Source of the DNA: Pelomonas cellulosilytica
GTDB lineage: Bacteria > Pseudomonadota > Gammaproteobacteria > Burkholderiales > Burkholderiaceae_C
Assembly (NCBI RefSeq): GCF_021353265.1
Contig: NZ_JAJTWU010000005.1
Coordinates: 248,001-312,000 of the forward strand
Reading direction: 5' to 3'
DNA length: 64,000 bases
In this document: piece by piece, positions 1 through 64,000 of the stretch
Layout of the letters: every line of letters starts with the position of its first letter
Position numbering within the stretch: the stretch's first letter is position 1
Position numbers and translations under genes: made by a program
The notes under the pieces: model-generated
Databases searched by the model: none
Told to the model about the DNA's origin: nothing
Seen by the model: the letters and a program-made list of their open reading frames with translations, nothing else

Positions 1-1
1 G

Positions 2-382
2 GTACAGCACAAGCGCCGCTCGCGCGGGCACCGGGGTGTCGATCGGCTCAGCCGTGCGGTGCCAAGCGCGTCTGTGCTGCTCGCGCGGGCCGCCGAGCGT
101 GGCGAGAACCTGGGCTCCATCACCGCGGCACTGCTGCGCCTGCTCGATCGATACGGCGCCTCGGCGCTGCAGGCGGCCATCGACAGCGCGCTGGCCCAGG
201 GCGTGCCGCATCCGAACGCGGTGCGCCTGGCCCTGGAGCGCGCCCGCGAGGAGCAGGGGCTGCCCCCGCCCACGGCGCTGCATCTGAGCGAGGAGGTCGC
301 GCGCCGCGACGCGCCCGTGCGTTCCCACGCCCTGGCCAACTACGACCGAATCGTCCCGGCGGATGAAGGAGAACAGCCGTGA
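2..382 (+). CDS. istA: IS21-family transposase IstA, C-terminal fragment (cut by window edge)
   Basis: The reading frame is open from the left edge and ends at a TGA that overlaps the start of istB. The visible 126 residues are the C-terminal tail of an IS21 IstA transposase: a helical, Arg/Ala-rich stretch containing LLRLLDRYGASALQAAI and HPNAVRLALERAREEQGLPP, typical of the region after the Mu-type C-terminal domain. The catalytic DDE integrase core lies upstream of the window. IstA performs strand cleavage and transfer and works with the IstB ATPase encoded next. Nothing suggests that this end of the gene is broken. Confidence 0.8.
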   Translation, partial: VQHKRRSRGHRGVDRLSRAVPSASVLLARAAERGENLGSITAALLRLLDRYGASALQAAIDSALAQGVPHPNAVRLALERAREEQGLPPPTALHLSEEVARRDAPVRSHALANYDRIVPADEGEQP

Positions 383-1182
383 ACGCACCCATGTCGGCCC
401 ACGCCGCCGAATTGCGCACTCGGGCCACCGAGCTGCGCTTGCACGGCCTGCTGGCCCATTGGGCCGACGTGATGACCGATCCCGAGGCCGCCGCGCGCGT
501 GGCGCAGTGGCTGGACTGGGAGACCCAGGAGCGCAGTCGCCGCAGCCTGGAGCGCCGCCTGCGCGAGGCCCACATCGGTCAGTTCAAGCCGCTGGCCGAC
601 TTCGACTGGAGCTGGCCCGCGCAGATCGACCGCGGCGCCGTGGAAGACCTCATGGCCTTGCAGTTCCTCGCCGACGCCACCAACGTCGTGCTTGTCGGCC
701 CCAACGGCGTGGGCAAGACCATGTGCGCCTGCAACCTTGGCTACCAGGCGGTGCTGGCTGGCCACACGGTGCTGTTCGTCACCGCCGGCCAGTTGCTGGG
801 CGATCTTGCCGCTCTGGACAGTGACTCGACCCTGCGCCGCCGGCTGCGCCATTACGCCGCTCCCGACCTGCTGCTGATTGACGAAGTCGGCTATCTCTCC
901 TACTCCAACCGCCACGCCGACCTGCTGTTCGAGCTGGTCAGCCGGCGCTACCAGCACAAGAGCACGGTGGTCACGACCAACAAAGCGTTCGCCGACTGGG
1001 GCGAGGTGTTCCCGAACGCGGCCTGTGTCGTCTCGCTGGTCGACCGGCTGATGCACCGCGCCGAGGTCGTGCGCATCGAAGGCGAGTCCTACCGGGCCAA
1101 GGAGGCCCAGGAGCGGCTGGCCGCACGAACGCGCCAGCGCGCGGCCAGAGCCGGCGCCACCTCCCGCAAGGCCAAGCCGTGA
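379..1182 (+). CDS. istB: IS21-family helper ATPase IstB
   Basis: This 267-residue protein is the AAA+ ATPase that assists IstA in target selection and transposition. It has an N-terminal IstB helical domain (about 1-90), a Walker A GPNGVGKT at residues 107-114, a Walker B LLLIDEVGYL at 164-173 and the sensor-I type sequence STVVTTNKAF further on. Length is normal for the family (about 250-270). The GTG start at 379 overlaps the istA stop by 4 nt (GTGA), which indicates translational coupling. It appears intact, so the element may be functional if istA is complete. Confidence 0.95.
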   Translation: MNAPMSAHAAELRTRATELRLHGLLAHWADVMTDPEAAARVAQWLDWETQERSRRSLERRLREAHIGQFKPLADFDWSWPAQIDRGAVEDLMALQFLADATNVVLVGPNGVGKTMCACNLGYQAVLAGHTVLFVTAGQLLGDLAALDSDSTLRRRLRHYAAPDLLLIDEVGYLSYSNRHADLLFELVSRRYQHKSTVVTTNKAFADWGEVFPNAACVVSLVDRLMHRAEVVRIEGESYRAKEAQERLAARTRQRAARAGATSRKAKP

Positions 1183-1376
1183 CGCCACGCCCGGCCACCC
1201 CATCGGTGCTGCCGACGCACTGGACGCCCGAGCAGGCGTTGGCAGTCTCCGAGTGCCTGCAGGCCCTGAGCGAGCAGCTCTGGATCCTCTACGGCCCGCG
1301 GATCCAACAGGCCTGGCGCGATCAACTCGTGCGTGACACACCATCGCCCCCCGCCGACCCGACTGAACCGTTCTGA
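1179..1376 (+). CDS. Small IS21-associated protein
   Basis: A 65-residue ORF starts with GTG overlapping the istB stop by 4 nt, so it is translationally coupled to the transposition genes. The central part LPTHWTPEQALAVSECLQALSEQLWILYG looks like an amphipathic helical pair, and a short acidic/proline tail follows. Small ORFs of this kind often follow istB in IS21 elements of proteobacteria. The function is unknown to me. It has no signal peptide or membrane segment. Confidence 0.6.
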   Translation: MTPRPATPSVLPTHWTPEQALAVSECLQALSEQLWILYGPRIQQAWRDQLVRDTPSPPADPTEPF

Positions 1377-1429
1377 CGCCGCCGAATAACGTCGCCTCCC
1401 TCGTCGGCGGCGTCCTCATCTCATCCACC

Positions 1430-1447
1430 AGGGCCCCACGGGGCCCT
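1430..1447 (+). terminator. GC-rich hairpin after the IS21 genes
   Basis: AGGGCCCC at 1430-1437 pairs perfectly with GGGGCCCT at 1440-1447 across a 2-nt loop, 54 nt after the last IS21 ORF. It lacks a strong T-run, so it is either a weak terminator or part of the element's terminal structure. Confidence 0.35.
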
Positions 1448-1500
1448 TCCTACTGGTACCGGCCTACGTCCAAAACCGCGTCCTCACCGCCGAATAAGCG

Positions 1501-1935
1501 CGGATCCTGACCGCCGCTAACACTCGATGCTGCTTTCGCGCCTGACCGTTTTAAAGCGCTCGATCCGTACGCTGTACCGGGGGCGGCCTTCTGGGGCAAA
1601 GGTGAGAGCTGGCGAGCAGCAAAGCACATGACCATGGCGGAGCTGGCTGCGACGGACCTAGGAAAGTTCTTTGAGTCAATGTAGGCAGCTTGCACCTTGA
1701 ACGGATATTTCTGCCCACTCCGGGCACGCTGTGCGCGGTGGAGCTCGAGCGAAAGCAAGCCTGAATCATGCCGAGTGAAAGCGCTGTTGCATGCCAGCAA
1801 GAAGACTGCGCTATGCATGGTCAAACGTCTGCATTAGTCCCATCACCGGACGCATGGCACATGGCGTTGACCGACCGAGATCGCTGCAGACCGGCCGGTC
1901 AACCAGCGAAGACGGCTTCAGGCTGATCTCGGACG
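1501..1935. other. Gap with no supported gene
   Basis: About 435 nt between the IS21 right end and the 3' end of the lipoprotein gene. Short reading frames exist on both strands, but none has a ribosome-binding site, recognisable domain or the local codon bias. Base composition is lower in GC than the flanking core. It is probably decayed or insertion-scarred DNA. Confidence 0.4.
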
Positions 1936-2460
1936 CTAGTTGCCAAGCGACTGAGTGTATGGGGGCAAAAAGCGCATGTTGGGCAAGAAGCGCATCGCCT
2001 CTTGTCTAGGAAGAAGGCGCCAACTGTGATCTGTTGGGCCAGCCACCGTCATAGCGCTTGTTCCCACAGTAACGACCGAGTTTCGACCTGTAGTGATGAA
2101 GGCTAGGTAGTACGCGCCAGGCTCGCCAATGGTGAACTGACCGGGAATGTTGTCGAGGAAGGTCAATGCTTGGCTCTTCTCGCTCGTAATCTTGTATGTG
2201 CCTGGCTTCACATAAAGAAAGGTATAAGAGCCAACTTTCACGTCAGCAACCTTTGTCCCATTAAGCGACGTTACGGGCCAAACACCCGATCCGTTTTCCG
2301 ATAGGAAGGGCCGGAAGATGTAGAGCGTCGCCAAGCCCGGCGGCGCCGCAGGAGCCTCAGAGAACTTAGGGGCGTCACGCGGAGGGATGTTGGAGGCACA
2401 CCCGGAGACAAAGGAGAAAGCAAGGATGGATGCGGCGCGTACGATGGTTCGTCTGTTCAT
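1936..2460 (-). CDS. DUF2846-like outer-membrane or periplasmic lipoprotein
   Basis: The start is placed at the ATG that gives MNRRTIVRAASILAFSFVSG followed by Cys: a basic N-region, hydrophobic core and lipobox (V-S-G-C), so it is a predicted lipoprotein of 174 residues. The mature part reads ATLYIFRPFLSENGSGVWPVTSLNGTKVADVKVGSYTFLYVKPG in segments, the pattern of DUF2846-type beta-rich proteins (an Arg-Pro near the start, a surface 'G-x-Y' strand, a Lys-Pro-Gly turn). The function of this family is not established. It stands alone between two mobile elements, with lower GC than the core, so horizontal acquisition is likely. Confidence 0.65.
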   Translation of the reverse strand: MNRRTIVRAASILAFSFVSGCASNIPPRDAPKFSEAPAAPPGLATLYIFRPFLSENGSGVWPVTSLNGTKVADVKVGSYTFLYVKPGTYKITSEKSQALTFLDNIPGQFTIGEPGAYYLAFITTGRNSVVTVGTSAMTVAGPTDHSWRLLPRQEAMRFLPNMRFLPPYTQSLGN

Positions 2461-2516
2461 AGGGTGCTGGCGTCGTTGAGGTGGAATATCGGCGGGCAAG
2501 GCCTAACGAATGAAAG

Positions 2517-2616
2517 GGACTTCCCCGTCCCGAACCAGCCGCGATGCGGCGAGCGGCAACCAGGTGCCACGATGTGAAGTACGGTTTCTCATCAACTCAT
2601 CTGGAAGGGGAAGTCC
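2517..2616 (+). repeat. 10-bp inverted repeat enclosing the IS110 left non-coding end
   Basis: GGACTTCCCC at 2517-2526 is the exact reverse complement of GGGGAAGTCC at 2607-2616, 80 nt apart. A smaller hairpin, GGGAC/GTCCC at 2516-2520 and 2527-2531, overlaps the left arm. The right arm includes the purine-rich ribosome-binding region of the recombinase fragment. In IS110-group elements the left non-coding end encodes the bridge RNA, so this may be a remnant of that structured RNA; that reading is inference. Confidence 0.45.
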
Positions 2617-2631
2617 ATAACGATTCTGACC

Positions 2632-2976
2632 GTGGGTATCGACCTCGCCAAGAACGCTTTTGCGGTGAATGGCGTCAATCAGGCCGGTAAGGCTGAACTG
2701 GTCCGCCCGGCCGTGGCGCGCGACAATCTCAACGAGCTCATCGCGAGTCTGCCGCCGTGCGTCATCGGCATGGAAGCCTGTTCCGGCGCCCGCCACTGGG
2801 CGCGCCTGTTCCAGGCCTCGGGTCACATCGTGCGGCTGATCACGCCGAAGTTCGTCACGCCCTACCGGATGAGCGGCAAGCGCGGGAAGAACGACGCGGC
2901 TGATGCCGCCGCCATCTGCGAGGCCATCCAGCGCCCGCACATGCGCTTCGTGCCGCTCAAGACGCTCGAACAGCGA
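2632..2976 (+). pseudogene. IS110-family recombinase, truncated after the N-terminal DEDD domain
   Basis: The frame from GTG 2632 (CTG 2626 is an alternative start) encodes the RuvC-like N-terminal half of an IS110-family DEDD recombinase. It has the first acidic residue in GIDLAKNAF (D4), a Glu in IGMEACSGAR (E48) and the pair in KRGKNDAADAAAICEA (D88, D91), then HMRFVPLKTLEQ. At about residue 114 similarity stops: the usual continuation into the coiled region and the serine-containing C-terminal Tnp domain is missing, and the frame runs into unrelated sequence ending at 3027. The catalytic tetrad is present, but the Ser domain needed for strand exchange is lost, so this is a dead fragment. 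Confidence 0.8.
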
Positions 2977-3339
2977 CTCTTACACCGATGCACCGAATCG
3001 GACGGCACTGCACGCCGAGTCCATTGACAGGAAAACCCTGAACGAATCCAGGCATCACGCGGGGCCGTCAGGCGGTGCCCGCACCTCGTCATGGCTTCCG
3101 AAAAGTTCAGAGTTGAATGAACGAAATCCGTAAAAGTTCAGAGTTGAATGAGCAGGTAGTTCAGGTCTGGCCGAGCACGCTCTTCCCAAGTACTTGATCT
3201 GTCAGTGGGTGGAGTTCAAAACTGAATGGTTTTCGACAGCTCGTCAAGCGAGCCGGTGCGGCTGGGCACCCTGCGCGGTTCGTTTGCCCTGGGCTGTTTG
3301 CTGCCCCGTGGCCAGCCGGCGTGAGTGCTCATCACTTTT
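2977..3339. other. Gap with repeats but no gene
   Basis: Between the IS110 fragment and the operator of the RES module there is no supported gene. It contains two copies of a 20-bp direct repeat and a third diverged copy (gttcaaaactgaatgg near 3214). It looks like a graveyard of insertion-sequence ends. Confidence 0.4.
3101..3151 (+). repeat. Perfect 20-bp direct repeat, two copies
   Basis: AAAAGTTCAGAGTTGAATGA occurs at 3101-3120 and again at 3132-3151, 31 bp apart start to start. A degenerate copy (GTTCAAAACTGAATGG) lies near 3214-3229. The spacing and position next to a broken IS110 element suggest IS-end or transposase-binding repeats, but I do not recognise the element. Confidence 0.6.
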
Positions 3340-3378
3340 AGGCGAATGCGCACCGTATCGCCTCACAATTTGAGGCGA
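3340..3378 (+). promoter_or_regulatory. Candidate operator of the Xre-RES module
   Basis: A perfect inverted repeat, TCGCCTCA at 3358-3365 and TGAGGCGA at 3371-3378 with a 5-nt centre, is preceded by another AGGCGA half-site at 3340-3345. It lies about 105 nt upstream of the antitoxin start in a region without genes. Antitoxins of this class usually repress their own operon by binding such repeats; the assignment is inferred from position and symmetry. Confidence 0.5.
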
Positions 3379-3483
3379 ACGATCAGGATTCAGCAGTCGG
3401 CCACAAACGGTCGAGGGCAATGCGGCTTTGACCCCTGTCGCCCGGAAGGCTCATGGACAAGTTGATGCAAATGCGCTAAGTTC

Positions 3484-4170
3484 GTGTCGCAAATGAACGC
3501 AACACCGGAGTTCCGCATGCCCTCGACCGCCGCCTCCCCGCTGCACAACCTCTGGTCGATTGTCCTGTCCAAGGTCGGCGGTTCCCACATCGAGCTCGGC
3601 GACAACATCATCACGAACAACGAGGTGGGCCCTGCGCCGCGGGCGGGTGGCAAGGCTGCCGCCAAGGGCGACGCGAAGGGTGACCTGAATGGCATCAAGG
3701 GCGTCGGTAGGACGTTCAAGATCGACTCCAAGCTTGGTCGGCACGCGCACGTGCACCGCAAGTCTGCTGTCGAGCTCTTCACGATCCCTACCCACCTGTC
3801 GGCCAAGCAAGCCTACGTCATCGTCAAGTTGGGAATCCCTAGCCGCAGCCTGGAGCCGCTGAGCGACCACTTGGGCATCGGCAAGGGCGCGGCCGCGGGT
3901 GTCCTGGGAATGGACCGCGCCACGGCCAACCGCAAGGTGGCCAAGGACGACGTGCTTCCGACCTACGCGGCCGAGAGCATGCTGCGCCTGCTCGAGCTCG
4001 ACGCGATGGCACGCGACACCTTCGAGACTGATGAAGAAGCGGCTGCGTGGCTGCGTCAGCCACACCCGATGCTCGACGGGGAGACGCCGCTGGACTGCGC
4101 CAAGTCCGGCTTTGGCGCCGAACGCGTCAAGGACATCCTCAACGCCGTCAAGTACGGTGGCGTCGTTTGA
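3484..4170 (+). CDS. Xre/MbcA/ParS-type antitoxin (DUF2384) of a RES-Xre module
   Basis: This 228-residue protein (GTG 3484; ATG 3493 is equally possible) is the antitoxin of a type II RES-Xre toxin-antitoxin pair. The middle part, LSAKQAYVIVKLGIPSRSLEPLSDHLGIGKGAAAGVLGMDRATANRKV in pieces, is the Xre-like helix-turn-helix region. The C-terminal 60 residues (LRLLELDAMARDTFETDEE, AAAWLRQPHPMLDG, VKDILNAVKYGGVV) are the MbcA/ParS toxin-binding domain. It carries an unusually long N-terminal extension of about 90 residues, rich in Gly/Ala/Lys, of unknown role. The stop codon overlaps the toxin start. It probably neutralises the toxin by direct binding and represses the operon. Confidence 0.85.
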   Translation: MSQMNATPEFRMPSTAASPLHNLWSIVLSKVGGSHIELGDNIITNNEVGPAPRAGGKAAAKGDAKGDLNGIKGVGRTFKIDSKLGRHAHVHRKSAVELFTIPTHLSAKQAYVIVKLGIPSRSLEPLSDHLGIGKGAAAGVLGMDRATANRKVAKDDVLPTYAAESMLRLLELDAMARDTFETDEEAAAWLRQPHPMLDGETPLDCAKSGFGAERVKDILNAVKYGGVV

Positions 4171-4682
4171 CTACGGTCTACCACATCGGCTACTGCGACA
4201 CGCCGGCACCAGCGCTCAACGTCCTACTCATGAGTCTGGGCTATGGCTCGACGCAGGGCAACGGACGGTGGCACACCAAGGGCCCCAACCAAGTTGTCTA
4301 CTGCGGCTCGAGCCGGGCCCTGTGCCAGCTCGAAAAGCGCGTGCACGCCAACGGCGCCAACCCCAAGAACCAAGCGCTCATGCGGTTGGAGATTCCCGCG
4401 GCCGCCTCCCTGATCGAGGTCGAGACGCTGGGCCTGCCTGCGGACTGGCGCGACGACGAGACGGCCACCCAGACCATCGGCAACACCTGGGTTGCCTCGG
4501 GCGCGAGCCTGGGGCTATGGGTGCCTTCCTACATCGAGCCCGGCGAGCGGAACCTGCTGCTCAACCCCGCGCACCCGGCGTACGCCGCCGTCACCCTCCA
4601 CATTGAGCGCCACCCGTTCAAGTTCGACCCGCGGCTGTTCATCGCGCCGGCGCCCGCAGCGCCTGGCGGCACTTCACCCTGA
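4167..4682 (+). CDS. RES-domain toxin (NAD+-degrading type)
   Basis: Start TTG at 4167 overlaps the antitoxin stop by 4 nt (TTGA), giving 171 residues that begin MTTVYHIGYC. This fits the family, and the frame upstream is only a shadow of the antitoxin gene. RES toxins such as MbcT and Res are NAD+ phosphorylases or glycohydrolases that deplete NAD+ in the cytoplasm. The signature residues are visible: Arg34 in GNGRWHTKG, Glu56 in RALCQLEKRV, and Ser121 in LGLWVPSYIEPGERNLLLNP. Coupled to the Xre antitoxin, it forms a complete module inside the island, so it may stabilise the island or act in phage defence. Confidence 0.85.
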   Translation: MTTVYHIGYCDTPAPALNVLLMSLGYGSTQGNGRWHTKGPNQVVYCGSSRALCQLEKRVHANGANPKNQALMRLEIPAAASLIEVETLGLPADWRDDETATQTIGNTWVASGASLGLWVPSYIEPGERNLLLNPAHPAYAAVTLHIERHPFKFDPRLFIAPAPAAPGGTSP

Positions 4683-4989
4683 AGCGCCAACTTCCAGACA
4701 CCAAGAGAGTTCTTTGGCTGTCTTGCTGAGGCAAGCGCCTAAAGGGCTTTGAACGTCCGCTTCGCGGCGCCGAGATCAGCCGACTCCGAAGACCGCAAGG
4801 GTCGATCTGCGACGGTCGCCGAACCCCAAAGCAGTCACTCGGCCGCCACGACCGCAGTCGGCAGCATCGAATGGCCGCTCTTACCGTCAGACCAGTCGGC
4901 CGTAGCATGAGCCGGGGAGCAGCTGGATGACCGGTACTGGCTCATGATCGCTCGCGAGAAAGGCCTTTCAAGCGCCTGTTGGGATTTGC
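4683..4989. other. Gap with no supported gene
   Basis: About 300 nt between the RES toxin and the hipBA promoter region. Reading frames on both strands lack ribosome-binding sites and recognisable domains. I see only short GC-rich inverted repeats. Confidence 0.4.
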
Positions 4990-5013
4990 TTTGTGAAAGC
5001 AAAATTGCACAAA
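4990..5013 (+). promoter_or_regulatory. Candidate HipB operator/promoter region
   Basis: TTTGTG at 4990-4995 and CACAAA at 5008-5013 form an inverted repeat with a 12-nt centre, 26 nt before the hipB start, in a locally A/T-rich stretch that would also hold the promoter. HipB proteins repress their operons through such palindromes; this site is not the E. coli consensus and is inferred from position. Confidence 0.4.
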
Positions 5014-5039
5014 AATGCGCATATGTGTATTCTTGGCTT

Positions 5040-5366
5040 ATGCCTAAAGCCGCCGTATCTGTAGCGAGCCTGCCCAGTCCCGTACAGATCTCGTTGGAAG
5101 TCCTTGGAGGCCATTTGCGGCTCGGCCGAAAGCGACGGAAGGAGTCGCTCCGGGCTTGGGCCTTGCGGATGGATGTATCCGTTCCGACCTTGGCTGCAAT
5201 GGAGAAAGGCGATCCGCGCGTCAGCATGGGCGTGTATGCCACCGCGTTGTGGCTGCTCGGCCGAGATGGCGCACTGCGGGATCTGGCGGCGCCAGAGCAC
5301 GACGCCCAGGCTTTGGCGCAGGAGATCCTGGCCATTGAGAAGAAGGGGGGCCGCCGCCGTGAATAG
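5040..5366 (+). CDS. hipB: HipB-like helix-turn-helix antitoxin
   Basis: The ATG at 5040 gives a 108-residue protein, and the A/T-rich promoter region lies directly before it; upstream extension of the frame has no support. The XRE-type helix-turn-helix is in residues about 20-75 (LGGHLRLGRKRRKESLRAWA, VSVPTLAAMEKGDPRVSMGV), with a short helical tail ending KKGGRRRE. It is the DNA-binding antitoxin partner of the HipA kinase encoded next; the two genes overlap by 8 nt (GTGAATAG). It is expected to bind HipA and repress the operon. Confidence 0.85.
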   Translation: MPKAAVSVASLPSPVQISLEVLGGHLRLGRKRRKESLRAWALRMDVSVPTLAAMEKGDPRVSMGVYATALWLLGRDGALRDLAAPEHDAQALAQEILAIEKKGGRRRE

Positions 5367-6615
5367 CGCCTACAAGCCGCAAGACACCATGAGCCTGTGG
5401 TGGCTTGGTGACGGTCTGGCGTCGCCGCGAAGCGTCGGCCAGATCTTCCTGGCCGAGGGCAACCGAAAAGTCGGCCTGGAGTATTCGGCCGACTGGCAGC
5501 AGCACGGCTTCCCCCTCAGCGAAGACCTGCCCTTGGGCCGGGGCGCCTACGTGCCCAAGGAGCGAGACATGGCGGTCGGCGCCGTTGACGATGCGCGACC
5601 GGATCGCTGGGGCGAGCGTGTGATTCGCAACCTCTACAAGCCCTCACGGCTGTCGGTGCTGGAGTACCTCTACTTCGCGGGCGATTACCGCTTCGGCGCG
5701 TTGGGTGTCTCGACGGATGCTGGCGGCTACCGGCCCGGCAGCGGGGGAGCCATGGCGAGCTTGGCCAACCTCGACGACATGCGGCGTGCGGTTGCTGCGG
5801 TCCTGGCCGACGAGAAGCTGGACGAGCGGCTGGTGCGCTTGGTCAAGCCCGGACCATCGTTCGGCGGCGCTCGCCCCAAGTCCTTGATCGAGATGGACGG
5901 CGCACAGTGGATCGTGAAGTTCTCCGAAGGAGAGGACTTCAACACGGAGCTTGTCGAGCACGCCACCATGCGCCTGGCCAGCCAATGCGGAATCGACGTG
6001 GCGCAGACGCGCGCGTTGCCCTTGGTCCACGGGCACGCCGTCGCCGTGAAGCGCTTTGATCGCTGCGGCGATCGGCGCTCGCATGTGATCTCCGCCAACA
6101 CCGTGTTGCGCGCCAACGGCCTGCCCATGGGCTACCCGGAACTCGCACAGAGCCTGCGTCGGATCGGACGAGCGCAAGCCATTCGCGAGCAACAGAAGGA
6201 GTTGTTCAAACGCATGGTCTTCAACATCCTGATGGACAACACGGATGACCATGAGAAGAACCATGCCTTCGTGCGCGCGGCCGACGGGTTCTACGACCTG
6301 TCACCGGCCTACGACGTCGTGCCGTCGGTTCAGGGGCTGGGCCAACAGCAGCTCAGGGTTGGCAAGGAGCAGGCCGATGCGTCGATGGAGAACGCGCTGT
6401 CGGAAGTACAGGCATTCGGGCTCACCAAAGATACGGCCGTGGAGGCGGTCAAGCGCGTGGCTGCGGTCGTGGATGGGTGGAAGAAGTTCTTCCAGGATCT
6501 CGGTGTAAGCAATCGCGACTTGGCCCAGTTGGCCCAGTACATCGATGGACCGAATCTGAAGGATCAGCGCGCCGAGTTCATCGACAGGACAACCCAAGCC
6601 CCCGCTTGGCGTTGA
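5359..6615 (+). CDS. hipA: HipA-family serine/threonine kinase toxin
   Basis: The GTG at 5359 lies inside the end of hipB and gives 418 residues, close to the usual 410-440; ATG 5389 is an alternative. HipA kinases phosphorylate targets such as glutamyl-tRNA synthetase and induce growth arrest. Visible features are a Ser-containing activation loop PSFGGARPK (about 166-174), the lysine strand QWIVKFSEG, the catalytic NTDDHEKNHAF (Asp297, Asn301) and the metal-binding DLSPAYDVVP (Asp313). All key residues are present, so the toxin looks active. It is the second complete toxin-antitoxin pair in this island. Confidence 0.9.
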   Translation: MNSAYKPQDTMSLWWLGDGLASPRSVGQIFLAEGNRKVGLEYSADWQQHGFPLSEDLPLGRGAYVPKERDMAVGAVDDARPDRWGERVIRNLYKPSRLSVLEYLYFAGDYRFGALGVSTDAGGYRPGSGGAMASLANLDDMRRAVAAVLADEKLDERLVRLVKPGPSFGGARPKSLIEMDGAQWIVKFSEGEDFNTELVEHATMRLASQCGIDVAQTRALPLVHGHAVAVKRFDRCGDRRSHVISANTVLRANGLPMGYPELAQSLRRIGRAQAIREQQKELFKRMVFNILMDNTDDHEKNHAFVRAADGFYDLSPAYDVVPSVQGLGQQQLRVGKEQADASMENALSEVQAFGLTKDTAVEAVKRVAAVVDGWKKFFQDLGVSNRDLAQLAQYIDGPNLKDQRAEFIDRTTQAPAWR

Positions 6616-6636
6616 GCCGCTTTCTGAACAACCCCC

Positions 6637-7272
6637 ATGAATCAGTTGATCACCGCTCTGGGTCTCGCCTTGGCCCATCTCACGACTTTGGCCCAAGCAC
6701 CGAACCAGCTTGTAGTCCCTGCACTGCCGTCCAGCGCTTCAGCGACGGCGGCTAGTGCCCCGACGTTCGCTCGGGTTCAGGTGTTAGGCAGCCTGGAGCC
6801 GACGCTCGATTTGGGCTGTATCGCCGGCTCCCAGGTACTCCCCACCCATGCGCCGCCCGATCTCTTTCTCGCGGCCTTCCGATGCGTCATGACCGATCAA
6901 TTCGACCGCGCTGCGCGGTTGATGACTATCGCCCAAGCGTTCGGTCAATTCGACGTAGCCCGTCTCACTGATCGCACCGTAGCCGCAGGGCCCACGGTGC
7001 TAGCGCGGCGGATGGTTGGACAGGTCCCCAGAGAGAAGCTCACAGCCCTCCTCACGGCGACGCGCGCGGCGGAAGCCAGCGCGGCACTCAACGCGGAGCT
7101 GTGCGCCGACTTGCAACGTGTTGGACCGCCCGCCTACTACCCCCGCTATTTGGTGCTGCACGGCCTTGCTGCCGCGAGCGGGCAGTCCACGCCGGAGAAT
7201 TCGTTGAAGGCGTCGTTCGACGGCCCGGCCTATTGGGCGGCGTACCTTAAGGGCGCGGTCCGCTGTCCCTGA
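6637..7272 (+). CDS. Secreted protein of unknown function
   Basis: This 211-residue ORF begins 21 nt after hipA on the same strand. The N-terminus MNQLITALGLALAHLTTLAQ ends in Ala and looks like a cleavable signal peptide. The mature part has two Cys (in LDLGCIAG and AAFRCVM), then two more later (LCADL, VRCP), which could form disulfides in the periplasm. I recognise no domain. The position could mean cotranscription with hipBA, but a periplasmic product has no obvious role in that module; it may be an independent island cargo gene. Confidence 0.55.
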   Translation: MNQLITALGLALAHLTTLAQAPNQLVVPALPSSASATAASAPTFARVQVLGSLEPTLDLGCIAGSQVLPTHAPPDLFLAAFRCVMTDQFDRAARLMTIAQAFGQFDVARLTDRTVAAGPTVLARRMVGQVPREKLTALLTATRAAEASAALNAELCADLQRVGPPAYYPRYLVLHGLAAASGQSTPENSLKASFDGPAYWAAYLKGAVRCP

Positions 7273-7398
7273 ATGCTCGGCCAAGCAGGTGCCAGGTGCC
7301 CTGTGGCTCGGCGCAACTGCCCCGCCTGCGAACGCGTCGTCTTGGAAACAAGCTTCGCGCCGATGGTGGCGCGTCCAGATCAAGACGTTTCGACCCAA

Positions 7399-7410
7399 CG
7401 CCGAATAAGC
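7399..7410 (+). repeat. Copy of the IS21-end 12-mer at the far side of the island
   Basis: CGCCGAATAAGC here is identical to 1488-1499 near the IS21 right end. It lies in the non-coding 210 nt that separate the island from the core-like protease gene. With 12 bp it could be chance, or the trace of an IS21 end marking the island boundary. Confidence 0.25.
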
Positions 7411-7482
7411 CACGCAACTCCAGCTCTTCGGCTGTGATGCAACTCATCTGCGCCCTCGCCCACGCTGATGGCTCGCGAGCGT

Positions 7483-9327
7483 CTACGCCCCGCCCGTCAC
7501 CCTCGCCAGCGCATGCGCCGGATGCACCAGCCGGCGTCGTCCATCCGCGCTCGGTTCGGACGTTTCCTTGATGATTGCAATCACCTGCGCAGGCTTGAGC
7601 GAAGGCTTCGTGGCGATCAGTTTGGCGGCCAGGTTCGTCACGTTCGGCGAAGCCATCGACGTGCCCGAAAAGGCCACGCGCATGCCGCCGGGCAGGTAGC
7701 TCTCCACCTGGTAGCCGTTGGCGTGCACCGCCACGGTCGGGCCGTAGCTCGTGAAGGACGCCTCATCCCCCGCAAGATCGACCGCGCCCACCGTCAACAG
7801 GTTGGGCAGCACGATGCTTGATGGGATGAACTCGCCGAAGCTGGCGTCGGAGTTGCTGTTGCCCGCGGCAGTGACGAACAGGATCTCCGGTGCGCTTGCG
7901 AAGGCTTTCGTCATGCCCTTCTTGTCGATCTCGAACAGCTTGCGCGCGGTGGCCTTGCGCTCCTCGACGGTCTTGCCGATGCCGCACTTCTCGAGGCCTT
8001 CCTCGACGTCTTTCACGCTGCCGCCCCAGCTCATGTTCACCACCCGCACGTGTTGCTGCTTGAAGTAGTCGACCACGGTCTGGTAGCTGCCCGCGCTGCG
8101 CTCGGCCAGCGCCTGGCTGGGGCAGGGGTCCGGCTGCAGCTTGTAGTCGAAGGAGATCCGTGCCGTCAGCAGACGCGCCCACGGGTTGCCAGCCAGCGCG
8201 ATGCCGGCGACGTGCGTGCCGTGGGAGTAATTGCCCGCCAGGCCCAGGCCTTCCATCGCCGGCTTGAACTCCTCGGGCTTCAGGCCGGACATGGTCTTCT
8301 TGACCTCGCTGGCCTCAGGGCTGTCGATGTTGGACTGCAGGTCCGAGAAGCCCTTGGACTGCTGTAGCAGCGACGGCAGCTTCGGCTGGTAGGCCGCGGG
8401 GATGGGAAACAGCTCGCCGGACGCGCGGCGCGCTTCCAGATCGAAGGCGATGACCGCCGGCTTGCCCTTGTCGAGCAGCACCTGCTTGCCGAAAAGGCGG
8501 GTGTCCACACCGCTGTCCCACACCGCCACCACGACCGGCTTGTACGGACCAGCGGCCGGCAGCGTGACCGAGCGCTCGGCCCAGATGTCCTTCTTCGCGA
8601 CCGCGTGCGCCGCCAGATAGCCGCCGTAGGCGTCGATCAGCGTCTGCTTCAGCGGGATCGCGGTCTCGAGGCTGTAGCGCGCGAAGATCAGGTTGGGTGC
8701 GATGTCCGACGAAAGGCTGCCGCCATTCTTGTTCAAGGCGTCCTGCAGCACGTCGCGCACACCGCCCAGCACGCGGCCTTCGCCGGCGACCTCGGCACTG
8801 GCCTTGAACTGCTTGACGTCGTTGGCGATGACCGGGTAGGGGTAGGTGTCGAGCTCGGCGCGGATGGCCTTGCCCACCGCCTCGAAATACGCCGGCGTGT
8901 TGACTGCGCCGGTCTGCCTGGCCGCGGCCACCATCGCGCGCAGGCGGATGCCGGAGAGCAGCTTGTCGGCGGGCTTCTCCTCCAATGCGCGGACCTTCTC
9001 CGACTCGGCCAGCGCCGCGTCATAGTTGCCGAGCAGGAAGTCCAGCGCCATCAGCGCGGTCAGCATGCCGCGCTCGGAGGACTTGTCGGCGATGTCATAC
9101 CTGGCCAGCACGCCTTCCATGTCGGCACGGATTGGCGTGGCGATCTGCTTGAACAGAACCGGGTCGCGCACCACCTTTTCGAGCGGTTCATCGATGCGGT
9201 AGCTGAAGCGCGGGATGTCGGCTTCCTTCTCGATGCGCTGCTTCTGCGCGGAGGCAGGCATGGAAAGGGCCAGCAGAAGGGCCAGCGCGGCGGGGGGCGC
9301 GGCGCGGCGCAATTGGAAGTTCGACAT
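7483..9327 (-). CDS. Secreted subtilisin-family (S8) serine protease
   Basis: A 614-residue exported protease. Residues 1-27 are a signal peptide ending ASA. A 235-residue alpha-rich N-terminal region of no recognised family precedes the catalytic domain. The S8 triad is complete: Asp271 in VAVWDSGVD, His369 in NYSHGTHVAGI and Ser557 in AFSGTSMASPN, with the oxyanion Asn490 in TAAGNS. The roughly 98 residues between Asp and His are longer than in plain subtilisins and include a Lys/Glu-rich insert. It probably acts in the periplasm or outside the cell; the N-terminal region may be a pro-domain or a targeting module. It is monocistronic. Confidence 0.93.
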   Translation of the reverse strand: MSNFQLRRAAPPAALALLLALSMPASAQKQRIEKEADIPRFSYRIDEPLEKVVRDPVLFKQIATPIRADMEGVLARYDIADKSSERGMLTALMALDFLLGNYDAALAESEKVRALEEKPADKLLSGIRLRAMVAAARQTGAVNTPAYFEAVGKAIRAELDTYPYPVIANDVKQFKASAEVAGEGRVLGGVRDVLQDALNKNGGSLSSDIAPNLIFARYSLETAIPLKQTLIDAYGGYLAAHAVAKKDIWAERSVTLPAAGPYKPVVVAVWDSGVDTRLFGKQVLLDKGKPAVIAFDLEARRASGELFPIPAAYQPKLPSLLQQSKGFSDLQSNIDSPEASEVKKTMSGLKPEEFKPAMEGLGLAGNYSHGTHVAGIALAGNPWARLLTARISFDYKLQPDPCPSQALAERSAGSYQTVVDYFKQQHVRVVNMSWGGSVKDVEEGLEKCGIGKTVEERKATARKLFEIDKKGMTKAFASAPEILFVTAAGNSNSDASFGEFIPSSIVLPNLLTVGAVDLAGDEASFTSYGPTVAVHANGYQVESYLPGGMRVAFSGTSMASPNVTNLAAKLIATKPSLKPAQVIAIIKETSEPSADGRRRLVHPAHALARVTGGA

Positions 9328-9398
9328 CGCGACGGTCTCCTCAGAATCTCGTGCGCGCGCAGTTTAGGCCCGCCTAATGGAACGTCGCTGGGGTGGCG

Positions 9399-10313
9399 TC
9401 AGGCGCCATCCAGGGCGTCCGCCCCGGCGGCCAGCGGGCCCCGCAGCGCCTCCTCCATGAAGCCCGCAAAGGCGCGCGCCTTCGCGCTGGCCAGGCGGCC
9501 GGTGGGATAGACGGCCCAAAGGTCAATGTCGGGCAGCGACCAGTCCGACAACACGCGTTCGACGCGGCCGTCGCCCAGCTCCGGCGCGAACATCCAGTCC
9601 GACGCGATCGTGAGGCCCATGTCCGCCAGCACCGCGGCGCGCACCCCTTCGGCAGCGCTCAGGCGTACTCGGCCCCGCACGGCCACCGAGGTCTCGATGG
9701 CGTCGCGCCGGAAGCTCCATGCCTGGGCGGTCTGCGTGAACAGCAACGCCTCGTGGCCAGCCAGGTCGGCGGGCACCGCCGGGCGCCCGGCGCGCGCCAA
9801 GTAGGCTGGCGTGGCCAGCACCGAACGGCGCGAGCGCGCGAGGCGGCGCGCCACTGCCCCCGATTCGTCGAGGTGGCCCATGCGCAGGGACACGTCGATG
9901 CCCTCGGCCACAAGGTCGATGGGCCGATCGTCCAGGACCATGTCGATGGACAGCTCGGGGTGGAGGCCGAGGAAGCGCGGCAAATGGGGGATGACGTGCA
10001 GGCGCGCGAACGTCGGCGCCGCCGACAGCCGCAGCTGCCCCGACAGCCCGCGCCCCGCGCCGCGAGCGGCGAGCTCGGCCTCGTCGGCCTCCTGCAGCGC
10101 CACCCTCGCATGCTCGTGGAAGCGCTGGCCCGCCTCGGTGGGCGTCAGACCACGCGTGGAGCGCACCAGCAGCCGCACGCCCAGCTGCGCCTCCAGGTTC
10201 GCCACCGTCTTGGAAACCGCCGGCTGGCCCACCTGCAACAGCCGCGCCGCGGCGGAGAACGATCCGGTCTCGACGACGTGCACGAACGCCGTCATGGCCT
10301 GAAAGCGGTCCAT
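9399..10313 (-). CDS. LysR-family transcriptional regulator
   Basis: A 304-residue LysR regulator. The N-terminal winged helix-turn-helix (residues 1-60) includes ETGSFSAAARLLQVGQPAVS and the wing LLVRSTRGLTPTEAG. The effector domain follows from about 90 (GQLRLSAAPTFARLHVIPHL). It is transcribed divergently from the GST/crotonase/peroxiredoxin genes, the usual layout for a LysR regulator and its targets, so it probably controls them in response to a small molecule. An A/T-rich palindrome sits immediately upstream of its start and could mediate autorepression. Confidence 0.93.
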   Translation of the reverse strand: MDRFQAMTAFVHVVETGSFSAAARLLQVGQPAVSKTVANLEAQLGVRLLVRSTRGLTPTEAGQRFHEHARVALQEADEAELAARGAGRGLSGQLRLSAAPTFARLHVIPHLPRFLGLHPELSIDMVLDDRPIDLVAEGIDVSLRMGHLDESGAVARRLARSRRSVLATPAYLARAGRPAVPADLAGHEALLFTQTAQAWSFRRDAIETSVAVRGRVRLSAAEGVRAAVLADMGLTIASDWMFAPELGDGRVERVLSDWSLPDIDLWAVYPTGRLASAKARAFAGFMEEALRGPLAAGADALDGA

Positions 10314-10316
10314 GTT

Positions 10317-10331
10317 ATTCCTTGAAGGAAT
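10317..10331 (+). promoter_or_regulatory. Palindrome between divergent LysR and GST genes
   Basis: ATTCCTTGAAGGAAT is a perfect 7-bp inverted repeat around one central base. It begins 4 nt upstream of the LysR start codon and covers its ribosome-binding region, in the 106-nt gap to the GST gene. LysR boxes are typically A/T-rich T-N11-A palindromes; this one contains that spacing. It is inferred to be the autoregulatory site. Confidence 0.5.
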
Positions 10332-10419
10332 TAATCGTATGCCAGAAGTCTATCTTCCATGCCATCAATCGCAGAGGAACACTGCATTCATCGCAACACG
10401 ACACCCACCGACGACAACC

Positions 10420-11049
10420 ATGATCGACGTCTACGCCTTCGCCACCCCCAACAGCCTCAAGGTACCCATCGCGCTCGAGGAGCTTGGGCTGGATTACGTC
10501 CTGCACGCCGTCGACATCAAGCGCGGTGAGCAACGAGCGCCGCAATTTCTGGCGCTCAACCCGAACGGCAAGGTGCCCGTGCTGGTCGAGTCCGGCGCCG
10601 AAGGGCGCGCGGTGCTGACCGAGTCCGCCGCCATCCTCGTGCACCTGGCCGAGACGCACGACGCGCTGCTGCCTTCCACCGGCATGGCACGCGCACGTGT
10701 CTTCGAGCAGCTGTTCTTCCACGCCTCGGCGGTGAGCCCCGCCTACGGGCAGGCCGGCTTCTTCAAGCGCCTGGCCGCGGAGCCACAGCCGCTGGCGCTC
10801 CAGCGCTTCGAAGCCGAAGCGCGCCGCGTGACAGGGCTGCTCGACGCGACGCTCGCACGCCACCCCTTCGTGGCCGGCGACGCCTACAGCATCGCCGACA
10901 TCGCCCACTTCGGCTGGATCTGGCGCCACCAGTTCCCAGGGCTGGACCTTGCCGACACCCCCCATGTCGCCGCCTGGCACGCACGGATGCTGGAACGTCC
11001 GGCGGTGCAGCGCGCCATCGCCCGCGTCAACGCACTCGTTCCGGCCTGA
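10420..11049 (+). CDS. Glutathione S-transferase family protein
   Basis: The start is ATG 10420, giving 209 residues beginning MIDVYAFATPNSLKVPIALE. The upstream in-frame ATG at 10312 would place the LysR operator inside the gene. The N-terminal thioredoxin-like domain has the Asn-Ser pair at 11-12 in the glutathione site, the cis-Pro in NPNGKVPVLVE and the conserved ESAAILVHLAE loop. The all-helical C-terminal domain ends near DIAHFGWIWRHQF. It probably conjugates or uses glutathione on a reactive substrate linked to the adjacent hydrolase. It is the first gene of the LysR-controlled set. Confidence 0.9.
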   Translation: MIDVYAFATPNSLKVPIALEELGLDYVLHAVDIKRGEQRAPQFLALNPNGKVPVLVESGAEGRAVLTESAAILVHLAETHDALLPSTGMARARVFEQLFFHASAVSPAYGQAGFFKRLAAEPQPLALQRFEAEARRVTGLLDATLARHPFVAGDAYSIADIAHFGWIWRHQFPGLDLADTPHVAAWHARMLERPAVQRAIARVNALVPA

Positions 11050-11099
11050 CGTCGCTTCTTTTTGCTGTCTCTCACCCCAACCACCCCAAAGGAAAGACC

Positions 11100-11867
11100 A
11101 TGTCCCGCTTCGACACCTACAAGCACTCGTTCGCCAACGCCCGCCTGACCCGCTCGGCCAGCGGCGTGCTGGAAGTCGCCCTGCACACCAATGGCGGCAA
11201 GCTCGTCTTCGACGGCCACACCCACGAGCAGTTTGTCGAGCTGTTTCACCAGATCGGCTCGGACGCCGACAACCGCGTCGTGATCCTGACGGGCTCCGGC
11301 GACGCCTTCATGGACTCGATCAGCCCCGAGGGCTTCGACTTCTTCACGCCGCGCGGCTACGACAAGATCTACCGCGAGGGCAAGAAAGTGCTGATGAACA
11401 TCCTCGACATCGAGGTGCCGGTCATCGCCGCGCTCAACGGACCCGTCCGTCTGCACTCCGAGTACGTACTGCTGTCGGACATCGTGCTCGCCGCGCCGAC
11501 CACCGTGTTCCAGGACAGGCCGCACTTCGACTTCGGCATCGTGCCCGGTGACGGCGTGAACCTGCTGTGGCCCGAGGTGATCGGGAGCGTGCGAGGCCGC
11601 TACTTCCTGCTGACCCGCCAGGAGCTCGACGCGAAGACCGCGCTGGAATGGGGCGCGGTCAACGAGATCGTGCCGGCCGACGCGCTGCTGACCCGCGCAC
11701 ATGAGATCGCCGAGTCGCTCGCCAAGCTGCCCCCGCTGACCAGCCGCTACACCCGCATCGCGCTCACGCAAAAGCTGCGCCGCCTTGTGGACGAAGGCGT
11801 CGGATACAGCCTGGCCCTCGAAGGCGTCAGCGCTGCGGACGTCGCCCGCTCGATGAACGCTGGCTGA
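11100..11867 (+). CDS. 6-oxocamphor-hydrolase-like beta-diketone hydrolase (crotonase superfamily)
   Basis: This 255-residue protein starts at ATG 11100 after a good AAAGGAAAG ribosome-binding site. It is a crotonase-fold enzyme that I recall as close along its length to 6-oxocamphor hydrolase of Rhodococcus, which cleaves C-C bonds in cyclic beta-diketones without CoA. The four catalytic residues reported there (His122, His145, Asp154, Glu244) map at a constant offset of 3 onto His119 (VRLHSEY), His142 and Asp151 (FQDRPHFDFGIVPGDG) and Glu241 (ALEGVS). It is therefore more likely a retro-Claisen hydrolase than an enoyl-CoA hydratase. Neighbouring GST and peroxiredoxin genes suggest a small catabolic or detoxifying operon. 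Confidence 0.85.
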   Translation: MSRFDTYKHSFANARLTRSASGVLEVALHTNGGKLVFDGHTHEQFVELFHQIGSDADNRVVILTGSGDAFMDSISPEGFDFFTPRGYDKIYREGKKVLMNILDIEVPVIAALNGPVRLHSEYVLLSDIVLAAPTTVFQDRPHFDFGIVPGDGVNLLWPEVIGSVRGRYFLLTRQELDAKTALEWGAVNEIVPADALLTRAHEIAESLAKLPPLTSRYTRIALTQKLRRLVDEGVGYSLALEGVSAADVARSMNAG

Positions 11868-11896
11868 GCGCACCGCACCTCCCCAAAGGAAACATC

Positions 11897-12604
11897 ATGT
11901 CCCTGCAAGCCAGACTCGACGCCTTCAAGGCCGACTTCGAGGCGGGCAAGCCGCCCTACAGCGTGCCGCCCGCGGTCATCGCCACCATGCACCGCGCCAC
12001 CGCGGAACTGATCGCCTCGGGCGCGCCGCTGCGTGCGCTGAAAGCCGGCGACGCCGCGCCTGAGTTCGTGCTGCCCGACGCCGAGGGGCAGCCCGTCTCA
12101 TCCACCAAGTTGCTGAAGGATGGACCGCTGGTCGTCAGCTTCTACCGCGGCGTCTGGTGCCCGTACTGCAACATGGAGCTGCAGGCCCTCCAGGCGGCAC
12201 TGGCGGCCTACCGCGACGCCGGTGCCAGCCTGGTGGCCATCTCGCCGCAGACCGCGCCCAACAGCCGCAAGGCGATGCGCCAGAACGGCGTCCAGTTCCC
12301 GATCCTGTCGGACGCCCGCAATGACGTCGCAGCCACCTTCGGCCTGCGCTTCGAGCTGCCGCCCTATCTGGTGGATCTGTACAAGCAGTTGAAGAACGAC
12401 CTGCCGTCCTTCAACGCCGACCCGAGCTGGACGTTGCCGATGCCGGCGCGCTACGTGATCGCACCGGACGGCGCCATCGTCTACGCGGAGGTCAACGCGG
12501 ACTACACGCGGCGGCCGGAGCCGCACGATCTGCTGCCGGCGATCCGGAGCGTCGGGAATCGGGCCAGCAGGTCGCCATCAGGCGACACCGGGCTCCATTT
12601 TTGA
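11897..12604 (+). CDS. Peroxiredoxin-like AhpC/TSA family protein
   Basis: A 235-residue cytoplasmic protein beginning 29 nt after the hydrolase gene, with a CCAAAGGAAA ribosome-binding site. The thioredoxin-fold core runs from about residue 48 to 210. The redox motif is WCPYC (Cys88 and Cys91), inside FYRGVWCPYCNMEL, which is typical of the peroxiredoxin-like AhpC/TSA subgroup in which CxxC replaces the single peroxidatic Cys context. It probably reduces peroxides or disulfides using cellular thiols, protecting the cell during catabolism by the adjacent enzymes. It is the last gene of this plus-strand set. Confidence 0.88.
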   Translation: MSLQARLDAFKADFEAGKPPYSVPPAVIATMHRATAELIASGAPLRALKAGDAAPEFVLPDAEGQPVSSTKLLKDGPLVVSFYRGVWCPYCNMELQALQAALAAYRDAGASLVAISPQTAPNSRKAMRQNGVQFPILSDARNDVAATFGLRFELPPYLVDLYKQLKNDLPSFNADPSWTLPMPARYVIAPDGAIVYAEVNADYTRRPEPHDLLPAIRSVGNRASRSPSGDTGLHF

Positions 12605-12743
12605 CGACCCCGCTGCCCGTGACGGCCAACTCGCCAGCGCACGCCTGCTCGCCGGAAAGTGGCGCTTGTCGGCGGCCGCTGGAACCGCCAACGGACCTGC
12701 CGCCGGAAGCCACTTGGACCTGGCCCAGCGCATCCAAGCCGCG

Positions 12744-14822
12744 TCAGTTCAGCGGCATCGGCGCCGTCAGCTCCTGCAGCAGGCCGCCCAGCGCCCGCTG
12801 CACGGGGCTGACCTCAGCGACGTCGGTGGCCAGGCCCTCGCTGCGCAGCCGCTTCAGCGCGCGGCGCGTCATCGAATGCATGCCGCCGGCCAGGTTGCTC
12901 GTGAAAACGAAGAAGGCGCCGTTGTCGCTGACCCAGGCCAGCGACGCGGTGGCCCAGACGCCTTGCAGGTGCAGCTTGCAGCGCTGGCCGGGGCGCAGCG
13001 CATCAAGCCAGTCATTGGCCGGGTCGCCGCCGTCCAGGCCCATCGGCACCGTCGGCAGCGTGCCGACATGGGTGTCATGGGCATGCCAGTCATCCAGCGG
13101 CGACGGCTCGGTCTCGGGCGAGGGTTCCGGCTCCGGGGCCGGCACGGTGGCCGCGGGCACGGGCGCGGGCGGGTCCGCCTGCTCGGCGAGCTGTCGGCGG
13201 TGCGTCTGCATCAGCTCGGCCAGCACGCGGTGGCGGTGCTGCTGGGGCAGGTCGATCAATGCCATGCCCTGCTGCACGCGGCCGATCAGCGACGGCAGGC
13301 GGCGGCGCAGGTCCGCGCGCTCCGCCGGCGTGCCGGGCCGCTGCAGGCTGGCCAGCAGCTCGTCGACGGTGCCGACGAGGGCCTGCGCCTCCGGCGACTC
13401 GGCGCCCTCGGTCGCCATGACCTTGGCCAGCACCTCGATCCACGGCCCGCGCAGGAAGGTCTGCACCGTGGGGCTGACCTCGCGCGCCTTGCCCAGTTGT
13501 GTCTCGACCTGGTCGCGCAGCAACGGCAGCAGCCGGCGCTCGGCCTCCAGCTGGCCCAGCGCATCCATCGCCGGACGGGCGCGGTCGATCTGCTGCTGGC
13601 GCTCGTCGTCGATGAAGGTCTGCACCTCGTCCAGCGCCTGCGCATAGGCCTCGGGCTGGCCTGGCCCGCCCTGGCTCAGCCGCGCGACGAGCGGGTCGAC
13701 GAAACGCTGGAAGGCCTCGTTGCGCTCCGCGTCATGCGCCGGCAGCGAGCCGGAATGCCCGGCGATCTTGTTGATCAGCGCCCAGGCCGGGTGCTGCTCG
13801 GAACTCAGCACGCCGGCATCGCGCGCGGCCAGCTCGCGCACCGGCGCCTCCAGCTGCGCGATGGAGCCGCGCAGCGCCGGCGCCAGCTGCGGGTCGGCCA
13901 GCAGCCGCTCGAACAGCCGGCCCAGCAGGACATGGCTGACGTTGGCGACCTCCGGCGCGGGCGCCACGTCGAGCCCCTCCAGCCGGAACTCCGCTTCGCC
14001 GTCGGAACGAGGCAGCGTCGGCAGCGCCGGCCGCGGGCCGCCCGCGGCCAGGCCGCGCTGCAGCAAGGGCAGGCTGCGCAGCAGCGCCTGCAGCTGCTCG
14101 GGCGGGATGGCGGCCAGCGCGGCCTCGGCCGGCGCGGCCGCCGACGTGCCGGCCTTCAGCACGGCCGAGGAATTGGGGGCCAGGATGGTGCGGTAGCGCG
14201 GCGACTGCAGCCCGGCGGCCTGCAGCTGCTGAGTCAGCGCGGCCAGCAGCGGCCGCAGCTGCGTGACCAGCGTCGGCGCCGCCACGCGCATCCACACGGA
14301 CTGCTGCTCGGGCTCCAGCGTCTGCTCGTAGACCGTCTGGCTGACGGCCCGCGCGAACACGGCCGGCCCGCAGGCGGTCGGGTCCTCGCCCCAGGGCACC
14401 CCGGGCAGCATCGTCGCGGCGAGGCCTTGCAGCTCGCGCAGCTCCCATTCGAGTTTCAGGTCCGCCAGCTGCACGACGCGCGAAATCTCGATGTCCTTCT
14501 CAGCCTGGGACTCGACGACGAGCGTCAGCTCGTCGATGTCGAAACCGCTGAGCGTCGCCTTCGTGCCGCGACCCAACGCACGCGCTTCAGCGCCCCGGAA
14601 GCCCTGCAGCAGGTGGCCCGCCAGGCATTCGCCGATGTGCATGCGCAAGGGCTCCACCATGCCCAGCAGCACCCGCAGCTGGCGGCGGTCGACGCTGGCC
14701 GGCAGCACGTCGGCCGGCTCGCGCATGGCCTCCAGCATGGCCTCCACCCAGCCCGTGGCGAACGGCAGCGCCTGCGACTCCAGGAAGCGCACATGGCGGT
14801 CGAACTGCGGATGGGCTTCCAT
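12744..14822 (-). CDS. DUF1631 family protein
   Basis: The ATG at 14822 (MEAHPQFDRHVRFLESQALP) gives 692 residues; a longer frame exists upstream but lacks support. The protein is alpha-helical and Gln/Leu/Arg-rich throughout and matches my memory of the DUF1631 family of beta- and gammaproteobacteria. Features are the N-terminal helical part with FDIDELTLVVESQAEKDIEI, a proline-rich linker (PAPVPAATVPAPEPEPSP, about 560-580) and a C-terminal PilZ-like beta segment (GQRCKLHLQGVWATASLAWV). The C-terminal segment suggests cyclic-di-GMP-linked regulation, but the motif residues for ligand binding are not clear. It is cytoplasmic and monocistronic. Confidence 0.75.
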   Translation of the reverse strand: MEAHPQFDRHVRFLESQALPFATGWVEAMLEAMREPADVLPASVDRRQLRVLLGMVEPLRMHIGECLAGHLLQGFRGAEARALGRGTKATLSGFDIDELTLVVESQAEKDIEISRVVQLADLKLEWELRELQGLAATMLPGVPWGEDPTACGPAVFARAVSQTVYEQTLEPEQQSVWMRVAAPTLVTQLRPLLAALTQQLQAAGLQSPRYRTILAPNSSAVLKAGTSAAAPAEAALAAIPPEQLQALLRSLPLLQRGLAAGGPRPALPTLPRSDGEAEFRLEGLDVAPAPEVANVSHVLLGRLFERLLADPQLAPALRGSIAQLEAPVRELAARDAGVLSSEQHPAWALINKIAGHSGSLPAHDAERNEAFQRFVDPLVARLSQGGPGQPEAYAQALDEVQTFIDDERQQQIDRARPAMDALGQLEAERRLLPLLRDQVETQLGKAREVSPTVQTFLRGPWIEVLAKVMATEGAESPEAQALVGTVDELLASLQRPGTPAERADLRRRLPSLIGRVQQGMALIDLPQQHRHRVLAELMQTHRRQLAEQADPPAPVPAATVPAPEPEPSPETEPSPLDDWHAHDTHVGTLPTVPMGLDGGDPANDWLDALRPGQRCKLHLQGVWATASLAWVSDNGAFFVFTSNLAGGMHSMTRRALKRLRSEGLATDVAEVSPVQRALGGLLQELTAPMPLN

Positions 14823-14973
14823 GGCGGCGGGCTGGCTCCTCGTTGCAGCGCAGACTCTAGCCGCGCAGACTTGCTGTGAGGCTACATGCAGATCGCCCCC
14901 AATGCGGCGCGCGGCCCGGCGAAGGCGGGGCATCTGCACGCTGGCCGCCCGCGGCAGCGACCGGCGGCGGCCC

Positions 14974-16968
14974 TCAGGCCGGCGTCAGCAGCTTTTGTTC
15001 CGCCAGCGCCAGCGCCGCCGGCGTGCCGCTGATGACCAGCGTATCGCCGCCGGCCAGCGTCGCGCCGTCCACGCGCTGGCCCTTGCCGTCGACACGGCGC
15101 AGCGACACGACGGCCACGCCCAGCGCGTGCAGCGCCAGGTCGTCCAGCGGCCGGCCCGAATGCGCGCTGGCGCTGGGCAACGTGACGGAGGACAGCCGTG
15201 CCTGCTCGATCTCGTCGACGGTGTCGTCGTCGGCGCCGTGGAAATAGCCGCGCAGCAGGCCGTAGCGCCTGTCACGCGCGTCGCGCGTGATGCGGATGAC
15301 ACGGCGCATCGGCACGCCTACCAGCGCCAGCGCGTGCGAGGCCAGCATCAGCGAACCCTCGATGGCCTCGGGCACCACCTCGGTCGCGCCGGCCGCCTTG
15401 AGCTTCTCCAGGTCAGCGTCGTCGATGGTGCGCACGATGACCGGCACGCGCGGCGCATGGGCGCGGACTAGGTCCAGAATCTTCAGCGCCGACGGCGTGT
15501 CGTGGTAACTGACGACGACGGCGCTGGCCCGCGCCAGGCCCGCAGCCATCAGGCTTTGCACCTTGGCCGCGTCGCCGAAGACGACGCTCTGGCCGGCCGC
15601 AGCGGCCTGGCGCACGCGGTCCGGGTCCAGGTCCAGCGCCATGTAGGGGATGTGCTCCCCGTCGAGCAGCCGGGCCAGGTTCTGGCCCGAGCGGCCGTAG
15701 CCGCAGATGATGACGTGGGCCTCCGCCTTGATGCTCTTCTTGGCGATCGTGGTGAGCTGCACCGACTGCATCAGCCAGTCGCTGCTCGACAGCTTCATGA
15801 CGATGCGGTTGCTGTACATCACGAGGATGGGCGTGGCCAGCATGGACAGCACCATGCTCGCCAGCACCGGACTGACCCATTGCGGCGCCACCAGCCCCTG
15901 CTGCGCGCCGAGCGTCAGCAGCACGAAACCGAACTCGCCGGCCTGCGCGAGATACAGGCCCGTGCGCAACGCCGTGCCCGGCGGCGAGCGGAACAGCCGC
16001 GCCAGGCCGGCGATCAGCGCGAACTTGGCGACCACCGGCGCGGCCGTCAGCAGGATGACGAGCCACCAGTGGTCCACGAGCGGCCGCCAGTCCAGCTTCA
16101 TGCCGATGGTGATGAAGAACAGACCCAACAGCACGTCGTGGAAGGGCCGGATGTCAGTCTCCACCTGGTGCCGGTATTCGGTCTCGGAGATCAGCATGCC
16201 GGCGACGAACGCGCCGAGCGCCAGGCTCAGGCCCGCATGCTCGGTCAGCCAGGCCAGGCCCAGCGTGACGAGCAGCAGGTTCAGCATGAACAGCTCGTCG
16301 CTCTTGCGCCGCGCCACCAGCGTCAGCCACCAGCGCATCAACTTCTGACCGCCGTACAGCAGCAGCGTGAGCAGCACGACGGCCTTCAGACCGGCCCAAG
16401 CCAGCGCCGTCACCATCTCGCTGCCGCTGCTGTTCAGCGCGGGGATCAGCACCAGCAGCGGCACGACGGCCAGATCCTGGAACAGCAGCACGCCCATGAC
16501 GAGCTTGCCGTGCGGGCTCTCCAGCTCCAGCCGCTCGGCCATCAGCTTCACGACGATGGCCGTGGAGCTCATGGCCATCGCCGCGCCCAGCACCAGCGCG
16601 CCTTGCCAGCCCAGCTCCCACGCCACGCCCAGCATCGAGAATCCGAACACCAGCAGCGCATTGCCGGCCATTGCGCCGGCGATGGTCAGCGCCACCTGCG
16701 CCATGCCGATGCCGAACACGGCCGTCTTCAATGCCCGCAGCTTGGGCAGGTTGAACTCCAGACCGATGGCGAACATCAGGAACACGACGCCGAACTCGGC
16801 CAGGTACTGGATGCTGGCCGAGTCATGGGCGAAGGCCAGCGCATTGGGGCCGATCAGCACGCCGACCGCGAGATAGCCGAGCATCGGCGGCAGCTTCAGC
16901 AAACGGCAGACGACCACGCCGAACACCGCGGCGACGAGATAGAGCAGGGCGAGGTCCAGGGATGTCAC
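14974..16968 (-). CDS. CPA2-type monovalent cation:proton antiporter with TrkA domains
   Basis: The GTG at 16968 ([20 protein letters not shown]) gives 664 residues. About 12 membrane segments form the Na+/H+ exchanger domain (1-380), with [18 protein letters not shown] and the core [20 protein letters not shown] characteristic of KefB/KefC-type CPA2 proteins. A cytoplasmic TrkA-N nucleotide-binding domain follows ([18 protein letters not shown], GxGxxG), then a TrkA-C domain (about 580-664). It exchanges K+ or Na+ for protons across the inner membrane, gated by nucleotide or glutathione ligands. No KefF/KefG ancillary gene is adjacent, so the exact ligand is unclear. Confidence 0.9.
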
Positions 16969-17152
16969 CGGGCGATGGTATGCGGGCCACCCGTGCGGCC
17001 CGGGACAAGACGCCGCCAGCGTGAATTTCGCCACTTGGCCGGGGTGTCATGCAGCGCATGCATGGCGGCATACCCACTTGGCTAGACAGGTTGTGGTGGC
17101 GAAGGCTGCCTTCGCGCTACCGTTCGCCCCACTCAAAGTTACGGAGCGTTTC

Positions 17153-18424
17153 ATGCCCAACCTGTCCTTCGTCTCGCCCACGCGCAACAGTCCGTGGGGC
17201 ACCTACCTGTCGCAGATCGACGCGGTCGAGCCCTACCTGGGCTCGCTGAGCAAGTGGGTGGAGACGCTGCGCCGCCCGAAGCGGGCGCTGATCGTCGACA
17301 TCCCCATCGAGATGGACAACGGCACCGTGGCCCATTTCGAGGGCTACCGCGTGCAGCACAGCCTGACACGCGGCCCTGGCAAGGGCGGCGTGCGCTACCA
17401 CCCGGACGTGACGCTGGAAGAGGTGATGGCGCTGTCGGCCTGGATGACGATCAAGAACGCCGCGGTCAACCTGCCCTACGGCGGCGCCAAGGGCGGCATC
17501 CGGCTCGACCCGCGGCAGCTGTCGCTGAAGGAGCTGGAAAAGGTCACGCGCCGCTACACCAGCGAGATCGGCATCATCATCGGCCCGACGCAGGACATCC
17601 CCGCACCGGACGTGAACACCAACGGCCAGATCATGGCCTGGATGATGGACACCTACTCGATGAACACCGGCGCGACAGCGACCGGCGTCGTCACCGGCAA
17701 GCCCATCCCGCTGGGCGGCTCGCTGGGCCGCGTGGCCGCCACCGGCCGCGGCGTGTTCGTCGTCGGCCGCGAGGCGATGCGGCGGCTGAACATGGAGATG
17801 GACGGCGCCCGCATCGCGGTGCAGGGCTTCGGCAACGTGGGCTCGATCGCCGCCAAGCTGTTCGCCGCCAACGGCGCCAAGATCGTTGCCGTGCAGGACC
17901 ACACCGGCACGATCCACAACGACAACGGTTTCGACATGCAGAGCCTGCTGGACCATGTCGCACAGACGCGCGGCGTCGCCGGCTTCAAGGGCGGCGAGAT
18001 GATCGCCAACGAGGACTTCTGGAATGTTCGCAGCGATGTGCTGATCCCGGCCGCGCTGGAAGGTCAGATCACCGCAGAGCGCGCGCAGCGCCTGGCCACG
18101 CGCCTGGTGCTGGAAGGCGCCAACGGCCCGACCACGCCCGACGGCGAGGCCGTGCTGGCCGATCGCGGCATCGTCGTTGTGCCCGACGTCATCGCCAACG
18201 CCGGCGGCGTAACGGTGTCGTACTTCGAGTGGGTGCAGGACTTCAGCTCGTTCTTCTGGACCGAGGACGAGATCAACGTGCGCCTGGACAAGATCATGAT
18301 CGGCGCGTTCAAGCACATCTGGGAGACCGGCGAGCAGCACAAGATCCCGCTGCGCACGGCGGCCTTCACCGTGGCGTGCACGCGCGTGCTTCAGGCGCGC
18401 GAGGAACGCGGCCTCTATCCCTGA
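17153..18424 (+). CDS. gdhA: Glutamate dehydrogenase (Glu/Leu/Phe/Val dehydrogenase family)
   Basis: The start is ATG 17153 ([20 protein letters not shown]), giving 423 residues, the usual size of the hexameric class. It interconverts L-glutamate and 2-oxoglutarate plus ammonia in the cytoplasm. Substrate-site residues are in [11 protein letters not shown] (Lys77) and [18 protein letters not shown] (Lys101; catalytic Lys113). The Rossmann fold has [14 protein letters not shown]. An acidic/neutral residue pattern after the GxGxxG strand (VQDHTG) leans towards NAD rather than NADP, but this is weak. It is monocistronic and ends in a strong terminator. Confidence 0.95.
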
Positions 18425-18453
18425 GTTGACGGCCCCAGCCGCCTCAACGCCTC

Positions 18454-18479
18454 AAGCCCGCCACCCGGCGGGCTTTTTT
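18454..18479 (+). terminator. Rho-independent terminator of gdhA
   Basis: AAGCCCGCC at 18454-18462 pairs with GGCGGGCTT at 18467-18475 around a 4-nt loop and runs into TTTT. It lies 30 nt after the gdhA stop. Confidence 0.9.
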
Positions 18480-18485
18480 GCGGGG

Positions 18486-18929
18486 TCAGTCCTTGACGAC
18501 AGCGCCGGTACCGTCCAGGACGCGCAGCGTGACCGGGATGGCGCCCGCGACGCTCTGCGTGACGGTGCAGTAGTCCTCGAAGGTGTCCAGCACGCGCTGC
18601 AGATGGCCGAGCTCCGCAGCCGGCCGGCCCAGGTGCAGGTCCACCGCCAGGCCCTGCACGCGGTTGCGCCCGCGCTCGTTGCGGCCGACGGTGGCCCTGA
18701 CCTCGGTGCGCAGCGGCGACGGGTCGTCCTTGTACTTCTGGCAGGCGAACCAGATCGACGCGCTCAGGCAGTTGCCCACCGCGGAGGCCAGCAGCTCCAC
18801 AGGGTCAGGCCCGAGGCCCGTACCCAGCGGCGGCGGCTCGTCGGCCAGCAGCACCGGCAGCTCCGGCGCGTAATGGTGCTCGAACTGGTAGCCCTGGCGC
18901 TGGATCAGGGTGACGCTGGGTTGGTCCAT
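18486..18929 (-). CDS. OsmC family protein
   Basis: ATG 18929 is preceded by GGAG at a good distance; the product has 147 residues. The OsmC/YhfA fold is recognised from LGTGLGPDPVELLASAVGNC (with the conserved Cys after LASAVGN), followed by VEDYC-like TFEDYCTVTQSV, carrying the second Cys. OsmC proteins are thiol-dependent organic hydroperoxide reductases; the YhfA branch is less characterised. Both Cys are present, consistent with activity. It is convergent with gdhA and precedes the MFS gene by 28 nt on the same strand; as the downstream gene it may be cotranscribed with that exporter. Confidence 0.85.
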   Translation of the reverse strand: MDQPSVTLIQRQGYQFEHHYAPELPVLLADEPPPLGTGLGPDPVELLASAVGNCLSASIWFACQKYKDDPSPLRTEVRATVGRNERGRNRVQGLAVDLHLGRPAAELGHLQRVLDTFEDYCTVTQSVAGAIPVTLRVLDGTGAVVKD

Positions 18930-18957
18930 CAAAAACTCCTAGGTGGCGGCAAGGCGC

Positions 18958-20259
18958 CTATCTGAACACCGCCGGGTACTGGCGGCGATACCAGTCGGCA
19001 ATCTCGTCATGCCCCAGGCTGAGGAACTCCCGCAGCCGTGGCACGGCCAGGAAGCCCAGCACGCAGGCCGCCATCATCAGGCCCCAGACCGTATAGACGT
19101 GGGCGACGCTGTGGTGGACCAGCGCTGCGCCGACAAGGGCCGGGCCGATGGCACCGGCCACGCGCGTGGTCATCGCGCCGGCGGCGAGCAGGCGGACGCG
19201 GTACTCCCGCGGGATGGCCAGCGCACGGTGCGTGGCGCCGACCAGGCTCATGGACGCATTGCAGAAGCCCGCGGCCAGCAGCGCCGCAAGCAGCAGCCCT
19301 GGGGCGCCCGCCAGGCCGGCGGCGGCCAGCGCCACGCCCTCCAGGCAGCCCAGGCCCACCCGGACGCGGTAGCGGCCGAAACGGCGCACCAGCCTCTGCG
19401 CGCCGAAGAGGCTGCCCAGCAATACTCCCAGCGACAACGCCCCGAGGCTCAGCCCCAGCCAGGCCCCGGCCAGGCCGAGCGACTGCACCTTGAGCGGAAC
19501 GAGCAGCCCCACGGCCGGCCCCTGGAAGATCCACACGATGAAGTTCACGGCCGTCCAGCCGCGCTCCATCGGCACGTGCCATTTGGCGGCCAGCCCTGCG
19601 CACAGGTCGCCCCACCAGGCGCCGAGCGCGCGTGGCCGCGACGGCGCGGCAGCGGTGCGCGGCAAGCGCCAGGCCACAGCCAGCGCAAACAAGAGCAGCC
19701 CGGCGCAGCCCTCAAGCGCCGGGGCAACGCCGGCCACACCCAACGCCGCACCAGCCAGCAGCGGCCCCAGCACGCCGCCCAGGGCCTGCAACGCCTTGCG
19801 CAGGCGCAGCGCCGTCGGCAGCTGCGCCGGGGCGACAAGTTCGGCCAGCACGGTCTCCCGGGCGGGGTCGACAAACGCAGCAGCGCCGGCCTGCAGGCCG
19901 GCCAGCACCGCCAGTGTTACGACGTGGAACGCGCCGGTCGCCGACAAGGTCGTCAGCAGCGCGGCAACCAGCGCCAGCCCGCCCAGGCCCCCGCGGATCT
20001 GGCATGTCTTGCAGAGGCGGTCGCCGAACGGGGACACGGCCGGCGCAATGAAGAAGCCCACGACGGCGAGCGTCACGCTGAAGGTGGTGATCGCCGCGGC
20101 GCCGCCCTGACCCGTAATCCACCAGGGCAGGATGACGGCCATGCCGAGCTCGCCAACGAGCACCAGGACGTCCACGGCCAGCAGCCGGCCCAGCGCCGGG
20201 TTGGTGCGCAACAGGGCGAGGAACTCGGCGGGAATCAGGGGCGGCCTGCGCAACGGCAT
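18958..20259 (-). CDS. Major facilitator superfamily transporter
   Basis: The chosen ATG at 20259 (MPLRRPPLIPAEFLALLRTN) gives 433 residues. About 12 hydrophobic segments are visible, with the cytoplasmic loop after TM2-3 containing SPFGDRLCKT and a central loop of basic residues (PRTAAAPSRPRALG). The layout DPARETVLAELV between TM4 and TM5 matches the MFS_3/EntS-like drug or siderophore exporters. The substrate cannot be read from sequence. It faces an OsmC gene downstream and diverges from a lipoprotein gene. Confidence 0.85.
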   Translation of the reverse strand: MPLRRPPLIPAEFLALLRTNPALGRLLAVDVLVLVGELGMAVILPWWITGQGGAAAITTFSVTLAVVGFFIAPAVSPFGDRLCKTCQIRGGLGGLALVAALLTTLSATGAFHVVTLAVLAGLQAGAAAFVDPARETVLAELVAPAQLPTALRLRKALQALGGVLGPLLAGAALGVAGVAPALEGCAGLLLFALAVAWRLPRTAAAPSRPRALGAWWGDLCAGLAAKWHVPMERGWTAVNFIVWIFQGPAVGLLVPLKVQSLGLAGAWLGLSLGALSLGVLLGSLFGAQRLVRRFGRYRVRVGLGCLEGVALAAAGLAGAPGLLLAALLAAGFCNASMSLVGATHRALAIPREYRVRLLAAGAMTTRVAGAIGPALVGAALVHHSVAHVYTVWGLMMAACVLGFLAVPRLREFLSLGHDEIADWYRRQYPAVFR

Positions 20260-20447
20260 GCCGGAATTGTGCGGACCACCGACCAGGCAACGCCGGGACC
20301 GCCCGAGGCGAAGCCGCCGCCGCATCGCCTAAAGTCGGCCGCAGCTGTCATCGGCCGGGCGGCCCGGCACGTTGACGGTGGCCAGCCGCTCCGGCTTTAC
20401 GGACGGACACCGGCCCGCAGCCTGCCGACAACGGAATAATCCCCCTC

Positions 20448-21008
20448 ATGCATCGCACCCGCTCCCTGTTGTCGATGGCCGGCCTTGCCTTGCTTCTGGC
20501 CGGCTGCGGTGGCCTGCCGTCAGCCTCGTCCGACAAGTCCGGCAAGGTCTACCAGCGCGAGAGCTTCTCCGCAGAAGAGACCTTTTCCCGCCTGTTCGAC
20601 GCGAATGTCGACGCCACCTGCGAGGCCGCCCGCCGGGCCCTGCTGAGCCAGGGCTACGTCATCAGTAAGGCTGACAGCGGCGTCGTGCGCGGCACGAAGA
20701 ACTTCCAGCCCGAGGGCGAGGTGCACGTGGAGATCGCGTTCAACGTGGTCTGCGTCGGCGACGGCCCCAAGCAGCAGATCGCCACGGCCTACGTCAGCGC
20801 GCAGCAGGACCGCTATGCGCTCAAGAAGAACCCCCAGGCGGCAAGCCTGGGCGTCAGCGCGTTGGGCTCGATTTCGGTGCCGTTGTCGTCCACGCAGGAT
20901 TCGCTCGTCAAGGTCGCGTCCGAGACGATTCCCGCCGGTGAGTTCTACGACCGTTTCTTCACGCTGATGCAGCGCATGCTGCGCGAGAACACCAGCAACG
21001 AACGCTGA
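20448..21008 (+). CDS. DUF2242-like lipoprotein
   Basis: A 186-residue predicted lipoprotein: MHRTRSLLSMAGLALLLAG followed by Cys19-type lipobox (L-A-G-C). The mature domain includes SAEETFSRLFDANVDATCEA, ALLSQGYVISKADSGVVRG and VHVEIAFNVVCVGDG, and ends with YDRFFTLMQRML. This pattern fits the DUF2242 family of betaproteobacterial lipoproteins as I remember it. Function is unknown. It is followed 10 nt later by an uncharacterised cytoplasmic gene, so the two probably form an operon. Confidence 0.7.
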   Translation: MHRTRSLLSMAGLALLLAGCGGLPSASSDKSGKVYQRESFSAEETFSRLFDANVDATCEAARRALLSQGYVISKADSGVVRGTKNFQPEGEVHVEIAFNVVCVGDGPKQQIATAYVSAQQDRYALKKNPQAASLGVSALGSISVPLSSTQDSLVKVASETIPAGEFYDRFFTLMQRMLRENTSNER

Positions 21009-21018
21009 GGGCCGTGGC

Positions 21019-21708
21019 ATGAGCCGCCTGCAATCGCAATGGCAGCGCCTGTACGAGCCCGCGTCCGACGGGCGAGACGGCGCCGTGCGGGCATTGGTGC
21101 TGGAGGTGGCACGGCCCGCGGACTGGGAGCCGCTGTCCCGCGTGTGGCGCGGCGTGCAGGCCGACCTGCAGCTGCCGGCGCCAGCCATCGCCGTGTCGGG
21201 CAGCGACGGGCTGCAGCTGTGGTTCTCGCTGCGGGAGGCAGTGGACGTCGCAGCGGCGGCACTGTTCCTACAGCGGCTGCAGGACCGCTACCTGGCCGAT
21301 CTGGCGCCCGCCCGCGTGCGGGCCATGCCATCCACCCGCGAGCCGGCCTGGCAGGCCCCGCGGGTGCCGGCGCCGCAGCCGGGTACCGAAAACTGGTCGG
21401 CCTTCGTCGCGCCGGACCTGGCACCGGTGTTCGGCGAGACGCCCTGGCTGGACATCCCGCCTGGCACCGATGGCCAGGCCGACCTGCTGGCACGGCTGCA
21501 GAGCATCGAGCCCGCCGCGTTCCAGGCCGCGATGGAATGCCTTGCCGGCCCCGCGACTTCCGCGCAACCCGCCGCGGCTGCGCCGGTACCCGCCAGCGCC
21601 ACCAGCGATGTCGACCCGCGGCGCTTCCTGCAGCGGGTGCTGAACGACGAGAGCGTCGCGCTGGCGCTGCGCATCGAAGCCGCCAAGGCGCTGCTCGGGC
21701 GGGCGTGA
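21019..21708 (+). CDS. Conserved hypothetical protein
   Basis: A 229-residue cytoplasmic protein beginning 10 nt after the lipoprotein gene. The N-terminal half (LVLEVARPADWEPLSRVWRG, AIAVSGSDGLQLWFSLREAV) looks like a compact alpha/beta domain. A Pro/Ala linker follows, and the C-terminal 40 residues (DPRRFLQRVLNDESVALALRIEAAKAL) form a helical tail. I recognise no family. The codon use is typical of the core genome, so it is a genuine gene. Confidence 0.65.
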   Translation: MSRLQSQWQRLYEPASDGRDGAVRALVLEVARPADWEPLSRVWRGVQADLQLPAPAIAVSGSDGLQLWFSLREAVDVAAAALFLQRLQDRYLADLAPARVRAMPSTREPAWQAPRVPAPQPGTENWSAFVAPDLAPVFGETPWLDIPPGTDGQADLLARLQSIEPAAFQAAMECLAGPATSAQPAAAAPVPASATSDVDPRRFLQRVLNDESVALALRIEAAKALLGRA

Positions 21709-21743
21709 CCGGCGGCGGGGCGGCACGGCCTCGCGAGCCGTCG

Positions 21744-22139
21744 TCAGGCCGTCGCCGGCACCAGCGTGTGGGCGTCCCGCGCCAGCCGCCAGCGGCCCGC
21801 CTCCTTGCGGTAGACGGTGAGCCGGTCGCCCGCCAGCGTCATCGTGTCGCCGCCGGCGCGCGGCGTCAGCGTCAGGGCGTCACGGCAGCGGGTGTAGGCC
21901 AGTTCGCCGACCACGACGATCTCCTGCAGCTCGCTGTCGCAATGCACGCGGAACCGCTCGTGAGCTCCGGCGAAGGTAGCCTGAAACACCGCCTGGCCGA
22001 ACGGTGCCTGGCCCGGGCCCATCAGCACCATGTCGTCGGTGGCGAGCTGCAGCAGCGCGGGGAAGTCGCCGGCATTGACGGCGGCCATCCAGGTGGCGTG
22101 GTGGTGGCGGATTACCTGCTCGTCGGCATTCATCTGCAT
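21744..22139 (-). CDS. NTF2-like (SnoaL/SgcJ type) protein at the end of the ECF42 operon
   Basis: The start ATG 22139 (MQMNADEQVIRHHHATWMAA; ATG 22133 possible) gives 131 residues of the NTF2-like fold: an N-terminal helix (WMAAVNAGDFPALLQLATDD), then strands MVLMGPGQAPFG, IVVVGELAYTRCRD and the terminal GRWRLARDAHTLVP. This matches the SgcJ/EcaC and SnoaL-like groups. It begins 8 nt after the sigma factor stop and is the last gene of the operon. ECF sigma factors of the related ECF41 group carry such a domain fused at the C-terminus, so a separate one here is suggestive, but its job is unknown. Confidence 0.8.
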   Translation of the reverse strand: MQMNADEQVIRHHHATWMAAVNAGDFPALLQLATDDMVLMGPGQAPFGQAVFQATFAGAHERFRVHCDSELQEIVVVGELAYTRCRDALTLTPRAGGDTMTLAGDRLTVYRKEAGRWRLARDAHTLVPATA

Positions 22140-22147
22140 GTCCCTTC

Positions 22148-23407
22148 TCAACTGGCGAGCCGCCGGGCCCGCTCCAGCAGCAGCATCCGCTGCACGTCGT
22201 TCTCGGTCAATTCCGCCGCGCGCAGGTAGGCCTCGCGCGCCTCGCCCACGCGGCCCAGGCGCTCCAGCACGTCGGCCTGCGCGCCGGCAAGATACGGGTA
22301 GCGCTTGAGCTGCGGCTCGCCGGCCAGCGCCTCCAGCAGCGGCAGCGCCGCGGCGGGGCCGTCGGCAAAGCTCACCGCCAGAGCCCGGTTGAGCGCCACG
22401 ACGGGCGACGGATTCAGTGCCAGCAGCCGGTCGTAGCCGGCCACGATGGCGTGCCAATCGGTGTCCTTGGCACGGGCGGCGCGCGCGTGGCAGGCGGCGA
22501 TCGCGGCCTGCAGCGTGTACGGCCCGGGCTCGCCGAGGCCCAGCGCGCGGTCCAGCGCCGCCAGGCCGCGGCGGATCAGCAGCGGGTCCCACTTGCGGCG
22601 GTCCTGGTCGGGCAGCAGCACGGGCCGGCCCTGGACGTCCAGCCGTGCGGGCAGGCGCGAGGCCTGGATCTCCAGCAGCGCGGCCAGGCCGTGGACCTCG
22701 GGCTCGGCTGGTAGCAGGTGCTGCAGCTGCCGCGCCAGGCGCAGTGCCTCGTCGCACAGCGCCGGCCGCAGCAGGCTGGCGCCGCTGCCGGCGGTGTGGC
22801 CCTCGTTGAAGATCAGATAGACGACGGCCAGCACGGACGACAGGCGCTGCGCCCGCTCGTCGGCGTCCGGCAGCTCGAAGGCCTGGCCATGCAGCGCCTT
22901 CTTCGCGCGCACGATGCGCTGGGCGACGGTGGGCTCGGGCACGAGGAAGGCCCGGGCGATCTCGGCCGTCTCCAGCCCGCCCAGCAGCCGCAGCGTCAGC
23001 GCGACCTGCGCCTCGCGCGGCAGCACCGGGTGGCAGGCGATGAAGATGAGCCGCAGCAGCTCGTCACCGATCTCGGCCTGGTCGCGCGCGGCGTCGAGGT
23101 GGTCGACGAAGTCGGGCACGACATGGGTCTGGGCGGCCTCGTCGTCCGCGGCGAGGTGCTCGTGCTCGCGCTCCAGCATCGCGCGGCGGCGCAGCCGGTC
23201 CAGCGCCTTGTTGCGCGTGGCGGTCATCAGCCAGGCCGCGGGATTGGCCGGCGTGCCGTCACGCGGCCAGGCATCCAGCGCAGCGATGAGCGCGTCCTGC
23301 GCGCAGTCCTCGGCGTCGTCCAGGTCGCGTAACAGCTTGGCTGCGGCGCCCACGAGCCGGCTGCGCTCGATGCGCCAGACCCCGGCCGCCAGCTCCGCAT
23401 GGCTCAC
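22148..23407 (-). CDS. ECF42-group RNA polymerase sigma factor with C-terminal TPR-like extension
   Basis: The GTG at 23407 (MSHAELAAGVWRIERSRLVG) lies 4 nt after the preceding VOC gene; the product has 419 residues. Sigma region 2 is at 15-85 (LRDLDDAEDCAQDALIAALD, PAAWLMTATRNKALDRLRRR) and region 4 at 120-180 (LRLLGGLETAEIARAFLVPE, QRIVRAKKAL). The C-terminal 230 residues form the DUF6596/TPR-like extension typical of ECF42 (VYLIFNEGHTA, LNPSPVVALNRALAV). No anti-sigma factor is encoded; in ECF42 the extension itself controls activity. Association with a DGPF/YCII gene is the hallmark of the group. Confidence 0.93.
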   Translation of the reverse strand: MSHAELAAGVWRIERSRLVGAAAKLLRDLDDAEDCAQDALIAALDAWPRDGTPANPAAWLMTATRNKALDRLRRRAMLEREHEHLAADDEAAQTHVVPDFVDHLDAARDQAEIGDELLRLIFIACHPVLPREAQVALTLRLLGGLETAEIARAFLVPEPTVAQRIVRAKKALHGQAFELPDADERAQRLSSVLAVVYLIFNEGHTAGSGASLLRPALCDEALRLARQLQHLLPAEPEVHGLAALLEIQASRLPARLDVQGRPVLLPDQDRRKWDPLLIRRGLAALDRALGLGEPGPYTLQAAIAACHARAARAKDTDWHAIVAGYDRLLALNPSPVVALNRALAVSFADGPAAALPLLEALAGEPQLKRYPYLAGAQADVLERLGRVGEAREAYLRAAELTENDVQRMLLLERARRLAS

Positions 23408-23411
23408 CGGA

Positions 23412-23894
23412 TCAGGTCCCGTCGTAGACGCGCTGAAGCTGGGCGAGGTCGATCTTGCCCATGCCCCACAGCGCTTGCAAGACCCGCTGCACGCGAGCGC
23501 CATCGGGGTCCCGCACCATGTCGAACCATGCCGCCGGGATGATCTGCCACGACAGGCCCCACGCGTCTTCCACCCAACCGCAGGCCTTTTCGCGGCCGCC
23601 GCCAGCGGGCAATTGCTCCCAGAGGTGGTCGATCTCGGCCTGGTCCTGGCAGGCGACGGTCAGCGAGAACGCCTCGTTGAGCCTGAAGTGCGGCCCACCG
23701 TTGAAGGCCGTCATCTGCAGACCCAGCAGCTCGAACTGCTGGAGCATGACCGTGCCCGCCTCGCCGGGCGAGTCCGGTCCCCAGCGGTGCGTGTCGAGCA
23801 CCCGGCCCGTGCCGAAGGTCTCCAGGTAGTGCGCCACCGCGTCTTCGGCGCCGCGCTGGTACCAGATGAACGGGGTGAGTTTCTGGATCTGCAT
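23412..23894 (-). CDS. VOC-family protein (PhnB-like)
   Basis: This 160-residue protein belongs to the PhnB/3-demethylubiquinone-methyltransferase-like branch of the VOC superfamily: QKLTPFIWYQRGAEDAVAHY at the start, then GPHFRLNEAFSLTVACQDQAEID, GWVEDAWGLSWQIIP and the C-terminal RVLQALWGMGKIDLAQLQ. Such proteins bind small molecules or metal; the reaction is not known. It lies 10 nt after the second VOC gene and 4 nt before the sigma factor, so it is inside the operon. Confidence 0.88.
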   Translation of the reverse strand: MQIQKLTPFIWYQRGAEDAVAHYLETFGTGRVLDTHRWGPDSPGEAGTVMLQQFELLGLQMTAFNGGPHFRLNEAFSLTVACQDQAEIDHLWEQLPAGGGREKACGWVEDAWGLSWQIIPAAWFDMVRDPDGARVQRVLQALWGMGKIDLAQLQRVYDGT

Positions 23895-23904
23895 AGCGGT
23901 CTCC

Positions 23905-24318
23905 TCAGCGCTGGCCCGGGCTGCCGCTCATGTAGACCAGTTCCCAGATGTGGCCGTCCAGGTCCTCGAAGCCATGGCCGTACATGAAGCCATGGTCCTG
24001 CGGCTCGCGCGGCACGCTGGCGCCGGCGGCGCGGGCCTTGGCAACGAGGCTGTCGACCTCCTCGCGGCTCTCGCAGCTCAGGCAGACGAGCACCTCGGTG
24101 CTGGTCTTGGCATCGGCGATGGGCTTGCTGGTGAAGCCCTTGGCAAAGTCCTCGGTGAGCAGCATCGCGAACAGGTTGTCGCCCAGGATGAGGCTGGCGC
24201 CGACATCGTTGGTGAACTGCGGGTTGAACTGGTAGCCCATGGCCTCGAAGAAGGCCTTGCTGGCAGGCAGGTTCTTGCATGGCAGGTTGACGAAGATCTG
24301 CTTGTGCATGGTGGTCAT
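23905..24318 (-). CDS. VOC-family glyoxalase-like protein
   Basis: A 137-residue VOC protein. The N-terminal module (KQIFVNLPCKNLPASKAFFE) and C-terminal module (HGFEDLDGHIWELVYM) have the paired beta-alpha-beta-beta-beta design of the glyoxalase/bleomycin resistance fold, with a possible metal Glu in HIWEL. It overlaps the stop of the preceding VOC gene by 4 nt. The middle VOC of three in this operon; substrate unknown. Confidence 0.88.
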   Translation of the reverse strand: MTTMHKQIFVNLPCKNLPASKAFFEAMGYQFNPQFTNDVGASLILGDNLFAMLLTEDFAKGFTSKPIADAKTSTEVLVCLSCESREEVDSLVAKARAAGASVPREPQDHGFMYGHGFEDLDGHIWELVYMSGSPGQR

Positions 24319-24719
24319 TGCGGTTGGGCCTTGGGTTGGACGAGATGGATGAAGTTGCCGCAGCCGTCCTCGAACATGACCGCCGTGATCGGCCCCATGT
24401 CCTCCGGCTCGCCATGAACGATAACGCCGCGTTCGCGCAGCGTCTTCGCTTCGGCCGCCACGTCGGTGGTGACGAAGGCGGTCGCCGGCCGACGGGCCGC
24501 GTACAGCGCCTGCTGGAACAGCCGGCCCGGCTCGAAGTAGCGCGTGCCTTCCAGCGCCAACTCCACGCCGTGCACGCCGTCGGGCGAGACGACGGTGAGC
24601 CAGCGGTAGGTCTCGCCCATCGGGATGTCGGCCATCTTCCTGAAGCCAAGCTTGGCGGTGTAGAAGGCCAGGGCCTTGTCCTGGTCGTCCACAAAAATGC
24701 TGGCGATCTTGATCTGCAT
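24315..24719 (-). CDS. VOC-family glyoxalase-like protein
   Basis: A 134-residue VOC protein: KIASIFVDDQDKALAFYTAK at the start and MGPITAVMFEDGCGNFIHLV near the end are the two half-barrel signatures. The His/Glu pattern typical of true glyoxalase I metal sites is incomplete, so it may bind rather than convert a ligand. It lies 12 nt after an SRPBCC gene and its stop overlaps the next VOC start (4 nt). Confidence 0.88.
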   Translation of the reverse strand: MQIKIASIFVDDQDKALAFYTAKLGFRKMADIPMGETYRWLTVVSPDGVHGVELALEGTRYFEPGRLFQQALYAARRPATAFVTTDVAAEAKTLRERGVIVHGEPEDMGPITAVMFEDGCGNFIHLVQPKAQPQ

Positions 24720-24731
24720 GGGGTGCTCCGT

Positions 24732-25175
24732 TCAGGTTGGGGTTTCGGCGATGGTCTTCAGGCGCTGCAGCGCCTGGGGCCAGGTGGTCTGCAGGAAGTC
24801 GGTGAAACCGTCGTCCCAGCTTTGCAGGTGGACGGCCAGGTGCGTGCCATCCCGGGGCGTCGCGGTAAAGACGTAGCGTTCGTGCGCGGGCGCCTTAACG
24901 AGCGGGCTGCCCGCCACCGGGCGGCCCTCCTTGATCTCGCCGATGAGGCGCAGCGACAGGCGCTCGTGGGGCAGCGCCTCGTCGACAACCGCCTCCATGC
25001 CGAAGCCCTGCGGGTCCAGGAAGCGCAGCCGCCGGCCGGTCGCCCACACGCCCTCGTAGTACGAGCCCTCGGCGAAGGCGCGGGTCCAGTCGCGGTAGGC
25101 GAGCGGGTCGAACATGCAGTCCCACACGCGCTCGCGCGGGGCGGCGATGTCGATGCCGAAGTCAAGATCTTTCAT
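24732..25175 (-). CDS. SRPBCC (START/AHSA1-like) domain protein
   Basis: The ATG at 25175 overlaps the upstream SRPBCC stop (ATGA) and gives 147 residues: MKDLDFGIDIAAPRERVWDC, then DPLAYRDWTRAFAEGSYYEG, with the long C-terminal helix FTDFLQTTWPQALQRLKTIA. This is the helix-grip fold with a hydrophobic ligand cavity, AHSA1/polyketide-cyclase type. It is cytoplasmic. It sits in the ECF42 operon, where such proteins are common companions. Confidence 0.85.
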   Translation of the reverse strand: MKDLDFGIDIAAPRERVWDCMFDPLAYRDWTRAFAEGSYYEGVWATGRRLRFLDPQGFGMEAVVDEALPHERLSLRLIGEIKEGRPVAGSPLVKAPAHERYVFTATPRDGTHLAVHLQSWDDGFTDFLQTTWPQALQRLKTIAETPT

Positions 25176-25723
25176 GCGCGGGCCTCCACCAGCTGGCGCA
25201 GGTTCTGCAGCCCGTCCTCGAAGTCGCGGCCCACCATCTTGTCCATGTCGATGAACACGCCGATCAGCTTGCTGAGGAAGTTGGCCGGGCCTTGCATGCG
25301 CCACGTCACGTCGGTCGCGCCATCGGCCGCCTGCACGAGCGTGAACTCGGCGAGGTTGTGCGCCTCGAAGGGCTTGACGAAGTCGAGCTTCATCTGCACG
25401 GCGCGGCCCGGTTGCAGGCCGGTGATCTCCAGGCTGCCAGTGCCGACCTTGTCGCTCTCCCACATATAGCGCGAGCCGATGCCGCCGGCCAGGCCGGCGT
25501 ACTGGCCCTTGATGAGCGGGTCCTTGCGTTCGTAGGGGTTCCAGCGATTGAAGGCGCGCAGTTCGCTGACCAGCGGCCACAGCCGCTCGGCCGGCGCGGC
25601 GATGCGCAGCCGGCGCTCGACGCGGAAGTCGCTCGGCCGCGTGGACGCATAGGCCAGCAGCATCAGCAACGCGACACCCAGGCAGATGAAGACGATGGAC
25701 AGGTTGCTCATGGCCAGCCTCAT
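25172..25723 (-). CDS. Membrane-anchored SRPBCC family protein
   Basis: The start ATG 25723 overlaps the YCII stop by 4 nt (ATG 25711 is possible); 183 residues. An N-terminal hydrophobic segment (SIVFICLGVALLMLLAYA) anchors the protein in the inner membrane. The SRPBCC domain follows: ERRLRIAAPAERLWPLVSEL, FNRWNPYERKDP, and the C-terminal helix MDKMVGRDFEDGLQNLRQLV. It resembles the polyketide cyclase/dehydrase group. It is the second gene of the operon. Confidence 0.85.
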   Translation of the reverse strand: MRLAMSNLSIVFICLGVALLMLLAYASTRPSDFRVERRLRIAAPAERLWPLVSELRAFNRWNPYERKDPLIKGQYAGLAGGIGSRYMWESDKVGTGSLEITGLQPGRAVQMKLDFVKPFEAHNLAEFTLVQAADGATDVTWRMQGPANFLSKLIGVFIDMDKMVGRDFEDGLQNLRQLVEARA

Positions 25724-26124
25724 TCGGTGCGGACGGCCATGTCGCCGCCAGGCGCGAAATCGGCGTCCTCGTAGAGGCGCCGCACCTCGATCTCGCAGTC
25801 GATGCCGACAAAGGGCATCGGGAAGCGGCTGGCCCAGGCGCGGGCCTCCTCCTCGGAGCGCACCTGGATCAGCGTATAGCCGGCGATCAACTCCTTGGTT
25901 TCGGCGAACGGTCCGTCGACCGGCTCGCGGCTGCCATCGGCGCGGTAGCGCAGGCGCCAGCCATCGCGGCTGGGGCGCAGGCCGGCGCCGTCGAGCAGCA
26001 CGCCGGCGCGCGCCATCTCCTCGTGGAAGGCGCCCATCTCCTGGAAGAGCGGGGCGTAGTCGGGGCCGGGCGGGTCACCACGCTCGCTGACGGCGGTGGC
26101 GCGGACCTGGATCATGAATCGCAT
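25720..26124 (-). CDS. YCII-related DGPF-domain protein, first gene of the ECF42 operon
   Basis: A 134-residue YCII/DGPF protein: MRFMIQVRATAVSERGDPPG at the start, the DGPF signature at 70-73 within REPVDGPFAETKELIAGYTL, then the ferredoxin-like strand-helix units. DGPF proteins are the known genetic partners and targets of ECF42 sigma factors. The start is preceded by GGAGA at the right distance. It is the first gene behind the TGTCGA/CGTC promoter. Biochemical role is unresolved in the family. Confidence 0.92.
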   Translation of the reverse strand: MRFMIQVRATAVSERGDPPGPDYAPLFQEMGAFHEEMARAGVLLDGAGLRPSRDGWRLRYRADGSREPVDGPFAETKELIAGYTLIQVRSEEEARAWASRFPMPFVGIDCEIEVRRLYEDADFAPGGDMAVRTE

Positions 26125-26177
26125 GGCGGATCTCCTGGGTGGGGCGGCGGCGCCGCATGCGCTGCCTTCCTACCCAC

Positions 26178-26204
26178 GACGATCCTGGCGCGCGCCATTC
26201 GACA
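26178..26204 (-). promoter_or_regulatory. ECF42-type promoter of the operon
   Basis: On the minus strand the region reads TGTCGA (26204-26199), then exactly 17 nt, then CGTC (26181-26178). The published ECF42 target promoter has TGTCGA at -35 and CG(A/T)C at -10. It lies 54 nt upstream of the first operon gene, which starts at 26124. This supports autoregulation of the sigma factor through its own operon. Confidence 0.8.
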
Positions 26205-26391
26205 GACCTCGGGTAATCACCAAGGCTTGAGACGCGGGGCTTCGGACCGAGCGCCGGCCGCTTGGGGCTGAGGCCGGACGCCCGGCGCCCGGTGGGTGGC
26301 ATGCGTGTGCCGAAGGGCTGCGGCTCGTCCTCAGCGCGGCCGGCAAGACCGCCCCGCCACGCCTGCGTTCAGCGCATACCGGGCGAGGGGC

Positions 26392-26739
26392 TCACAGGTA
26401 ACACGGCCCCGTAGACCGAATCTCGACGATGGCGTACTCGGCGGCCGGGCAACGCTCGGCCCAGGCCTGGGCCACGGCGGGGTCTTCGGTGTCGAGCAGG
26501 AAGTAGCCACCCACCATCTCCTTCGCTTCGGCGAAAGGGCCGTCCCAGACTTCCGTGCCGCCGCCGCGCTTGCTCAGGCGCCGGGTCTGGGTGCTGAGCG
26601 AGTTCAAGCCGAGCAGCAATCCCTCGGCCTTCAGCTCATCCGCGAACGCCAGCATCCGGTCATAGGCCGCCTCGCCGGCGGTGCGACCGCGCTCCGTACG
26701 CTGGCCGGGAGGTTCGATGATGAGCAGCATCTGGGGCAT
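26392..26739 (-). CDS. Second YCII-related DGPF-domain protein
   Basis: ATG 26739 gives 115 residues (MPQMLLIIEPPGQRTERGRT). The DGPF motif is at 66-69 in TEVWDGPFAEAKEMVGGYFL. It is shorter than the first DGPF protein and diverged from it. It lies upstream of the ECF42 operon on the same strand with 267 nt between, which contain the ECF42 promoter, so it is probably a separate transcript. No TGTCGA element was found in its own upstream region. It may be an additional partner or a paralogue under other control. Confidence 0.85.
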   Translation of the reverse strand: MPQMLLIIEPPGQRTERGRTAGEAAYDRMLAFADELKAEGLLLGLNSLSTQTRRLSKRGGGTEVWDGPFAEAKEMVGGYFLLDTEDPAVAQAWAERCPAAEYAIVEIRSTGPCYL

Positions 26740-26879
26740 GGTGGTGTGACCGTGGGGCTGAAGCCACGATTCTGGCGCCGGACGGCGCCGGGCGACGAAA
26801 GTTGGCCCGCAGCGCCCGGATGGGGCACAGTTAGTCATCGGAAAGGGCAGCATAAGCCCGCAACCGAGCGGAGGCCGGG

Positions 26880-28601
26880 ATGGACGACAAGACCCATGTC
26901 GCAGTACTTCAGCTGGAGGCCACGCCGGCGCTGCCGGTGATCGGCGTTGCGTCCGCCGAGGCCCGGGTGCTGGGCCACGACATCCAGGCGCTGCGCGGCC
27001 TGCCGCTCGCCCGCCTCTGCCCATCCCGGCAACCCGATGGCCGCGACTCGGCCGAGGCGCTGGCCGGCTTCGTCGAGCGCCTGCCGCCCGGCGGCGCGAT
27101 GAGCCTGCCCTGGCAGTTCGAGACCCGTGACGGCCAGGCCCGGACGCATGAGCTGCACCTGATGAGGCCCGGTTCCGAGGCTCATGCGGCCGTCACCGCC
27201 TGCCTCGTGGACCTGAGCCGCGTGCAGTTCACCGAGGCGCTGAACCAGACGCGCCACCAGCTGCTGGAGATGGTGGCGGCTGGCGAGCCGCTGCAGGCCG
27301 TGCTGAACCGGCTGACGGCGCTCATCGAGGCGCCCTTCGACGGGCTGTACTGCTCGGTGCTGCTGCTCGACCTGGACCGCCGGCACATCAGCGGCGGTGC
27401 TGGGCCGCGCTTGCCGGCCGCCTATCTGCAGGCGCTGATGGGCGCCGAGATCGGCCCCAACGTGGGCTCCTGCGGCACGGCGATGCACGACGACCGTCTC
27501 GTCATCGTCGACGACATCGCCACGCATCCGCTGTGGGCCGACTTCCGAGGCCTGGCGCTGCCGCATGGCCTGAGGGCGTGCTGGTCGGCGCCCATCCACG
27601 GGCCGGGACATCAGGTGGTGGGTAGCTTCGCGATGTACTACCGCGAGGTGCGCCGGCCCAGCACCGAGGAGCTGGCGGCGCTCGACACCGCCACACACCT
27701 GGCCGGCATCGCCATCGACCAGGAGCGCCGCGCCGAGGAGCGCCGCCGCGCGTCGCAATGGCTGGAGGAGCAGGTCGCCCGACGCACGAGCGAACTGCTG
27801 GCAGCACAGGACGAACTGGTCAACACGCGGAAGGTGGCTGCGCTGGGCCAGCTGCTGGCCGGCATCGCCCATGAGATGAACACGCCGCTGGGCAATGCGC
27901 TGCTGGGCATCAGCGCACTGCGCGCCGGCAGCGCGGAGTTCGCCGGCCGCATGGACGGCGGCGCGCCGCTGAAGCGCCAGGAGCTGGCCGACTGGGTGGC
28001 GCGCACGGGCTCGGGCACGGCGCTGGTGGAACAGAACGTCTCGCGGGCGCTGAGCCTCGTCAATCGCTTCCGGCAGCTGACCGAAGGCAGCGGCCGCGCG
28101 GAGCGCTCGAGCTTCGAATTGCGCGACGCCGTGCTGCAGGCGTGGGCGCGCGTGAAGACCCGCCTCGAGGTGGAGCATGTGGAGCTGGCCTGCGACGTGC
28201 CGGCCGGCCTGGCACTGGAGGGCTATGCCGAGGTGCTGCAGCAAGTGCTGGAGCAGCTGCTGGAGAACGCCTGCGTGCACGGCTTCCGCACCGCGGCCGG
28301 GCGCATCACCGTCACCGCGCGCCGCGACGGCGCGCAGCGGCTGACGCTGGAACTGCGCGACGATGGCGCCGGCATGCCCGCCGGCGACGTGGCCCGGGCT
28401 TTCGAGCCCTTCTTCTCGACGACCTTCGGCCAGGGCGGCAGTGGGCTGGGCCTGTTCGTCGCGCACAGCCTCGTGCACGGGCTGCTGGGCGGCAGCCTGA
28501 CGCTGGAGAGCACGCCCGGGCAGGGCACGGTGCTGCGGCTGCTGCTGCCGCTGCTGGGCAACTCGGCGCTGGCCGAGGCGCTCCCCGCCACCGTCGCCTA
28601 A
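26880..28601 (+). CDS. GAF-domain sensor histidine kinase (orphan)
   Basis: A 573-residue cytoplasmic kinase with no membrane segment. A GAF domain spans about 130-275 (ALIEAPFDGLYCSVLLLDL, GPNVGSCGTAMHDDRLVIVD, VVGSFAMYYREVRRPSTEEL), followed by a short coiled coil and the DHp domain with the phospho-acceptor His331 in GIAHEMNTPLGNALLGIS. The HATPase part has N box QLLENACVHGF, G1 DDGAGMP and G2 GGSGLGLFVAHSLV. The kinase core is complete. No response regulator is adjacent, so its partner is elsewhere. The stop overlaps the convergent neighbour's stop by 4 nt. Confidence 0.92.
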   Translation: MDDKTHVAVLQLEATPALPVIGVASAEARVLGHDIQALRGLPLARLCPSRQPDGRDSAEALAGFVERLPPGGAMSLPWQFETRDGQARTHELHLMRPGSEAHAAVTACLVDLSRVQFTEALNQTRHQLLEMVAAGEPLQAVLNRLTALIEAPFDGLYCSVLLLDLDRRHISGGAGPRLPAAYLQALMGAEIGPNVGSCGTAMHDDRLVIVDDIATHPLWADFRGLALPHGLRACWSAPIHGPGHQVVGSFAMYYREVRRPSTEELAALDTATHLAGIAIDQERRAEERRRASQWLEEQVARRTSELLAAQDELVNTRKVAALGQLLAGIAHEMNTPLGNALLGISALRAGSAEFAGRMDGGAPLKRQELADWVARTGSGTALVEQNVSRALSLVNRFRQLTEGSGRAERSSFELRDAVLQAWARVKTRLEVEHVELACDVPAGLALEGYAEVLQQVLEQLLENACVHGFRTAAGRITVTARRDGAQRLTLELRDDGAGMPAGDVARAFEPFFSTTFGQGGSGLGLFVAHSLVHGLLGGSLTLESTPGQGTVLRLLLPLLGNSALAEALPATVA

Positions 28602-30064
28602 CGGCGCACCGGCGACGCGCCACGCCAGGCCGGGTCGCTCCAGCGCTGGAAGGCGCCCAGCAGCGCCGGCTCGGGCGACTGGCGCTCGGTGGCCAGCGTG
28701 GCCAGCGACACGACCTCGAAGCTGCGGCGGTACTTGCCATCGGCGCGGAACTCGCGCGCCACCAGCAGCTGCGCACCGCCCGGCACCCAGCCGGCGAACT
28801 CGGCCACGCCCAGGCCGGGCTGCGCCGGCGCGGGCGGCATCACGTCGATGCGCCAGCCATCCCTGTCCTTCTGGAACAGCCACAGCTCGCGCCAGCCGTC
28901 CAGTGGCTGCACGGCCAGGGCAAGCGCGCGGCCCTCGCGATTCAGCGTGGCAGACGCGAGCGACACCTGGCCATAGCTGCAGCGACGCGCCGCCAGCTTG
29001 CCGCCGGCCCTGAGCTCCACGCAACGCTCACCGTCGGCGCCCGGCTGCAGCGCGATCTGCACGGCGCCGAAGTCGCGCGCCACGGCCGGCGCACCCAGCC
29101 AGCGGGCGGCATTGACGCGCATTGCGGCGTCGGCATAGGCGGCCTGGTCGTCTTCCGTCAGCTCGCTCGGTGCGATGCCGGCGAATTCGGCCAGCGCCGG
29201 CGCCGCATCGGCCGCCGCACCGCGCCGAGCCTGGGCGAACGCCAGGCTTGCATCGACGGACGCGCGGCGCATCAACAGGCGGTTCTTCCAGTGCGGCGGC
29301 AGCGTCGCGGCATCGACCTGGGCCAGCACCTGCTGGCGCCACTGGTCGCGTGCCTCGGCCTCGCGCGGCGTGGCGCGTGGGTCCAGGCAGTCGGACCGCG
29401 TCAAGGCCAGCGCTGCACGCACGCGCTGCTCGGGCGTGGCGGCCGTGGCCAGCATGCGGCGGAAGGCCTCGCCCTCGTAGCAGACCTGCACGCGACCGTC
29501 CTCGGCCGTCTCGAACTGCATGAACTTCAAGCCGTAGCGCGCGGCCACGTCGATCTGCGCGCCGAGCTGGCCCTCGGTGGGCTTGGCCGCGGGCTGCGAC
29601 GCGCGGTCGGCGATGCGCTCGGCGAACGTGCCCATGGCCTCCAGCGCCTCGGCGCCGCCGGGGCCGGCCAGCTCGTCGGGCGTGGCGGCCTGGATGTAGG
29701 CGGCGGCCAGGCCGAGGCCCAACCCTTCGGTGCCCCATTGCTGGCGCGCCAGGCGCAGCTGCGACAGCAGCTCGGCCGTCGCGGCCTCGCCGCGCGGCAT
29801 GACGAGCACCTGGCCCTTGCGCATCCAGCCGCCGCGCTCGCGGCGGTAGTCCCACACCTGCCAGTGGTCACCGCGCTCGGCGCGGATCTCCAGCGCCTCG
29901 CCGCGGCCCATCTGGGCCTGCAGCGACGCGGTGTCGCGCGGCGCGCCGCGCAGCGGGGCGTCCTGCACGACGAGGCCGGCACGGGGGAAGTCGGCGGCCT
30001 CGGCACGGGTGATGACGACGGCGGCCAACATCGCGGTCGCGACGGTCAGGGCATAGCGGCGCAT
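28598..30064 (-). CDS. Secreted protein with N-terminal SH3-like segment, unknown function
   Basis: A 488-residue protein with a signal peptide (MRRYALTVATAMLAAVVITR ending AEA). Residues 28-90 (LVVQDAPLRGAPRDTASLQA, WQVWDYRRERGGWMRKGQV) look like a bacterial SH3 domain. The middle is helical with three Cys, and the C-terminal third is a beta-rich repeat (WRELWLFQKDRDGWRIDVMP, GWVPGGAQLLVAREF) resembling a propeller fragment. It begins 6 nt after the SPFH gene and is probably cotranscribed, so it may work at the envelope with that protein. I do not recognise a named family. Confidence 0.7.
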   Translation of the reverse strand: MRRYALTVATAMLAAVVITRAEAADFPRAGLVVQDAPLRGAPRDTASLQAQMGRGEALEIRAERGDHWQVWDYRRERGGWMRKGQVLVMPRGEAATAELLSQLRLARQQWGTEGLGLGLAAAYIQAATPDELAGPGGAEALEAMGTFAERIADRASQPAAKPTEGQLGAQIDVAARYGLKFMQFETAEDGRVQVCYEGEAFRRMLATAATPEQRVRAALALTRSDCLDPRATPREAEARDQWRQQVLAQVDAATLPPHWKNRLLMRRASVDASLAFAQARRGAAADAAPALAEFAGIAPSELTEDDQAAYADAAMRVNAARWLGAPAVARDFGAVQIALQPGADGERCVELRAGGKLAARRCSYGQVSLASATLNREGRALALAVQPLDGWRELWLFQKDRDGWRIDVMPPAPAQPGLGVAEFAGWVPGGAQLLVAREFRADGKYRRSFEVVSLATLATERQSPEPALLGAFQRWSDPAWRGASPVRR

Positions 30065-30070
30065 GGCGGC

Positions 30071-31318
30071 TTACTCCTTCTCCGTGGTGCCGGCTTCGGC
30101 CGCGGCGGCCTTGGGCGATGTGCCGGCCAGCAGCGCGCTGCCGATGAAGCCGCCCGAGCCGGGCGGGGCGATGATGACCTGCACCTTGTCCGACAGCTTG
30201 TCGGCCATGGCCTTCTGCACCAGCAGCGGGTGGCGGGTCAGCAGCTCGCCCTCGGTGGCCATCTGCGCGGCATTGGCCTTGCCAACCTGCGCGAGGCGAT
30301 AGGCCTCGGCGTCGGCCAGCTTCTGGCGCGCGGCGGCCTCGGCGTCGATCTCGATGCGGCGCGCCTTGGCGGCGCCTTCGGCCTGCTGGATGCGCGCGGC
30401 GCTGTCGGCCTGGGCCTCTAGCGCGCGCTGCTGGATCTGCTTCTCCTTGAAGGGCAGCACATGCTTCATCGCCTCTTCCTGCGCCCTGGCCGCGATGATC
30501 TGCTCGCGCCCGGCCGCCTCGGCGGCGGTCTCGCGGCGCACCTTGTCGGCCGCGGCTTCCAGCTCGGTCTCCTTGACCTTCTTCTCGCTGATCTCCAGCG
30601 TGTAGCGCATGCGCTCGCTGGCCAGGCTGTCGGCCAGCAGGCGGTCCATGCCACGGCGGTAGTCGGGCGGCAGGTCCACCGAGCCGAGCTGCAGGCCCTT
30701 GAGCTGGATGCCGTCCGGCGCGAGCTTGGCGCGCAGCTCGGCCTCCAGCGCCGCGGCGATCTCGGCGCGCTGGCTGGAGAAGATCTCGCGCACCGTGTGC
30801 TTGGCGATCTGCTTGTAGACGACGGCCTGCACGGCCGGCGTGATGACGTCGGCCTCGATGTCGTCGGGCAGCTTGCGCGCCAGCTCCGGCAGCCGCGCCG
30901 GGTCCACGGCCCAGCGGACGTTCATGTCCAGGCCCAGCGACAAGCCTTCCACCGACTGCAGCGGCGACGGGCCCGTGGCCTTGGCCAGCGACGCGGGGTG
31001 GAAGCTCTGGTCGCGCAGCGGGAAGAAGCGCACCTCGTGCAGCCCGGGGATGCGCATGAAGCTGCCGTCGCGGAACTCGGCCGTGCCACCGCTGAACTGG
31101 TTGGTGCGCAGCGCCGCCTGGCCGCGCGGCACGGCCTGGAACGGTGGGTGCATGACGAGGGCATAGCCGGCGGCCGTCGCGGCGCTGACGATGAGCAGCG
31201 GTGGCAGCGCGCGGCGCAGCGAACGGGCGGCGGTGGGCGTGGCCTCGGCCGTGCGGCGCGCCCCATGGGCGAAAGCCTGGCGGAGGGCGGCGGCGAGGGT
31301 CTTGAGGCGTTGCAGCAT
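30071..31318 (-). CDS. SPFH/Band 7 membrane protein
   Basis: ATG 31318 is preceded by an AGGAG site and gives 415 residues. One membrane segment (LPPLLIVSAATAAGYALVM) follows a basic N-terminus. The SPFH domain (about 60-250) contains PRGQAALRTNQFSGGTAEF, VRWAVDPARLPELARKL and IQLKGLQLGSVDLPPDY. A long Ala/Glu/Lys coiled coil follows (250-370), then a Gly-rich C-terminus. The whole follows prohibitin/HflK/stomatin design: large homo-oligomeric rings that organise membrane proteins or proteases. It is the first gene of a pair with the secreted SH3-like protein. Confidence 0.9.
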   Translation of the reverse strand: MLQRLKTLAAALRQAFAHGARRTAEATPTAARSLRRALPPLLIVSAATAAGYALVMHPPFQAVPRGQAALRTNQFSGGTAEFRDGSFMRIPGLHEVRFFPLRDQSFHPASLAKATGPSPLQSVEGLSLGLDMNVRWAVDPARLPELARKLPDDIEADVITPAVQAVVYKQIAKHTVREIFSSQRAEIAAALEAELRAKLAPDGIQLKGLQLGSVDLPPDYRRGMDRLLADSLASERMRYTLEISEKKVKETELEAAADKVRRETAAEAAGREQIIAARAQEEAMKHVLPFKEKQIQQRALEAQADSAARIQQAEGAAKARRIEIDAEAAARQKLADAEAYRLAQVGKANAAQMATEGELLTRHPLLVQKAMADKLSDKVQVIIAPPGSGGFIGSALLAGTSPKAAAAEAGTTEKE

Positions 31319-31465
31319 GGTGGGCTCCTGGGGCGAGGGCATCGGTCGTCGATGCCTGGCCGCCATGGTTCCCGTCCGGGCAGGAAGGGACGAGCGCTAC
31401 GCGGGGCGGGAGTCTTCCGTCCGGCTGGAAGGAATCTTCCGCCGTCGGCCTGGTCGATTTGCGGT

Positions 31466-31485
31466 TTTACGCACATGTGCGTAAA
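31466..31485 (+). promoter_or_regulatory. Perfect 20-bp palindrome upstream of the AAA ATPase
   Basis: TTTACGCACATGTGCGTAAA is identical to its own reverse complement and ends 30 nt before the ATPase start codon. A perfect 20-bp palindrome is very unlikely by chance and its A/T-rich flanks differ from the surrounding 70% GC. It is a strong candidate for a dimeric repressor site, possibly bound by the ATPase's own winged helix. Confidence 0.75.
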
Positions 31486-31515
31486 TTCCACAACCCAGCA
31501 AGGACTGCGAACGCG

Positions 31516-32640
31516 ATGAACGACCTCACGCTGCTTTGGCACTACAACCGCCCGAAGCTGGCCCAGGCGCTGGCGCAGCGCCTGCTGCGGCACGAGCGCA
31601 TCGCGATGTTCGGCCCACGCCAGACGGGCAAGACGACGCTGCTGCGCGAGGAGGTCATGCCCGCCATCGACAAGGCCGGCGCACTGCCCCTATACGTCGA
31701 GTGCTGGCTGGACAAGGCCCGCCCGCTGCACAGCATCAACTACGCGCTGAACAAGACGCTGGAGGGCCTGCTGCTGTCGCCCGGCCAGCCGGGCAGGCGG
31801 CTGGCCCGCACGCCGGTGCGCAAGATCGGCGCGGCCGGGCTGTCGCTGGAGCTGGGCGAGGTCGGCCAGCGCAAAATCCCCGACAACCCCTTCCTCGCCT
31901 TCGACGCACTGCTGACCAGCCTGCTGGAAGCCGCCGGGCGCGACCTGGTGCTGGTGTTCGACGAGTTCCAGGCCGTGGCCGAGGCGCCGGACGCCGACGC
32001 CATCGCCGCCGCGCTGCGTGCTGGACTGACGCAGGTCTCGGACAGGGTCGGCGTCGTGTTCAGCGGCTCCAGCCAGACGCTGCTGCTGGAGATGTTCAGC
32101 CGCGCGCAGACGCCGCTCTACAACTTCGCCAACGCCGAGCCCTATCCGCTGCTACAGGAGGACTTCGTCGGCCACGTGGCCAGGCAGTACGCCGCCGCCA
32201 CGCAGCGCGACCTGAACCAGGCGATCGCGCTGCGCGTGCTGGAGGCCGTGGGCCACCAACCGGCACCCTTCCTGAACGCCGTGGGCAACGCGATGAGCAA
32301 GCCCGGCTGGAGCGTCGAGGACGGCCTGGCCGCGATGCTGGATCCGAAGGCCGTCAACACCTGGTCCACCGCGTGGGCGGGCCTAACGGACCTGCAGCGC
32401 TTCGCACTGCGCACCGCGCATGCTGGCCTGCCACTCACCGCCGCAGCCACGCTGCAGCAGGCCGCCGTCGACCTGGGACAGGCCAAGGTGCAGCCGTCCA
32501 GCATCACGCGGGCCGTGGAGACGCTGGTGGATCGCGGCCTGCTGGAGCGCGAGCCGGGCAGCCGACGGTACGTCGTCAGCGACCCGGTCATGGCCGCGTG
32601 GCTAACGCAGAACGCGGCACTGCCGGTGAAACCGGCCTGA
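31516..32640 (+). CDS. AAA-family ATPase with C-terminal winged helix
   Basis: ATG 31516 ([20 protein letters not shown]) gives 374 residues; the frame is open further upstream, but that would include the palindrome. Walker A is GPRQTGKTT, Walker B is [10 protein letters not shown], and [20 protein letters not shown] is the sensor region. Together with YPLLQEDFV and a C-terminal winged helix ([33 protein letters not shown]), this is the STAND-like ATPase group known as archaeal ATPase/AAA_14. Members are often mobile or defence linked; the actual function is unknown. It is monocistronic behind a perfect palindrome. Confidence 0.8.
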
Positions 32641-32707
32641 AAGAAGGGACGCGGCGCGCAGCGCCGGCCGCTATCCTCAGCGCATTCCCGCCCCCCGGAG
32701 CCTCCCC

Positions 32708-33226
32708 ATGAAGCACGCCCTCCTGGCCGCCGCCTGCCTGATCGCGACCCGCACCTTCGCCGCGGACGTCACCGTGCCCGTCCATCTCGCCGAGAAGACC
32801 GGCGACGGCGCCGCGGTCGGCAGCGTGCGCATCACCGAGACGCCTTACGGCCTGGCCTTCTACCCCGACCTTAAGGGCCTGCCGCCGGGCCAGCACGGCT
32901 TCCACGTGCACGAGAAGCCGTCCTGCGCACCCGGCGACAACAACGGCACCACCGTGCCCGCCTTCGCCGCCGGCGGCCACCTCGACCCGGCCGGCACCAA
33001 GAAGCACGGCGAGCCCTGGGGCGACGGTCACCTGGGCGACCTGCCGCCACTGTTCGTCGCCGCCGACGGCAGCGCCACATCGCCCGTGCTCGCGCCGCGC
33101 CTGAAGCTGGCCGACGTGAAGAACCGCGCGCTGATGATCCACGCCGGCGGCGACAACCACGCCGACCATCCCGCCCCGCTCGGCGGCGGCGGGGCGCGGG
33201 TGGCGTGCGGGGTGATCGGGGGCTGA
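32708..33226 (+). CDS. sodC: Periplasmic Cu/Zn superoxide dismutase
   Basis: A 172-residue SodC with signal peptide ([18 protein letters not shown]). It dismutates superoxide in the periplasm. Copper and zinc ligands are all visible: His66 and His68 (HGFHVHE), His91 (GGHLDP), His100, His108 and Asp111 ([12 protein letters not shown]), His145 (MIHAGGDN). Cys73 and Cys167 make the conserved disulfide. The start ATG has a short purine-rich site. A DUF1801 gene follows 12 nt after the stop and may be cotranscribed. Confidence 0.96.
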
Positions 33227-33238
33227 GGCGCTGCCGCC

Positions 33239-33640
33239 ATGGGCACGCTGACCGCTGCCGACACGACGACCGCCGTCGACAGGTTCATGGCGGCGCTCGA
33301 CCACCCCTGCAAGGCACAGATCGAGACGCTGCGGCAGGCCATGCTGGCCATCGACCGCGGCATCGCCGAGGGCATCAAGTGGAACGCGCCGAGCTGGCGC
33401 ACGGGTGTGTACTTCGCCACCACGCACCTGCGCGCCAAGAACGGCTTCAGCATCGTCCTGCACCTCGGCGCCAAGGTCCGCGAACTGCCCGAAGGCGGCC
33501 TGGCCATTGCGGACCCCGACGGCCTCCTCCAATGGCTGGGGCGTGACCGCGCCCAGGTGGTGTTCGCCTCCGCCGACGACTTCGCCGCCAAGCTGCCGGC
33601 GTTGCAGTCGGTCGTGCGGCAATGGATTCAACATGCCTGA
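33239..33640 (+). CDS. DUF1801 family protein
   Basis: A 133-residue protein with the DUF1801 pattern: DHPCKAQIETLRQAMLAIDR near the start, GIAEGIKWNAPSWRTGVYFA (the Lys-Trp-x-x-Pro-x-[WY] core) and LHLGAKVRELPEGGLAIADP. This resembles the YdhG/frataxin-like fold with no known enzyme function. It starts 12 nt after sodC. Its end overlaps the next gene by 8 nt. Confidence 0.85.
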   Translation: MGTLTAADTTTAVDRFMAALDHPCKAQIETLRQAMLAIDRGIAEGIKWNAPSWRTGVYFATTHLRAKNGFSIVLHLGAKVRELPEGGLAIADPDGLLQWLGRDRAQVVFASADDFAAKLPALQSVVRQWIQHA

Positions 33641-34370
33641 ACGCGGCGCCCCGGTGCTGACCGTCCTTTGCGTCCCCGGCCCCTGGTCGTCAAGGGCAGC
33701 GCTGATCGAGCGGATCGTCCACAGCCACAGCGGCTACCTGTTTGCCGGCCAGGTGCTCATGCACATGGAGACGAAGACCCACTGCGAGCTGGACTTCCAG
33801 GCTGCCGACCCGCGCATAGGCGGCGCTTTCCGTGCGGCGGGCCCGCACTGGGCCGACACACCCGACATGCGCCGTATCGACGGCCATGCCTCGGTCGTCT
33901 ACTTGGTGGCCGGCGGTGGCACGGCCCTCCAGGCCGAGGCGCTCATGCAGGCAGCGGCTGCCCTGCTGGATGCGGGCGGCCTGGGCGTCAAGGTAGAGAG
34001 CAGCGGCGTCGCGCATCCGCCTGACGCCTGGCGCGAGCTGTGCGCCGATCTCCACCTGTTCAGCGCGCACCGCGCCTACGTGCTCTACATCACCGGCCCG
34101 CAGGTCTACTCGTGCGGCATGCACAACCTCGGTCTGCGCGACGCCATCGTTGAGAACGACGGCGACGCCGCTGGCGCCGTCGAGCTGCTGCGCGTCTTCA
34201 CGCGATATCTGTTCACCGAGTCCCCCACCGTCCGTGCAGGCCAGACCTTCTCGACAGCGCAGGACGAGCCCGCCTATCGCGTGCTCGACGACGCAGGCCC
34301 CGAGTACGACGCCGACTCGCTGTACGCCAACCCGTTCGGCCATTGGCGGCTGGTGCCTGTCCGAACATGA
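33633..34370 (+). CDS. Conserved hypothetical protein (possible DUF4261-like fold)
   Basis: ATG 33633 lies within the last codons of the DUF1801 gene (8-nt overlap), giving 245 residues. The pattern of a strand-helix start (VLTVLCVPGPWSSRAALIER), then DGHASVVYLVAGGGTALQAE, KVESSGVAHPPDAWRELCAD, CGMHNLGLRDAIVEN and a long helix LLRVFTRYLFTESPTV resembles the DUF4261 family loosely. No catalytic motif stands out; one Cys is in the CGMHNLG segment. Cytoplasmic, translationally coupled to its neighbour. Family assignment is tentative. Confidence 0.6.
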   Translation: MPERGAPVLTVLCVPGPWSSRAALIERIVHSHSGYLFAGQVLMHMETKTHCELDFQAADPRIGGAFRAAGPHWADTPDMRRIDGHASVVYLVAGGGTALQAEALMQAAAALLDAGGLGVKVESSGVAHPPDAWRELCADLHLFSAHRAYVLYITGPQVYSCGMHNLGLRDAIVENDGDAAGAVELLRVFTRYLFTESPTVRAGQTFSTAQDEPAYRVLDDAGPEYDADSLYANPFGHWRLVPVRT

Positions 34371-34541
34371 AGCTTTGTCTGATGGCCAAGTCGTACAACC
34401 GCTACGGCGCCCATACGACGCTCGCGTCCATTGCCCGGTTCCTGTTCGACGACGGGCCGAAACAGGCGAGGCTGTTGTCGAGATCACCCTCGCACTGCAT
34501 TTCCCGGACCGGGGCCGCCGCGCTTGAGGTGCCATCAGGAT

Positions 34542-34567
34542 TGATGCAAACTCGCATCATTCATGAT
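34542..34567 (+). promoter_or_regulatory. Candidate VapB operator
   Basis: Two nested inverted repeats precede vapB: TGATGC (34542-34547) with GCATCA (34554-34559), and ATCAT (34556-34560) with ATGAT (34563-34567). They lie 14-40 nt before the vapB start codon at 34581, in an A/T-rich patch. VapBC complexes typically repress their operon at such sites. Confidence 0.55.
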
Positions 34568-34580
34568 GACAAGGTTGGTC

Positions 34581-34784
34581 ATGCGAACCACAGTGACCAT
34601 TGAAGACGCGCTGTACGAGAAGGCGTTGGAGGTGGCCGATCCGGCCATGGACAAGGCAGATCTCTTCCGCGAAGCGATCAAGACATTCGTGCGCGTGCAG
34701 GCGGCAAAGCGGCTCGGCGCTCTCGGCGGCAGTGCCCCAGAGATGAAGGACATTCCGCGGCAACGAGACACCAGCAAGTCATGA
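34581..34784 (+). CDS. vapB: VapB-type antitoxin
   Basis: ATG 34581 gives 67 residues ([20 protein letters not shown]). The N-terminal 45 residues are a ribbon-helix-helix DNA-binding domain ([36 protein letters not shown]) as in VapB antitoxins of the MetJ/Arc-like class; the C-terminal tail ([16 protein letters not shown]) wraps around the toxin. It overlaps vapC by 4 nt. An upstream ATG at 34563 falls inside the palindromes and is rejected as start. Confidence 0.9.
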
Positions 34785-35161
34785 GCGGTGTCGTTGTCGA
34801 CACCTCCGTCTGGGTCGATCATTTCCGGCAGCCCAACGGCACCTTGATAGCGCTGCTGGTGCAGGATCGCGTGCTGATTCATCCCCTTGTGCTCGGCGAG
34901 GTGGCCTGCGGTGCCCCACCGCAGCGGAGCCAGACGCTTTCAGACCTCGAGACGCTCCAGCAGCCTCAGCAGGCGAAGTTGCAAGAGGTCCTGGCCTTCA
35001 TCGAGCGGGAACAACTGTTCGGGCTCGGGTGCGGCTGGATCGACCTGAACTTGTTGGCGTCAACGCTCATGACCCCAGGGGCTCGCCTCTGGACCGCCGA
35101 CAAACGCCTCGGCGCGCTCGCCGAGCGCTTCAGCGTTCCGTACTTGTCCCTTCGTCACTGA
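34781..35161 (+). CDS. vapC: VapC-type PIN-domain ribonuclease toxin
   Basis: A 126-residue PIN toxin. Acidic residues that hold the metal ion are Asp7 ([12 protein letters not shown]), Glu40 (LVLGEVACG), Asp88 (GWIDLNLL) and Asp107 (LWTADKRL). VapC toxins cleave tRNA or rRNA and stop translation until neutralised by VapB. The ATG overlaps the vapB stop (ATGA). Intact, of normal size. It is a third toxin-antitoxin pair in the window, here embedded in core-like genes and followed 5 nt later by a response regulator. Confidence 0.92.
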
Positions 35162-35166
35162 CCGCC

Positions 35167-35865
35167 ATGCCCCGGATCGCCGTCATCGAAGACGACCCCA
35201 CCACCAGCGCGCAACTCACGGGCTGGATCCGCGCCGCCCGCCCCGAGCTGGTGGTCGACCAGCATTTCGACCGCGACGCGGCGGAAGCCGCGCTGAGCTG
35301 CGAACGCTACGACCTCGTCGTGCTCGACATCGAGCTCGGCCGCGAACGCAATGCCGGCGTGGCGCTGATCAACGAGATCAACAAGCAGGGCCTGGGCACG
35401 CCGGTGCTGGTCGTGTCGGCCATGCCGGCGGCGATCTATCGCAGCATCATGAAGGCGCTGGACGCCTGGGACTACCTGCAGAAGACGACCTTCGACGAGG
35501 CCGAGTTCGTCGAGACGTTCCTGGACATCTTGCGCACCGCGCGCCTCAAGGAGCCCGCACCCAAGCCGGCCGCCAGGGCCGACGACAGCCTGCAGTTGGA
35601 CCCGCTGAAGCAGCGCACGCCGATGTGGCGCGGCCAGCGCATCAACCTGCCGCTGACGGCCCAGCGCATCCTCGCGACGCTGCATGCGCGCTCCGGCGAG
35701 GTGGTCAGTTATGAAGAGCTGTTCGACGTCGTGAAGAGCGGCCGCAACCGCGACAATGTGCGCAAGCACGTTGCCACGATCCGCGACGCCTTCCGCGACG
35801 TGGACCCGAGCTTCGATGGCATCGAGAACATCCCGATGCGCGGGTTCCGCTGGTCTGGCGGATGA
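35167..35865 (+). CDS. Response regulator with winged-helix output
   Basis: ATG 35167 gives 232 residues. The receiver (1-120) has Asp9/Asp10 (VIEDDPTT), the phospho-acceptor Asp54 (LVVLDIELG) and Lys in YLQKTTF. The C-terminal domain (about 155-232) is a winged helix of the OmpR type (LPLTAQRILATLHARSGEVV, VRKHVATIRDAFRDVDPSFD, NIPMRGFRWSG). The start is 5 nt after vapC, so read-through from vapBC is possible. The stop overlaps the kinase start (ATGA), giving a coupled two-component system. Target genes are unknown. Confidence 0.88.
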   Translation: MPRIAVIEDDPTTSAQLTGWIRAARPELVVDQHFDRDAAEAALSCERYDLVVLDIELGRERNAGVALINEINKQGLGTPVLVVSAMPAAIYRSIMKALDAWDYLQKTTFDEAEFVETFLDILRTARLKEPAPKPAARADDSLQLDPLKQRTPMWRGQRINLPLTAQRILATLHARSGEVVSYEELFDVVKSGRNRDNVRKHVATIRDAFRDVDPSFDGIENIPMRGFRWSGG

Positions 35866-37940
35866 AGCTCGGCCGCGTCGAGCTGCCTCTGCCCGACGTG
35901 CCGCGCCTCGGCGTCGCGGCCTTCCGCAACCGCATCGTCTTCCACCTCGTCTTCATCGCACTGGCGCTGGCCACGCTGGCCCTCGCGCTAGCGCTGCTGA
36001 ACGAGGAGCGCCAGCGCAATGCGCAGCGCTACGAGCAGACGTTCGCCAAGTCGCTGGGTGAGATCGTCGCGCAGCTGCGGCATCCGTCCGGCCAGCTCGC
36101 GCTGCTGAACCCCGAGCCCAGCCAGGTGGACGCCGGCTGGGTGGCACCGCGCGTGCTGCCGTTCGCGGCCATCGACTTCGACGATGCGACCAAGGCCCAG
36201 CGCGCCGTCGAGATGGCGGGCTGCGGCCTGCAATACCCCGGCGGCGCGAGCCTGTGCGCAGCGGTGGGCAGCAATGCGTACGCGGGCGGCTTCGTCTACC
36301 TCGTCGCGACGCTGGACGCACCGCCACTCGTGGCCCGCGAGCGCGGCGCGCTGGACCTGGCCGGGCTGCACCGCGTGCACATCCGCCTGCAGCAGGGCGG
36401 CAGCGAGCAGGACTGGCTGGCGCCCGTGGAGATGCTCGACGCGCAGCGCGGCCAGCTGCCCGGCTTCACGCTGGCTGGCAGCGGCAACACGACGACGCTG
36501 CCACCCAAGGCGCGGCCGCAGCGCGACTTCCGCGGCTGGGTCTGGCGCGAGGGGCCCTGCCTCGGCAAGACGGAAGCCGGCGAGCCCTGCGTGCGCCGCA
36601 CGACCGTCTCCGTACGCCTGCCTGTGGACGCTTTCCGCGAGGCGCTGTTCCGCCCCGGCGGTCCGCAATGGCCACCGGCCGACCTGCCGCGCACGGGGCT
36701 GCGGCTGGCGTTGCTGGGCCCGGATGACGCGGTGCTGTTCGACAGCGCGACGCCGGGCGCGCAGCCGCCGCTGACCCTCGCCAAGCTCGCCAGCGCGCTG
36801 GCGCCAGGCGAGACGCTGACCATCACGCGCGGCAGCAACGTCGTCGCTCTGCTGCAGGGCGCCGACGACACCACGGCGCCGCCGTCACCCTGGCTGACGA
36901 CGCTGATCCAGCACCTGCCCGCGCCCGAGGCGCCACGCACGCTGAAGGCCCGCGACACGGTGACGACACCAATGGGCCGCTTCGACGTCACGCTGGCCGG
37001 CGACCTGCAGGGGCTGGACCGGTCCTTGAGCGCCAGCGCCGCGCGGCTGGCCTGGCCGGTGGGCGCGATGCTGGCGGCCATTGCGCTGGCATGGCTCATC
37101 ATCGAGATGGGGCTGATCCGCCGCGTCGCGACACTGACCAAGCGCGCCGCCGCGCTGTCGCACCGGCTGCAGAAGCCCGAGGAGCGCTTCGAGCTGGGCA
37201 CGCTGGACGTGGCCGACCTGCGCGGGCGCGACGAGGTCGGCATCCTGGCCGGCGTGCTGACGGACCTGATGCAGCGCGTGAAGGACAGCCTGCACCGCGA
37301 GCAGCTGCGGGCCGAACGCGAGCACGACCAATGGCACGCCGTGGGACACGAGATCATGTCGCCGCTGCAGTCGCTGATGCTGCTGCACCGGTCGGACGAC
37401 GACCCCAGCCGCCGCTATGTGCAGCGCATGCAGCAGGCCGTGAAGGTACTCTACGGCCAGGCCTCACCCAGCGAGGCACTGGCCGCCGCAACGCTGGCCG
37501 TGGGCCGGCTGGACCTGGACGCCTTCCTGCGCGGCGTGGCCGAGAACGCGGCCTATGCCGGCATTGCCGGCGTGGCCTACACGCCCGCGGCAGAGCCGGT
37601 GTGGGTGCAGGCCGACGAATACCCGCTGGAAGACGCCATCACGCATGTGCTGACCAACGCCGACCGTTATCGCGTGCCCGGCACGCCCGTCACGCTGGCG
37701 CTGCGACTGGACGGTGACATGGCCGCCGTCGACATCCACAACCAGGGTCCGCAGATCGCCGAAGACCAGCTCGCGCGCATCTTCGACTACGGCGTAAGCG
37801 ATGCCGAACCGCAGGACGGCCAGCGCCGCGGCCAGGGGCTGTTCGTGGCCAAGACGTATCTCGCCAAGATGGGCGGCAGCATCGCCGCGCGGAATGCGGA
37901 CGATGGCGTCGTGTTCCAGCTCGCGCTCAGGCGCGCCTGA
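35862..37940 (+). CDS. Membrane sensor histidine kinase
   Basis: A 692-residue kinase. TM1 is IVFHLVFIALALATLALALA (about 25-45) and TM2 LAWPVGAMLAAIALAWLII (about 392-412), enclosing a large periplasmic domain of about 340 residues, with four Cys (CGLQ, LCAA, PCLGK, PCVRR) that may pair. A HAMP-like linker follows. The phospho-acceptor is His496 in HAVGHEIMSPLQSLMLL. The HATPase has an N-box ITHVLTNADRYRVPG and a G-box GQRRGQGLFVAKTYLAKM. It is a divergent core (N-box Asn/Asp changed from the usual NAxKY). It pairs with the response regulator encoded immediately before. Confidence 0.88.
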   Translation: MKLGRVELPLPDVPRLGVAAFRNRIVFHLVFIALALATLALALALLNEERQRNAQRYEQTFAKSLGEIVAQLRHPSGQLALLNPEPSQVDAGWVAPRVLPFAAIDFDDATKAQRAVEMAGCGLQYPGGASLCAAVGSNAYAGGFVYLVATLDAPPLVARERGALDLAGLHRVHIRLQQGGSEQDWLAPVEMLDAQRGQLPGFTLAGSGNTTTLPPKARPQRDFRGWVWREGPCLGKTEAGEPCVRRTTVSVRLPVDAFREALFRPGGPQWPPADLPRTGLRLALLGPDDAVLFDSATPGAQPPLTLAKLASALAPGETLTITRGSNVVALLQGADDTTAPPSPWLTTLIQHLPAPEAPRTLKARDTVTTPMGRFDVTLAGDLQGLDRSLSASAARLAWPVGAMLAAIALAWLIIEMGLIRRVATLTKRAAALSHRLQKPEERFELGTLDVADLRGRDEVGILAGVLTDLMQRVKDSLHREQLRAEREHDQWHAVGHEIMSPLQSLMLLHRSDDDPSRRYVQRMQQAVKVLYGQASPSEALAAATLAVGRLDLDAFLRGVAENAAYAGIAGVAYTPAAEPVWVQADEYPLEDAITHVLTNADRYRVPGTPVTLALRLDGDMAAVDIHNQGPQIAEDQLARIFDYGVSDAEPQDGQRRGQGLFVAKTYLAKMGGSIAARNADDGVVFQLALRRA

Positions 37941-37947
37941 CCAGGCG

Positions 37948-38301
37948 TCAAGCGCCGCGGCGGATGCGGCCGAGCAGCTCCCGCGCCGCCAGCTCCGACG
38001 TCAGCGACATCTCCAGCGGCGCCCGCACCAAGCCGGCGTGGCCGTACTGCAGGTTCTCGTAGACCTCGGCGGCGGCGGGAAAGTGGTCCAGCAGGCCCGG
38101 CAGCGCTTCGTGGCCCTGGTGCTCGCGCAGCTCGCCCATGAGCTTCTCGGCCAGCAGGCGGTACTGATGCGGGTCGACGGCCTGGTGCTCCACGCTTTCG
38201 AGCAACTGCGCGAGGCGCACGAGCGACAGCAGTTCGGCGGGGACGGCAAGGCGGACGACGGGCGGCACGGGAGGGCTCCTGAAAGTCGATGATCCCCACA
38301 T
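37948..38301 (-). CDS. Conserved hypothetical protein
   Basis: A 117-residue protein from ATG 38301, convergent with the kinase gene. It is predicted helical: LAVPAELLSLVRLAQLLESV, HQYRLLAEKLMGELREHQGH and VYENLQYGHAGLVRAPLEMS. No signal peptide or catalytic motif is seen. A later GTG start cannot be excluded. It diverges from the YkgJ-type gene with 57 nt between. I do not recognise the family, but codon use is normal. Confidence 0.6.
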   Translation of the reverse strand: MWGSSTFRSPPVPPVVRLAVPAELLSLVRLAQLLESVEHQAVDPHQYRLLAEKLMGELREHQGHEALPGLLDHFPAAAEVYENLQYGHAGLVRAPLEMSLTSELAARELLGRIRRGA

Positions 38302-38358
38302 GCCGCCGCCTCCGGCGGATTCAAGAGCCGGCGCGATGACGCTTGCACAATCGCCGCC

Positions 38359-38724
38359 ATGAGCACCGCCGATCTCGACTGCCAGCGCTGCGGGGCCTGC
38401 TGCGCCGTCTTCCGCGTGTCCTTCTACTGGGCGGAGGCCGACGACGCGCCGGGCGGCACGGTGCCTGCAGCGCTGACGCGGCCGGTGGGCAAGCTGCACC
38501 GCTGCATGGCCGGCACCGAGGCGCGGCCTGTGCGCTGCATCGCCCTGCAGGGCGAGGTGGGGCAGTCGGTCAGCTGCGGCATCTACGAACAGCGTTCCAG
38601 CACCTGCCGCGGCGTGCAGCCGGGCGACGAGCAATGCCTGAAGGCGCGGTCGGCGCATGGGCTTGAAACGCCTGCTTCCGCCGCCAGATCGACAGGCCTT
38701 GCAGCTGCTTCGGCTCACCGATGA
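38359..38724 (+). CDS. YkgJ-family cysteine cluster protein
   Basis: A 121-residue protein with the CxxCxxCC signature at the N-terminus (LDCQRCGACCAVFRVSFYWA), then PVRCIALQGEVG, VSCGIYEQRSSTCRGVQPGD. This is the zinc- or iron-binding cluster pattern of the YkgJ family (UPF0153). The function is uncertain; members may be metal carriers. The stop overlaps the next gene's start (ATGA at 38721-38724), so the two are coupled. Confidence 0.9.
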   Translation: MSTADLDCQRCGACCAVFRVSFYWAEADDAPGGTVPAALTRPVGKLHRCMAGTEARPVRCIALQGEVGQSVSCGIYEQRSSTCRGVQPGDEQCLKARSAHGLETPASAARSTGLAAASAHR

Positions 38725-39863
38725 AATCCCTCGGCAAACGCGCCTCTGGCCTGCGCCTCGAACGCATGCGGGCGTCCCCACGCTACCGCGTCACGGACCG
38801 CGGCGAGGGCTTCCACAACGTTCATCCCATCCTGCCCGGCCTGCGTGACCACACGGAGCGGCCGTCGGTGGGTGACTTCCTGCGCGGGGGCGACCGCCGC
38901 AAGCCGGCCGGGCCGCTGCCCTCGCTCGACCCGCGCGACGCCTGGCTCAAGCCCGCCGGCAGCGGCCTGCGCGCCACGTGGCTGGGCCACTCCACGGTGA
39001 TGATCGAGATCGACGGGCTGCGCGTGCTGACCGACCCGGTCTGGGGCAAGCGGGCGTCGCCGTCGCAGCTGGCCGGGCCGAGGCGCTTCCAGCCTGTGCC
39101 GCTCGCGCTGAAGGCGCTGCCGCCACTGGACGCCGTCGTCATCTCACATGACCATTACGATCACCTGGACCTCGGCACGATCCGCGAGCTGGTGACGCTA
39201 CAGGAGGTGCCCTTCATCACGTCGCTGGGCGTCGGCGCCCACCTGCAGGCCTGGGGCGTGCCGGCCGAGCGCATCGTCGAGCTGGACTGGTGGGAGCACT
39301 GGCAGGCACCAGCGGCCGAGCTGCGCATCCACGCCGCGCCGTCGCAGCACTTCTCGGGCCGGTCGATGACGGACCGCAACGCGACACTGTGGTCGTCCCA
39401 AGTCATCGAGACGCCGAAGCACCGCGTGTTCTTCAGCGGCGACACGGGGCTGACGCCCGAGTACGCCGCCATCCGCCAGCGCTTCGGGCCGTTCGACCTC
39501 GTCATGCTGGAGGTGGGCGCCTTCCACCCCTCGTGGGGCGACATCCACCTCGGCCCCGACAATGCGCTGAAGGCGCTGCAATACCTCGGCGGCGGCGCCT
39601 TCCTGCCGGTGCACTGGGGCACGTTCTCGCTGGCACTGCACGACTGGGACGAGCCGGCCGAGACGCTGCTGCAGCTGGGGCCGCGGCAGGGCGCCCAGCT
39701 GTTGATGCCGCGCCTCGGCGAGGCCATGGAGCCGGAACATGGCGAGCGGCTGGCGCCGTGGTGGCGGGAGGCCGGTGGCACGAAGGCCGACCGGGCCGTG
39801 CACACCGGTGACGCTGGCCCAGCGAGAGGGCTGCCCAAGCCCGCGCCCTGGCCGCTGGACTGA
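38721..39863 (+). CDS. MBL-fold hydrolase (NAPE-PLD/UlaG-like)
   Basis: A 380-residue metallo-beta-lactamase-fold enzyme. The metal motif HxHxDH is at His143-His148 (ISHDHYDHLDL). Other ligands are expected in AAPSQHFSGRS, FFSGDTGLTPEY and LPVHWGTFSLALHDWDEP. The N-terminal part (WLGHSTVMIEIDGLRVLTDP) and the long GPRRFQPVPLALKAL loop match the RomA/NAPE-phospholipase D-like group, which hydrolyses phosphodiester or lactone bonds. There is no signal peptide, so it is cytoplasmic. Substrate unknown. Confidence 0.92.
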   Translation: MKSLGKRASGLRLERMRASPRYRVTDRGEGFHNVHPILPGLRDHTERPSVGDFLRGGDRRKPAGPLPSLDPRDAWLKPAGSGLRATWLGHSTVMIEIDGLRVLTDPVWGKRASPSQLAGPRRFQPVPLALKALPPLDAVVISHDHYDHLDLGTIRELVTLQEVPFITSLGVGAHLQAWGVPAERIVELDWWEHWQAPAAELRIHAAPSQHFSGRSMTDRNATLWSSQVIETPKHRVFFSGDTGLTPEYAAIRQRFGPFDLVMLEVGAFHPSWGDIHLGPDNALKALQYLGGGAFLPVHWGTFSLALHDWDEPAETLLQLGPRQGAQLLMPRLGEAMEPEHGERLAPWWREAGGTKADRAVHTGDAGPARGLPKPAPWPLD

Positions 39864-39898
39864 ACGCCAGCGGCCGGATGACCTGCCGATGTCGCCCC

Positions 39899-42580
39899 CT
39901 AGAGCCGGGCCTCGTTTGCCCGGTACCACGCCGCCGCCTGCCCGCGCGACGCCAGAGCCAGCTTGTCGAGGATGTTGGCCACGTGGCGCTTGACGGTGTG
40001 GGGGCTGAGGTCCAGCTGCCGGGCGATGAGCTTGTTGCTGTCGCCCTCGGCGATGCGCTGCAGCACCTCCAGCTCGCGCTCGCTCAACGGATGCACGGCC
40101 AGGCCGCGCACGGCGGGCGCCGGGGCTTCGCGCTCGGCGGCCGGGCGCGCTCCGCGCAGGCCTTCGCTGAGCGCCAGCCAGCGCTGCAGCACCGCGAGGC
40201 CGCGGCCGTCCAGCGCGCCGCGCCAGTCGGCGCCCACCAGCGCACGCAGCACGCTGGCGCCGGTCAGCAGCACGCCGCCCAACTCGTCGCGGCCCTGGGC
40301 GCCGAGCAGCGGGGCTAGCGCCCGCGCCGCTGCGGGCGCATCGCCGGCGCTGAGCTCGGCCTGCGCGAGCAGCAGGCAGGCGGTGGCATGCAGGCCGAAG
40401 CTGTCGATCTCGTGCGCCACGGCCGCGGCAGGGCGCAGGGCCTGCAGCGCGGCGTCGAGCCGGCCGTCGCGCAGCGCGAACTGCGCGCCCACCGCGGCGC
40501 GCGCATGCGCCAGATAGGGCCACTCCTGCGCGGCGGGCGTGCGCAGCAGCTCGCCGTACATGCAGCCGGCCGTGTCCCAGTCCTCCAGGCCGGCGGCCAT
40601 GCGCGCCTGCATGTAGAGGTAGACACCGCGCCAGGTGCCGCGCCGCTGCGGGTCGCCGTCGACATCGGCCAGCACCTCCACGCCCAGCGCACGGAAGGGT
40701 TCGACGTCGCCACGCAACGCATGCCGCACGGCGCGGAACGCGAGGATGGGGATGCGCAGGTTGCGCGGCTCCCCGAGCCAGCGGTTGTCGCCGTCCACCT
40801 CGGCGAAGCGGGCCTCGGCCGCATCGAGCTCGCCGCGCCACATCAGCAGCCAGGCGTCCAGGATGTTGGCCACGGCGCGCAGCGGCGCATGGCCGTCGCC
40901 GGCCACCGCGCGCGCCATGGAGACGTACTGCGCCAGCGCGGCGTTCATGCCAGCACGGCCGATGAGCATGAAGTGCGGCGCACAGCTGAACCACAGCGAC
41001 GGCGGTGCGCCGTTGGCGAGGATGTCTACGAGGTGGCGCACGCAGCTGGCCGGCCCGTCCGCGGGGCCCAGCGCGCCGGTGGACCAGTAGCGCCCCACCT
41101 GCACCTGCGCCTGCAAGGCCAGCACCGGCGGCAGCGGTCCGATGGCCTCCAGCTCGGCGCGGCCGTCGTCGACACGGCCGGTGGCCGTCAGCGCCAGCGC
41201 GTTGAAGGCGCGGGCCTGGGCCAGCGGCCCGGCCTCGCCGGCGCGCTCGAAGCCGTCCACGGCGCATTGCATGGCCTCCTGCATCGTGCGCCACGCAAAG
41301 CCCGGAAAGGCCACCAACCCGCGCACCAGTGCCAGGCGGGGCGACGTGGCCTGGCGCTCGGGCGGGAACTGTTCGGCCAGCCGCAGCGCCTGCGCGCCGC
41401 CACCCTGGGGCAGCAGGCCCGGCGTGGCGTCGACCAGTTGCCGCTCGGCGGCGTCCCAGTCGCCCGCCTGCAGCATGTAGGCGATGCGGCGCAGCGGGTC
41501 GGTCTCGCCGGCAGCGGCCCGCCGCAGCAACTCGCACCAGGCCTCGGGCTGCTCGCGGCGCAGTCGGTCCTGCAGGAAGTCGCGAAACAGGTCGTGCAGC
41601 TTCAACGTCAGTTCGTCGCCCACGTCCAGCACGCTGGCGAACAGACCGCGACGCTCGATGTCCTCCAGCCGCTGCAGCGCGCGCGGGTCCTGCGCGACCG
41701 CGGCGCAGCGGCTGGCGCGCAGCTCGTGCAACACCGACACCTGGAGCAGGAACTCCCGCAGCTCGGCCGGCAGCGTGGCGAAGATCTCTTCGGCCAGGTA
41801 AGCGAAGACCAGGCGCTGCGCCTCGCCGCCCGGCGCGCTGCCGGCGCGGCCGGTGGACAGACACAGCCGCAGGCCCGCGGGCCAGCCTTCGGTGCGCGCC
41901 AGCAGCTCATCACCGGCGGGCGCCGCCACGCCGGGCTGGCCCAGCAGGTCGCGCAGCGCCTGGATCTCAGCCGGCACAAACGCCAGCACCGGCTGGCGAA
42001 ACTCGCTGAGCTCGCCGCGCACGCGCAGCCGGGCCAGCGCCAGCGGCGGGTCCACCCGGGTGGCCAGGGCCAGCGTCCACGGCGGCGGCAGCTGCTGGGC
42101 CAGCATGTCCAGCAGCTCGAAGGCGGGCGCCTCGCGCACGCGGTGCAGGTCGTCCAGCACCAGCACGCCATGCGGCACGTCGGCTGCTGCCAGCGCGTTG
42201 AGCAGCTCGTCAGCCACGCGGCGCAGGTGGGCGGGTTGCATGGCCATCGCGGCCAGCGCGTCAGGGTCGATGCGCCAGGGCAGGTCGAACGGGTCCAGCG
42301 CTGCCAGCAGGCAGCCCAACAGGCGGGGCACGTCGTCGTCTTCGTCCAGCGACACCCAGGCCAGCGCAGCGCCCGCCGGCAGCCGCGCGACGGCGCGGGC
42401 CAGCGCGACCGTCTTGCCCCAACCGGCCGGCGCGCACAGCAGAGTGACGCCGCCATGGGTCAGTGCCTGCGCGATGTCGTCCTCCAGGCGCGAACGGTCC
42501 ACCAAGCCGCCGCGCAACAGCGGGCGGCGGATCTTCGTGACAGGGAAGCTCGGACGGGTGGGCGCGTCGGCTGCGGCCAT
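39899..42580 (-). CDS. MalT-like LuxR-family transcriptional regulator
   Basis: An 893-residue STAND-type regulator. The N-terminal NTPase domain has Walker A APAGWGKT (50-57) and Walker [11 protein letters not shown]; a helical winged region and TPR-like superhelix follow (about 300-800). The C-terminal LuxR helix-turn-helix is [40 protein letters not shown]. Such proteins are activated by ATP and an inducer bound to the superhelix. No transporter or enzyme is adjacent that would suggest the inducer. The gene is convergent with the MBL hydrolase. Confidence 0.92.
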
Positions 42581-42643
42581 GGTGGCGCGGATTATGGTGG
42601 CGCGCTGCCTTTTTTTGCAGCAGGTGTTGCGCGCTCCTCGCGG

Positions 42644-43330
42644 TTAGCGCCGGTCCGCCAGCGCGACTTGCACGGCTGCCCAGCGCGCCGGGACCGAGAG
42701 CGCCTCGACATCGGCCATCAGCGCCTGGAACGCCTCGTCCGGCGCCATGCGGCGCGCCAGCGCCAACAGGCCTGCCAGCTCGCGCGGCGCCAGCGCTTGG
42801 CTCATCCACCGCACCAGCAGCCGCAGCAGCCGCGGCTCCGACGCCGCCAGCAGCTGCTGCTGGAGCGCGCGCAGTTCGTCGTCGCTGTACAGCTGCCACA
42901 GCACCGGGTTGAGTTCAGCTTCCTCCCGGGCCATGTGGACCAGCTGCTCGGCCGCCACCGCGCAGAAGCGCTGATAGAGCCAGTGCAGTTGCGTGCCGCG
43001 CGACGCCGGCCCGGCACGGCGCAGGTGCTGCACGTCGTCCTGCAGGTCGGTCAGCGATTCGCGCGACCGGGCATGCTCGTCGCCCAGTGCCTGCGCCGCC
43101 CCGGGCCGGCGTGCCTCGATGGCGACATGGAACCAGTGGTTCTCCTGCCGCTGATGTTCCAGCAGCAGCGTCAGCAGGTCGTCGGCGCCGTCCAGCGCGG
43201 CGGCCAGCGCTGCGTCGTCGGCCGGGTCGGCCTGGCCGAGGGCCTGCACGGTGCCGAACAGGGCGGCTCGCAGGCCCTTGTGGATGAAGCGGTAGGGGTC
43301 GTGGCGCGGGGTGCGCGGCGCGGGGGTCAT
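42644..43330 (-). CDS. Hemerythrin HHE-domain protein
   Basis: ATG 43330 (MTPAPRTPRHDPYRFIHKGL) gives 228 residues. Candidate iron ligands are His10/His17, His59 and Glu63 (EHQRQENHWFHVA) and a later HMAREEAELNPVLW. The four-helix bundle layout fits HHE-domain proteins that bind a di-iron centre and sense or handle oxygen, NO or iron. Cytoplasmic. It lies next to, but is not obviously part of, the arsenic operon. Confidence 0.82.
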   Translation of the reverse strand: MTPAPRTPRHDPYRFIHKGLRAALFGTVQALGQADPADDAALAAALDGADDLLTLLLEHQRQENHWFHVAIEARRPGAAQALGDEHARSRESLTDLQDDVQHLRRAGPASRGTQLHWLYQRFCAVAAEQLVHMAREEAELNPVLWQLYSDDELRALQQQLLAASEPRLLRLLVRWMSQALAPRELAGLLALARRMAPDEAFQALMADVEALSVPARWAAVQVALADRR

Positions 43331-43459
43331 GAAGAGAAGGTCCTGGGGCTTGACGGGACCAGTGTTGCCCCACGCTGGGGCAGCGCCATCGCCCAAAGGA
43401 GCCATTGGCCATCGCCGGCCGCACGCCGCGTGATTTGTGTCATGCCCGGGGCGGGGGTG

Positions 43460-44011
43460 TCAGCCGCGGGATGGGGTGCGTTCGGCAAACGACCGCGGCA
43501 CGGTCGGCTCTTCCTCCAGCGGTCGCAACGTCTTCTGCCACCAGCCGACGTCGCGCCAGGCGCCGTGCTTGAACCCGACATCACGGAAGACGCCCAGCGA
43601 CATGAAGCCCATCGCCTCGTGCAGGCCCACGCTGCCCGCATTGGGCAGCGCGATGCCGGCGAACGCCTGGCAGTAGCCCAGGTCGGCCAGCAAGGGCAGC
43701 AGCTCACCGTAGAGCGCGCGGCCCACGCCCTGGCCGCGGCGGTCCTCGCGGACGTAGACGGTCGTGTCCACCGACCACTGGTAGGCCGTGCGCTCGCGGT
43801 GCCTGCCGGCATAGGCATAACCGACGACACGGCCGACCGCGTCCTCGGCCACCAGCCACGGCAGCGCGGGGAGCGTCTTCACGACGCGGGCAGCCATCTC
43901 GGCCGCATCGGGTGGCTCGGTCTCGAAGGAGATGGCCGTGTGCTGGACGACGGGCGCGTAGATGGCCGCAAGCGCAGCGGCATCGGCAGGCGTGACGGTG
44001 CGGATCTTCAT
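43460..44011 (-). CDS. arsN: GNAT acetyltransferase, ArsN/phosphinothricin-acetyltransferase type
   Basis: ATG 44011 gives 183 residues: MKIRTVTPADAAALAAIYAP, VVQHTAISFETEPPDAAEMA, WLVAEDAVGRVVGYAYAG, and the acetyl-CoA loop EDRRGQGVGRALYGELL. This is the PPT/bar-like GNAT subgroup. It is the last gene of the arsenic operon, 31 nt after the aquaporin. ArsN1 enzymes of such operons acetylate arsinothricin (and phosphinothricin), so that is the most likely role; a general PPT acetyltransferase is possible. Confidence 0.82.
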   Translation of the reverse strand: MKIRTVTPADAAALAAIYAPVVQHTAISFETEPPDAAEMAARVVKTLPALPWLVAEDAVGRVVGYAYAGRHRERTAYQWSVDTTVYVREDRRGQGVGRALYGELLPLLADLGYCQAFAGIALPNAGSVGLHEAMGFMSLGVFRDVGFKHGAWRDVGWWQKTLRPLEEEPTVPRSFAERTPSRG

Positions 44012-44042
44012 GGCGCCAGCCTCGGGCCGACGACGGCGGCTG

Positions 44043-44705
44043 TCAACGGTCCATCGCGGCCTCGGGCGCCGCCAACCAGCGGGCGACGCCCGCGGCCAGC
44101 GCGGCGCCAAGCAGCTCCGCCACGACGAAGCCTGGCGCGCTGGCCGGCGCGATGCCGGCAAAGCTGTCGCTGACCATGCGGCCCACGACGGCGGCCGGGT
44201 TGGCGAAGGAGGTGGACGCGGTGAACCAATATGCCGCACCGATGTAGGCCGCGACCATGGCGGCCACGCGAGATTCGGGCGCGCGCAGGATGACCAGCAG
44301 CAGCCCGAACGTGGCGACCGCCTCGGCGATCCACTGCCCCGCGCCGCCGCGCACCTTCGTGGACCACTGCAGAAGGTTCATGTCGAACATTGCATGGGCC
44401 AGCCAGGCGCCCAGCACCGCGCCGCCCAGTTGCGCGGCGACATAGGGCAGCAGCGCCGCCGCCGGCAGCGCGCCGCGCCAGGCCATGACGGCACTGACGG
44501 CCGGGTTGAAGTGCGCCCCGCTGATGGGCCCGAACACCTCGATGAGCACGTAGAGCCCGCCGACCGTGGCCAGCGTGTTGGCCAGCAGCGCCAGCGCGAC
44601 GTTGCCGCCGGCCAGCCGCTCGGCCATGACGCCGGACCCGATGACGATGGCCAGCAGCCAGGCCGTGCCCAGCGCCTCCGCCGCCACGCGGCGCGCCAGC
44701 GCCAC
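44043..44705 (-). CDS. aqpS: MIP-family aquaglyceroporin of the arsenic operon (AqpS-like)
   Basis: Start GTG 44705 follows the arsC stop by 2 nt, giving 220 residues (MALARRVAAEALGTAWLLAI). Six membrane segments and two NPA boxes are seen (HFNPAVS, residues 67-69; SFANPAAVVGR, 169-171 with Arg176). The protein belongs to the MIP family; in ars operons such channels release arsenite downhill after arsenate reduction, replacing an ArsB pump. No ArsB or ACR3 gene is present here, which fits that role. Confidence 0.87.
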   Translation of the reverse strand: MALARRVAAEALGTAWLLAIVIGSGVMAERLAGGNVALALLANTLATVGGLYVLIEVFGPISGAHFNPAVSAVMAWRGALPAAALLPYVAAQLGGAVLGAWLAHAMFDMNLLQWSTKVRGGAGQWIAEAVATFGLLLVILRAPESRVAAMVAAYIGAAYWFTASTSFANPAAVVGRMVSDSFAGIAPASAPGFVVAELLGAALAAGVARWLAAPEAAMDR

Positions 44706-44707
44706 GC

Positions 44708-45208
44708 TCAGCTCTGCGCGATCTGCAACAGCGCCTGCTGCAGATGCGGCTTGTTCATGGTGGCCAGCGGCAGGTGCAGCAGCTGCAGCATGCGGTAGCC
44801 GATGGCCTGGCGGGTCAGCTCGAAGGCGCGGCGGCGGGCCTCGTCGCCCTTGACGAGGGACGGGTCGGGGTAGCCCCAGTGCACCTTCACCGGTGGCGCA
44901 CCGGCGCCGTGGAAGACCGGGCAGGCCTCGGCCGCGGCGCTGTCGCATACGGTGATGACGATGGACAGCGGCGGCGCCTCGGGCGTGGTGAATTCGTCCC
45001 AGCTCTTGCTGCGCACGCCGGCGGCATCCACCCCGGCCTGCTGCAGCGCCGCGAGCGCGAACGGGTTGACCTGCCCGCTGGGCGCGCTGCCGGCGCTGTG
45101 CGCGTGCACGTCGCGGCCGAGCTTGCGGGCCCAGTGATTGAGCATGCCTTCGGCCAGCACGCTGCGGGCCGAATTGTGGGTGCAGAGGATGAGGACGTGG
45201 GTGGTCAT
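44708..45208 (-). CDS. arsC: Thioredoxin-type arsenate reductase
   Basis: A 166-residue low-molecular-weight-phosphatase-type ArsC. The P-loop CTHNSARS has Cys9 and Arg15; Cys88 (ITVCDSA) and Cys96 (EACPVF) complete the redox relay of the thioredoxin-coupled class, and the general acid Asp is in WGYPDPS. It reduces As(V) to As(III) in the cytoplasm. It starts 3 nt after arsI and is followed directly by the aquaporin. Confidence 0.93.
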   Translation of the reverse strand: MTTHVLILCTHNSARSVLAEGMLNHWARKLGRDVHAHSAGSAPSGQVNPFALAALQQAGVDAAGVRSKSWDEFTTPEAPPLSIVITVCDSAAAEACPVFHGAGAPPVKVHWGYPDPSLVKGDEARRRAFELTRQAIGYRMLQLLHLPLATMNKPHLQQALLQIAQS

Positions 45209-45211
45209 GGG

Positions 45212-45688
45212 TCAGCAGCAGGAACCGGCGGCCTTGACGGCGATGGCCACCGGCTTGCCGCGCGGCGCGTCGCCCGGGCAGCAGGCGCCGGCCTGCGGGG
45301 CGGCCGCCTGCGTGGCGCTGAAGGTGGGGATGTCGGCCAGCGTCTGGAACTGCTCCCAGGCGATGCCCTGCGGGTCGGTCACCCAGTGCTTCTCGCTTTG
45401 GGCGTAGCAGCAGGTGGTGGCGCCTTCGTCGAGCAGGGCCGTGTCGGCCTCGCGGGCGCGGGCCTTCAGCTCGGCCAGCTCCTCGGGAGTGTCGACCTGG
45501 ATGCCGAGATGGTCCACCCCCGGCTTGCCGCCGCGCGAGGAGATGGCGAAGTTGATGCGCGGGTCGTCCAGCATCCACTTCGCATAGTCGGCCTCCAGGC
45601 GCGTGGGCGCGGCGCCGAAGAGCTTGGCGTAGAAGGCGACGCTCGCCTGCAGGTCGTCGACGTGGGCATGGACGTGGAAGCGCTTCAT
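45212..45688 (-). CDS. arsI: ArsI-type C-As bond lyase (CadI family)
   Basis: A 158-residue VOC dioxygenase of the ArsI/CadI group. By analogy with the Thermomonospora enzyme the iron ligands are His5, His60 and Glu112, and the arsenic site is the vicinal pair Cys93-Cys94 (GATTCCYAQSEKHW). The C-terminus has extra Cys (GACCPGD, GSCC). ArsI cleaves methyl or aryl groups from trivalent organoarsenicals such as MAs(III). It lies 10 nt after arsR in the operon. Confidence 0.9.
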   Translation of the reverse strand: MKRFHVHAHVDDLQASVAFYAKLFGAAPTRLEADYAKWMLDDPRINFAISSRGGKPGVDHLGIQVDTPEELAELKARAREADTALLDEGATTCCYAQSEKHWVTDPQGIAWEQFQTLADIPTFSATQAAAPQAGACCPGDAPRGKPVAIAVKAAGSCC

Positions 45689-45698
45689 GGGAACTCCT

Positions 45699-46028
45699 TC
45701 AGAGGCAGCAAGGGGTGGACGAGGACGCCGGCATGGCGCAGCCGGCGCCCTGGCAGCAGTTCTCGGTGAGATAGCCCAGCAGCGCGTTCATGCGCTCGTA
45801 GGCCGCGCGGTAAATGAGGTTGCGGCTGGACCGCTCCTGCGTCACGAGGCCGGCGTTGACCAGCTCCTTCAGGTGGAAGGAGAGCGTGTTGGCCGGAATA
45901 TCCAAGCCTTCGGCCATCGTGCCGGGCGTCAGGCCCGCCTCGCCGGTGACCACCAGCGCGCGGAACACCTTCAACCGCACCGGCTGGGCCAGCGCAGCGA
46001 GGGATTTGATGACGTCTTGTTCATCCAT
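45699..46028 (-). CDS. arsR: ArsR-family arsenic-responsive repressor
   Basis: A 109-residue winged-helix repressor (ALAQPVRLKVFRALVVTGEA, ANTLSFHLKELVNAGLVTQE). The classic CxC in helix 3 is absent; instead the C-terminus has Cys91, Cys92 and Cys97, plus Cys107 and Cys108, a layout like the Acidithiobacillus-type ArsR that uses C-terminal Cys to bind As(III). It heads the operon arsR-arsI-arsC-aqpS-arsN and is expected to repress it. Confidence 0.92.
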   Translation of the reverse strand: MDEQDVIKSLAALAQPVRLKVFRALVVTGEAGLTPGTMAEGLDIPANTLSFHLKELVNAGLVTQERSSRNLIYRAAYERMNALLGYLTENCCQGAGCAMPASSSTPCCL

Positions 46029-46036
46029 ATTTCCAG

Positions 46037-46055
46037 AATACTCGAACTAATACTC
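46037..46055 (-). promoter_or_regulatory. Candidate ArsR operator
   Basis: On the minus strand GAGTATT occurs twice 12 bp apart (46055-46049 and 46043-46037), 8 nt upstream of arsR in an A/T-rich stretch. The spacing of one helix turn and the position suggest the ArsR-binding site. Confidence 0.5.
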
Positions 46056-46082
46056 AAAAACAAGCCGGGTCCCTACCCGGCT
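46055..46082 (-). terminator. Rho-independent terminator of the PEP-CTERM gene
   Basis: Read on the minus strand, AGCCGGGT (46082-46075) pairs with ACCCGGCT (46070-46063) around AGGG and is followed by TGTTTTTG. It ends transcription from the PEP-CTERM gene just before the arsR control region. Confidence 0.85.
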
Positions 46083-46096
46083 CTTGCGCCGTGGGG

Positions 46097-46909
46097 TCAG
46101 CGGCGGCGGGCGCGCGCAGCCGCGGGCACCAGCAGCAGGCCCGCCAGCCACAGCAGCACGACCTGCGGCTCCGGCACGGCTGCCGGTGTTACGGCTGCGT
46201 CGAAAAGCACCAGCGAAGCAATGCGGCCACTGGCGAATTCCTGCTGGGCGTTGGAGGCGACGTTGTCGGCAAAGAACGTCAGCAGGTGCTGCGGGTTGTT
46301 GGCATTGGCCAGCGTGAAGGTGTCGGTCAGCGTGGAAATCTCGAGCTGACCGTCCAGGTAGGCCGTCACTCGTTGACGGCCCGCTTCCGGAGCGACGCTG
46401 AGCAGCACGTCATGGAAGCCAGGTGTGGTGAAGCTCGTATTGCCAGACACCAGCACGTTGTCGGTGGCATAGATCTGCACCGTCTGCAGCTTCTGCTCGG
46501 GCGAGACATAGAAGCCGGCGTCGGACTGGCGCGCCTCGGTGTCGACGATGCGGCGCCAGCCGCTGCCCGTTTGCGCCGTCGTGGCGAACTCGAAGGTCAG
46601 CGCCACCGAGTAGCTGGCGTAGTCCGGCAGCAACGAGCTGGCATCCAGCGCAAGGCCGGCCTGGCGAAGCGCATCGCTGCCGTCGCCGGACCAGCGGTAG
46701 ACCGTGCGGCTGACGCCGTGGACGACCGCCGTCTCGAAGCCGTTCTGCGACAGCGGGTCGATGGCCATCAGTGCGGGCGCACCGGCCTGGTCGGCGGCCA
46801 GCGTGCCGTTGAAACCATAACTGGCCCGCAGCGAGGCGGCCTGGGCGGCAACCGAAACGACGAGCCCCACGGCGAGCGCGGCAACCCATGAAATGACGCG
46901 ACCAACCAT
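46097..46909 (-). CDS. PEP-CTERM sorting-domain protein with LamG-like fold
   Basis: ATG 46909 gives 270 residues. The signal peptide (MVGRVISWVAALAVGLVVSV) ends AQA. The body is a beta-sandwich of the concanavalin/LamG kind (LRASYGFNGTLAADQAGAPA, SVALTFEFATTAQTGSGWRR, YLDGQLEISTLTDTFTL). The C-terminus has the sorting tag VPEPQVVLLWLAGLLLVPAA followed by Arg residues. Such proteins are processed by an exosortase and displayed on the surface with exopolysaccharide. No exosortase is in the window. The gene diverges from the deacetylase-caspase lipoprotein gene. Confidence 0.9.
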   Translation of the reverse strand: MVGRVISWVAALAVGLVVSVAAQAASLRASYGFNGTLAADQAGAPALMAIDPLSQNGFETAVVHGVSRTVYRWSGDGSDALRQAGLALDASSLLPDYASYSVALTFEFATTAQTGSGWRRIVDTEARQSDAGFYVSPEQKLQTVQIYATDNVLVSGNTSFTTPGFHDVLLSVAPEAGRQRVTAYLDGQLEISTLTDTFTLANANNPQHLLTFFADNVASNAQQEFASGRIASLVLFDAAVTPAAVPEPQVVLLWLAGLLLVPAAARARRR

Positions 46910-47038
46910 GACGCTCGACTCCGGAATGAACGAAGCGGCGGAGTGTGGACAGTGCCGCGCCGGGGTGTCAATGGCGCAACTTGGGGGGACGGCCTCGCCG
47001 CACAATCCCGCCCGCCTTCCCTGACACCCCGCCCACCC

Positions 47039-49786
47039 GTGAAGCATTTACCCGGACCCGCCCTGCTGCTGACCGCCACCCTCGTGCTGACCGCCTGCCA
47101 GCGCCACGCCGACGTGCCCGCCGCGCTGCCGGCCGCCTCTGCCGCGCAGGACGCCGGCGCCACCGCGCAGCTGCGCACCGAGGCCGACGCGCTGTTGGCC
47201 CTGCACCGCCAGATCGTCGTGCTGATGGACGGCGAGGCCGCGCTGCCGCCGGCCCAGCGTCGCGAGGTGCAGGCACTGGGCCAGCAGCTGTTCCACGAGC
47301 TGCTGCAGCGCCAGCAGGCGCTGGCCGATGCGGCGCTGAAGCCCGAGGCGCTGGCGGCCACGACGGCGCTGATGACGCGCATCGAGAGCGAGCCCGGCTG
47401 GTTCGACGCCGACCGCCTCGCGTTCAAGGAAGTGCTGGGCCAGTTGGCCACGGGCCTGAAGACGGCGCAGACGCTGGACGGCATCAAGCTCGCGCGCCGC
47501 GCGCAGGACGACCTGGACACGCTGGCCGAGGTGGAGAAGGCCTATGAGCAGGAACTCAAGGAGGCGTTCGGCGGCTTTGCCAGGCGCGGCATCGAGCTCA
47601 AGCGCGAGAAGTGGAGCGACTACGTCGCCAAGCTGAAGACGCTGCACACCCGCGAGGCAGTGATGAAGCAGCACGGCGCGCAGCTGCCCGCGGCCACCGA
47701 CCTGGCGCCCGAGGTGCCGGCATCAGCCGCCTCGGGCGCCATGCGCGGCGTGGCGGCCAAGGATCGCGAGGTCTTCGGCGACAAGCTGCCGCCCAAGACC
47801 GTGCTGCTGACCTTCGACGACGGCCCGCACGCCCGCTACACCGACGAGATCCTCGACATCCTGAGGCGCTATGGCGCGCCGGCCGTGTTCTTCGAGCTGG
47901 GCCAGAACCTCGGCAAGGTCGGCGCCGACGGCAAGCCGCAGCCCGGCAACGGCACGGCCGTGGCGAAGCGCGTGCTGGCGGCCGGCCACCAAATCGCCAA
48001 CCACAGCTTCACGCACGGGCTGATGAGCAAGTTCGAGCTCGTCAAGGTCAAGGAAGAAGCCGCTAACACGGAGGCGCTGCTGGACGCGGCGGGTCGCAAT
48101 GGCGACGCGTTGTTTCGCTTTCCGTACGGCGCGCGCAACGACGGCGCATTGAGCACCATAGAGGCGCTGAAGCTGCGCTCGATGATGTGGAACGTGGACT
48201 CGCTGGACTGGAGCGACCCCATCCCCAAGAGCATCGCCGCCCGCGTGCTGGCCGACCTGGACAAGCAGGGCCGCGGCATCGTGCTGTTCCACGACATCCA
48301 CGCCCGCACCGTGCAGGCGCTGCCGCTGGTGCTGGACCAGCTGGCCGCCGACGGCTGGCGCTTCGCGAGCTGGCAGAACGGCCAGTTCGTCGTCAGCACA
48401 GACAAGGCCACCGCCGCGCCGCCGCCTGCGCCCGGCGAGCTGTACCGTGAGAGCCATGCGCTGGTCATCGGGATCAACGGCTACACGGCCTGGCCGAAGC
48501 TCTCGCACGCGGTGCGCGACGCGCAGGCGATGCGTGAGGCCCTCGTCACGCGCTTCGGCTTCAAGACCGACAACGTGACGCTGCTGACCGACGGAGATGC
48601 GACGCGCGCCAACATCCTGAAGGCCCTCAACGACCGCTTCGGCGACGCCAGGCGCGTCAAACGCGACGACCGCGTGTTCGTGTTCTTTGCCGGCCACGGC
48701 AGCACGCGCCGGCTGCCCAGTGGCCGCGAGGTGGGCTACATCGTGCCGGTGGATGCCGGGCTCAACGATCTGCAGGCCGACGCCATCGCGATGCCGCAAC
48801 TGCAGGAGGTGGCCGAGGCCATAACCGCCAAGCATGCGCTGTTCGTCATCGACGCGTGTTACTCCGGCCTGGGCCTGACGCGCGGCGGCAGCGCAGCGGC
48901 AGACAGCAACTTCGCCCGCACGAATGCGCGCCGCATCGGCCGCCAGATGATGACCGCCGGCGGCGCCGACCAGCAGGTGGCCGACGACGGCCCGGGCGGC
49001 CATTCGGTCTTCACGTGGACGCTGCTGCAGGCGCTCAACGGCAAGGCGGATCTGAACGGCGACGGCCTCATCACCGCGACCGAACTGGCCGCCTATGTGG
49101 CGCCTGCCGTGTCGGCCATCGCCCACCAGACGCCCGCCTTCGGCAGCCTGCCGGGCAGCGAGGGCGGCGAGTTCGTCTTCGAGTTGCCGACCGCGCAGGA
49201 GCCGGGCCTCAGCGGCGCCGTCGCGCAGCTGGACGACAAAGCCAGCCAGCTCGCCGCCAAGCTCGACGAAGCCAGCACAGCAGGCCGCCAGGCCGCCCCC
49301 GCCGCGAGCGGCGCGGCCAGCGCGGTTCAGGTGACGATCAAGGGTCTGGATGGCAAGGACCAGGCCCTCGCCGCGACGACCGCTCGCGTCGACCCTGGCG
49401 CCCGCGTCGCCGCCCAACGCGCCAACGACCGCGGCCTGCAGCTCTACCGCGAGCGCCGCTACGACGAGGCCGAGGCCGCGTTCAAGGAGGCGCTGCAGCT
49501 GCAGCCCAAGTTCGCGCTGGCGGCCAACAACCTCGGCTTCGTCCTCTACCGCCGCGGCAAGTTCGCCGACGCGGCGGGCTGGTTCGAGAAGGCCGTGGAG
49601 ATGGACGCGAGCCGGTCGCTCGCCTGGCTCAACCTCGGCGACGCCCGCCTGCAGGCCGGCGACGACGCCAAGGCCATCGCGGCGTACAAGACCTTCCTGG
49701 AGCTGGCGCCCAAGCACGCGCGGGCGGCGGAAGTGCAGGGGTGGGTGGTGAATCCATCGGAGGCGACGAGGCCGAAGGCATTGTGA
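47039..49786 (+). CDS. Lipoprotein fusing polysaccharide deacetylase, caspase-like protease and TPRs
   Basis: The GTG at 47039 gives 915 residues with an ideal lipobox (VLTAC, Cys20), so it is a membrane-anchored periplasmic or outer-membrane lipoprotein. Residues 40-215 are coiled helix. Residues 250-450 are a NodB-type polysaccharide deacetylase: LLTFDDGPH (Asp260, Asp261) and NHSFTH (His322, His326). Residues 470-715 are a caspase-like (C14) domain: ALVIGINGYTAWPKLSHAVR, catalytic His553 (FFAGHGS) and Cys607 (FVIDACYSG), plus an EF-hand-like loop DLNGDGLITATE (671-682). Residues 790-900 hold three TPRs. Both enzymes keep their catalytic residues. I know of no characterised protein with this order. 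Confidence 0.9.
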   Translation: MKHLPGPALLLTATLVLTACQRHADVPAALPAASAAQDAGATAQLRTEADALLALHRQIVVLMDGEAALPPAQRREVQALGQQLFHELLQRQQALADAALKPEALAATTALMTRIESEPGWFDADRLAFKEVLGQLATGLKTAQTLDGIKLARRAQDDLDTLAEVEKAYEQELKEAFGGFARRGIELKREKWSDYVAKLKTLHTREAVMKQHGAQLPAATDLAPEVPASAASGAMRGVAAKDREVFGDKLPPKTVLLTFDDGPHARYTDEILDILRRYGAPAVFFELGQNLGKVGADGKPQPGNGTAVAKRVLAAGHQIANHSFTHGLMSKFELVKVKEEAANTEALLDAAGRNGDALFRFPYGARNDGALSTIEALKLRSMMWNVDSLDWSDPIPKSIAARVLADLDKQGRGIVLFHDIHARTVQALPLVLDQLAADGWRFASWQNGQFVVSTDKATAAPPPAPGELYRESHALVIGINGYTAWPKLSHAVRDAQAMREALVTRFGFKTDNVTLLTDGDATRANILKALNDRFGDARRVKRDDRVFVFFAGHGSTRRLPSGREVGYIVPVDAGLNDLQADAIAMPQLQEVAEAITAKHALFVIDACYSGLGLTRGGSAAADSNFARTNARRIGRQMMTAGGADQQVADDGPGGHSVFTWTLLQALNGKADLNGDGLITATELAAYVAPAVSAIAHQTPAFGSLPGSEGGEFVFELPTAQEPGLSGAVAQLDDKASQLAAKLDEASTAGRQAAPAASGAASAVQVTIKGLDGKDQALAATTARVDPGARVAAQRANDRGLQLYRERRYDEAEAAFKEALQLQPKFALAANNLGFVLYRRGKFADAAGWFEKAVEMDASRSLAWLNLGDARLQAGDDAKAIAAYKTFLELAPKHARAAEVQGWVVNPSEATRPKAL

Positions 49787-50082
49787 GATGCCAAAGCCCA
49801 TCAAATCGTTTGCCGACGCACCCAAGTCCACCTTGCGCTGATGGGCCTGAAATCCGCTCCGGCGTTCGACTTCTCCATCGACTTGCCGAGGCGACAAGGG
49901 TGCGAAGGCCCGAGGACATCGAATGAGGGGCTCTGCCTCCTTGAGCTGCGCCGTAGCTAGGGGGACGTGAACCCCAAGGACCGGAAACGTTGCGGGTTCA
50001 CGCCGTTCACATGAGGTGCGGAGCAGTGACTGCAGGGCGTCACCGTAGCGATTTCGCGCGCCCTACATCAACTCGCCTTCCA
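49787..50082. other. Gap with no supported gene
   Basis: About 300 nt after the lipoprotein gene, without a domain-bearing frame. It includes imperfect inverted repeats (for example gtgaaccc/gggttcac near 49967-50002) that may be a terminator or leader structure. Confidence 0.35.
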
Positions 50083-50435
50083 CCTGTGTTCCACTCGGCC
50101 CCGAAGTCCCGTCTGCGTTGATCCTTCTTCGGAGATCTCGATGACCCCATCCGCCTCGTCGCCAGCGGTCACGCCACGCGACGTGCTCCGTGACCGGTTG
50201 CTCGCCACCGTGAACCTGCTCAAGCAGCGGCGCGCGTCCGAGATCGATGAGGCCCACATCGACGACTACGTGGCTTTGCACTGGCTGGAATGGCAGGGCG
50301 GCACGCTGCGCCTGACTACCACGGGCGAAAACGTGTGCAAGCACCTCACGGCCCTGCTGAACCGCACCGGCGAGGGCGCCCTGAGTCGAGTGCAGCCGTA
50401 GTGGTAGGCCGGCGGCCGGGCGCCTGTGTTCCACT
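50083..50435 (+). repeat. 13-bp direct repeat upstream of the small ORF and of the helicase
   Basis: CCTGTGTTCCACT occurs at 50083-50095 and 50423-50435, followed in both cases by a CCGGCC or CGGCC block. One copy lies 46 nt before the small winged-helix-like ORF, the other 8 nt before the helicase start. A shared regulatory site or a duplicated leader is possible. Confidence 0.45.
50141..50401 (+). CDS. Small winged-helix-like protein
   Basis: An 86-residue ORF with a GGAG site 8 nt before ATG 50141. The sequence LRDRLLATVNLLKQRRASEI, then DDYVALHWLEWQGGTLRLTTTGENVCKHL has the helix-helix-wing order of a small winged helix-turn-helix. I cannot name a family. It precedes the helicase by 41 nt and shares a 13-bp upstream repeat with it, so it may be its regulator or partner. 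Confidence 0.6.
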   Translation: MTPSASSPAVTPRDVLRDRLLATVNLLKQRRASEIDEAHIDDYVALHWLEWQGGTLRLTTTGENVCKHLTALLNRTGEGALSRVQP

Positions 50436-50442
50436 TCCGGCC

Positions 50443-52677
50443 GTGAATCACGAAGTTCCCCAAGCCGCCAAGCCGGCCAAGGCGCCGCCGCCTGCCTTTC
50501 CCCTCCCCCAACCCCGCCACGCGTCGCGCCTGCCGGACAGCCTGACGCCTGAAGACTGGGCCCGCATCCGCCAGGCGGCGTATGCGCTGCCGCAGACGCT
50601 GACGCCGTCGGACCTCGACGACGGCACGGACGACGCGCTGGAGCGGCTGGGCGCCATCCAGGTCTCCAAGGCGGCCGGCGGCGCGCGGCCGAGCCGATGG
50701 ATCCTGCCGGCGCACATCCCCGTCGCGCTGGCCCAGCTGGACGCCACACCGCTGGCCAACACGCTGCGCGCGCTGATGCAGCAGCGGCTGCACCAGCTCG
50801 AATCGCTCGGGCTGCGCCGCGAAGTCCTGGTGTTCACGCGGCTGTGCGTGCATCCCATCACGCTGGCGCATGAGGGCTGGCGCATCGACCTGTCGCACCG
50901 CGTGCCGGTGCCCGAGGCGCCGGTGTGGGCCTTCTTCCGCGATGGCGACCAGGCTGCACTACGCCACACATTGGGCCAGGCGCCCGAGTACTCCTACACC
51001 GCCGAGCTAGCACTGCACCTGAACCACCTCGTCGCCCGCAGCGAGGCGCTGGCCGACAGCACGCAACTCGCGTCGCTGCTACCGCGGCTGCAGGCCGAGT
51101 GCGGCGTGCCCATGCCCTTCGACGACCTGAAGGCCGCGCTCACCCGCGCCCAGGATCGTTGGGAGCAGCAGGTGGAGGAACAGAGCACGATGGCCAGCCT
51201 GGGCCGCGAGCTGGCTTTCCAGGGCTACCCGGACAGCTTCGACACGGCGCGCAAGCTGGGCCGCAAGGTCACGCTCTACCTGGGCCCGCCCAACAGCGGC
51301 AAGACGTATGCGGCCTTCGAGCGGCTGGCGCAGGCGCTGGACGGCGCCTACCTCGCTCCGCTGCGGCTGCTGGCGCTGGAGGGACGTGACCGGCTCGTGG
51401 GCCGCGGCGTGCCCTGCTCGCTGCTGACCGGCGAAGAGAGCGTGCCGGCCGACAACGCCCGCGTCGTGTCCAGCACCATCGAGATGGTCAACACGCGCGA
51501 CGTGGTGGACGTGGCCGTGGTCGACGAAGCGCAGATGATCTTCGACGACTCGCGCGGCTGGGCGTGGACGCAGGCCATTGTCGGCGTGCCAGCGCGCGAG
51601 CTGGTCATCATCGCGTCGGCCTACGCGGCCCCGGCCATCGAACGGCTGCTGCAGCTGTGCGGCGAGAAGCCCGAGAAGCGCTTCTTTGAACGCAAACAGC
51701 AGGTGCAGCTGATGCCCGCGCCGGTGCCGATGAACCACCTGCACGCGGGCGACGCGGTAGTGGCCTTCAGCCGACGCGACGTGCTGATGCTGCGCGACCA
51801 GATCGCGCAGGACGGCCACGCCGTCAGCGTCATCTACGGTGCACTGCCGCCGGAGGTGCGCCGCCGCGAGGCTGAACGCTTTGCCGTCGGCGCGAGCGAC
51901 GTACTGGTGGCTACCGACGCCATCGGCATGGGCCTGAACCTGCCGATCCGCCGCGTGCTGTTCTCGACGCTGACCAAGTTCGACGGCGTGGGTGACCGTG
52001 AACTCAGCGTCAGTGAGGTGCACCAGATTGCCGGTCGCGCGGGCCGCTACGGCATGCACGACGAGGGCTTCGTCAGCGTGCTGAAGGAGGCCGAGGCGGA
52101 CGCGATGAAGACGCTGCGCAGCCTGCTGCCCAAAGAGCCGCGGGCACCGCGTGACTTCAAGGCGCCGGTGGCGCCGAACTGGCGGCACGTCGACACGATC
52201 TCGCGGCGCCTAGGCGTGAACAAGCTCTACGCGGTGCTGAGCATCTTCATGCAGCAGCTGCGACTGGACGATGCCCACTTTGCGGTGGCGGAACTGGAGC
52301 AGATGCTGGAGCTGGCCGAGATGCTGGACCGCAACGCCGGCACGCTGCCGCTGAACGAGCGCTTCAAGTATGCGCAGGCACCGGTGGATTCGCGCCTCCC
52401 GACGCTGGTGGACCAGTTCGGCAACTGGGTGCTGAATCACGCGCGCACCGGCAACGCCGGCGAGCCGCACTTCCTCGACGAGTACGACCAGCATGGCCGC
52501 CTGGACCGCATGGAGCAGGCGCTGCGCATATGCACGCTGTGGCTGTGGCTGGACCTGCGCTTCCCGGGCGTGTACGGCCATGTCGAGGAGGTCATCGACC
52601 TGCGCGGCCGACTGAATGACGGCATCGAGCGGCAGTTGAAGGGGAAGAAGGCGTTGTGGCAGAGGCGGGGACGTTAG
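50443..52677 (+). CDS. SUV3-like superfamily 2 RNA helicase
   Basis: GTG 50443 (GTG 50401 possible) gives 744 residues. The N-terminal 260 residues are helical. Walker A is YLGPPNSGKTY (about 281-288), followed by APLRLLALEGRDRL (Ia), DEAQ box VVDEAQMIF (about 361) and motif VI HQIAGRAGRYG (about 528-537). This GPPNSGKT/DEAQ/QIAGRAGRxG set is the SUV3 signature, known from the mitochondrial degradosome, and differs from DEAD-box proteins. The C-terminal helical part (NKLYAVLSIFMQQLRLDDAH) is SUV3-like. It probably unwinds RNA for decay; no exonuclease is adjacent. Confidence 0.87.
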   Translation: MNHEVPQAAKPAKAPPPAFPLPQPRHASRLPDSLTPEDWARIRQAAYALPQTLTPSDLDDGTDDALERLGAIQVSKAAGGARPSRWILPAHIPVALAQLDATPLANTLRALMQQRLHQLESLGLRREVLVFTRLCVHPITLAHEGWRIDLSHRVPVPEAPVWAFFRDGDQAALRHTLGQAPEYSYTAELALHLNHLVARSEALADSTQLASLLPRLQAECGVPMPFDDLKAALTRAQDRWEQQVEEQSTMASLGRELAFQGYPDSFDTARKLGRKVTLYLGPPNSGKTYAAFERLAQALDGAYLAPLRLLALEGRDRLVGRGVPCSLLTGEESVPADNARVVSSTIEMVNTRDVVDVAVVDEAQMIFDDSRGWAWTQAIVGVPARELVIIASAYAAPAIERLLQLCGEKPEKRFFERKQQVQLMPAPVPMNHLHAGDAVVAFSRRDVLMLRDQIAQDGHAVSVIYGALPPEVRRREAERFAVGASDVLVATDAIGMGLNLPIRRVLFSTLTKFDGVGDRELSVSEVHQIAGRAGRYGMHDEGFVSVLKEAEADAMKTLRSLLPKEPRAPRDFKAPVAPNWRHVDTISRRLGVNKLYAVLSIFMQQLRLDDAHFAVAELEQMLELAEMLDRNAGTLPLNERFKYAQAPVDSRLPTLVDQFGNWVLNHARTGNAGEPHFLDEYDQHGRLDRMEQALRICTLWLWLDLRFPGVYGHVEEVIDLRGRLNDGIERQLKGKKALWQRRGR

Positions 52678-52716
52678 GCATCGTTAGCATGTCGGTCCGA
52701 CCTTGAAGGATCGCCC

Positions 52717-53181
52717 ATGAAAGTGCTGCCGCTTGCCCTGCTGCTCTTCAACACCATGGCCATCGCACAGGGTCTGCCCCATCCCAGCCGTACGGTCTAC
52801 CGCTGCGAGTCGGAGGGGAAGGTCATCTACTCCGACGAACCATGCCTGGGCGCAAAGAAGGTGGACGTCGAGCCGACTCGCGGATTGAACAAGTCCACGG
52901 GACAAGAGCTGCAGGGTCGGGATGTCCGCAACGAGCGTTTCAGAGAAACCGTTGCGGATGCTGCTCAACCGCTGACCGGCATGGATGCAAAGCAGTTCGA
53001 TCAAGCTGGGAGACGCCAGCGGTTGAGCGCCGCCGATCAAAGGCAATGCCGCTTGCTGGACCAACGACTGCCTGCTGCGGAAGCCGCTGAGAGAGCCGCC
53101 AAAGCCGGTGCTGAGCTGGTCGCAGCCCAAAGGCAGGTGTTTGAGCTGCGAAAGGCCTACCGCACGTTGCGCTGCGAGTGA
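52717..53181 (+). CDS. DUF4124-domain periplasmic protein
   Basis: A 154-residue protein with a signal peptide (MKVLPLALLLFNTMAIAQG). The DUF4124 core is TVYRCESEGKVIYSDEPCLG, with the Cys pair expected to form a disulfide, followed by a long charged helix (LLDQRLPAAEAAERAAKAG) and a final Cys (LRCE). The family is common in beta- and gammaproteobacteria and has no assigned function. Monocistronic. Confidence 0.85.
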   Translation: MKVLPLALLLFNTMAIAQGLPHPSRTVYRCESEGKVIYSDEPCLGAKKVDVEPTRGLNKSTGQELQGRDVRNERFRETVADAAQPLTGMDAKQFDQAGRRQRLSAADQRQCRLLDQRLPAAEAAERAAKAGAELVAAQRQVFELRKAYRTLRCE

Positions 53182-53217
53182 AGGCGGTAGGGGGCTGCCC
53201 GGGTTCGATGCGAGCTC

Positions 53218-54252
53218 TCAACGCCGCACCACTCCCAGCGCCATCAAATCCCTCGCCGTCGTGACCAGCGTCTCCCGCTGCGGCCGCGGCACCCAGCCGA
53301 GCACCTCGCGGGCATGGCTTGCATCCTGGTGCCGCACGACGCCCAGCTCGCTGGTGGCGGCCCGCACGGCAGGGCTGAACTTCGCCAACAGCCGGACCGC
53401 CCAGTCGGGCAGTTCGCGCGTCGGCACATTGCGTGCCGCATCGCCCAGCTCGCTGCGCAGGATGGCCGCCATCTCGCGCAGCCACAGGAAGCCGCCGCAG
53501 GCAATGAAACGCTCGCCGGCCATGCCCGGCGCCGTCAGCGCGCGGACATGCAGGTCGGCCACGTCGCGCACGTCGACGACGCCGAAGCCGATGCGCGGCA
53601 CGGCGGGTAGGCGGCCCTGCAGCAGGCTCTGCACGAGCACGACGCTGGCCGAATAGTCCGCGCTGGCCACTGGCCCCAGCACGACGGACGGATTCACCGT
53701 GCAGAACGCCAGCCCGCCGCCCTCGCGCGCCACCCAGTCGCGCGCGGCGCGCTCGGCGATGGTCTTGGACTGCACATAGGGCGGGATGCCCGGCACGTCC
53801 AGCCGTGTCCAGTCGCGCTCGGTCAGGTGGTGTTCGCCGGGGCCGTGGCCGTAGGCGACGGCGGCAACGGAGGAGGTCATGACAACGCGCTCGGCGCCCG
53901 CATCGCGCGCGGCTTTCAGCACGCGCAGCGCGCCGTCGCGGGCCGGCACGATGAGCTCGTCGGCATCCCGCGGCACGCCTACCGGCAGCGGCGACGCGAC
54001 ATGGGCCACGTGGCTGCAGCCCGCCGCGGCCTCGGCCCAGCCGGCGTCTGACCGAAGGTCGGCGACGAAGCAGCGCAGCGGGTCACGCATCGCGCCGTCC
54101 GCGGCGCCGAGCAGGCTGCGCAGCGCCGGCTCGCGCGCCAGGTCGCGCAGCGTCGTGTGCACCTGCCAGCCACCGGCCAGCAGCTGGCGGATCAGCACGC
54201 CGGCGATGTAGCCGCTGCCGCCGGTGACGAGGATGCGACGAGGGGGGAGCAT
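53218..54252 (-). CDS. NAD(P)-dependent epimerase/reductase (extended SDR)
   Basis: ATG 54252 gives 344 residues. The Rossmann motif TGGSGYIAGVL (GxxGxxA/G) is at 10-20 and the catalytic YxxxK is in PPYVQSKTIAER, with the upstream Ser in MTSSVAAVAYG. The pattern resembles dihydroflavonol 4-reductase-like members (DFR/aldehyde reductase group) of the extended SDR family. Cytoplasmic; substrate unknown. It diverges from the K+ channel gene with a 32-nt gap. Confidence 0.88.
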   Translation of the reverse strand: MLPPRRILVTGGSGYIAGVLIRQLLAGGWQVHTTLRDLAREPALRSLLGAADGAMRDPLRCFVADLRSDAGWAEAAAGCSHVAHVASPLPVGVPRDADELIVPARDGALRVLKAARDAGAERVVMTSSVAAVAYGHGPGEHHLTERDWTRLDVPGIPPYVQSKTIAERAARDWVAREGGGLAFCTVNPSVVLGPVASADYSASVVLVQSLLQGRLPAVPRIGFGVVDVRDVADLHVRALTAPGMAGERFIACGGFLWLREMAAILRSELGDAARNVPTRELPDWAVRLLAKFSPAVRAATSELGVVRHQDASHAREVLGWVPRPQRETLVTTARDLMALGVVRR

Positions 54253-54284
54253 CACGACATTGTCCAGGCGGGCCGTGACATAGC

Positions 54285-55211
54285 ATGCCCCGCATGAACA
54301 CCCCGTCCCCGCGCCCACCGGCCGGAGCGCACGAGCCCGCTCGCAACCCCGGCGGCTGGCGGCTGCGGATGTACACAGTCATCTTCGAGGCCGACACCCG
54401 GGCCGGCCGGCTGTTCGACCTCGTGTTGGTGGCGCTGATCCTGGCCAGCGCGACCGTCGTCGTGCTGGACAGCGTCGCCAGCGTGCATGACCGCCACGGG
54501 GCGTTGCTGACGGCGCTGGAGTGGTTCTTCACCGTCGCCTTCACCGTCGAGTACATCGCCCGCCTCGTCTGCGTGCGCCATCCGCTGCGCTACGCGCGCA
54601 GCGCCTTCGGCATCATCGACCTCGTGGCGCTGCTGCCCACCTACATCGCCGTGTTCGTCCCGGGGCTGCATGCCCTCATCGACGTGCGGCTGCTGCGCCT
54701 GCTGCGGCTGTTTCGCATCCTCAAGCTCGGCGCCTACGTCACCGAGTTCGGCCTGCTGGGTCGGGCGCTGGTGGCGTCGCGGCGCAAGATCCTCGTGTTC
54801 ATGGTGTTCGTGCTGATGGTTGTGACCATCATGGGCACGCTGATGTACGTCGTGGAGGGGCCAGAGAACGGCTACACCAGCATCCCCGTGGGTGTGTACT
54901 GGGCCATCACGACGATGACGACGGTGGGCTTCGGCGACATCACGCCCAAGACGGACCTCGGCCGCGTCATCGCGTCCACCATGATGCTGCTGGGCTGGGG
55001 CACGCTGGCCGTACCGACCGGCATCGTCAGCGCGGAGTTCACGGCGCAGCGCTTCGGCCGCTCGCCCACCACGCGCACATGCCATGAATGCCTGAGCGAA
55101 GGCCACCTGCCCAGCGCCCGCTTCTGCCGCGACTGCGGCGCGCCGCTGCCGCCCTGGCAGCACGACGCGACGCTGGCCGACCCGTCCACGCCCGGTCAGC
55201 GGCCCGGGTAG
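54285..55211 (+). CDS. Voltage-gated K+ channel-like protein with C-terminal zinc ribbon
   Basis: ATG 54285 (54294 is possible) gives 308 residues with six membrane segments. S4 is DVRLLRLLRLFRILKLG (133-149), with regularly spaced Arg, and the selectivity filter is TTVGFGD (213-218). This is a Kv/KvAP-type K+ channel of the inner membrane. The cytoplasmic tail is not a TrkA domain but a zinc ribbon: CHEC (266-269) and CRDC (281-284), an unusual ending. Function is likely K+ flux under membrane potential control. Confidence 0.9.
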   Translation: MPRMNTPSPRPPAGAHEPARNPGGWRLRMYTVIFEADTRAGRLFDLVLVALILASATVVVLDSVASVHDRHGALLTALEWFFTVAFTVEYIARLVCVRHPLRYARSAFGIIDLVALLPTYIAVFVPGLHALIDVRLLRLLRLFRILKLGAYVTEFGLLGRALVASRRKILVFMVFVLMVVTIMGTLMYVVEGPENGYTSIPVGVYWAITTMTTVGFGDITPKTDLGRVIASTMMLLGWGTLAVPTGIVSAEFTAQRFGRSPTTRTCHECLSEGHLPSARFCRDCGAPLPPWQHDATLADPSTPGQRPG

Positions 55212-55232
55212 CGCCCAGGCCCGTGCCGCCGT

Positions 55233-56087
55233 TCAGCCGCCCGAGTCGCTGCCGCGCCCGGCGGGACGGGCCGTACAGCCCGCGGTCGACAAGCCGTACA
55301 CGGCCAGCGCCGCGCGCCAGCGCTCGCTGCATGCCGCGCGACCCACTGCGTCCACCGTGGCCTGCGCCGTCCGCTCGTCCGCCATCCGCACCAGCACGCG
55401 GCGCACGATGACCTGCGGCTGCGGGAAGGGCGTGAAGCGCAACGGCCGCGCACAGCCTGCCAGGGGCGCCGTGCCAGCCAGCTCCGAGCGGCTGATGACG
55501 ACGAAGTCCACCCGGTTCAGGCACAGCTTGCGCAGGTTGGCGACATGGTCGATAGCGTCATCCCGCTCGATCTCGCCGGCCTCGATGCGCGGACCCAGCA
55601 CCCGGTAGACATGGCCGACGATGCCCCCCAGCCGCAGGCCGCGCAGCGCGTCCAACGACGGCACGTCCAGCGGTCGCACGGTGACGATGAGGTTCTCGTC
55701 CACCATGACCGGGGCCGACCAGCGCTCACCCTTGCCCAGCACCGCCGGCGGTAGGAACTCTGGCGCCAGGAAAAGCGCCAGGCCCCGGAAGGCGCCGCCG
55801 TCGAGCGCCATCTCCAGTCGCCGGCGCGGCACCGCTTCAAGCTGGAACGCGAGCGCCGGGGCCAACTCGTCGTTGAGCTGGGCCAGCAGCCGCGCGGCCA
55901 GGCCGCCCGCACGGTCATCGGTCAGCGTAAAGGGTGGTTGGGCATAGCTGTTGAGCGCCGGCAACCGCTCGGCCGACTGGGCGCGCAGCGGTGCGCCGAT
56001 CCACGCCGCCGCCAGCACCACCACAGGCATCCAACGCCGCCAGGCAGGGCTAGAGCACCAGGTGGGGAGAGGAGTCGTCCGTCGCAT
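55233..56087 (-). CDS. Periplasmic solute-binding (SBP_bac_3-like) protein
   Basis: ATG 56087 gives 284 residues. A signal segment (WMPVVVLAAAWIGAPLRAQS) precedes a bilobed binding-protein fold: LNSYAQPPFTLTDDRAGGLA, NLIVTVRPLDVPSLDALRGL, RKLCLNRVDFVVISRSELAG. Cys pairs in RKLCLNR and LAGCARP may bond. Such proteins without ABC genes nearby often feed sensor kinases or other systems. Ligand unknown. Confidence 0.75.
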   Translation of the reverse strand: MRRTTPLPTWCSSPAWRRWMPVVVLAAAWIGAPLRAQSAERLPALNSYAQPPFTLTDDRAGGLAARLLAQLNDELAPALAFQLEAVPRRRLEMALDGGAFRGLALFLAPEFLPPAVLGKGERWSAPVMVDENLIVTVRPLDVPSLDALRGLRLGGIVGHVYRVLGPRIEAGEIERDDAIDHVANLRKLCLNRVDFVVISRSELAGTAPLAGCARPLRFTPFPQPQVIVRRVLVRMADERTAQATVDAVGRAACSERWRAALAVYGLSTAGCTARPAGRGSDSGG

Positions 56088-56262
56088 GGGAAAGTTAGGG
56101 AGATCATCGCATCGCGCACGCGCGACGGCGGCAGCGCGGCTCCCGGACCAGCCTGCAACGCGTTGGCACCCCACCGCGCCCACTATCCCCGGGGCCACTG
56201 CCCATTGCAAGTCGCGCGACGAGGGCCGACAGTCGCGGCTTTTCCCGATCCCGGACCATCCC

Positions 56263-57681
56263 TTGACCCCGACCACCCTGACCCCGGAGGCCGGCGCCGC
56301 CACGAGCAGCGACCCGCGCATCCGCCACGATCGATCCTTCCTCGGCCATCCCGCCGGCCTCGGCTGGCTGTCCTTCTGTGAGCTGTGGGAGCGCTTCAGT
56401 TACTACGGCATGCAGGCGCTGCTGGTGCTCTACCTCAGCAACTACCTGTTCCTGCCGCAGCACATCGGCCAGGTGGCCGGCATCGAGGCGCTGCGCCACG
56501 CCATCGAGAGCGTCACCGGCCCGCGCTCGCCGATGCAGCTGGCCTCGGCCGTGTTTGGCCTCTACACGGGCTTCGTCTACCTGACGCCGCTGTTCGGCGG
56601 CCTGCTGGCCGACCGTGTGCTGGGCCGTACGAGGACGGTCGTGCTCGGCGCGCTGCTGATGGCCTCCGGCCACTTCCTGATGGCCTTCGAGACAGCGCTG
56701 CTGCCGGCGCTGGGCTGCCTTCTGCTGGGCGTGGGCTGTTTCAAGGGCAACATCGCCGCGCAGGTGGGCGACCTGTACGCGCCGGGTGACAAGCGCCGCG
56801 CGAGTGCCTTTCAGATCTTCATGCTGGCGGTGCAGGTGGCCGTCATCGCCGCGCCCATCGTCTGCGGCACGCTGGGCGAGCGCGTGGGCTGGCACTGGGG
56901 CTTCGGCGCGGCCGGCGTGGGCATGCTCATCGGGCTGGTCGTCTACCTGGCCGGCCGCCGCTGGCTGCCGCCCGAGACGAAGCGCCAGGCCGCCCAGGCG
57001 GAGGGCCGCCCGCCGCTGGGCCGGCGCGGCGCGCTGAAGGTGGTGTTGCTGGTGGCCATCCTGCCGCTGCTGATGCTGTCCATCGTCGGCAACCAGCAGT
57101 TCAACAACGCCTACCCGCTGTGGTCGCAGCAGCACATGGACATGAACGTCGGCGGCTTCGAGGTGCCGGTGACGTGGCTGCAGGCGGTGGACGCGCTAGT
57201 CAGCACGCTGACGATGCTGGCGTCGCTGGCCTTCTGGCGCTGGTGGGCCACGCGGCGCACCGAGCCCGACGAGATCACGAAGATGGCGCTGGGGTCCTTC
57301 GTCGCCGCCGGCGCACCGGCGCTGCTGCTGATCCCGGCGATGGCCATCGAGGCCAGCGGCGCCAAGATCAGCATCCTGTGGACTTTCGCGTACACGCTGG
57401 TCAACGACATCGGCTTCGCCAACATCATGCCGGTGGGTCTGGCGCTGTTCTCGCGGGCCGCGCCGCGCGGGCTGCAGGGCCTGATGATCGGTGTGTACTA
57501 CCTGCACCTGTTCTTCGGCAACAGCTTCGTGGGCTGGCTGGCTGGGCTGCTGGAGGTCATGCCCGGCTCGCAGTTCTGGCTTCTGCATGCGGCCCTAGTG
57601 GCCGCGGCCGGCGCCGGGCTGCTGGCGGTGAAGCTGGTGTTCGGCAGGCTGCTGGCGCCCGACGACGACAGCGGCCGCTGA
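56263..57681 (+). CDS. POT-family peptide:proton symporter
   Basis: TTG 56263 (MTPTTLTPEAGAATSSDPRI) gives 472 residues; a farther upstream start lies over the divergent gene. The proton-coupled oligopeptide transporter motif ExxER is in ELWERFSYYGMQALLVLYLS, and the family pattern GLLADRVLGRTRTVVLGALL follows. About 12-14 membrane segments are seen. It imports di- and tripeptides with protons. The TTG start and a short 5' region may keep expression low. Confidence 0.9.
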   Translation: MTPTTLTPEAGAATSSDPRIRHDRSFLGHPAGLGWLSFCELWERFSYYGMQALLVLYLSNYLFLPQHIGQVAGIEALRHAIESVTGPRSPMQLASAVFGLYTGFVYLTPLFGGLLADRVLGRTRTVVLGALLMASGHFLMAFETALLPALGCLLLGVGCFKGNIAAQVGDLYAPGDKRRASAFQIFMLAVQVAVIAAPIVCGTLGERVGWHWGFGAAGVGMLIGLVVYLAGRRWLPPETKRQAAQAEGRPPLGRRGALKVVLLVAILPLLMLSIVGNQQFNNAYPLWSQQHMDMNVGGFEVPVTWLQAVDALVSTLTMLASLAFWRWWATRRTEPDEITKMALGSFVAAGAPALLLIPAMAIEASGAKISILWTFAYTLVNDIGFANIMPVGLALFSRAAPRGLQGLMIGVYYLHLFFGNSFVGWLAGLLEVMPGSQFWLLHAALVAAAGAGLLAVKLVFGRLLAPDDDSGR

Positions 57682-57794
57682 CACGCGGCCCGTGCAGGCG
57701 GCGGCTGGCGTGACTTGAATCACGCGCGGCCGCTGCAATCGAACGGCAGCGCGGCACCCGCCCTGGCACATTGGCCGGTTCAGGGAGGTGTTTC

Positions 57795-60119
57795 ATGCGC
57801 GCAAGGGATTTGCTCCACCCCGGCATGTGGGCCGTGCGCCAGCTGCGCTTCGGCACCAAGCTGACGGTGCTGTTCGTGCTGGCGGCCGTGCCGCTCGTCA
57901 GCATCGTCGTCATGATGCTGCTGAGCAACCGCGACGAACTGCACCTCACAGCCACCGAGCTGGAAGGCATCGGCTGGGTCGAGCAGGCCAGTGCGCTGAC
58001 GCGGGCACTGCAAGCCCACCGCGGGCTGACGAACATGGTGTTGCTGGGCGAGGACTCGCTGGTCGGCCGCCGCGACGCCGTGCGTGCGGACCTCGACAAG
58101 GCCCTGCAGGCCCTCGACGCCTCGATGCAGGCCGCCGGGGCGACGGCACCCGCCGCCTGGCCCGAGCTGCGGGACCGACTGCGCCAGCTGGTCGGCCAGC
58201 TCGAGGGCGTGCCGGCCAGCAAGAGCTTCAGCCTGCACAGCGGGCTCGTGGAAGAGATGTCGCGCCTGACCTACGAGCTGGCCGAGCGCTCCAACCTACT
58301 CTACGACCCCGACCCGCTGACCTACCTGCTGATGGACATGGCCGTCACGCGGCTGCCCAGCTGGCGCGACCAGTTGGGCCTCGTGCGCGGCCGGGGCGCC
58401 ACCATCCTCAGCTCGCCCGGCGCGGACACCGCCGACGTGGCCACCATGGCGCTGCTGATCGAGGAGCTCGCAGCCAGCACCCGCGACGTGCGCAACAGCC
58501 AGCGCCTGCTGGCCGAGAAGGGCTTCACCTCGGCCAGCTTCGACGCAGCCGCCACGGCCGTGCAACAGCTGGTGGAAGACCACCGCCAGCGCTTCAAGCC
58601 CGGCATGCGGACCGACGAGGCCGAGCGCTACTTTGCCGACACGGGCAAAGTCGTCGAAGTGCTGGGCGCATACCAGCGCGACGTGAACGACGCGATGCGC
58701 CAGGCGCTGCAGGGCCGCCGCGGCGATCTGGTGCGCAAGGCCTGGCTGGTGGCCGGCGGCTCGGGCGTGGTGCTGCTGCTGTTCATCTATTTGATGCTGG
58801 CCTTCCAGATCAGCTTCCTGGCCGACCTGCGCCAGGTACTGCTCTTTATGGAAAGCACCGCCGAGGGCGACCTGAAGCACCTGGTGCGGTTCCGGGGGCG
58901 AGACGAGCTGTCCGACATGTCGCGGGCCATGTCGGTCATGGTCAACAACATCGCCGTCATGGTAGCCACCGTGCGCAGCAACGCGGCACTGCTGTCGGGC
59001 TCGGGCGACCAGCTCGTGCGGGGCAATGAGGCGCTGTCGGAGCGCACCGAACAGCAGGCCGCCAACCTGGAGGAAACCTCGGCCAGCGTGCAGGAGCTGG
59101 CGTCCACCGTTCAGGTCAATGCCGAAGCCGCGCAGTCGTCCGACGCGTCCGCCCAACAGGTGCGCGAGACGGCCGAGCAGGGCGCCGCCGGCATGAAGGA
59201 CGCCGTCGCCTCCATCGAGGCCATCGCGGCCGGCGCCAGGCGCATGGACGAGATCGTCGGCGTCATCGATTCGCTGGCCTTCCAGACCAACATCCTCGCA
59301 CTCAACGCAGCCGTCGAGGCCGCCCGCGCTGGCGAAGCCGGACGCGGCTTCGCCGTCGTGGCGGCGGAGGTGCGCACGCTCGCGCAGCGCTCGGCCGCGT
59401 CCGCCAAAGAGATCCGCCAGCTCATCACCACGTCGTCCGGCCAGGTCAACGACGGCGTGGGCCTCATCCGGGCCGCGGGCGAGCGCATCGAGGCGATCGC
59501 CGGCGGCGTGCGTGCAGTGGCGCAGCATATGTCGCAGATCTCGGCCTCCAGCGCCGAGCAGAGCGCCAGCCTCAGCGAGATCACGTCGGCCATCCGCCAG
59601 CTCGACACGCTGACGCAGCGCAACGGCGCGATGGTGGAGCAGGCCGTCGCCCAGGCGAACGAGCTGCAGCACCGCGCCCGGCTGCTGACCGAATCGGTGG
59701 CCGTGTTCAAGCTGCCGCAGGGCACCGCCGACGAGGCCCGCGAGCTGGTCGACCGCACGCTGGCGCTGCGCCGCGAAGCAGGCGGGCGCGACGCGCTGCT
59801 GCGGCTCATCAACGCGCCCGACAGCGGCCTGTCCGACCGCGACATGTACGTCTTCGCGCTCGACGCCGGCGGCCGCTATGTCGGCTTCGCCGGCAACCCG
59901 GCCCGCGTGGGCCAGCGCGTGCAGGACGTGGCCGGCGAGCCGGGCGCGCGGCTGGTGCAGACGATCATCGAGCAGGCCGAGGTCGGCCCGGGCTGGGTGG
60001 AGTACGTGATGCCGCACCCGCAGACCGGCACGCCGCAAGAGAAGATGTCCTACGTCGTCAAGGTGGACGACCTCTACGTGGGCTGCGGCGTCTACAAGAG
60101 CTCGATGATGGCGCTCTGA
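57795..60119 (+). CDS. Methyl-accepting chemotaxis protein with C-terminal Cache-like sensor
   Basis: ATG 57795 gives 774 residues. TM1 (about 20-43) and TM2 (about 316-339) enclose a nitrate/NIT-like or helical periplasmic domain of 270 residues. HAMP (340-395) and the MA signalling domain (about 400-655) follow, with the conserved tip [20 protein letters not shown]. Unusually, a further domain of about 115 residues (657-774; [52 protein letters not shown]) lies at the cytoplasmic C-terminus and looks like a single Cache. Methylation helices are present. Confidence 0.92.
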
Positions 60120-60159
60120 CCGACCTACGACGGGCGCCGGCGTTCCTACACTGTCGTCC

Positions 60160-60828
60160 ATGATCACCGTCCACCACCTCAACAACTCCCGCTCACAGCG
60201 CGTGCTGTGGCTGCTGGAAGAGCTGCAGCTGCCCTACGAGATCCGGCACTACCAGCGCGACCCGCAGACCAGCCTGGCGCCGCCCGAGCTGCGCCAGGTG
60301 CACCCGCTGGGCAAGAGCCCCGTCATCACCGATGGCGGCCTCACCATTGCCGAGAGCGGCGCCATCCTGGAGTACCTGGTGGACCGCTACGGCAACGGCC
60401 GCCTGAAGCCCGCCGGCGAGCAGGACCTGCTGCACTACCGCTACTTCATGCACTTCGCCGAAGGCTCGGCGATGCCGCCGCTGCTGATGAAGCTCGTCTT
60501 CAACAGGATCAAGCGCGCGCCTATGCCCTTCTTCGTGAAGCCCATCGCCCGCGGCATCGCCGACAAGGTGCTCGGCAGCTTCGTGCAGCCCAACATCGAC
60601 GCCCAGCTGAAATTCCTCGAATCCGAGCTGAGCACACGGCCGTGGTTCGCCGGCGCGGAGTTCTCGGCGGCGGACGTGCAGATGAGCTTCCCGCTCGAAG
60701 CCGCGGCGTCCCGCGGCGGCTCCATGGACGCGTACTCGCGCCTCAGGGACTTTCTGGCGCGCATCCATGCGCGCCCGGCCTACCAACAGGCGCTGGAGCG
60801 GGGCGGGCCTTACGACCTGATGAGCTGA
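60160..60828 (+). CDS. Glutathione S-transferase
   Basis: A 222-residue GST. The N-terminal domain has MITVHHLNNSRSQRVLWLLE (Asn-Ser pair for glutathione), the cis-Pro in LGKSPVITDGG and TIAESGAILEYLVD. The C-terminal helical domain ends with WFAGAEFSAADVQMSFPLEA. It is of the bacterial beta/theta-like class and probably cytoplasmic. It starts 40 nt after the MCP gene. Confidence 0.93.
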   Translation: MITVHHLNNSRSQRVLWLLEELQLPYEIRHYQRDPQTSLAPPELRQVHPLGKSPVITDGGLTIAESGAILEYLVDRYGNGRLKPAGEQDLLHYRYFMHFAEGSAMPPLLMKLVFNRIKRAPMPFFVKPIARGIADKVLGSFVQPNIDAQLKFLESELSTRPWFAGAEFSAADVQMSFPLEAAASRGGSMDAYSRLRDFLARIHARPAYQQALERGGPYDLMS

Positions 60829-60864
60829 CGTCGCACAGCTCGGCACGTCCAGAACGGAAACGGC

Positions 60865-61380
60865 TCACCCGTAGAGCCGCCGCCCCACCAGCACCAGGTC
60901 GCGCTCGCTGCCTTCCAGGCGTGCCACGCGCGGCATGAAGCCCCAACGCTCGAAGCCCTGCTCCTCGAAGAGTCGCAGGCTTCCGGTGTTGGACGCGAAG
61001 ATCGTCGCCGTCAGCACCTCGATGCCCAGTGAAGGCGCGGCCTTGGCCGCCTGCGTGAGCAGGTAGCTGCCCAGCCCGCAGCGCTGGCGCGCCGGGTGCA
61101 GGTAGATGGCCAGGTCGGCCGTCATGAAGTAGCCCGGCCGCTCGTTCATGAAGTGCAGGAAGCCGAGATAGCCCACGACGCCCAGCGCCGGCTCGTCGGC
61201 ATCCTCCGCCACCCACAGCGGCCGGTGATGCGGCGTGTGCTTCAGGAACGACGGCCGCCGCGCTTCCACGGTGATCGGCTCCAGGTCGCAGCTGCAGGTG
61301 CGGGTGGCGACGGCGGCGTTGTAGATGTCAACGATGCGGGGCAGGTCGGCCTCGACGGCGTGGCGGTGGGTGAAGCGCAT
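60865..61380 (-). CDS. GNAT family N-acetyltransferase (phosphinothricin-acetyltransferase type)
   Basis: ATG 61380 gives 171 residues. MRFTHRHAVEADLPRIVDIY, DLEPITVEARRPSFLKHTPH, WVAEDADEPALGVVGYLGFL and the acetyl-CoA loop PARQRCGLGSYLLTQAAKA show a GNAT of the same general type as ArsN, but not the same gene. It is convergent with the GST gene. Substrate unknown; may acetylate an amine antibiotic or herbicide-like compound. Confidence 0.85.
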   Translation of the reverse strand: MRFTHRHAVEADLPRIVDIYNAAVATRTCSCDLEPITVEARRPSFLKHTPHHRPLWVAEDADEPALGVVGYLGFLHFMNERPGYFMTADLAIYLHPARQRCGLGSYLLTQAAKAAPSLGIEVLTATIFASNTGSLRLFEEQGFERWGFMPRVARLEGSERDLVLVGRRLYG

Positions 61381-61415
61381 GGGCGGGGCTCCGGAGTGAT
61401 ACGGTGGCGACCCGG

Positions 61416-61994
61416 TCAGCGGATGGTCGGGCCGGTGCACCACTGCTGCTCGCAGGGCACGCCGTCGCGGTTGCCATCCATCTGCGTGCCGGTGCAGTGG
61501 TTGATGAACCAGGTCGCCTCGGCGCAAGACGTCATCTGCGAACACTGCGTGCGGCCGTCGCAGCGGAAAGGCGTCGCCGGTTCGGCGGGCGCCGCGACGG
61601 GCGGCGATGTGACTGGCGTGCTCTCCAGCTGCCGGCGCAGGCTGGCCTGCTGGAACTGCCGGGTGCCCCATGTGCCGGCAACGACGAGCACCACCAGCAG
61701 CAGCGCGCCACCCAGCAGGCCGGCGCCGCCGCGCCGGGTCGCTTCCGGCGCGGCTGGCGAACGAGGCACGGCCGGCCGGCTGCCCACCGCCGCGCGCACC
61801 ACCTGCACCGCCTGCGGCCGGCCATCAGCGCCGCGCCCGCGCTCGAAACTGACTGTCTCGCCGACGACCGGCTTGGAGCCGTCGCGCGGGAAGGCGCTGA
61901 TGTGCACGAACAGCTCCGGCCCGCCCTGCGTGGGCGCGATGAAGCCAAAGCCACGTTCGTCGTTCCACGAGCGCAGGATGCCGGACGATCGCAT
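61416..61994 (-). CDS. Cold-shock domain/TM/excalibur fusion protein
   Basis: A 192-residue protein with three parts: an N-terminal cold-shock domain (MRSSGILRSWNDERGFGFIA, ELFVHISAFPRDG, residues 1-68) with RNP motifs, a Pro/Ala linker, one membrane segment (91-110, LGGALLLVVLVVAGTWG), then a second linker and an excalibur-type Ca2+ motif (144-188) with MDGNRDGVPCEQQWC and further Cys (FRCDG, TQCSQ, SCAEA, HCTG). Topology: RNA/DNA-binding domain in the cytoplasm and calcium motif in the periplasm. An unusual sensor-like layout of unknown role. Confidence 0.88.
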   Translation of the reverse strand: MRSSGILRSWNDERGFGFIAPTQGGPELFVHISAFPRDGSKPVVGETVSFERGRGADGRPQAVQVVRAAVGSRPAVPRSPAAPEATRRGGAGLLGGALLLVVLVVAGTWGTRQFQQASLRRQLESTPVTSPPVAAPAEPATPFRCDGRTQCSQMTSCAEATWFINHCTGTQMDGNRDGVPCEQQWCTGPTIR

Positions 61995-62052
61995 GGGGTC
62001 TCCCTGACCAAGACTCTTGTCCGCGCATGATGCCGCCAGCGCGGCCTTCGTG

Positions 62053-64000
62053 TCAGCCGGCGTGCACCGCGGGCCGCGCCTTGTAGAACGTCACCGGCTC
62101 CGCCTTCAGCTGCTTGAGCACGTTCTTGCGCATCGCGCCGACGACGTGCATCTCGCAAGGCCTGCAGTCGAAGCGCAGCGTCAGCGTGTCGTCGCCATGC
62201 TTCAACACCAGCGGCTCGGCGCGTACGGTGCCCTGCACACCGGTGACGCCCTTGGCCTGCTTGGGGCACAGGCTCAAGCTCCAGCGCACGCAGTGCTTGG
62301 TGATCATCAGCGGCACCTCGCCCAGTTCCTCGTGGCTCTCGTAGGCGGCGGCGATGACCTTGACGCCGTGGCGCGCGTAGAACGCGGCGGCGCGGCTGTT
62401 GTAGACGTTGGCGAGGTAGGTAAGCGTGTCGTCGGGGTAGGGCACGGGCGGCTCGGCGGGCGCGGCGCGCGGCAGGCGCTCGAACGCCGCGTCGCGCGCA
62501 GCCTCCAGCGCCGCGATGCCCTCGCGGCGTAGCGCATTGAGCTTGCTGGCCGGCAGGAACAGCGGCTCACCACGCATCGCCAGCCGCACGCGTCGGGCGC
62601 TGAAGATCGTGTCGCCCAGCTTGGCCAGGCCCTCCTTCAGCTGCGCGTCGGCCTGCTTGCCGTCCCGCGCAGGTTCGTGCGCGTGCGGCAGCCGCACCAC
62701 CGCCTTCGCGCCAGTCTCGTCCTTCAGCGTCAGCTCGAAACCGGCGGCCACCTGCGCCAGCGTCAGGTCAACGGCGATACGGCGCTCGGCGCTGGGCTTG
62801 GCGAGCAGCCGCTCCCAGGCCATGTCGCGGTTGCGGCTGATGGCCGTGCCGGGGAAAAGCTCTTTCATGTCGGCAAAGCTCTGGCCTTTCGACAGGTTCG
62901 GCTCGATGCGCCACACCGTGCCGCCAAGCGGCGTCGCCACGTTGACCGGCACGCCCTGCAGCTCGCCCTGGCGGTCCCACCACGTGAGCGCGTCGCCGTT
63001 GTTGACCACCCGCGTCGCGTCGCCGGTGTCGAGGTCGAAGTCGGCCGCGCCGACGCGCTTCACCTCGCCCAGCGGCATGCCGGCGTGCTTGGGGCTGTCG
63101 AAGGCGCCGATGTCGATTTGGCGGCCGTTGACGAAGTAGTCGGTGCCGCCGCGGTTGAAGGCCTGCTCGGGCTCGGGCGTGAACGTGAAGGTGCAGCGAC
63201 CGTGGCCCGTCGAGGCCAGCTCCGGGCGGCGTTCCATGAGCGTGTCCAGCAGTGTGCGGTAGTGCGCCGTCACGTTCTTGACGGTGGCCATGTCCTTGTA
63301 GCGGCCCTCGATCTTGAAGCTGCTGATGCCGGCGTCGATGAGCGCTTCCAGGTTGGCACTCTGGTCGTTGTCCTTCAGGCTCAGCACATGCTTGTCGTGC
63401 GCGATGACGCGGCCCTGCGCATCGGTCACCGTGTAGGGCAGCCGGCACTCCTGGCTGCAGCTGCCGCGGTTGGCGCTGCGGCCGGTGTGGGCGTGGCTGA
63501 TGAAGCACTGGCCGCTGTAGGCCACGCACAGCGCGCCATGCACGAAGAACTCCAGCGTCGCGTGCTGCACCTGCTCGCGGATGGCGAGGATCTGCTTGAG
63601 GTCCAGCTCGCGGGCCAGCACCATCTGCGAGAAACCCACGTCCTGCAGGAAACGCGCCTTTTCGGGCGTGCGGATGTCGGTCTGCGTGCTGGCGTGCAGC
63701 TGCAGGGGCGGCAGGTCCAGCTCCAGCAGGCCCATGTCCTGCACGATGAGCGCGTCGACGCCGGCATCAAACAGCTGCCAGGCCTGCTGGCGCGCGCCCT
63801 CCAGCTCGTCGTCGCGCAAGATGGTATTCATCGTGACGAAGATGCGCGCGTTGAAGCGGTGGGCGTGCTTCACGAGCCGCGCGATGTCGCCGATGCCGTT
63901 GGGCGCCTTGTCACGCGCGCCGAAGCCCGGGCCGCCGATGTAGACGGCGTCCGCCCCGTGGTTGACTGCCTCGATGCCGATGTCGGCGTCGCGGGCGGGA
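62053..64000 (-). CDS. rlhA: U32-family RlhA-type protein, C-terminal part (5' end beyond window)
   Basis: The open frame runs off the right edge; the visible part is about 649 residues. It aligns by eye to E. coli RlhA (YdcP), the 23S rRNA C2501 hydroxylase that needs an iron-sulfur cluster and prephenate: HGADAVYIGGPGFGARDKAP, MNTILRDDELEG, IVQDMGLLELDLPPLQLHAS, GALCVAYSGQCFISHAHTGR, NRGSCSQECRLPYT, and C-terminal KHCVRWSLSLCPKQAKGV, FDCRPCEMHVV. Four Cys of the central cluster and the C-terminal Cys set are present. The stop is at 62053. RlhA fits better than the protease paralogues. Confidence 0.9.
   Translation of the reverse strand, partial: PARDADIGIEAVNHGADAVYIGGPGFGARDKAPNGIGDIARLVKHAHRFNARIFVTMNTILRDDELEGARQQAWQLFDAGVDALIVQDMGLLELDLPPLQLHASTQTDIRTPEKARFLQDVGFSQMVLARELDLKQILAIREQVQHATLEFFVHGALCVAYSGQCFISHAHTGRSANRGSCSQECRLPYTVTDAQGRVIAHDKHVLSLKDNDQSANLEALIDAGISSFKIEGRYKDMATVKNVTAHYRTLLDTLMERRPELASTGHGRCTFTFTPEPEQAFNRGGTDYFVNGRQIDIGAFDSPKHAGMPLGEVKRVGAADFDLDTGDATRVVNNGDALTWWDRQGELQGVPVNVATPLGGTVWRIEPNLSKGQSFADMKELFPGTAISRNRDMAWERLLAKPSAERRIAVDLTLAQVAAGFELTLKDETGAKAVVRLPHAHEPARDGKQADAQLKEGLAKLGDTIFSARRVRLAMRGEPLFLPASKLNALRREGIAALEAARDAAFERLPRAAPAEPPVPYPDDTLTYLANVYNSRAAAFYARHGVKVIAAAYESHEELGEVPLMITKHCVRWSLSLCPKQAKGVTGVQGTVRAEPLVLKHGDDTLTLRFDCRPCEMHVVGAMRKNVLKQLKAEPVTFYKARPAVHAG

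Follow-up and report, generated by a model that had tools for sequence, protein, structure and literature searches.

What might a single protein do that joins an export signal, a polysaccharide deacetylase, a caspase-like protease and tetratricopeptide repeats (TPRs), and is such a fusion real? The question is raised by one gene in the 64,000-nucleotide stretch of Pelomonas cellulosilytica DNA analyzed here (the window). A first-pass annotation made from the sequence had proposed a surface-anchored enzyme that cuts a protein and deacetylates a glycan at the envelope, possibly in a calcium-dependent fashion, with the divergent PEP-CTERM gene next to it as a source of substrate or matrix material. 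Translation of the gene (Table 1) gives 915 residues and a stop codon from a GTG start, and every residue and feature named in that annotation was found in place in this one frame: Cys20 (LTAC), Asp260, Asp261, His322, His326, His553 (FAGHG), Cys607 (DACYSG), the loop at 671-682 and the TPRs. An alternative in-frame GTG lies further upstream, at 46943; the presence of the lipobox favors the downstream start, and no clear ribosome-binding site was seen by eye ahead of the gene. Pfam searches identified Polysacc_deac_1 (E=4.4e-25, residues 249-380), Peptidase_C14 (E=8.8e-23, residues 473-692) and TPR_2 (E=8.1e-17, three stretches), and the same domain order is found in the relative at locus L091. 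Residues 36-247 match no Pfam family above cut-off and no PDB fold at E<=0.001, and are mostly helical in the predicted model (pLDDT 77.8). The full-length predicted model is poor, with pLDDT <50 over residues 605-786 (the C-terminal half of the caspase), and the fold search, which matched PdaC, SpPgdA, metacaspases and TPRs, has to be read with this low-confidence model and the large rmsd outside the TPRs in mind.

Table 1. Features of the locus, in positions of the window
Feature	Position	Strand	Description or basis
Whole gene	47039..49786	+	915-aa predicted lipoprotein, Xanthomonas-type metacaspase (helical domain, NodB/CE4, caspase, TPR)
Signal peptide, lipobox LTAC, predicted lipidated Cys20	47039..47098	+	sequence and alignment
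N-terminal helical domain and low-confidence linker, residues 36-247	47144..47779	+	predicted structure
NodB/CE4 polysaccharide deacetylase domain, residues 249-446	47783..48376	+	Pfam, NCBIfam, fold search, alignment
Caspase (Peptidase_C14) domain, residues 468-717; dyad H553/C607, predicted S1-pocket Asp494 and Asp605	48440..49189	+	
EF-hand-like loop DLNGDGLITATE, residues 671-682, within caspase domain	49049..49084	+	
TPR region, residues 790-900	49406..49738	+	Pfam, fold search
PEP-CTERM-like protein gene, divergent neighbor, judged outside the system	46097..46909	-	

An artifact, in which a frameshift or assembly error joins separate genes, is ruled out by intact relatives in many genomes; 62 distinct sequences, the window's among them, retain all of the catalytic residues of both enzymes. 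The full-length protein is present in 10 of 19 other genomes of the same genus, at 89-92% identity, and 16 of 60 relatives' genomes (its own included) match at E<=1e-20. At the family level 35 of 399 genomes, again including its own, match at E<=1e-60, representing 17 of the 141 genera sampled. All but one of these match over at least 684 residues including the caspase and TPRs (34 genomes), the 35th (G186) matching in its N-terminal and NodB parts only. Matches become rare further out: 3 of 369 genomes at the class level (E<=1e-80; its own and two from a family designated f37) and 4 of 299 at the phylum level (its own, two from f37 and the broken G974), with 14 of 119 genomes matching within f37. 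A scan of 84,980 species' genomes, which relies on short exact peptides and detects close relatives only, returned 31 loci, many of them from Roseateles, Pelomonas, Mitsuaria, Rhizobacter or Rubrivivax. The distribution of the protein family is patchy, and environmental Roseateles and Mitsuaria strains are among the carriers, Roseateles depolymerans DSM 11813 and Mitsuaria chitosanitabida being two of them. Phage records gave 28 matches; the 10 matches listed are confined to the deacetylase region and the sequence directly before it, and none of the 10 reaches 80% coverage.

Several copies are broken or partial. Rhizobacter sp. OV335 (L047/L062) carries a TAG, G181 a TGA, and G974 is in two frames; these stand outside the 62 aligned rows. 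The copy in G891 (L088), cut short by a TAA within the TPR part, is counted among the 62. The family search gave 36 places, of which six without a locus, G186 among them, were left out of the alignments. The G974 gene (L128:57-2553, minus strand), a divergent relative close to the end of a contig, has NodB in one frame and caspase in another, which could reflect splitting of the gene, a frameshift or faulty assembly. The G186 protein (L127:4914-6482, minus strand) is a stand-alone helical domain plus NodB in a 523-aa frame, without caspase or TPRs. This one case would fit a history in which a helical-NodB part came first and gained the caspase-TPR half afterwards.

The first-pass annotation also raised the prospect of homologues with the same domain order and a known role. 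The first half of this holds, the order having been published in 2012, and the second does not, no role being established in the available text of that paper. Asplund-Samuelsson et al. (PMC3501461) describe there 17 proteins of this order, in some of which the TPRs are absent, as 'Xanthomonas-type metacaspases' from Xanthomonas, Xylella, Stenotrophomonas and two Acidobacteria, and report that trmE adjoins the gene in the three gammaproteobacterial genera, with yidC and rnpA upstream. Our literature search for the fusion, carried out mostly without full texts, found a description only in that paper; the word 'deacetylase' does not occur in the accessible part of PMC4933709. Identity between the window protein and the 14 sequences from f37, which we infer to be Xanthomonadaceae, is 49-51% (in 13 cases across some 830 residues or more, in one across 761). 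This similarity along nearly the whole chain places the window protein in the same family, and on alignment it is a member of the Xanthomonas-type metacaspases. By Pfam, the relative in the f37 genome G600 (L091) is flanked by genes for YidC and TrmE/MnmE, with DnaA nearby, and the same clusters of genes recur in G708 (L092).

Are both enzymes likely to be active? The alignment of 62 distinct rows consists of 48 sequences aligned over >700 residues, among them the window's, plus 14 f37 sequences, one of which (L088) ends early. The metal triad (Asp-His-His), catalytic Asp and His motifs of CE4/NodB deacetylases are present, and D260, D261, H322, H326, R360, D390 and H418 are invariant in 62/62 rows, as are P362, Y363, W384, D387, W391 and L416. 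From the CE4/NodB family motif we take D261, H322 and H326 to be the metal ligands and D260 to be catalytic. The Peptidase_C14 domain likewise has the H/C dyad of metacaspases, with H553 and C607 kept in all 62 rows along with D494, D605, R615, R632, R635 and the loop positions D671, N673, D675 and E682. On average the rows are 70% identical to the window protein across the NodB domain, 77% across the caspase domain and 72% across the TPRs; the N-terminal domain (54%) and the linker at 717-785 (49%) are less similar. By this measure the strongest constraint is on both enzymes and the TPRs. The CE4 deacetylase and the metacaspase-type protease both look to be in working order.

The N-terminus of the relatives bears on where these enzymes would act. 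A cysteine occupies the Cys20 column in 38 of 48 rows, 36 of which match the lipobox pattern and 2 of which keep the Cys in a variant box; the remaining 10 have a hydrophobic N-terminal stretch, as judged by eye, and no lipobox Cys. A lipobox is visible in 14/14 f37 rows. The tree separates two groups with support 100 each, the window's clade (the 38 rows that keep the Cys) and the f37 rows (14). The ten rows without a lipobox group together in the best tree, with support 100 when set against the f37 rows alone and only 76 against all 52 other rows, and at the latter value we set aside a single clade or origin for them, on which none of the probabilities given below depends. G186 and G974, which have NodB and no joined caspase, start with apparently ordinary signal peptides (by eye). 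By the rule known from E. coli, Gln after a lipidated Cys favors the outer membrane, as the Gln after Cys20 would here. The window protein is predicted from its anchor signal to be membrane-anchored and to face the periplasm. Of the proposed surface anchoring, the membrane anchor is retained; placement at the surface is not, since the hydrophobic stretch that replaces the lipobox in ten relatives fits a periplasmic face at least as well. An anchored protein carrying two enzymes, as first suggested, is supported by the anchor signal together with two apparently intact active sites.

The cysteine content of the protein is also lower than that of its surroundings. After residue 45, in a mature region of about 865 residues, exactly one cysteine, C607, is found in 61 of 62 rows, the exception being the broken copy L088; the 1.1% Cys of the predicted neighbor genes would give about 9-10 over the same length. 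The only cysteine retained in the mature part appears to be the catalytic one. Exported proteins are often cysteine-poor, so the single cysteine supports location more than mechanism. A cysteine comparison with other caspases, for which frames were obtained in only 8 of 23 loci, several of them cysteine-poor, was not counted as evidence.

The possible calcium dependence was suggested by the EF-hand-like loop. EF-hand models fall below the Pfam cut-off (PF13202, 14.9 bits vs 25.9), and the four loop positions are, as noted, invariant. A similar loop is present in two of four other bacterial caspase-family proteins examined, from Deinococcus aetherius and Rhizobium lusitanum, the four coming from a set of 30 plasmid records that match a caspase. 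Among 21 other caspase loci, a crude motif scan recovered a frame, possibly wrong, in 16 and the loop in none. EF-hand motifs are described in seven archaeal orthocaspases in the accessible text of PMC6426788. The loops in two of the four proteins weaken the idea of a special feature of this protein, and the loop is better described from these comparisons as an accessory that recurs in certain caspases, is not peculiar to the window protein, and may bind calcium and stabilize the caspase fold. A frame in Pseudoalteromonas piscicida (L123:3947-5713, plus strand), where the record is unannotated, encodes a caspase domain 44.5% identical to the window's, with no deacetylase match and no EF-hand-like loop.

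Substrate predictions follow from the nearest solved relatives. The best PDB alignments of the caspase domain are with metacaspases, and the invariant D494 and D605 align with metacaspase aspartates in those entries. In T. brucei MC2, Asp95 and Asp211 accommodate basic residues, according to the available part of PMC6426788, and we take D494 and D605 as their counterparts. An acidic S1 pocket of this kind leads us to predict that the protease cuts after Arg or Lys, not Asp. The best solved relatives of residues 245-444 include SpPgdA and PdaC, from which we infer that the deacetylase acts on an N-acetylglucosamine glycan, most likely peptidoglycan; the window protein does not reach the NCBIfam cut-offs for PgdA, PdaB or NodB.

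The reading we prefer, with a probability of roughly one half, is a periplasm-facing deacetylase of a glycan, probably peptidoglycan, whose activity would be coupled to that of an Arg/Lys-specific protease. The lipobox, or the hydrophobic stretch, would anchor the protein in the membrane facing the periplasm, and the CE4 domain would strip acetyl groups from its glycan. The TPRs would bring in a partner, and the protease would cut after Arg or Lys in the protein itself and/or in that partner. Cleavage could then couple deacetylation to an envelope signal, for example by freeing or switching the deacetylase, with the loop possibly holding calcium to steady the caspase fold. Such coupling would not be obligatory for the deacetylase, since the helical-NodB part occurs without the caspase. 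A bolder version, in which a calcium or TPR-partner signal triggers the Arg/Lys cut and the released or activated deacetylase changes the cell wall, so that the caspase-family protein is a self-contained periplasmic switch, is speculative and we consider it doubtful. If it were true, the 'caspase' of Xanthomonas cell death would be a cell-wall remodeler, not a cytoplasmic killer.

The most serious competitor is that the two enzymes act independently and have only their anchor in common, the caspase maturing or degrading other periplasmic proteins without controlling the deacetylase. The G186 protein indicates that the deacetylase can stand alone. Against this, both active sites and their order are kept in all 62 rows, which suggests, short of proof, that the link between the enzymes matters, and we regard independent action as possible though on the unlikely side. 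Less probable again is a role in programmed cell death, in which a caspase-3-like executioner protease would kill the cell under metabolic stress; this has been put forward for the Xanthomonas homologue. The window protein, a relative, has the same domain order, and the available text of PMC3501461 connects the family with cell death and caspase-like activity in X. campestris pv. glycines. The same text notes a mismatch between the 55 kDa activity and the protein of about 100 kDa, though processing is suggested, and a 2014 Xanthomonas cell-death paper (PMC4006831) contains neither 'metacaspase' nor 'deacetylase' in its main text as available. Caspase-3 substrates are cut after Asp, whereas the predicted acidic S1 pocket here favors Arg or Lys. 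Predicted export and anchoring, a single catalytic cysteine and Arg/Lys cleavage would make the protein a poor fit to a cytoplasmic caspase-3-like killer and point to control at the envelope. The text consulted (PMC3501461) gave the family its name in 2012 and connected it with programmed cell death in bacteria, leaving its role open and calling for functional work; the question can now be tested, and the Roseateles and Mitsuaria carriers are potential test organisms beyond plant pathogens.

The surroundings of the gene bear on two further explanations. No conserved operon partner was seen, neighbors differing among the Pelomonas-like, Mitsuaria-like, Rhizobacter-like and f37 groups; genes were called by a simple codon-position G+C score, and single neighbor calls may be wrong. 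In the window, an arsenic cluster at 43460-46028 (minus strand) comprises, apparently in a row, an ArsR-type regulator and an ArsI/CadI-type enzyme, both above an NCBIfam cut-off, an ArsC-like reductase below cut-off, an aquaporin-family (MIP) protein and a GNAT acetyltransferase. On the other side, at 50290-52677 (plus strand), lies a Suv3-type helicase (DEXQc_Suv3, E=3.8e-49; SUV3_C), a type best known from mitochondria. Of 34 stretches compared, 11 (the window among them) have this helicase downstream of the gene. Caspases beside bacterial gasdermins have been linked to anti-phage defense, and the PADLOC 'caspase' model matches the window protein (E=4.8e-21). This match is limited to positions 3-144 of the 453 in the profile, the protein bears an export signal, and the neighbors identified by Pfam and NCBIfam are the arsenic genes, the Suv3-like helicase and an epimerase, with two small ones unmatched; a role as an anti-phage protease is very improbable.

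The proposed partnership with the PEP-CTERM neighbor did not survive comparison across genomes. The neighboring gene starts 129 bp upstream, with its ATG at 46909, and is itself a weak PEP-CTERM match (Pfam 13.8 bits vs 20.7; NCBIfam matches below cut-off, searched from 46915). No homologue of it was detected at any of the 31 named loci by tblastn at E<=1e-5 in flanks of up to 8 kb, shorter at some loci, a search in which a very diverged one could be missed. The same search recovered the ArsC gene at 4 of 31 loci and the helicase at 10 of 31, and was thus able to find neighbors. The genome that holds the window has two exosortase matches, and exosortase (TIGR02602, E<=1e-5) occurs in 37 of 55 gene-bearing genomes overall. 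It does not track the gene: within the genus it is present in 11/11 gene-bearing and 8/9 gene-lacking genomes, the ninth being 83% complete, and in f37 in 0/14 gene-bearing genomes. With no sign of association in either the loci or the exosortase counts, processing of PEP-CTERM proteins or of an exopolysaccharide matrix together with this neighbor is scarcely credible.

How does the protein compare with known systems? Like the Xanthomonas-type metacaspases, it has PF01522, a metacaspase domain with a Cys-His dyad, one to three TPRs and a mass of about 100 kDa, and the yidC/trmE location of the published genes, which was reported for Xanthomonas, Xylella and Stenotrophomonas but not given as a defining trait, recurs in the f37 relatives. 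The window gene differs in lacking yidC and trmE beside it, its neighbors being the PEP-CTERM gene, the ars genes and the Suv3-like helicase, and its relatives are Roseateles-like Burkholderiales, a lineage absent from the hosts given in the available text of PMC3501461. With the CE4 enzymes PgdA and PdaC (PDB 2c1g and 6h8l) it shares the CE4 motifs, present and invariant, while only its deacetylase part matches them and the NCBIfam PgdA cut-off is missed. With metacaspases and orthocaspases (Peptidase C14; PDB 9n3d, 4f6o and 7qp0) it shares the H/C dyad and two S1 aspartates, and is set apart from them by its export and anchor signal, the CE4 fusion and the EF-hand-like loop in the C-terminal part of the caspase, the loop being shared with two of the four other bacterial caspase-family proteins compared above. 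The architecture itself was already in print, and the accessible text of PMC3501461 is without discussion of the lipobox, the single cysteine or the N-terminal domain; to that account the present analysis would add the anchor types, the single cysteine, the invariant S1 aspartates and an occurrence in 17 of 141 genera.
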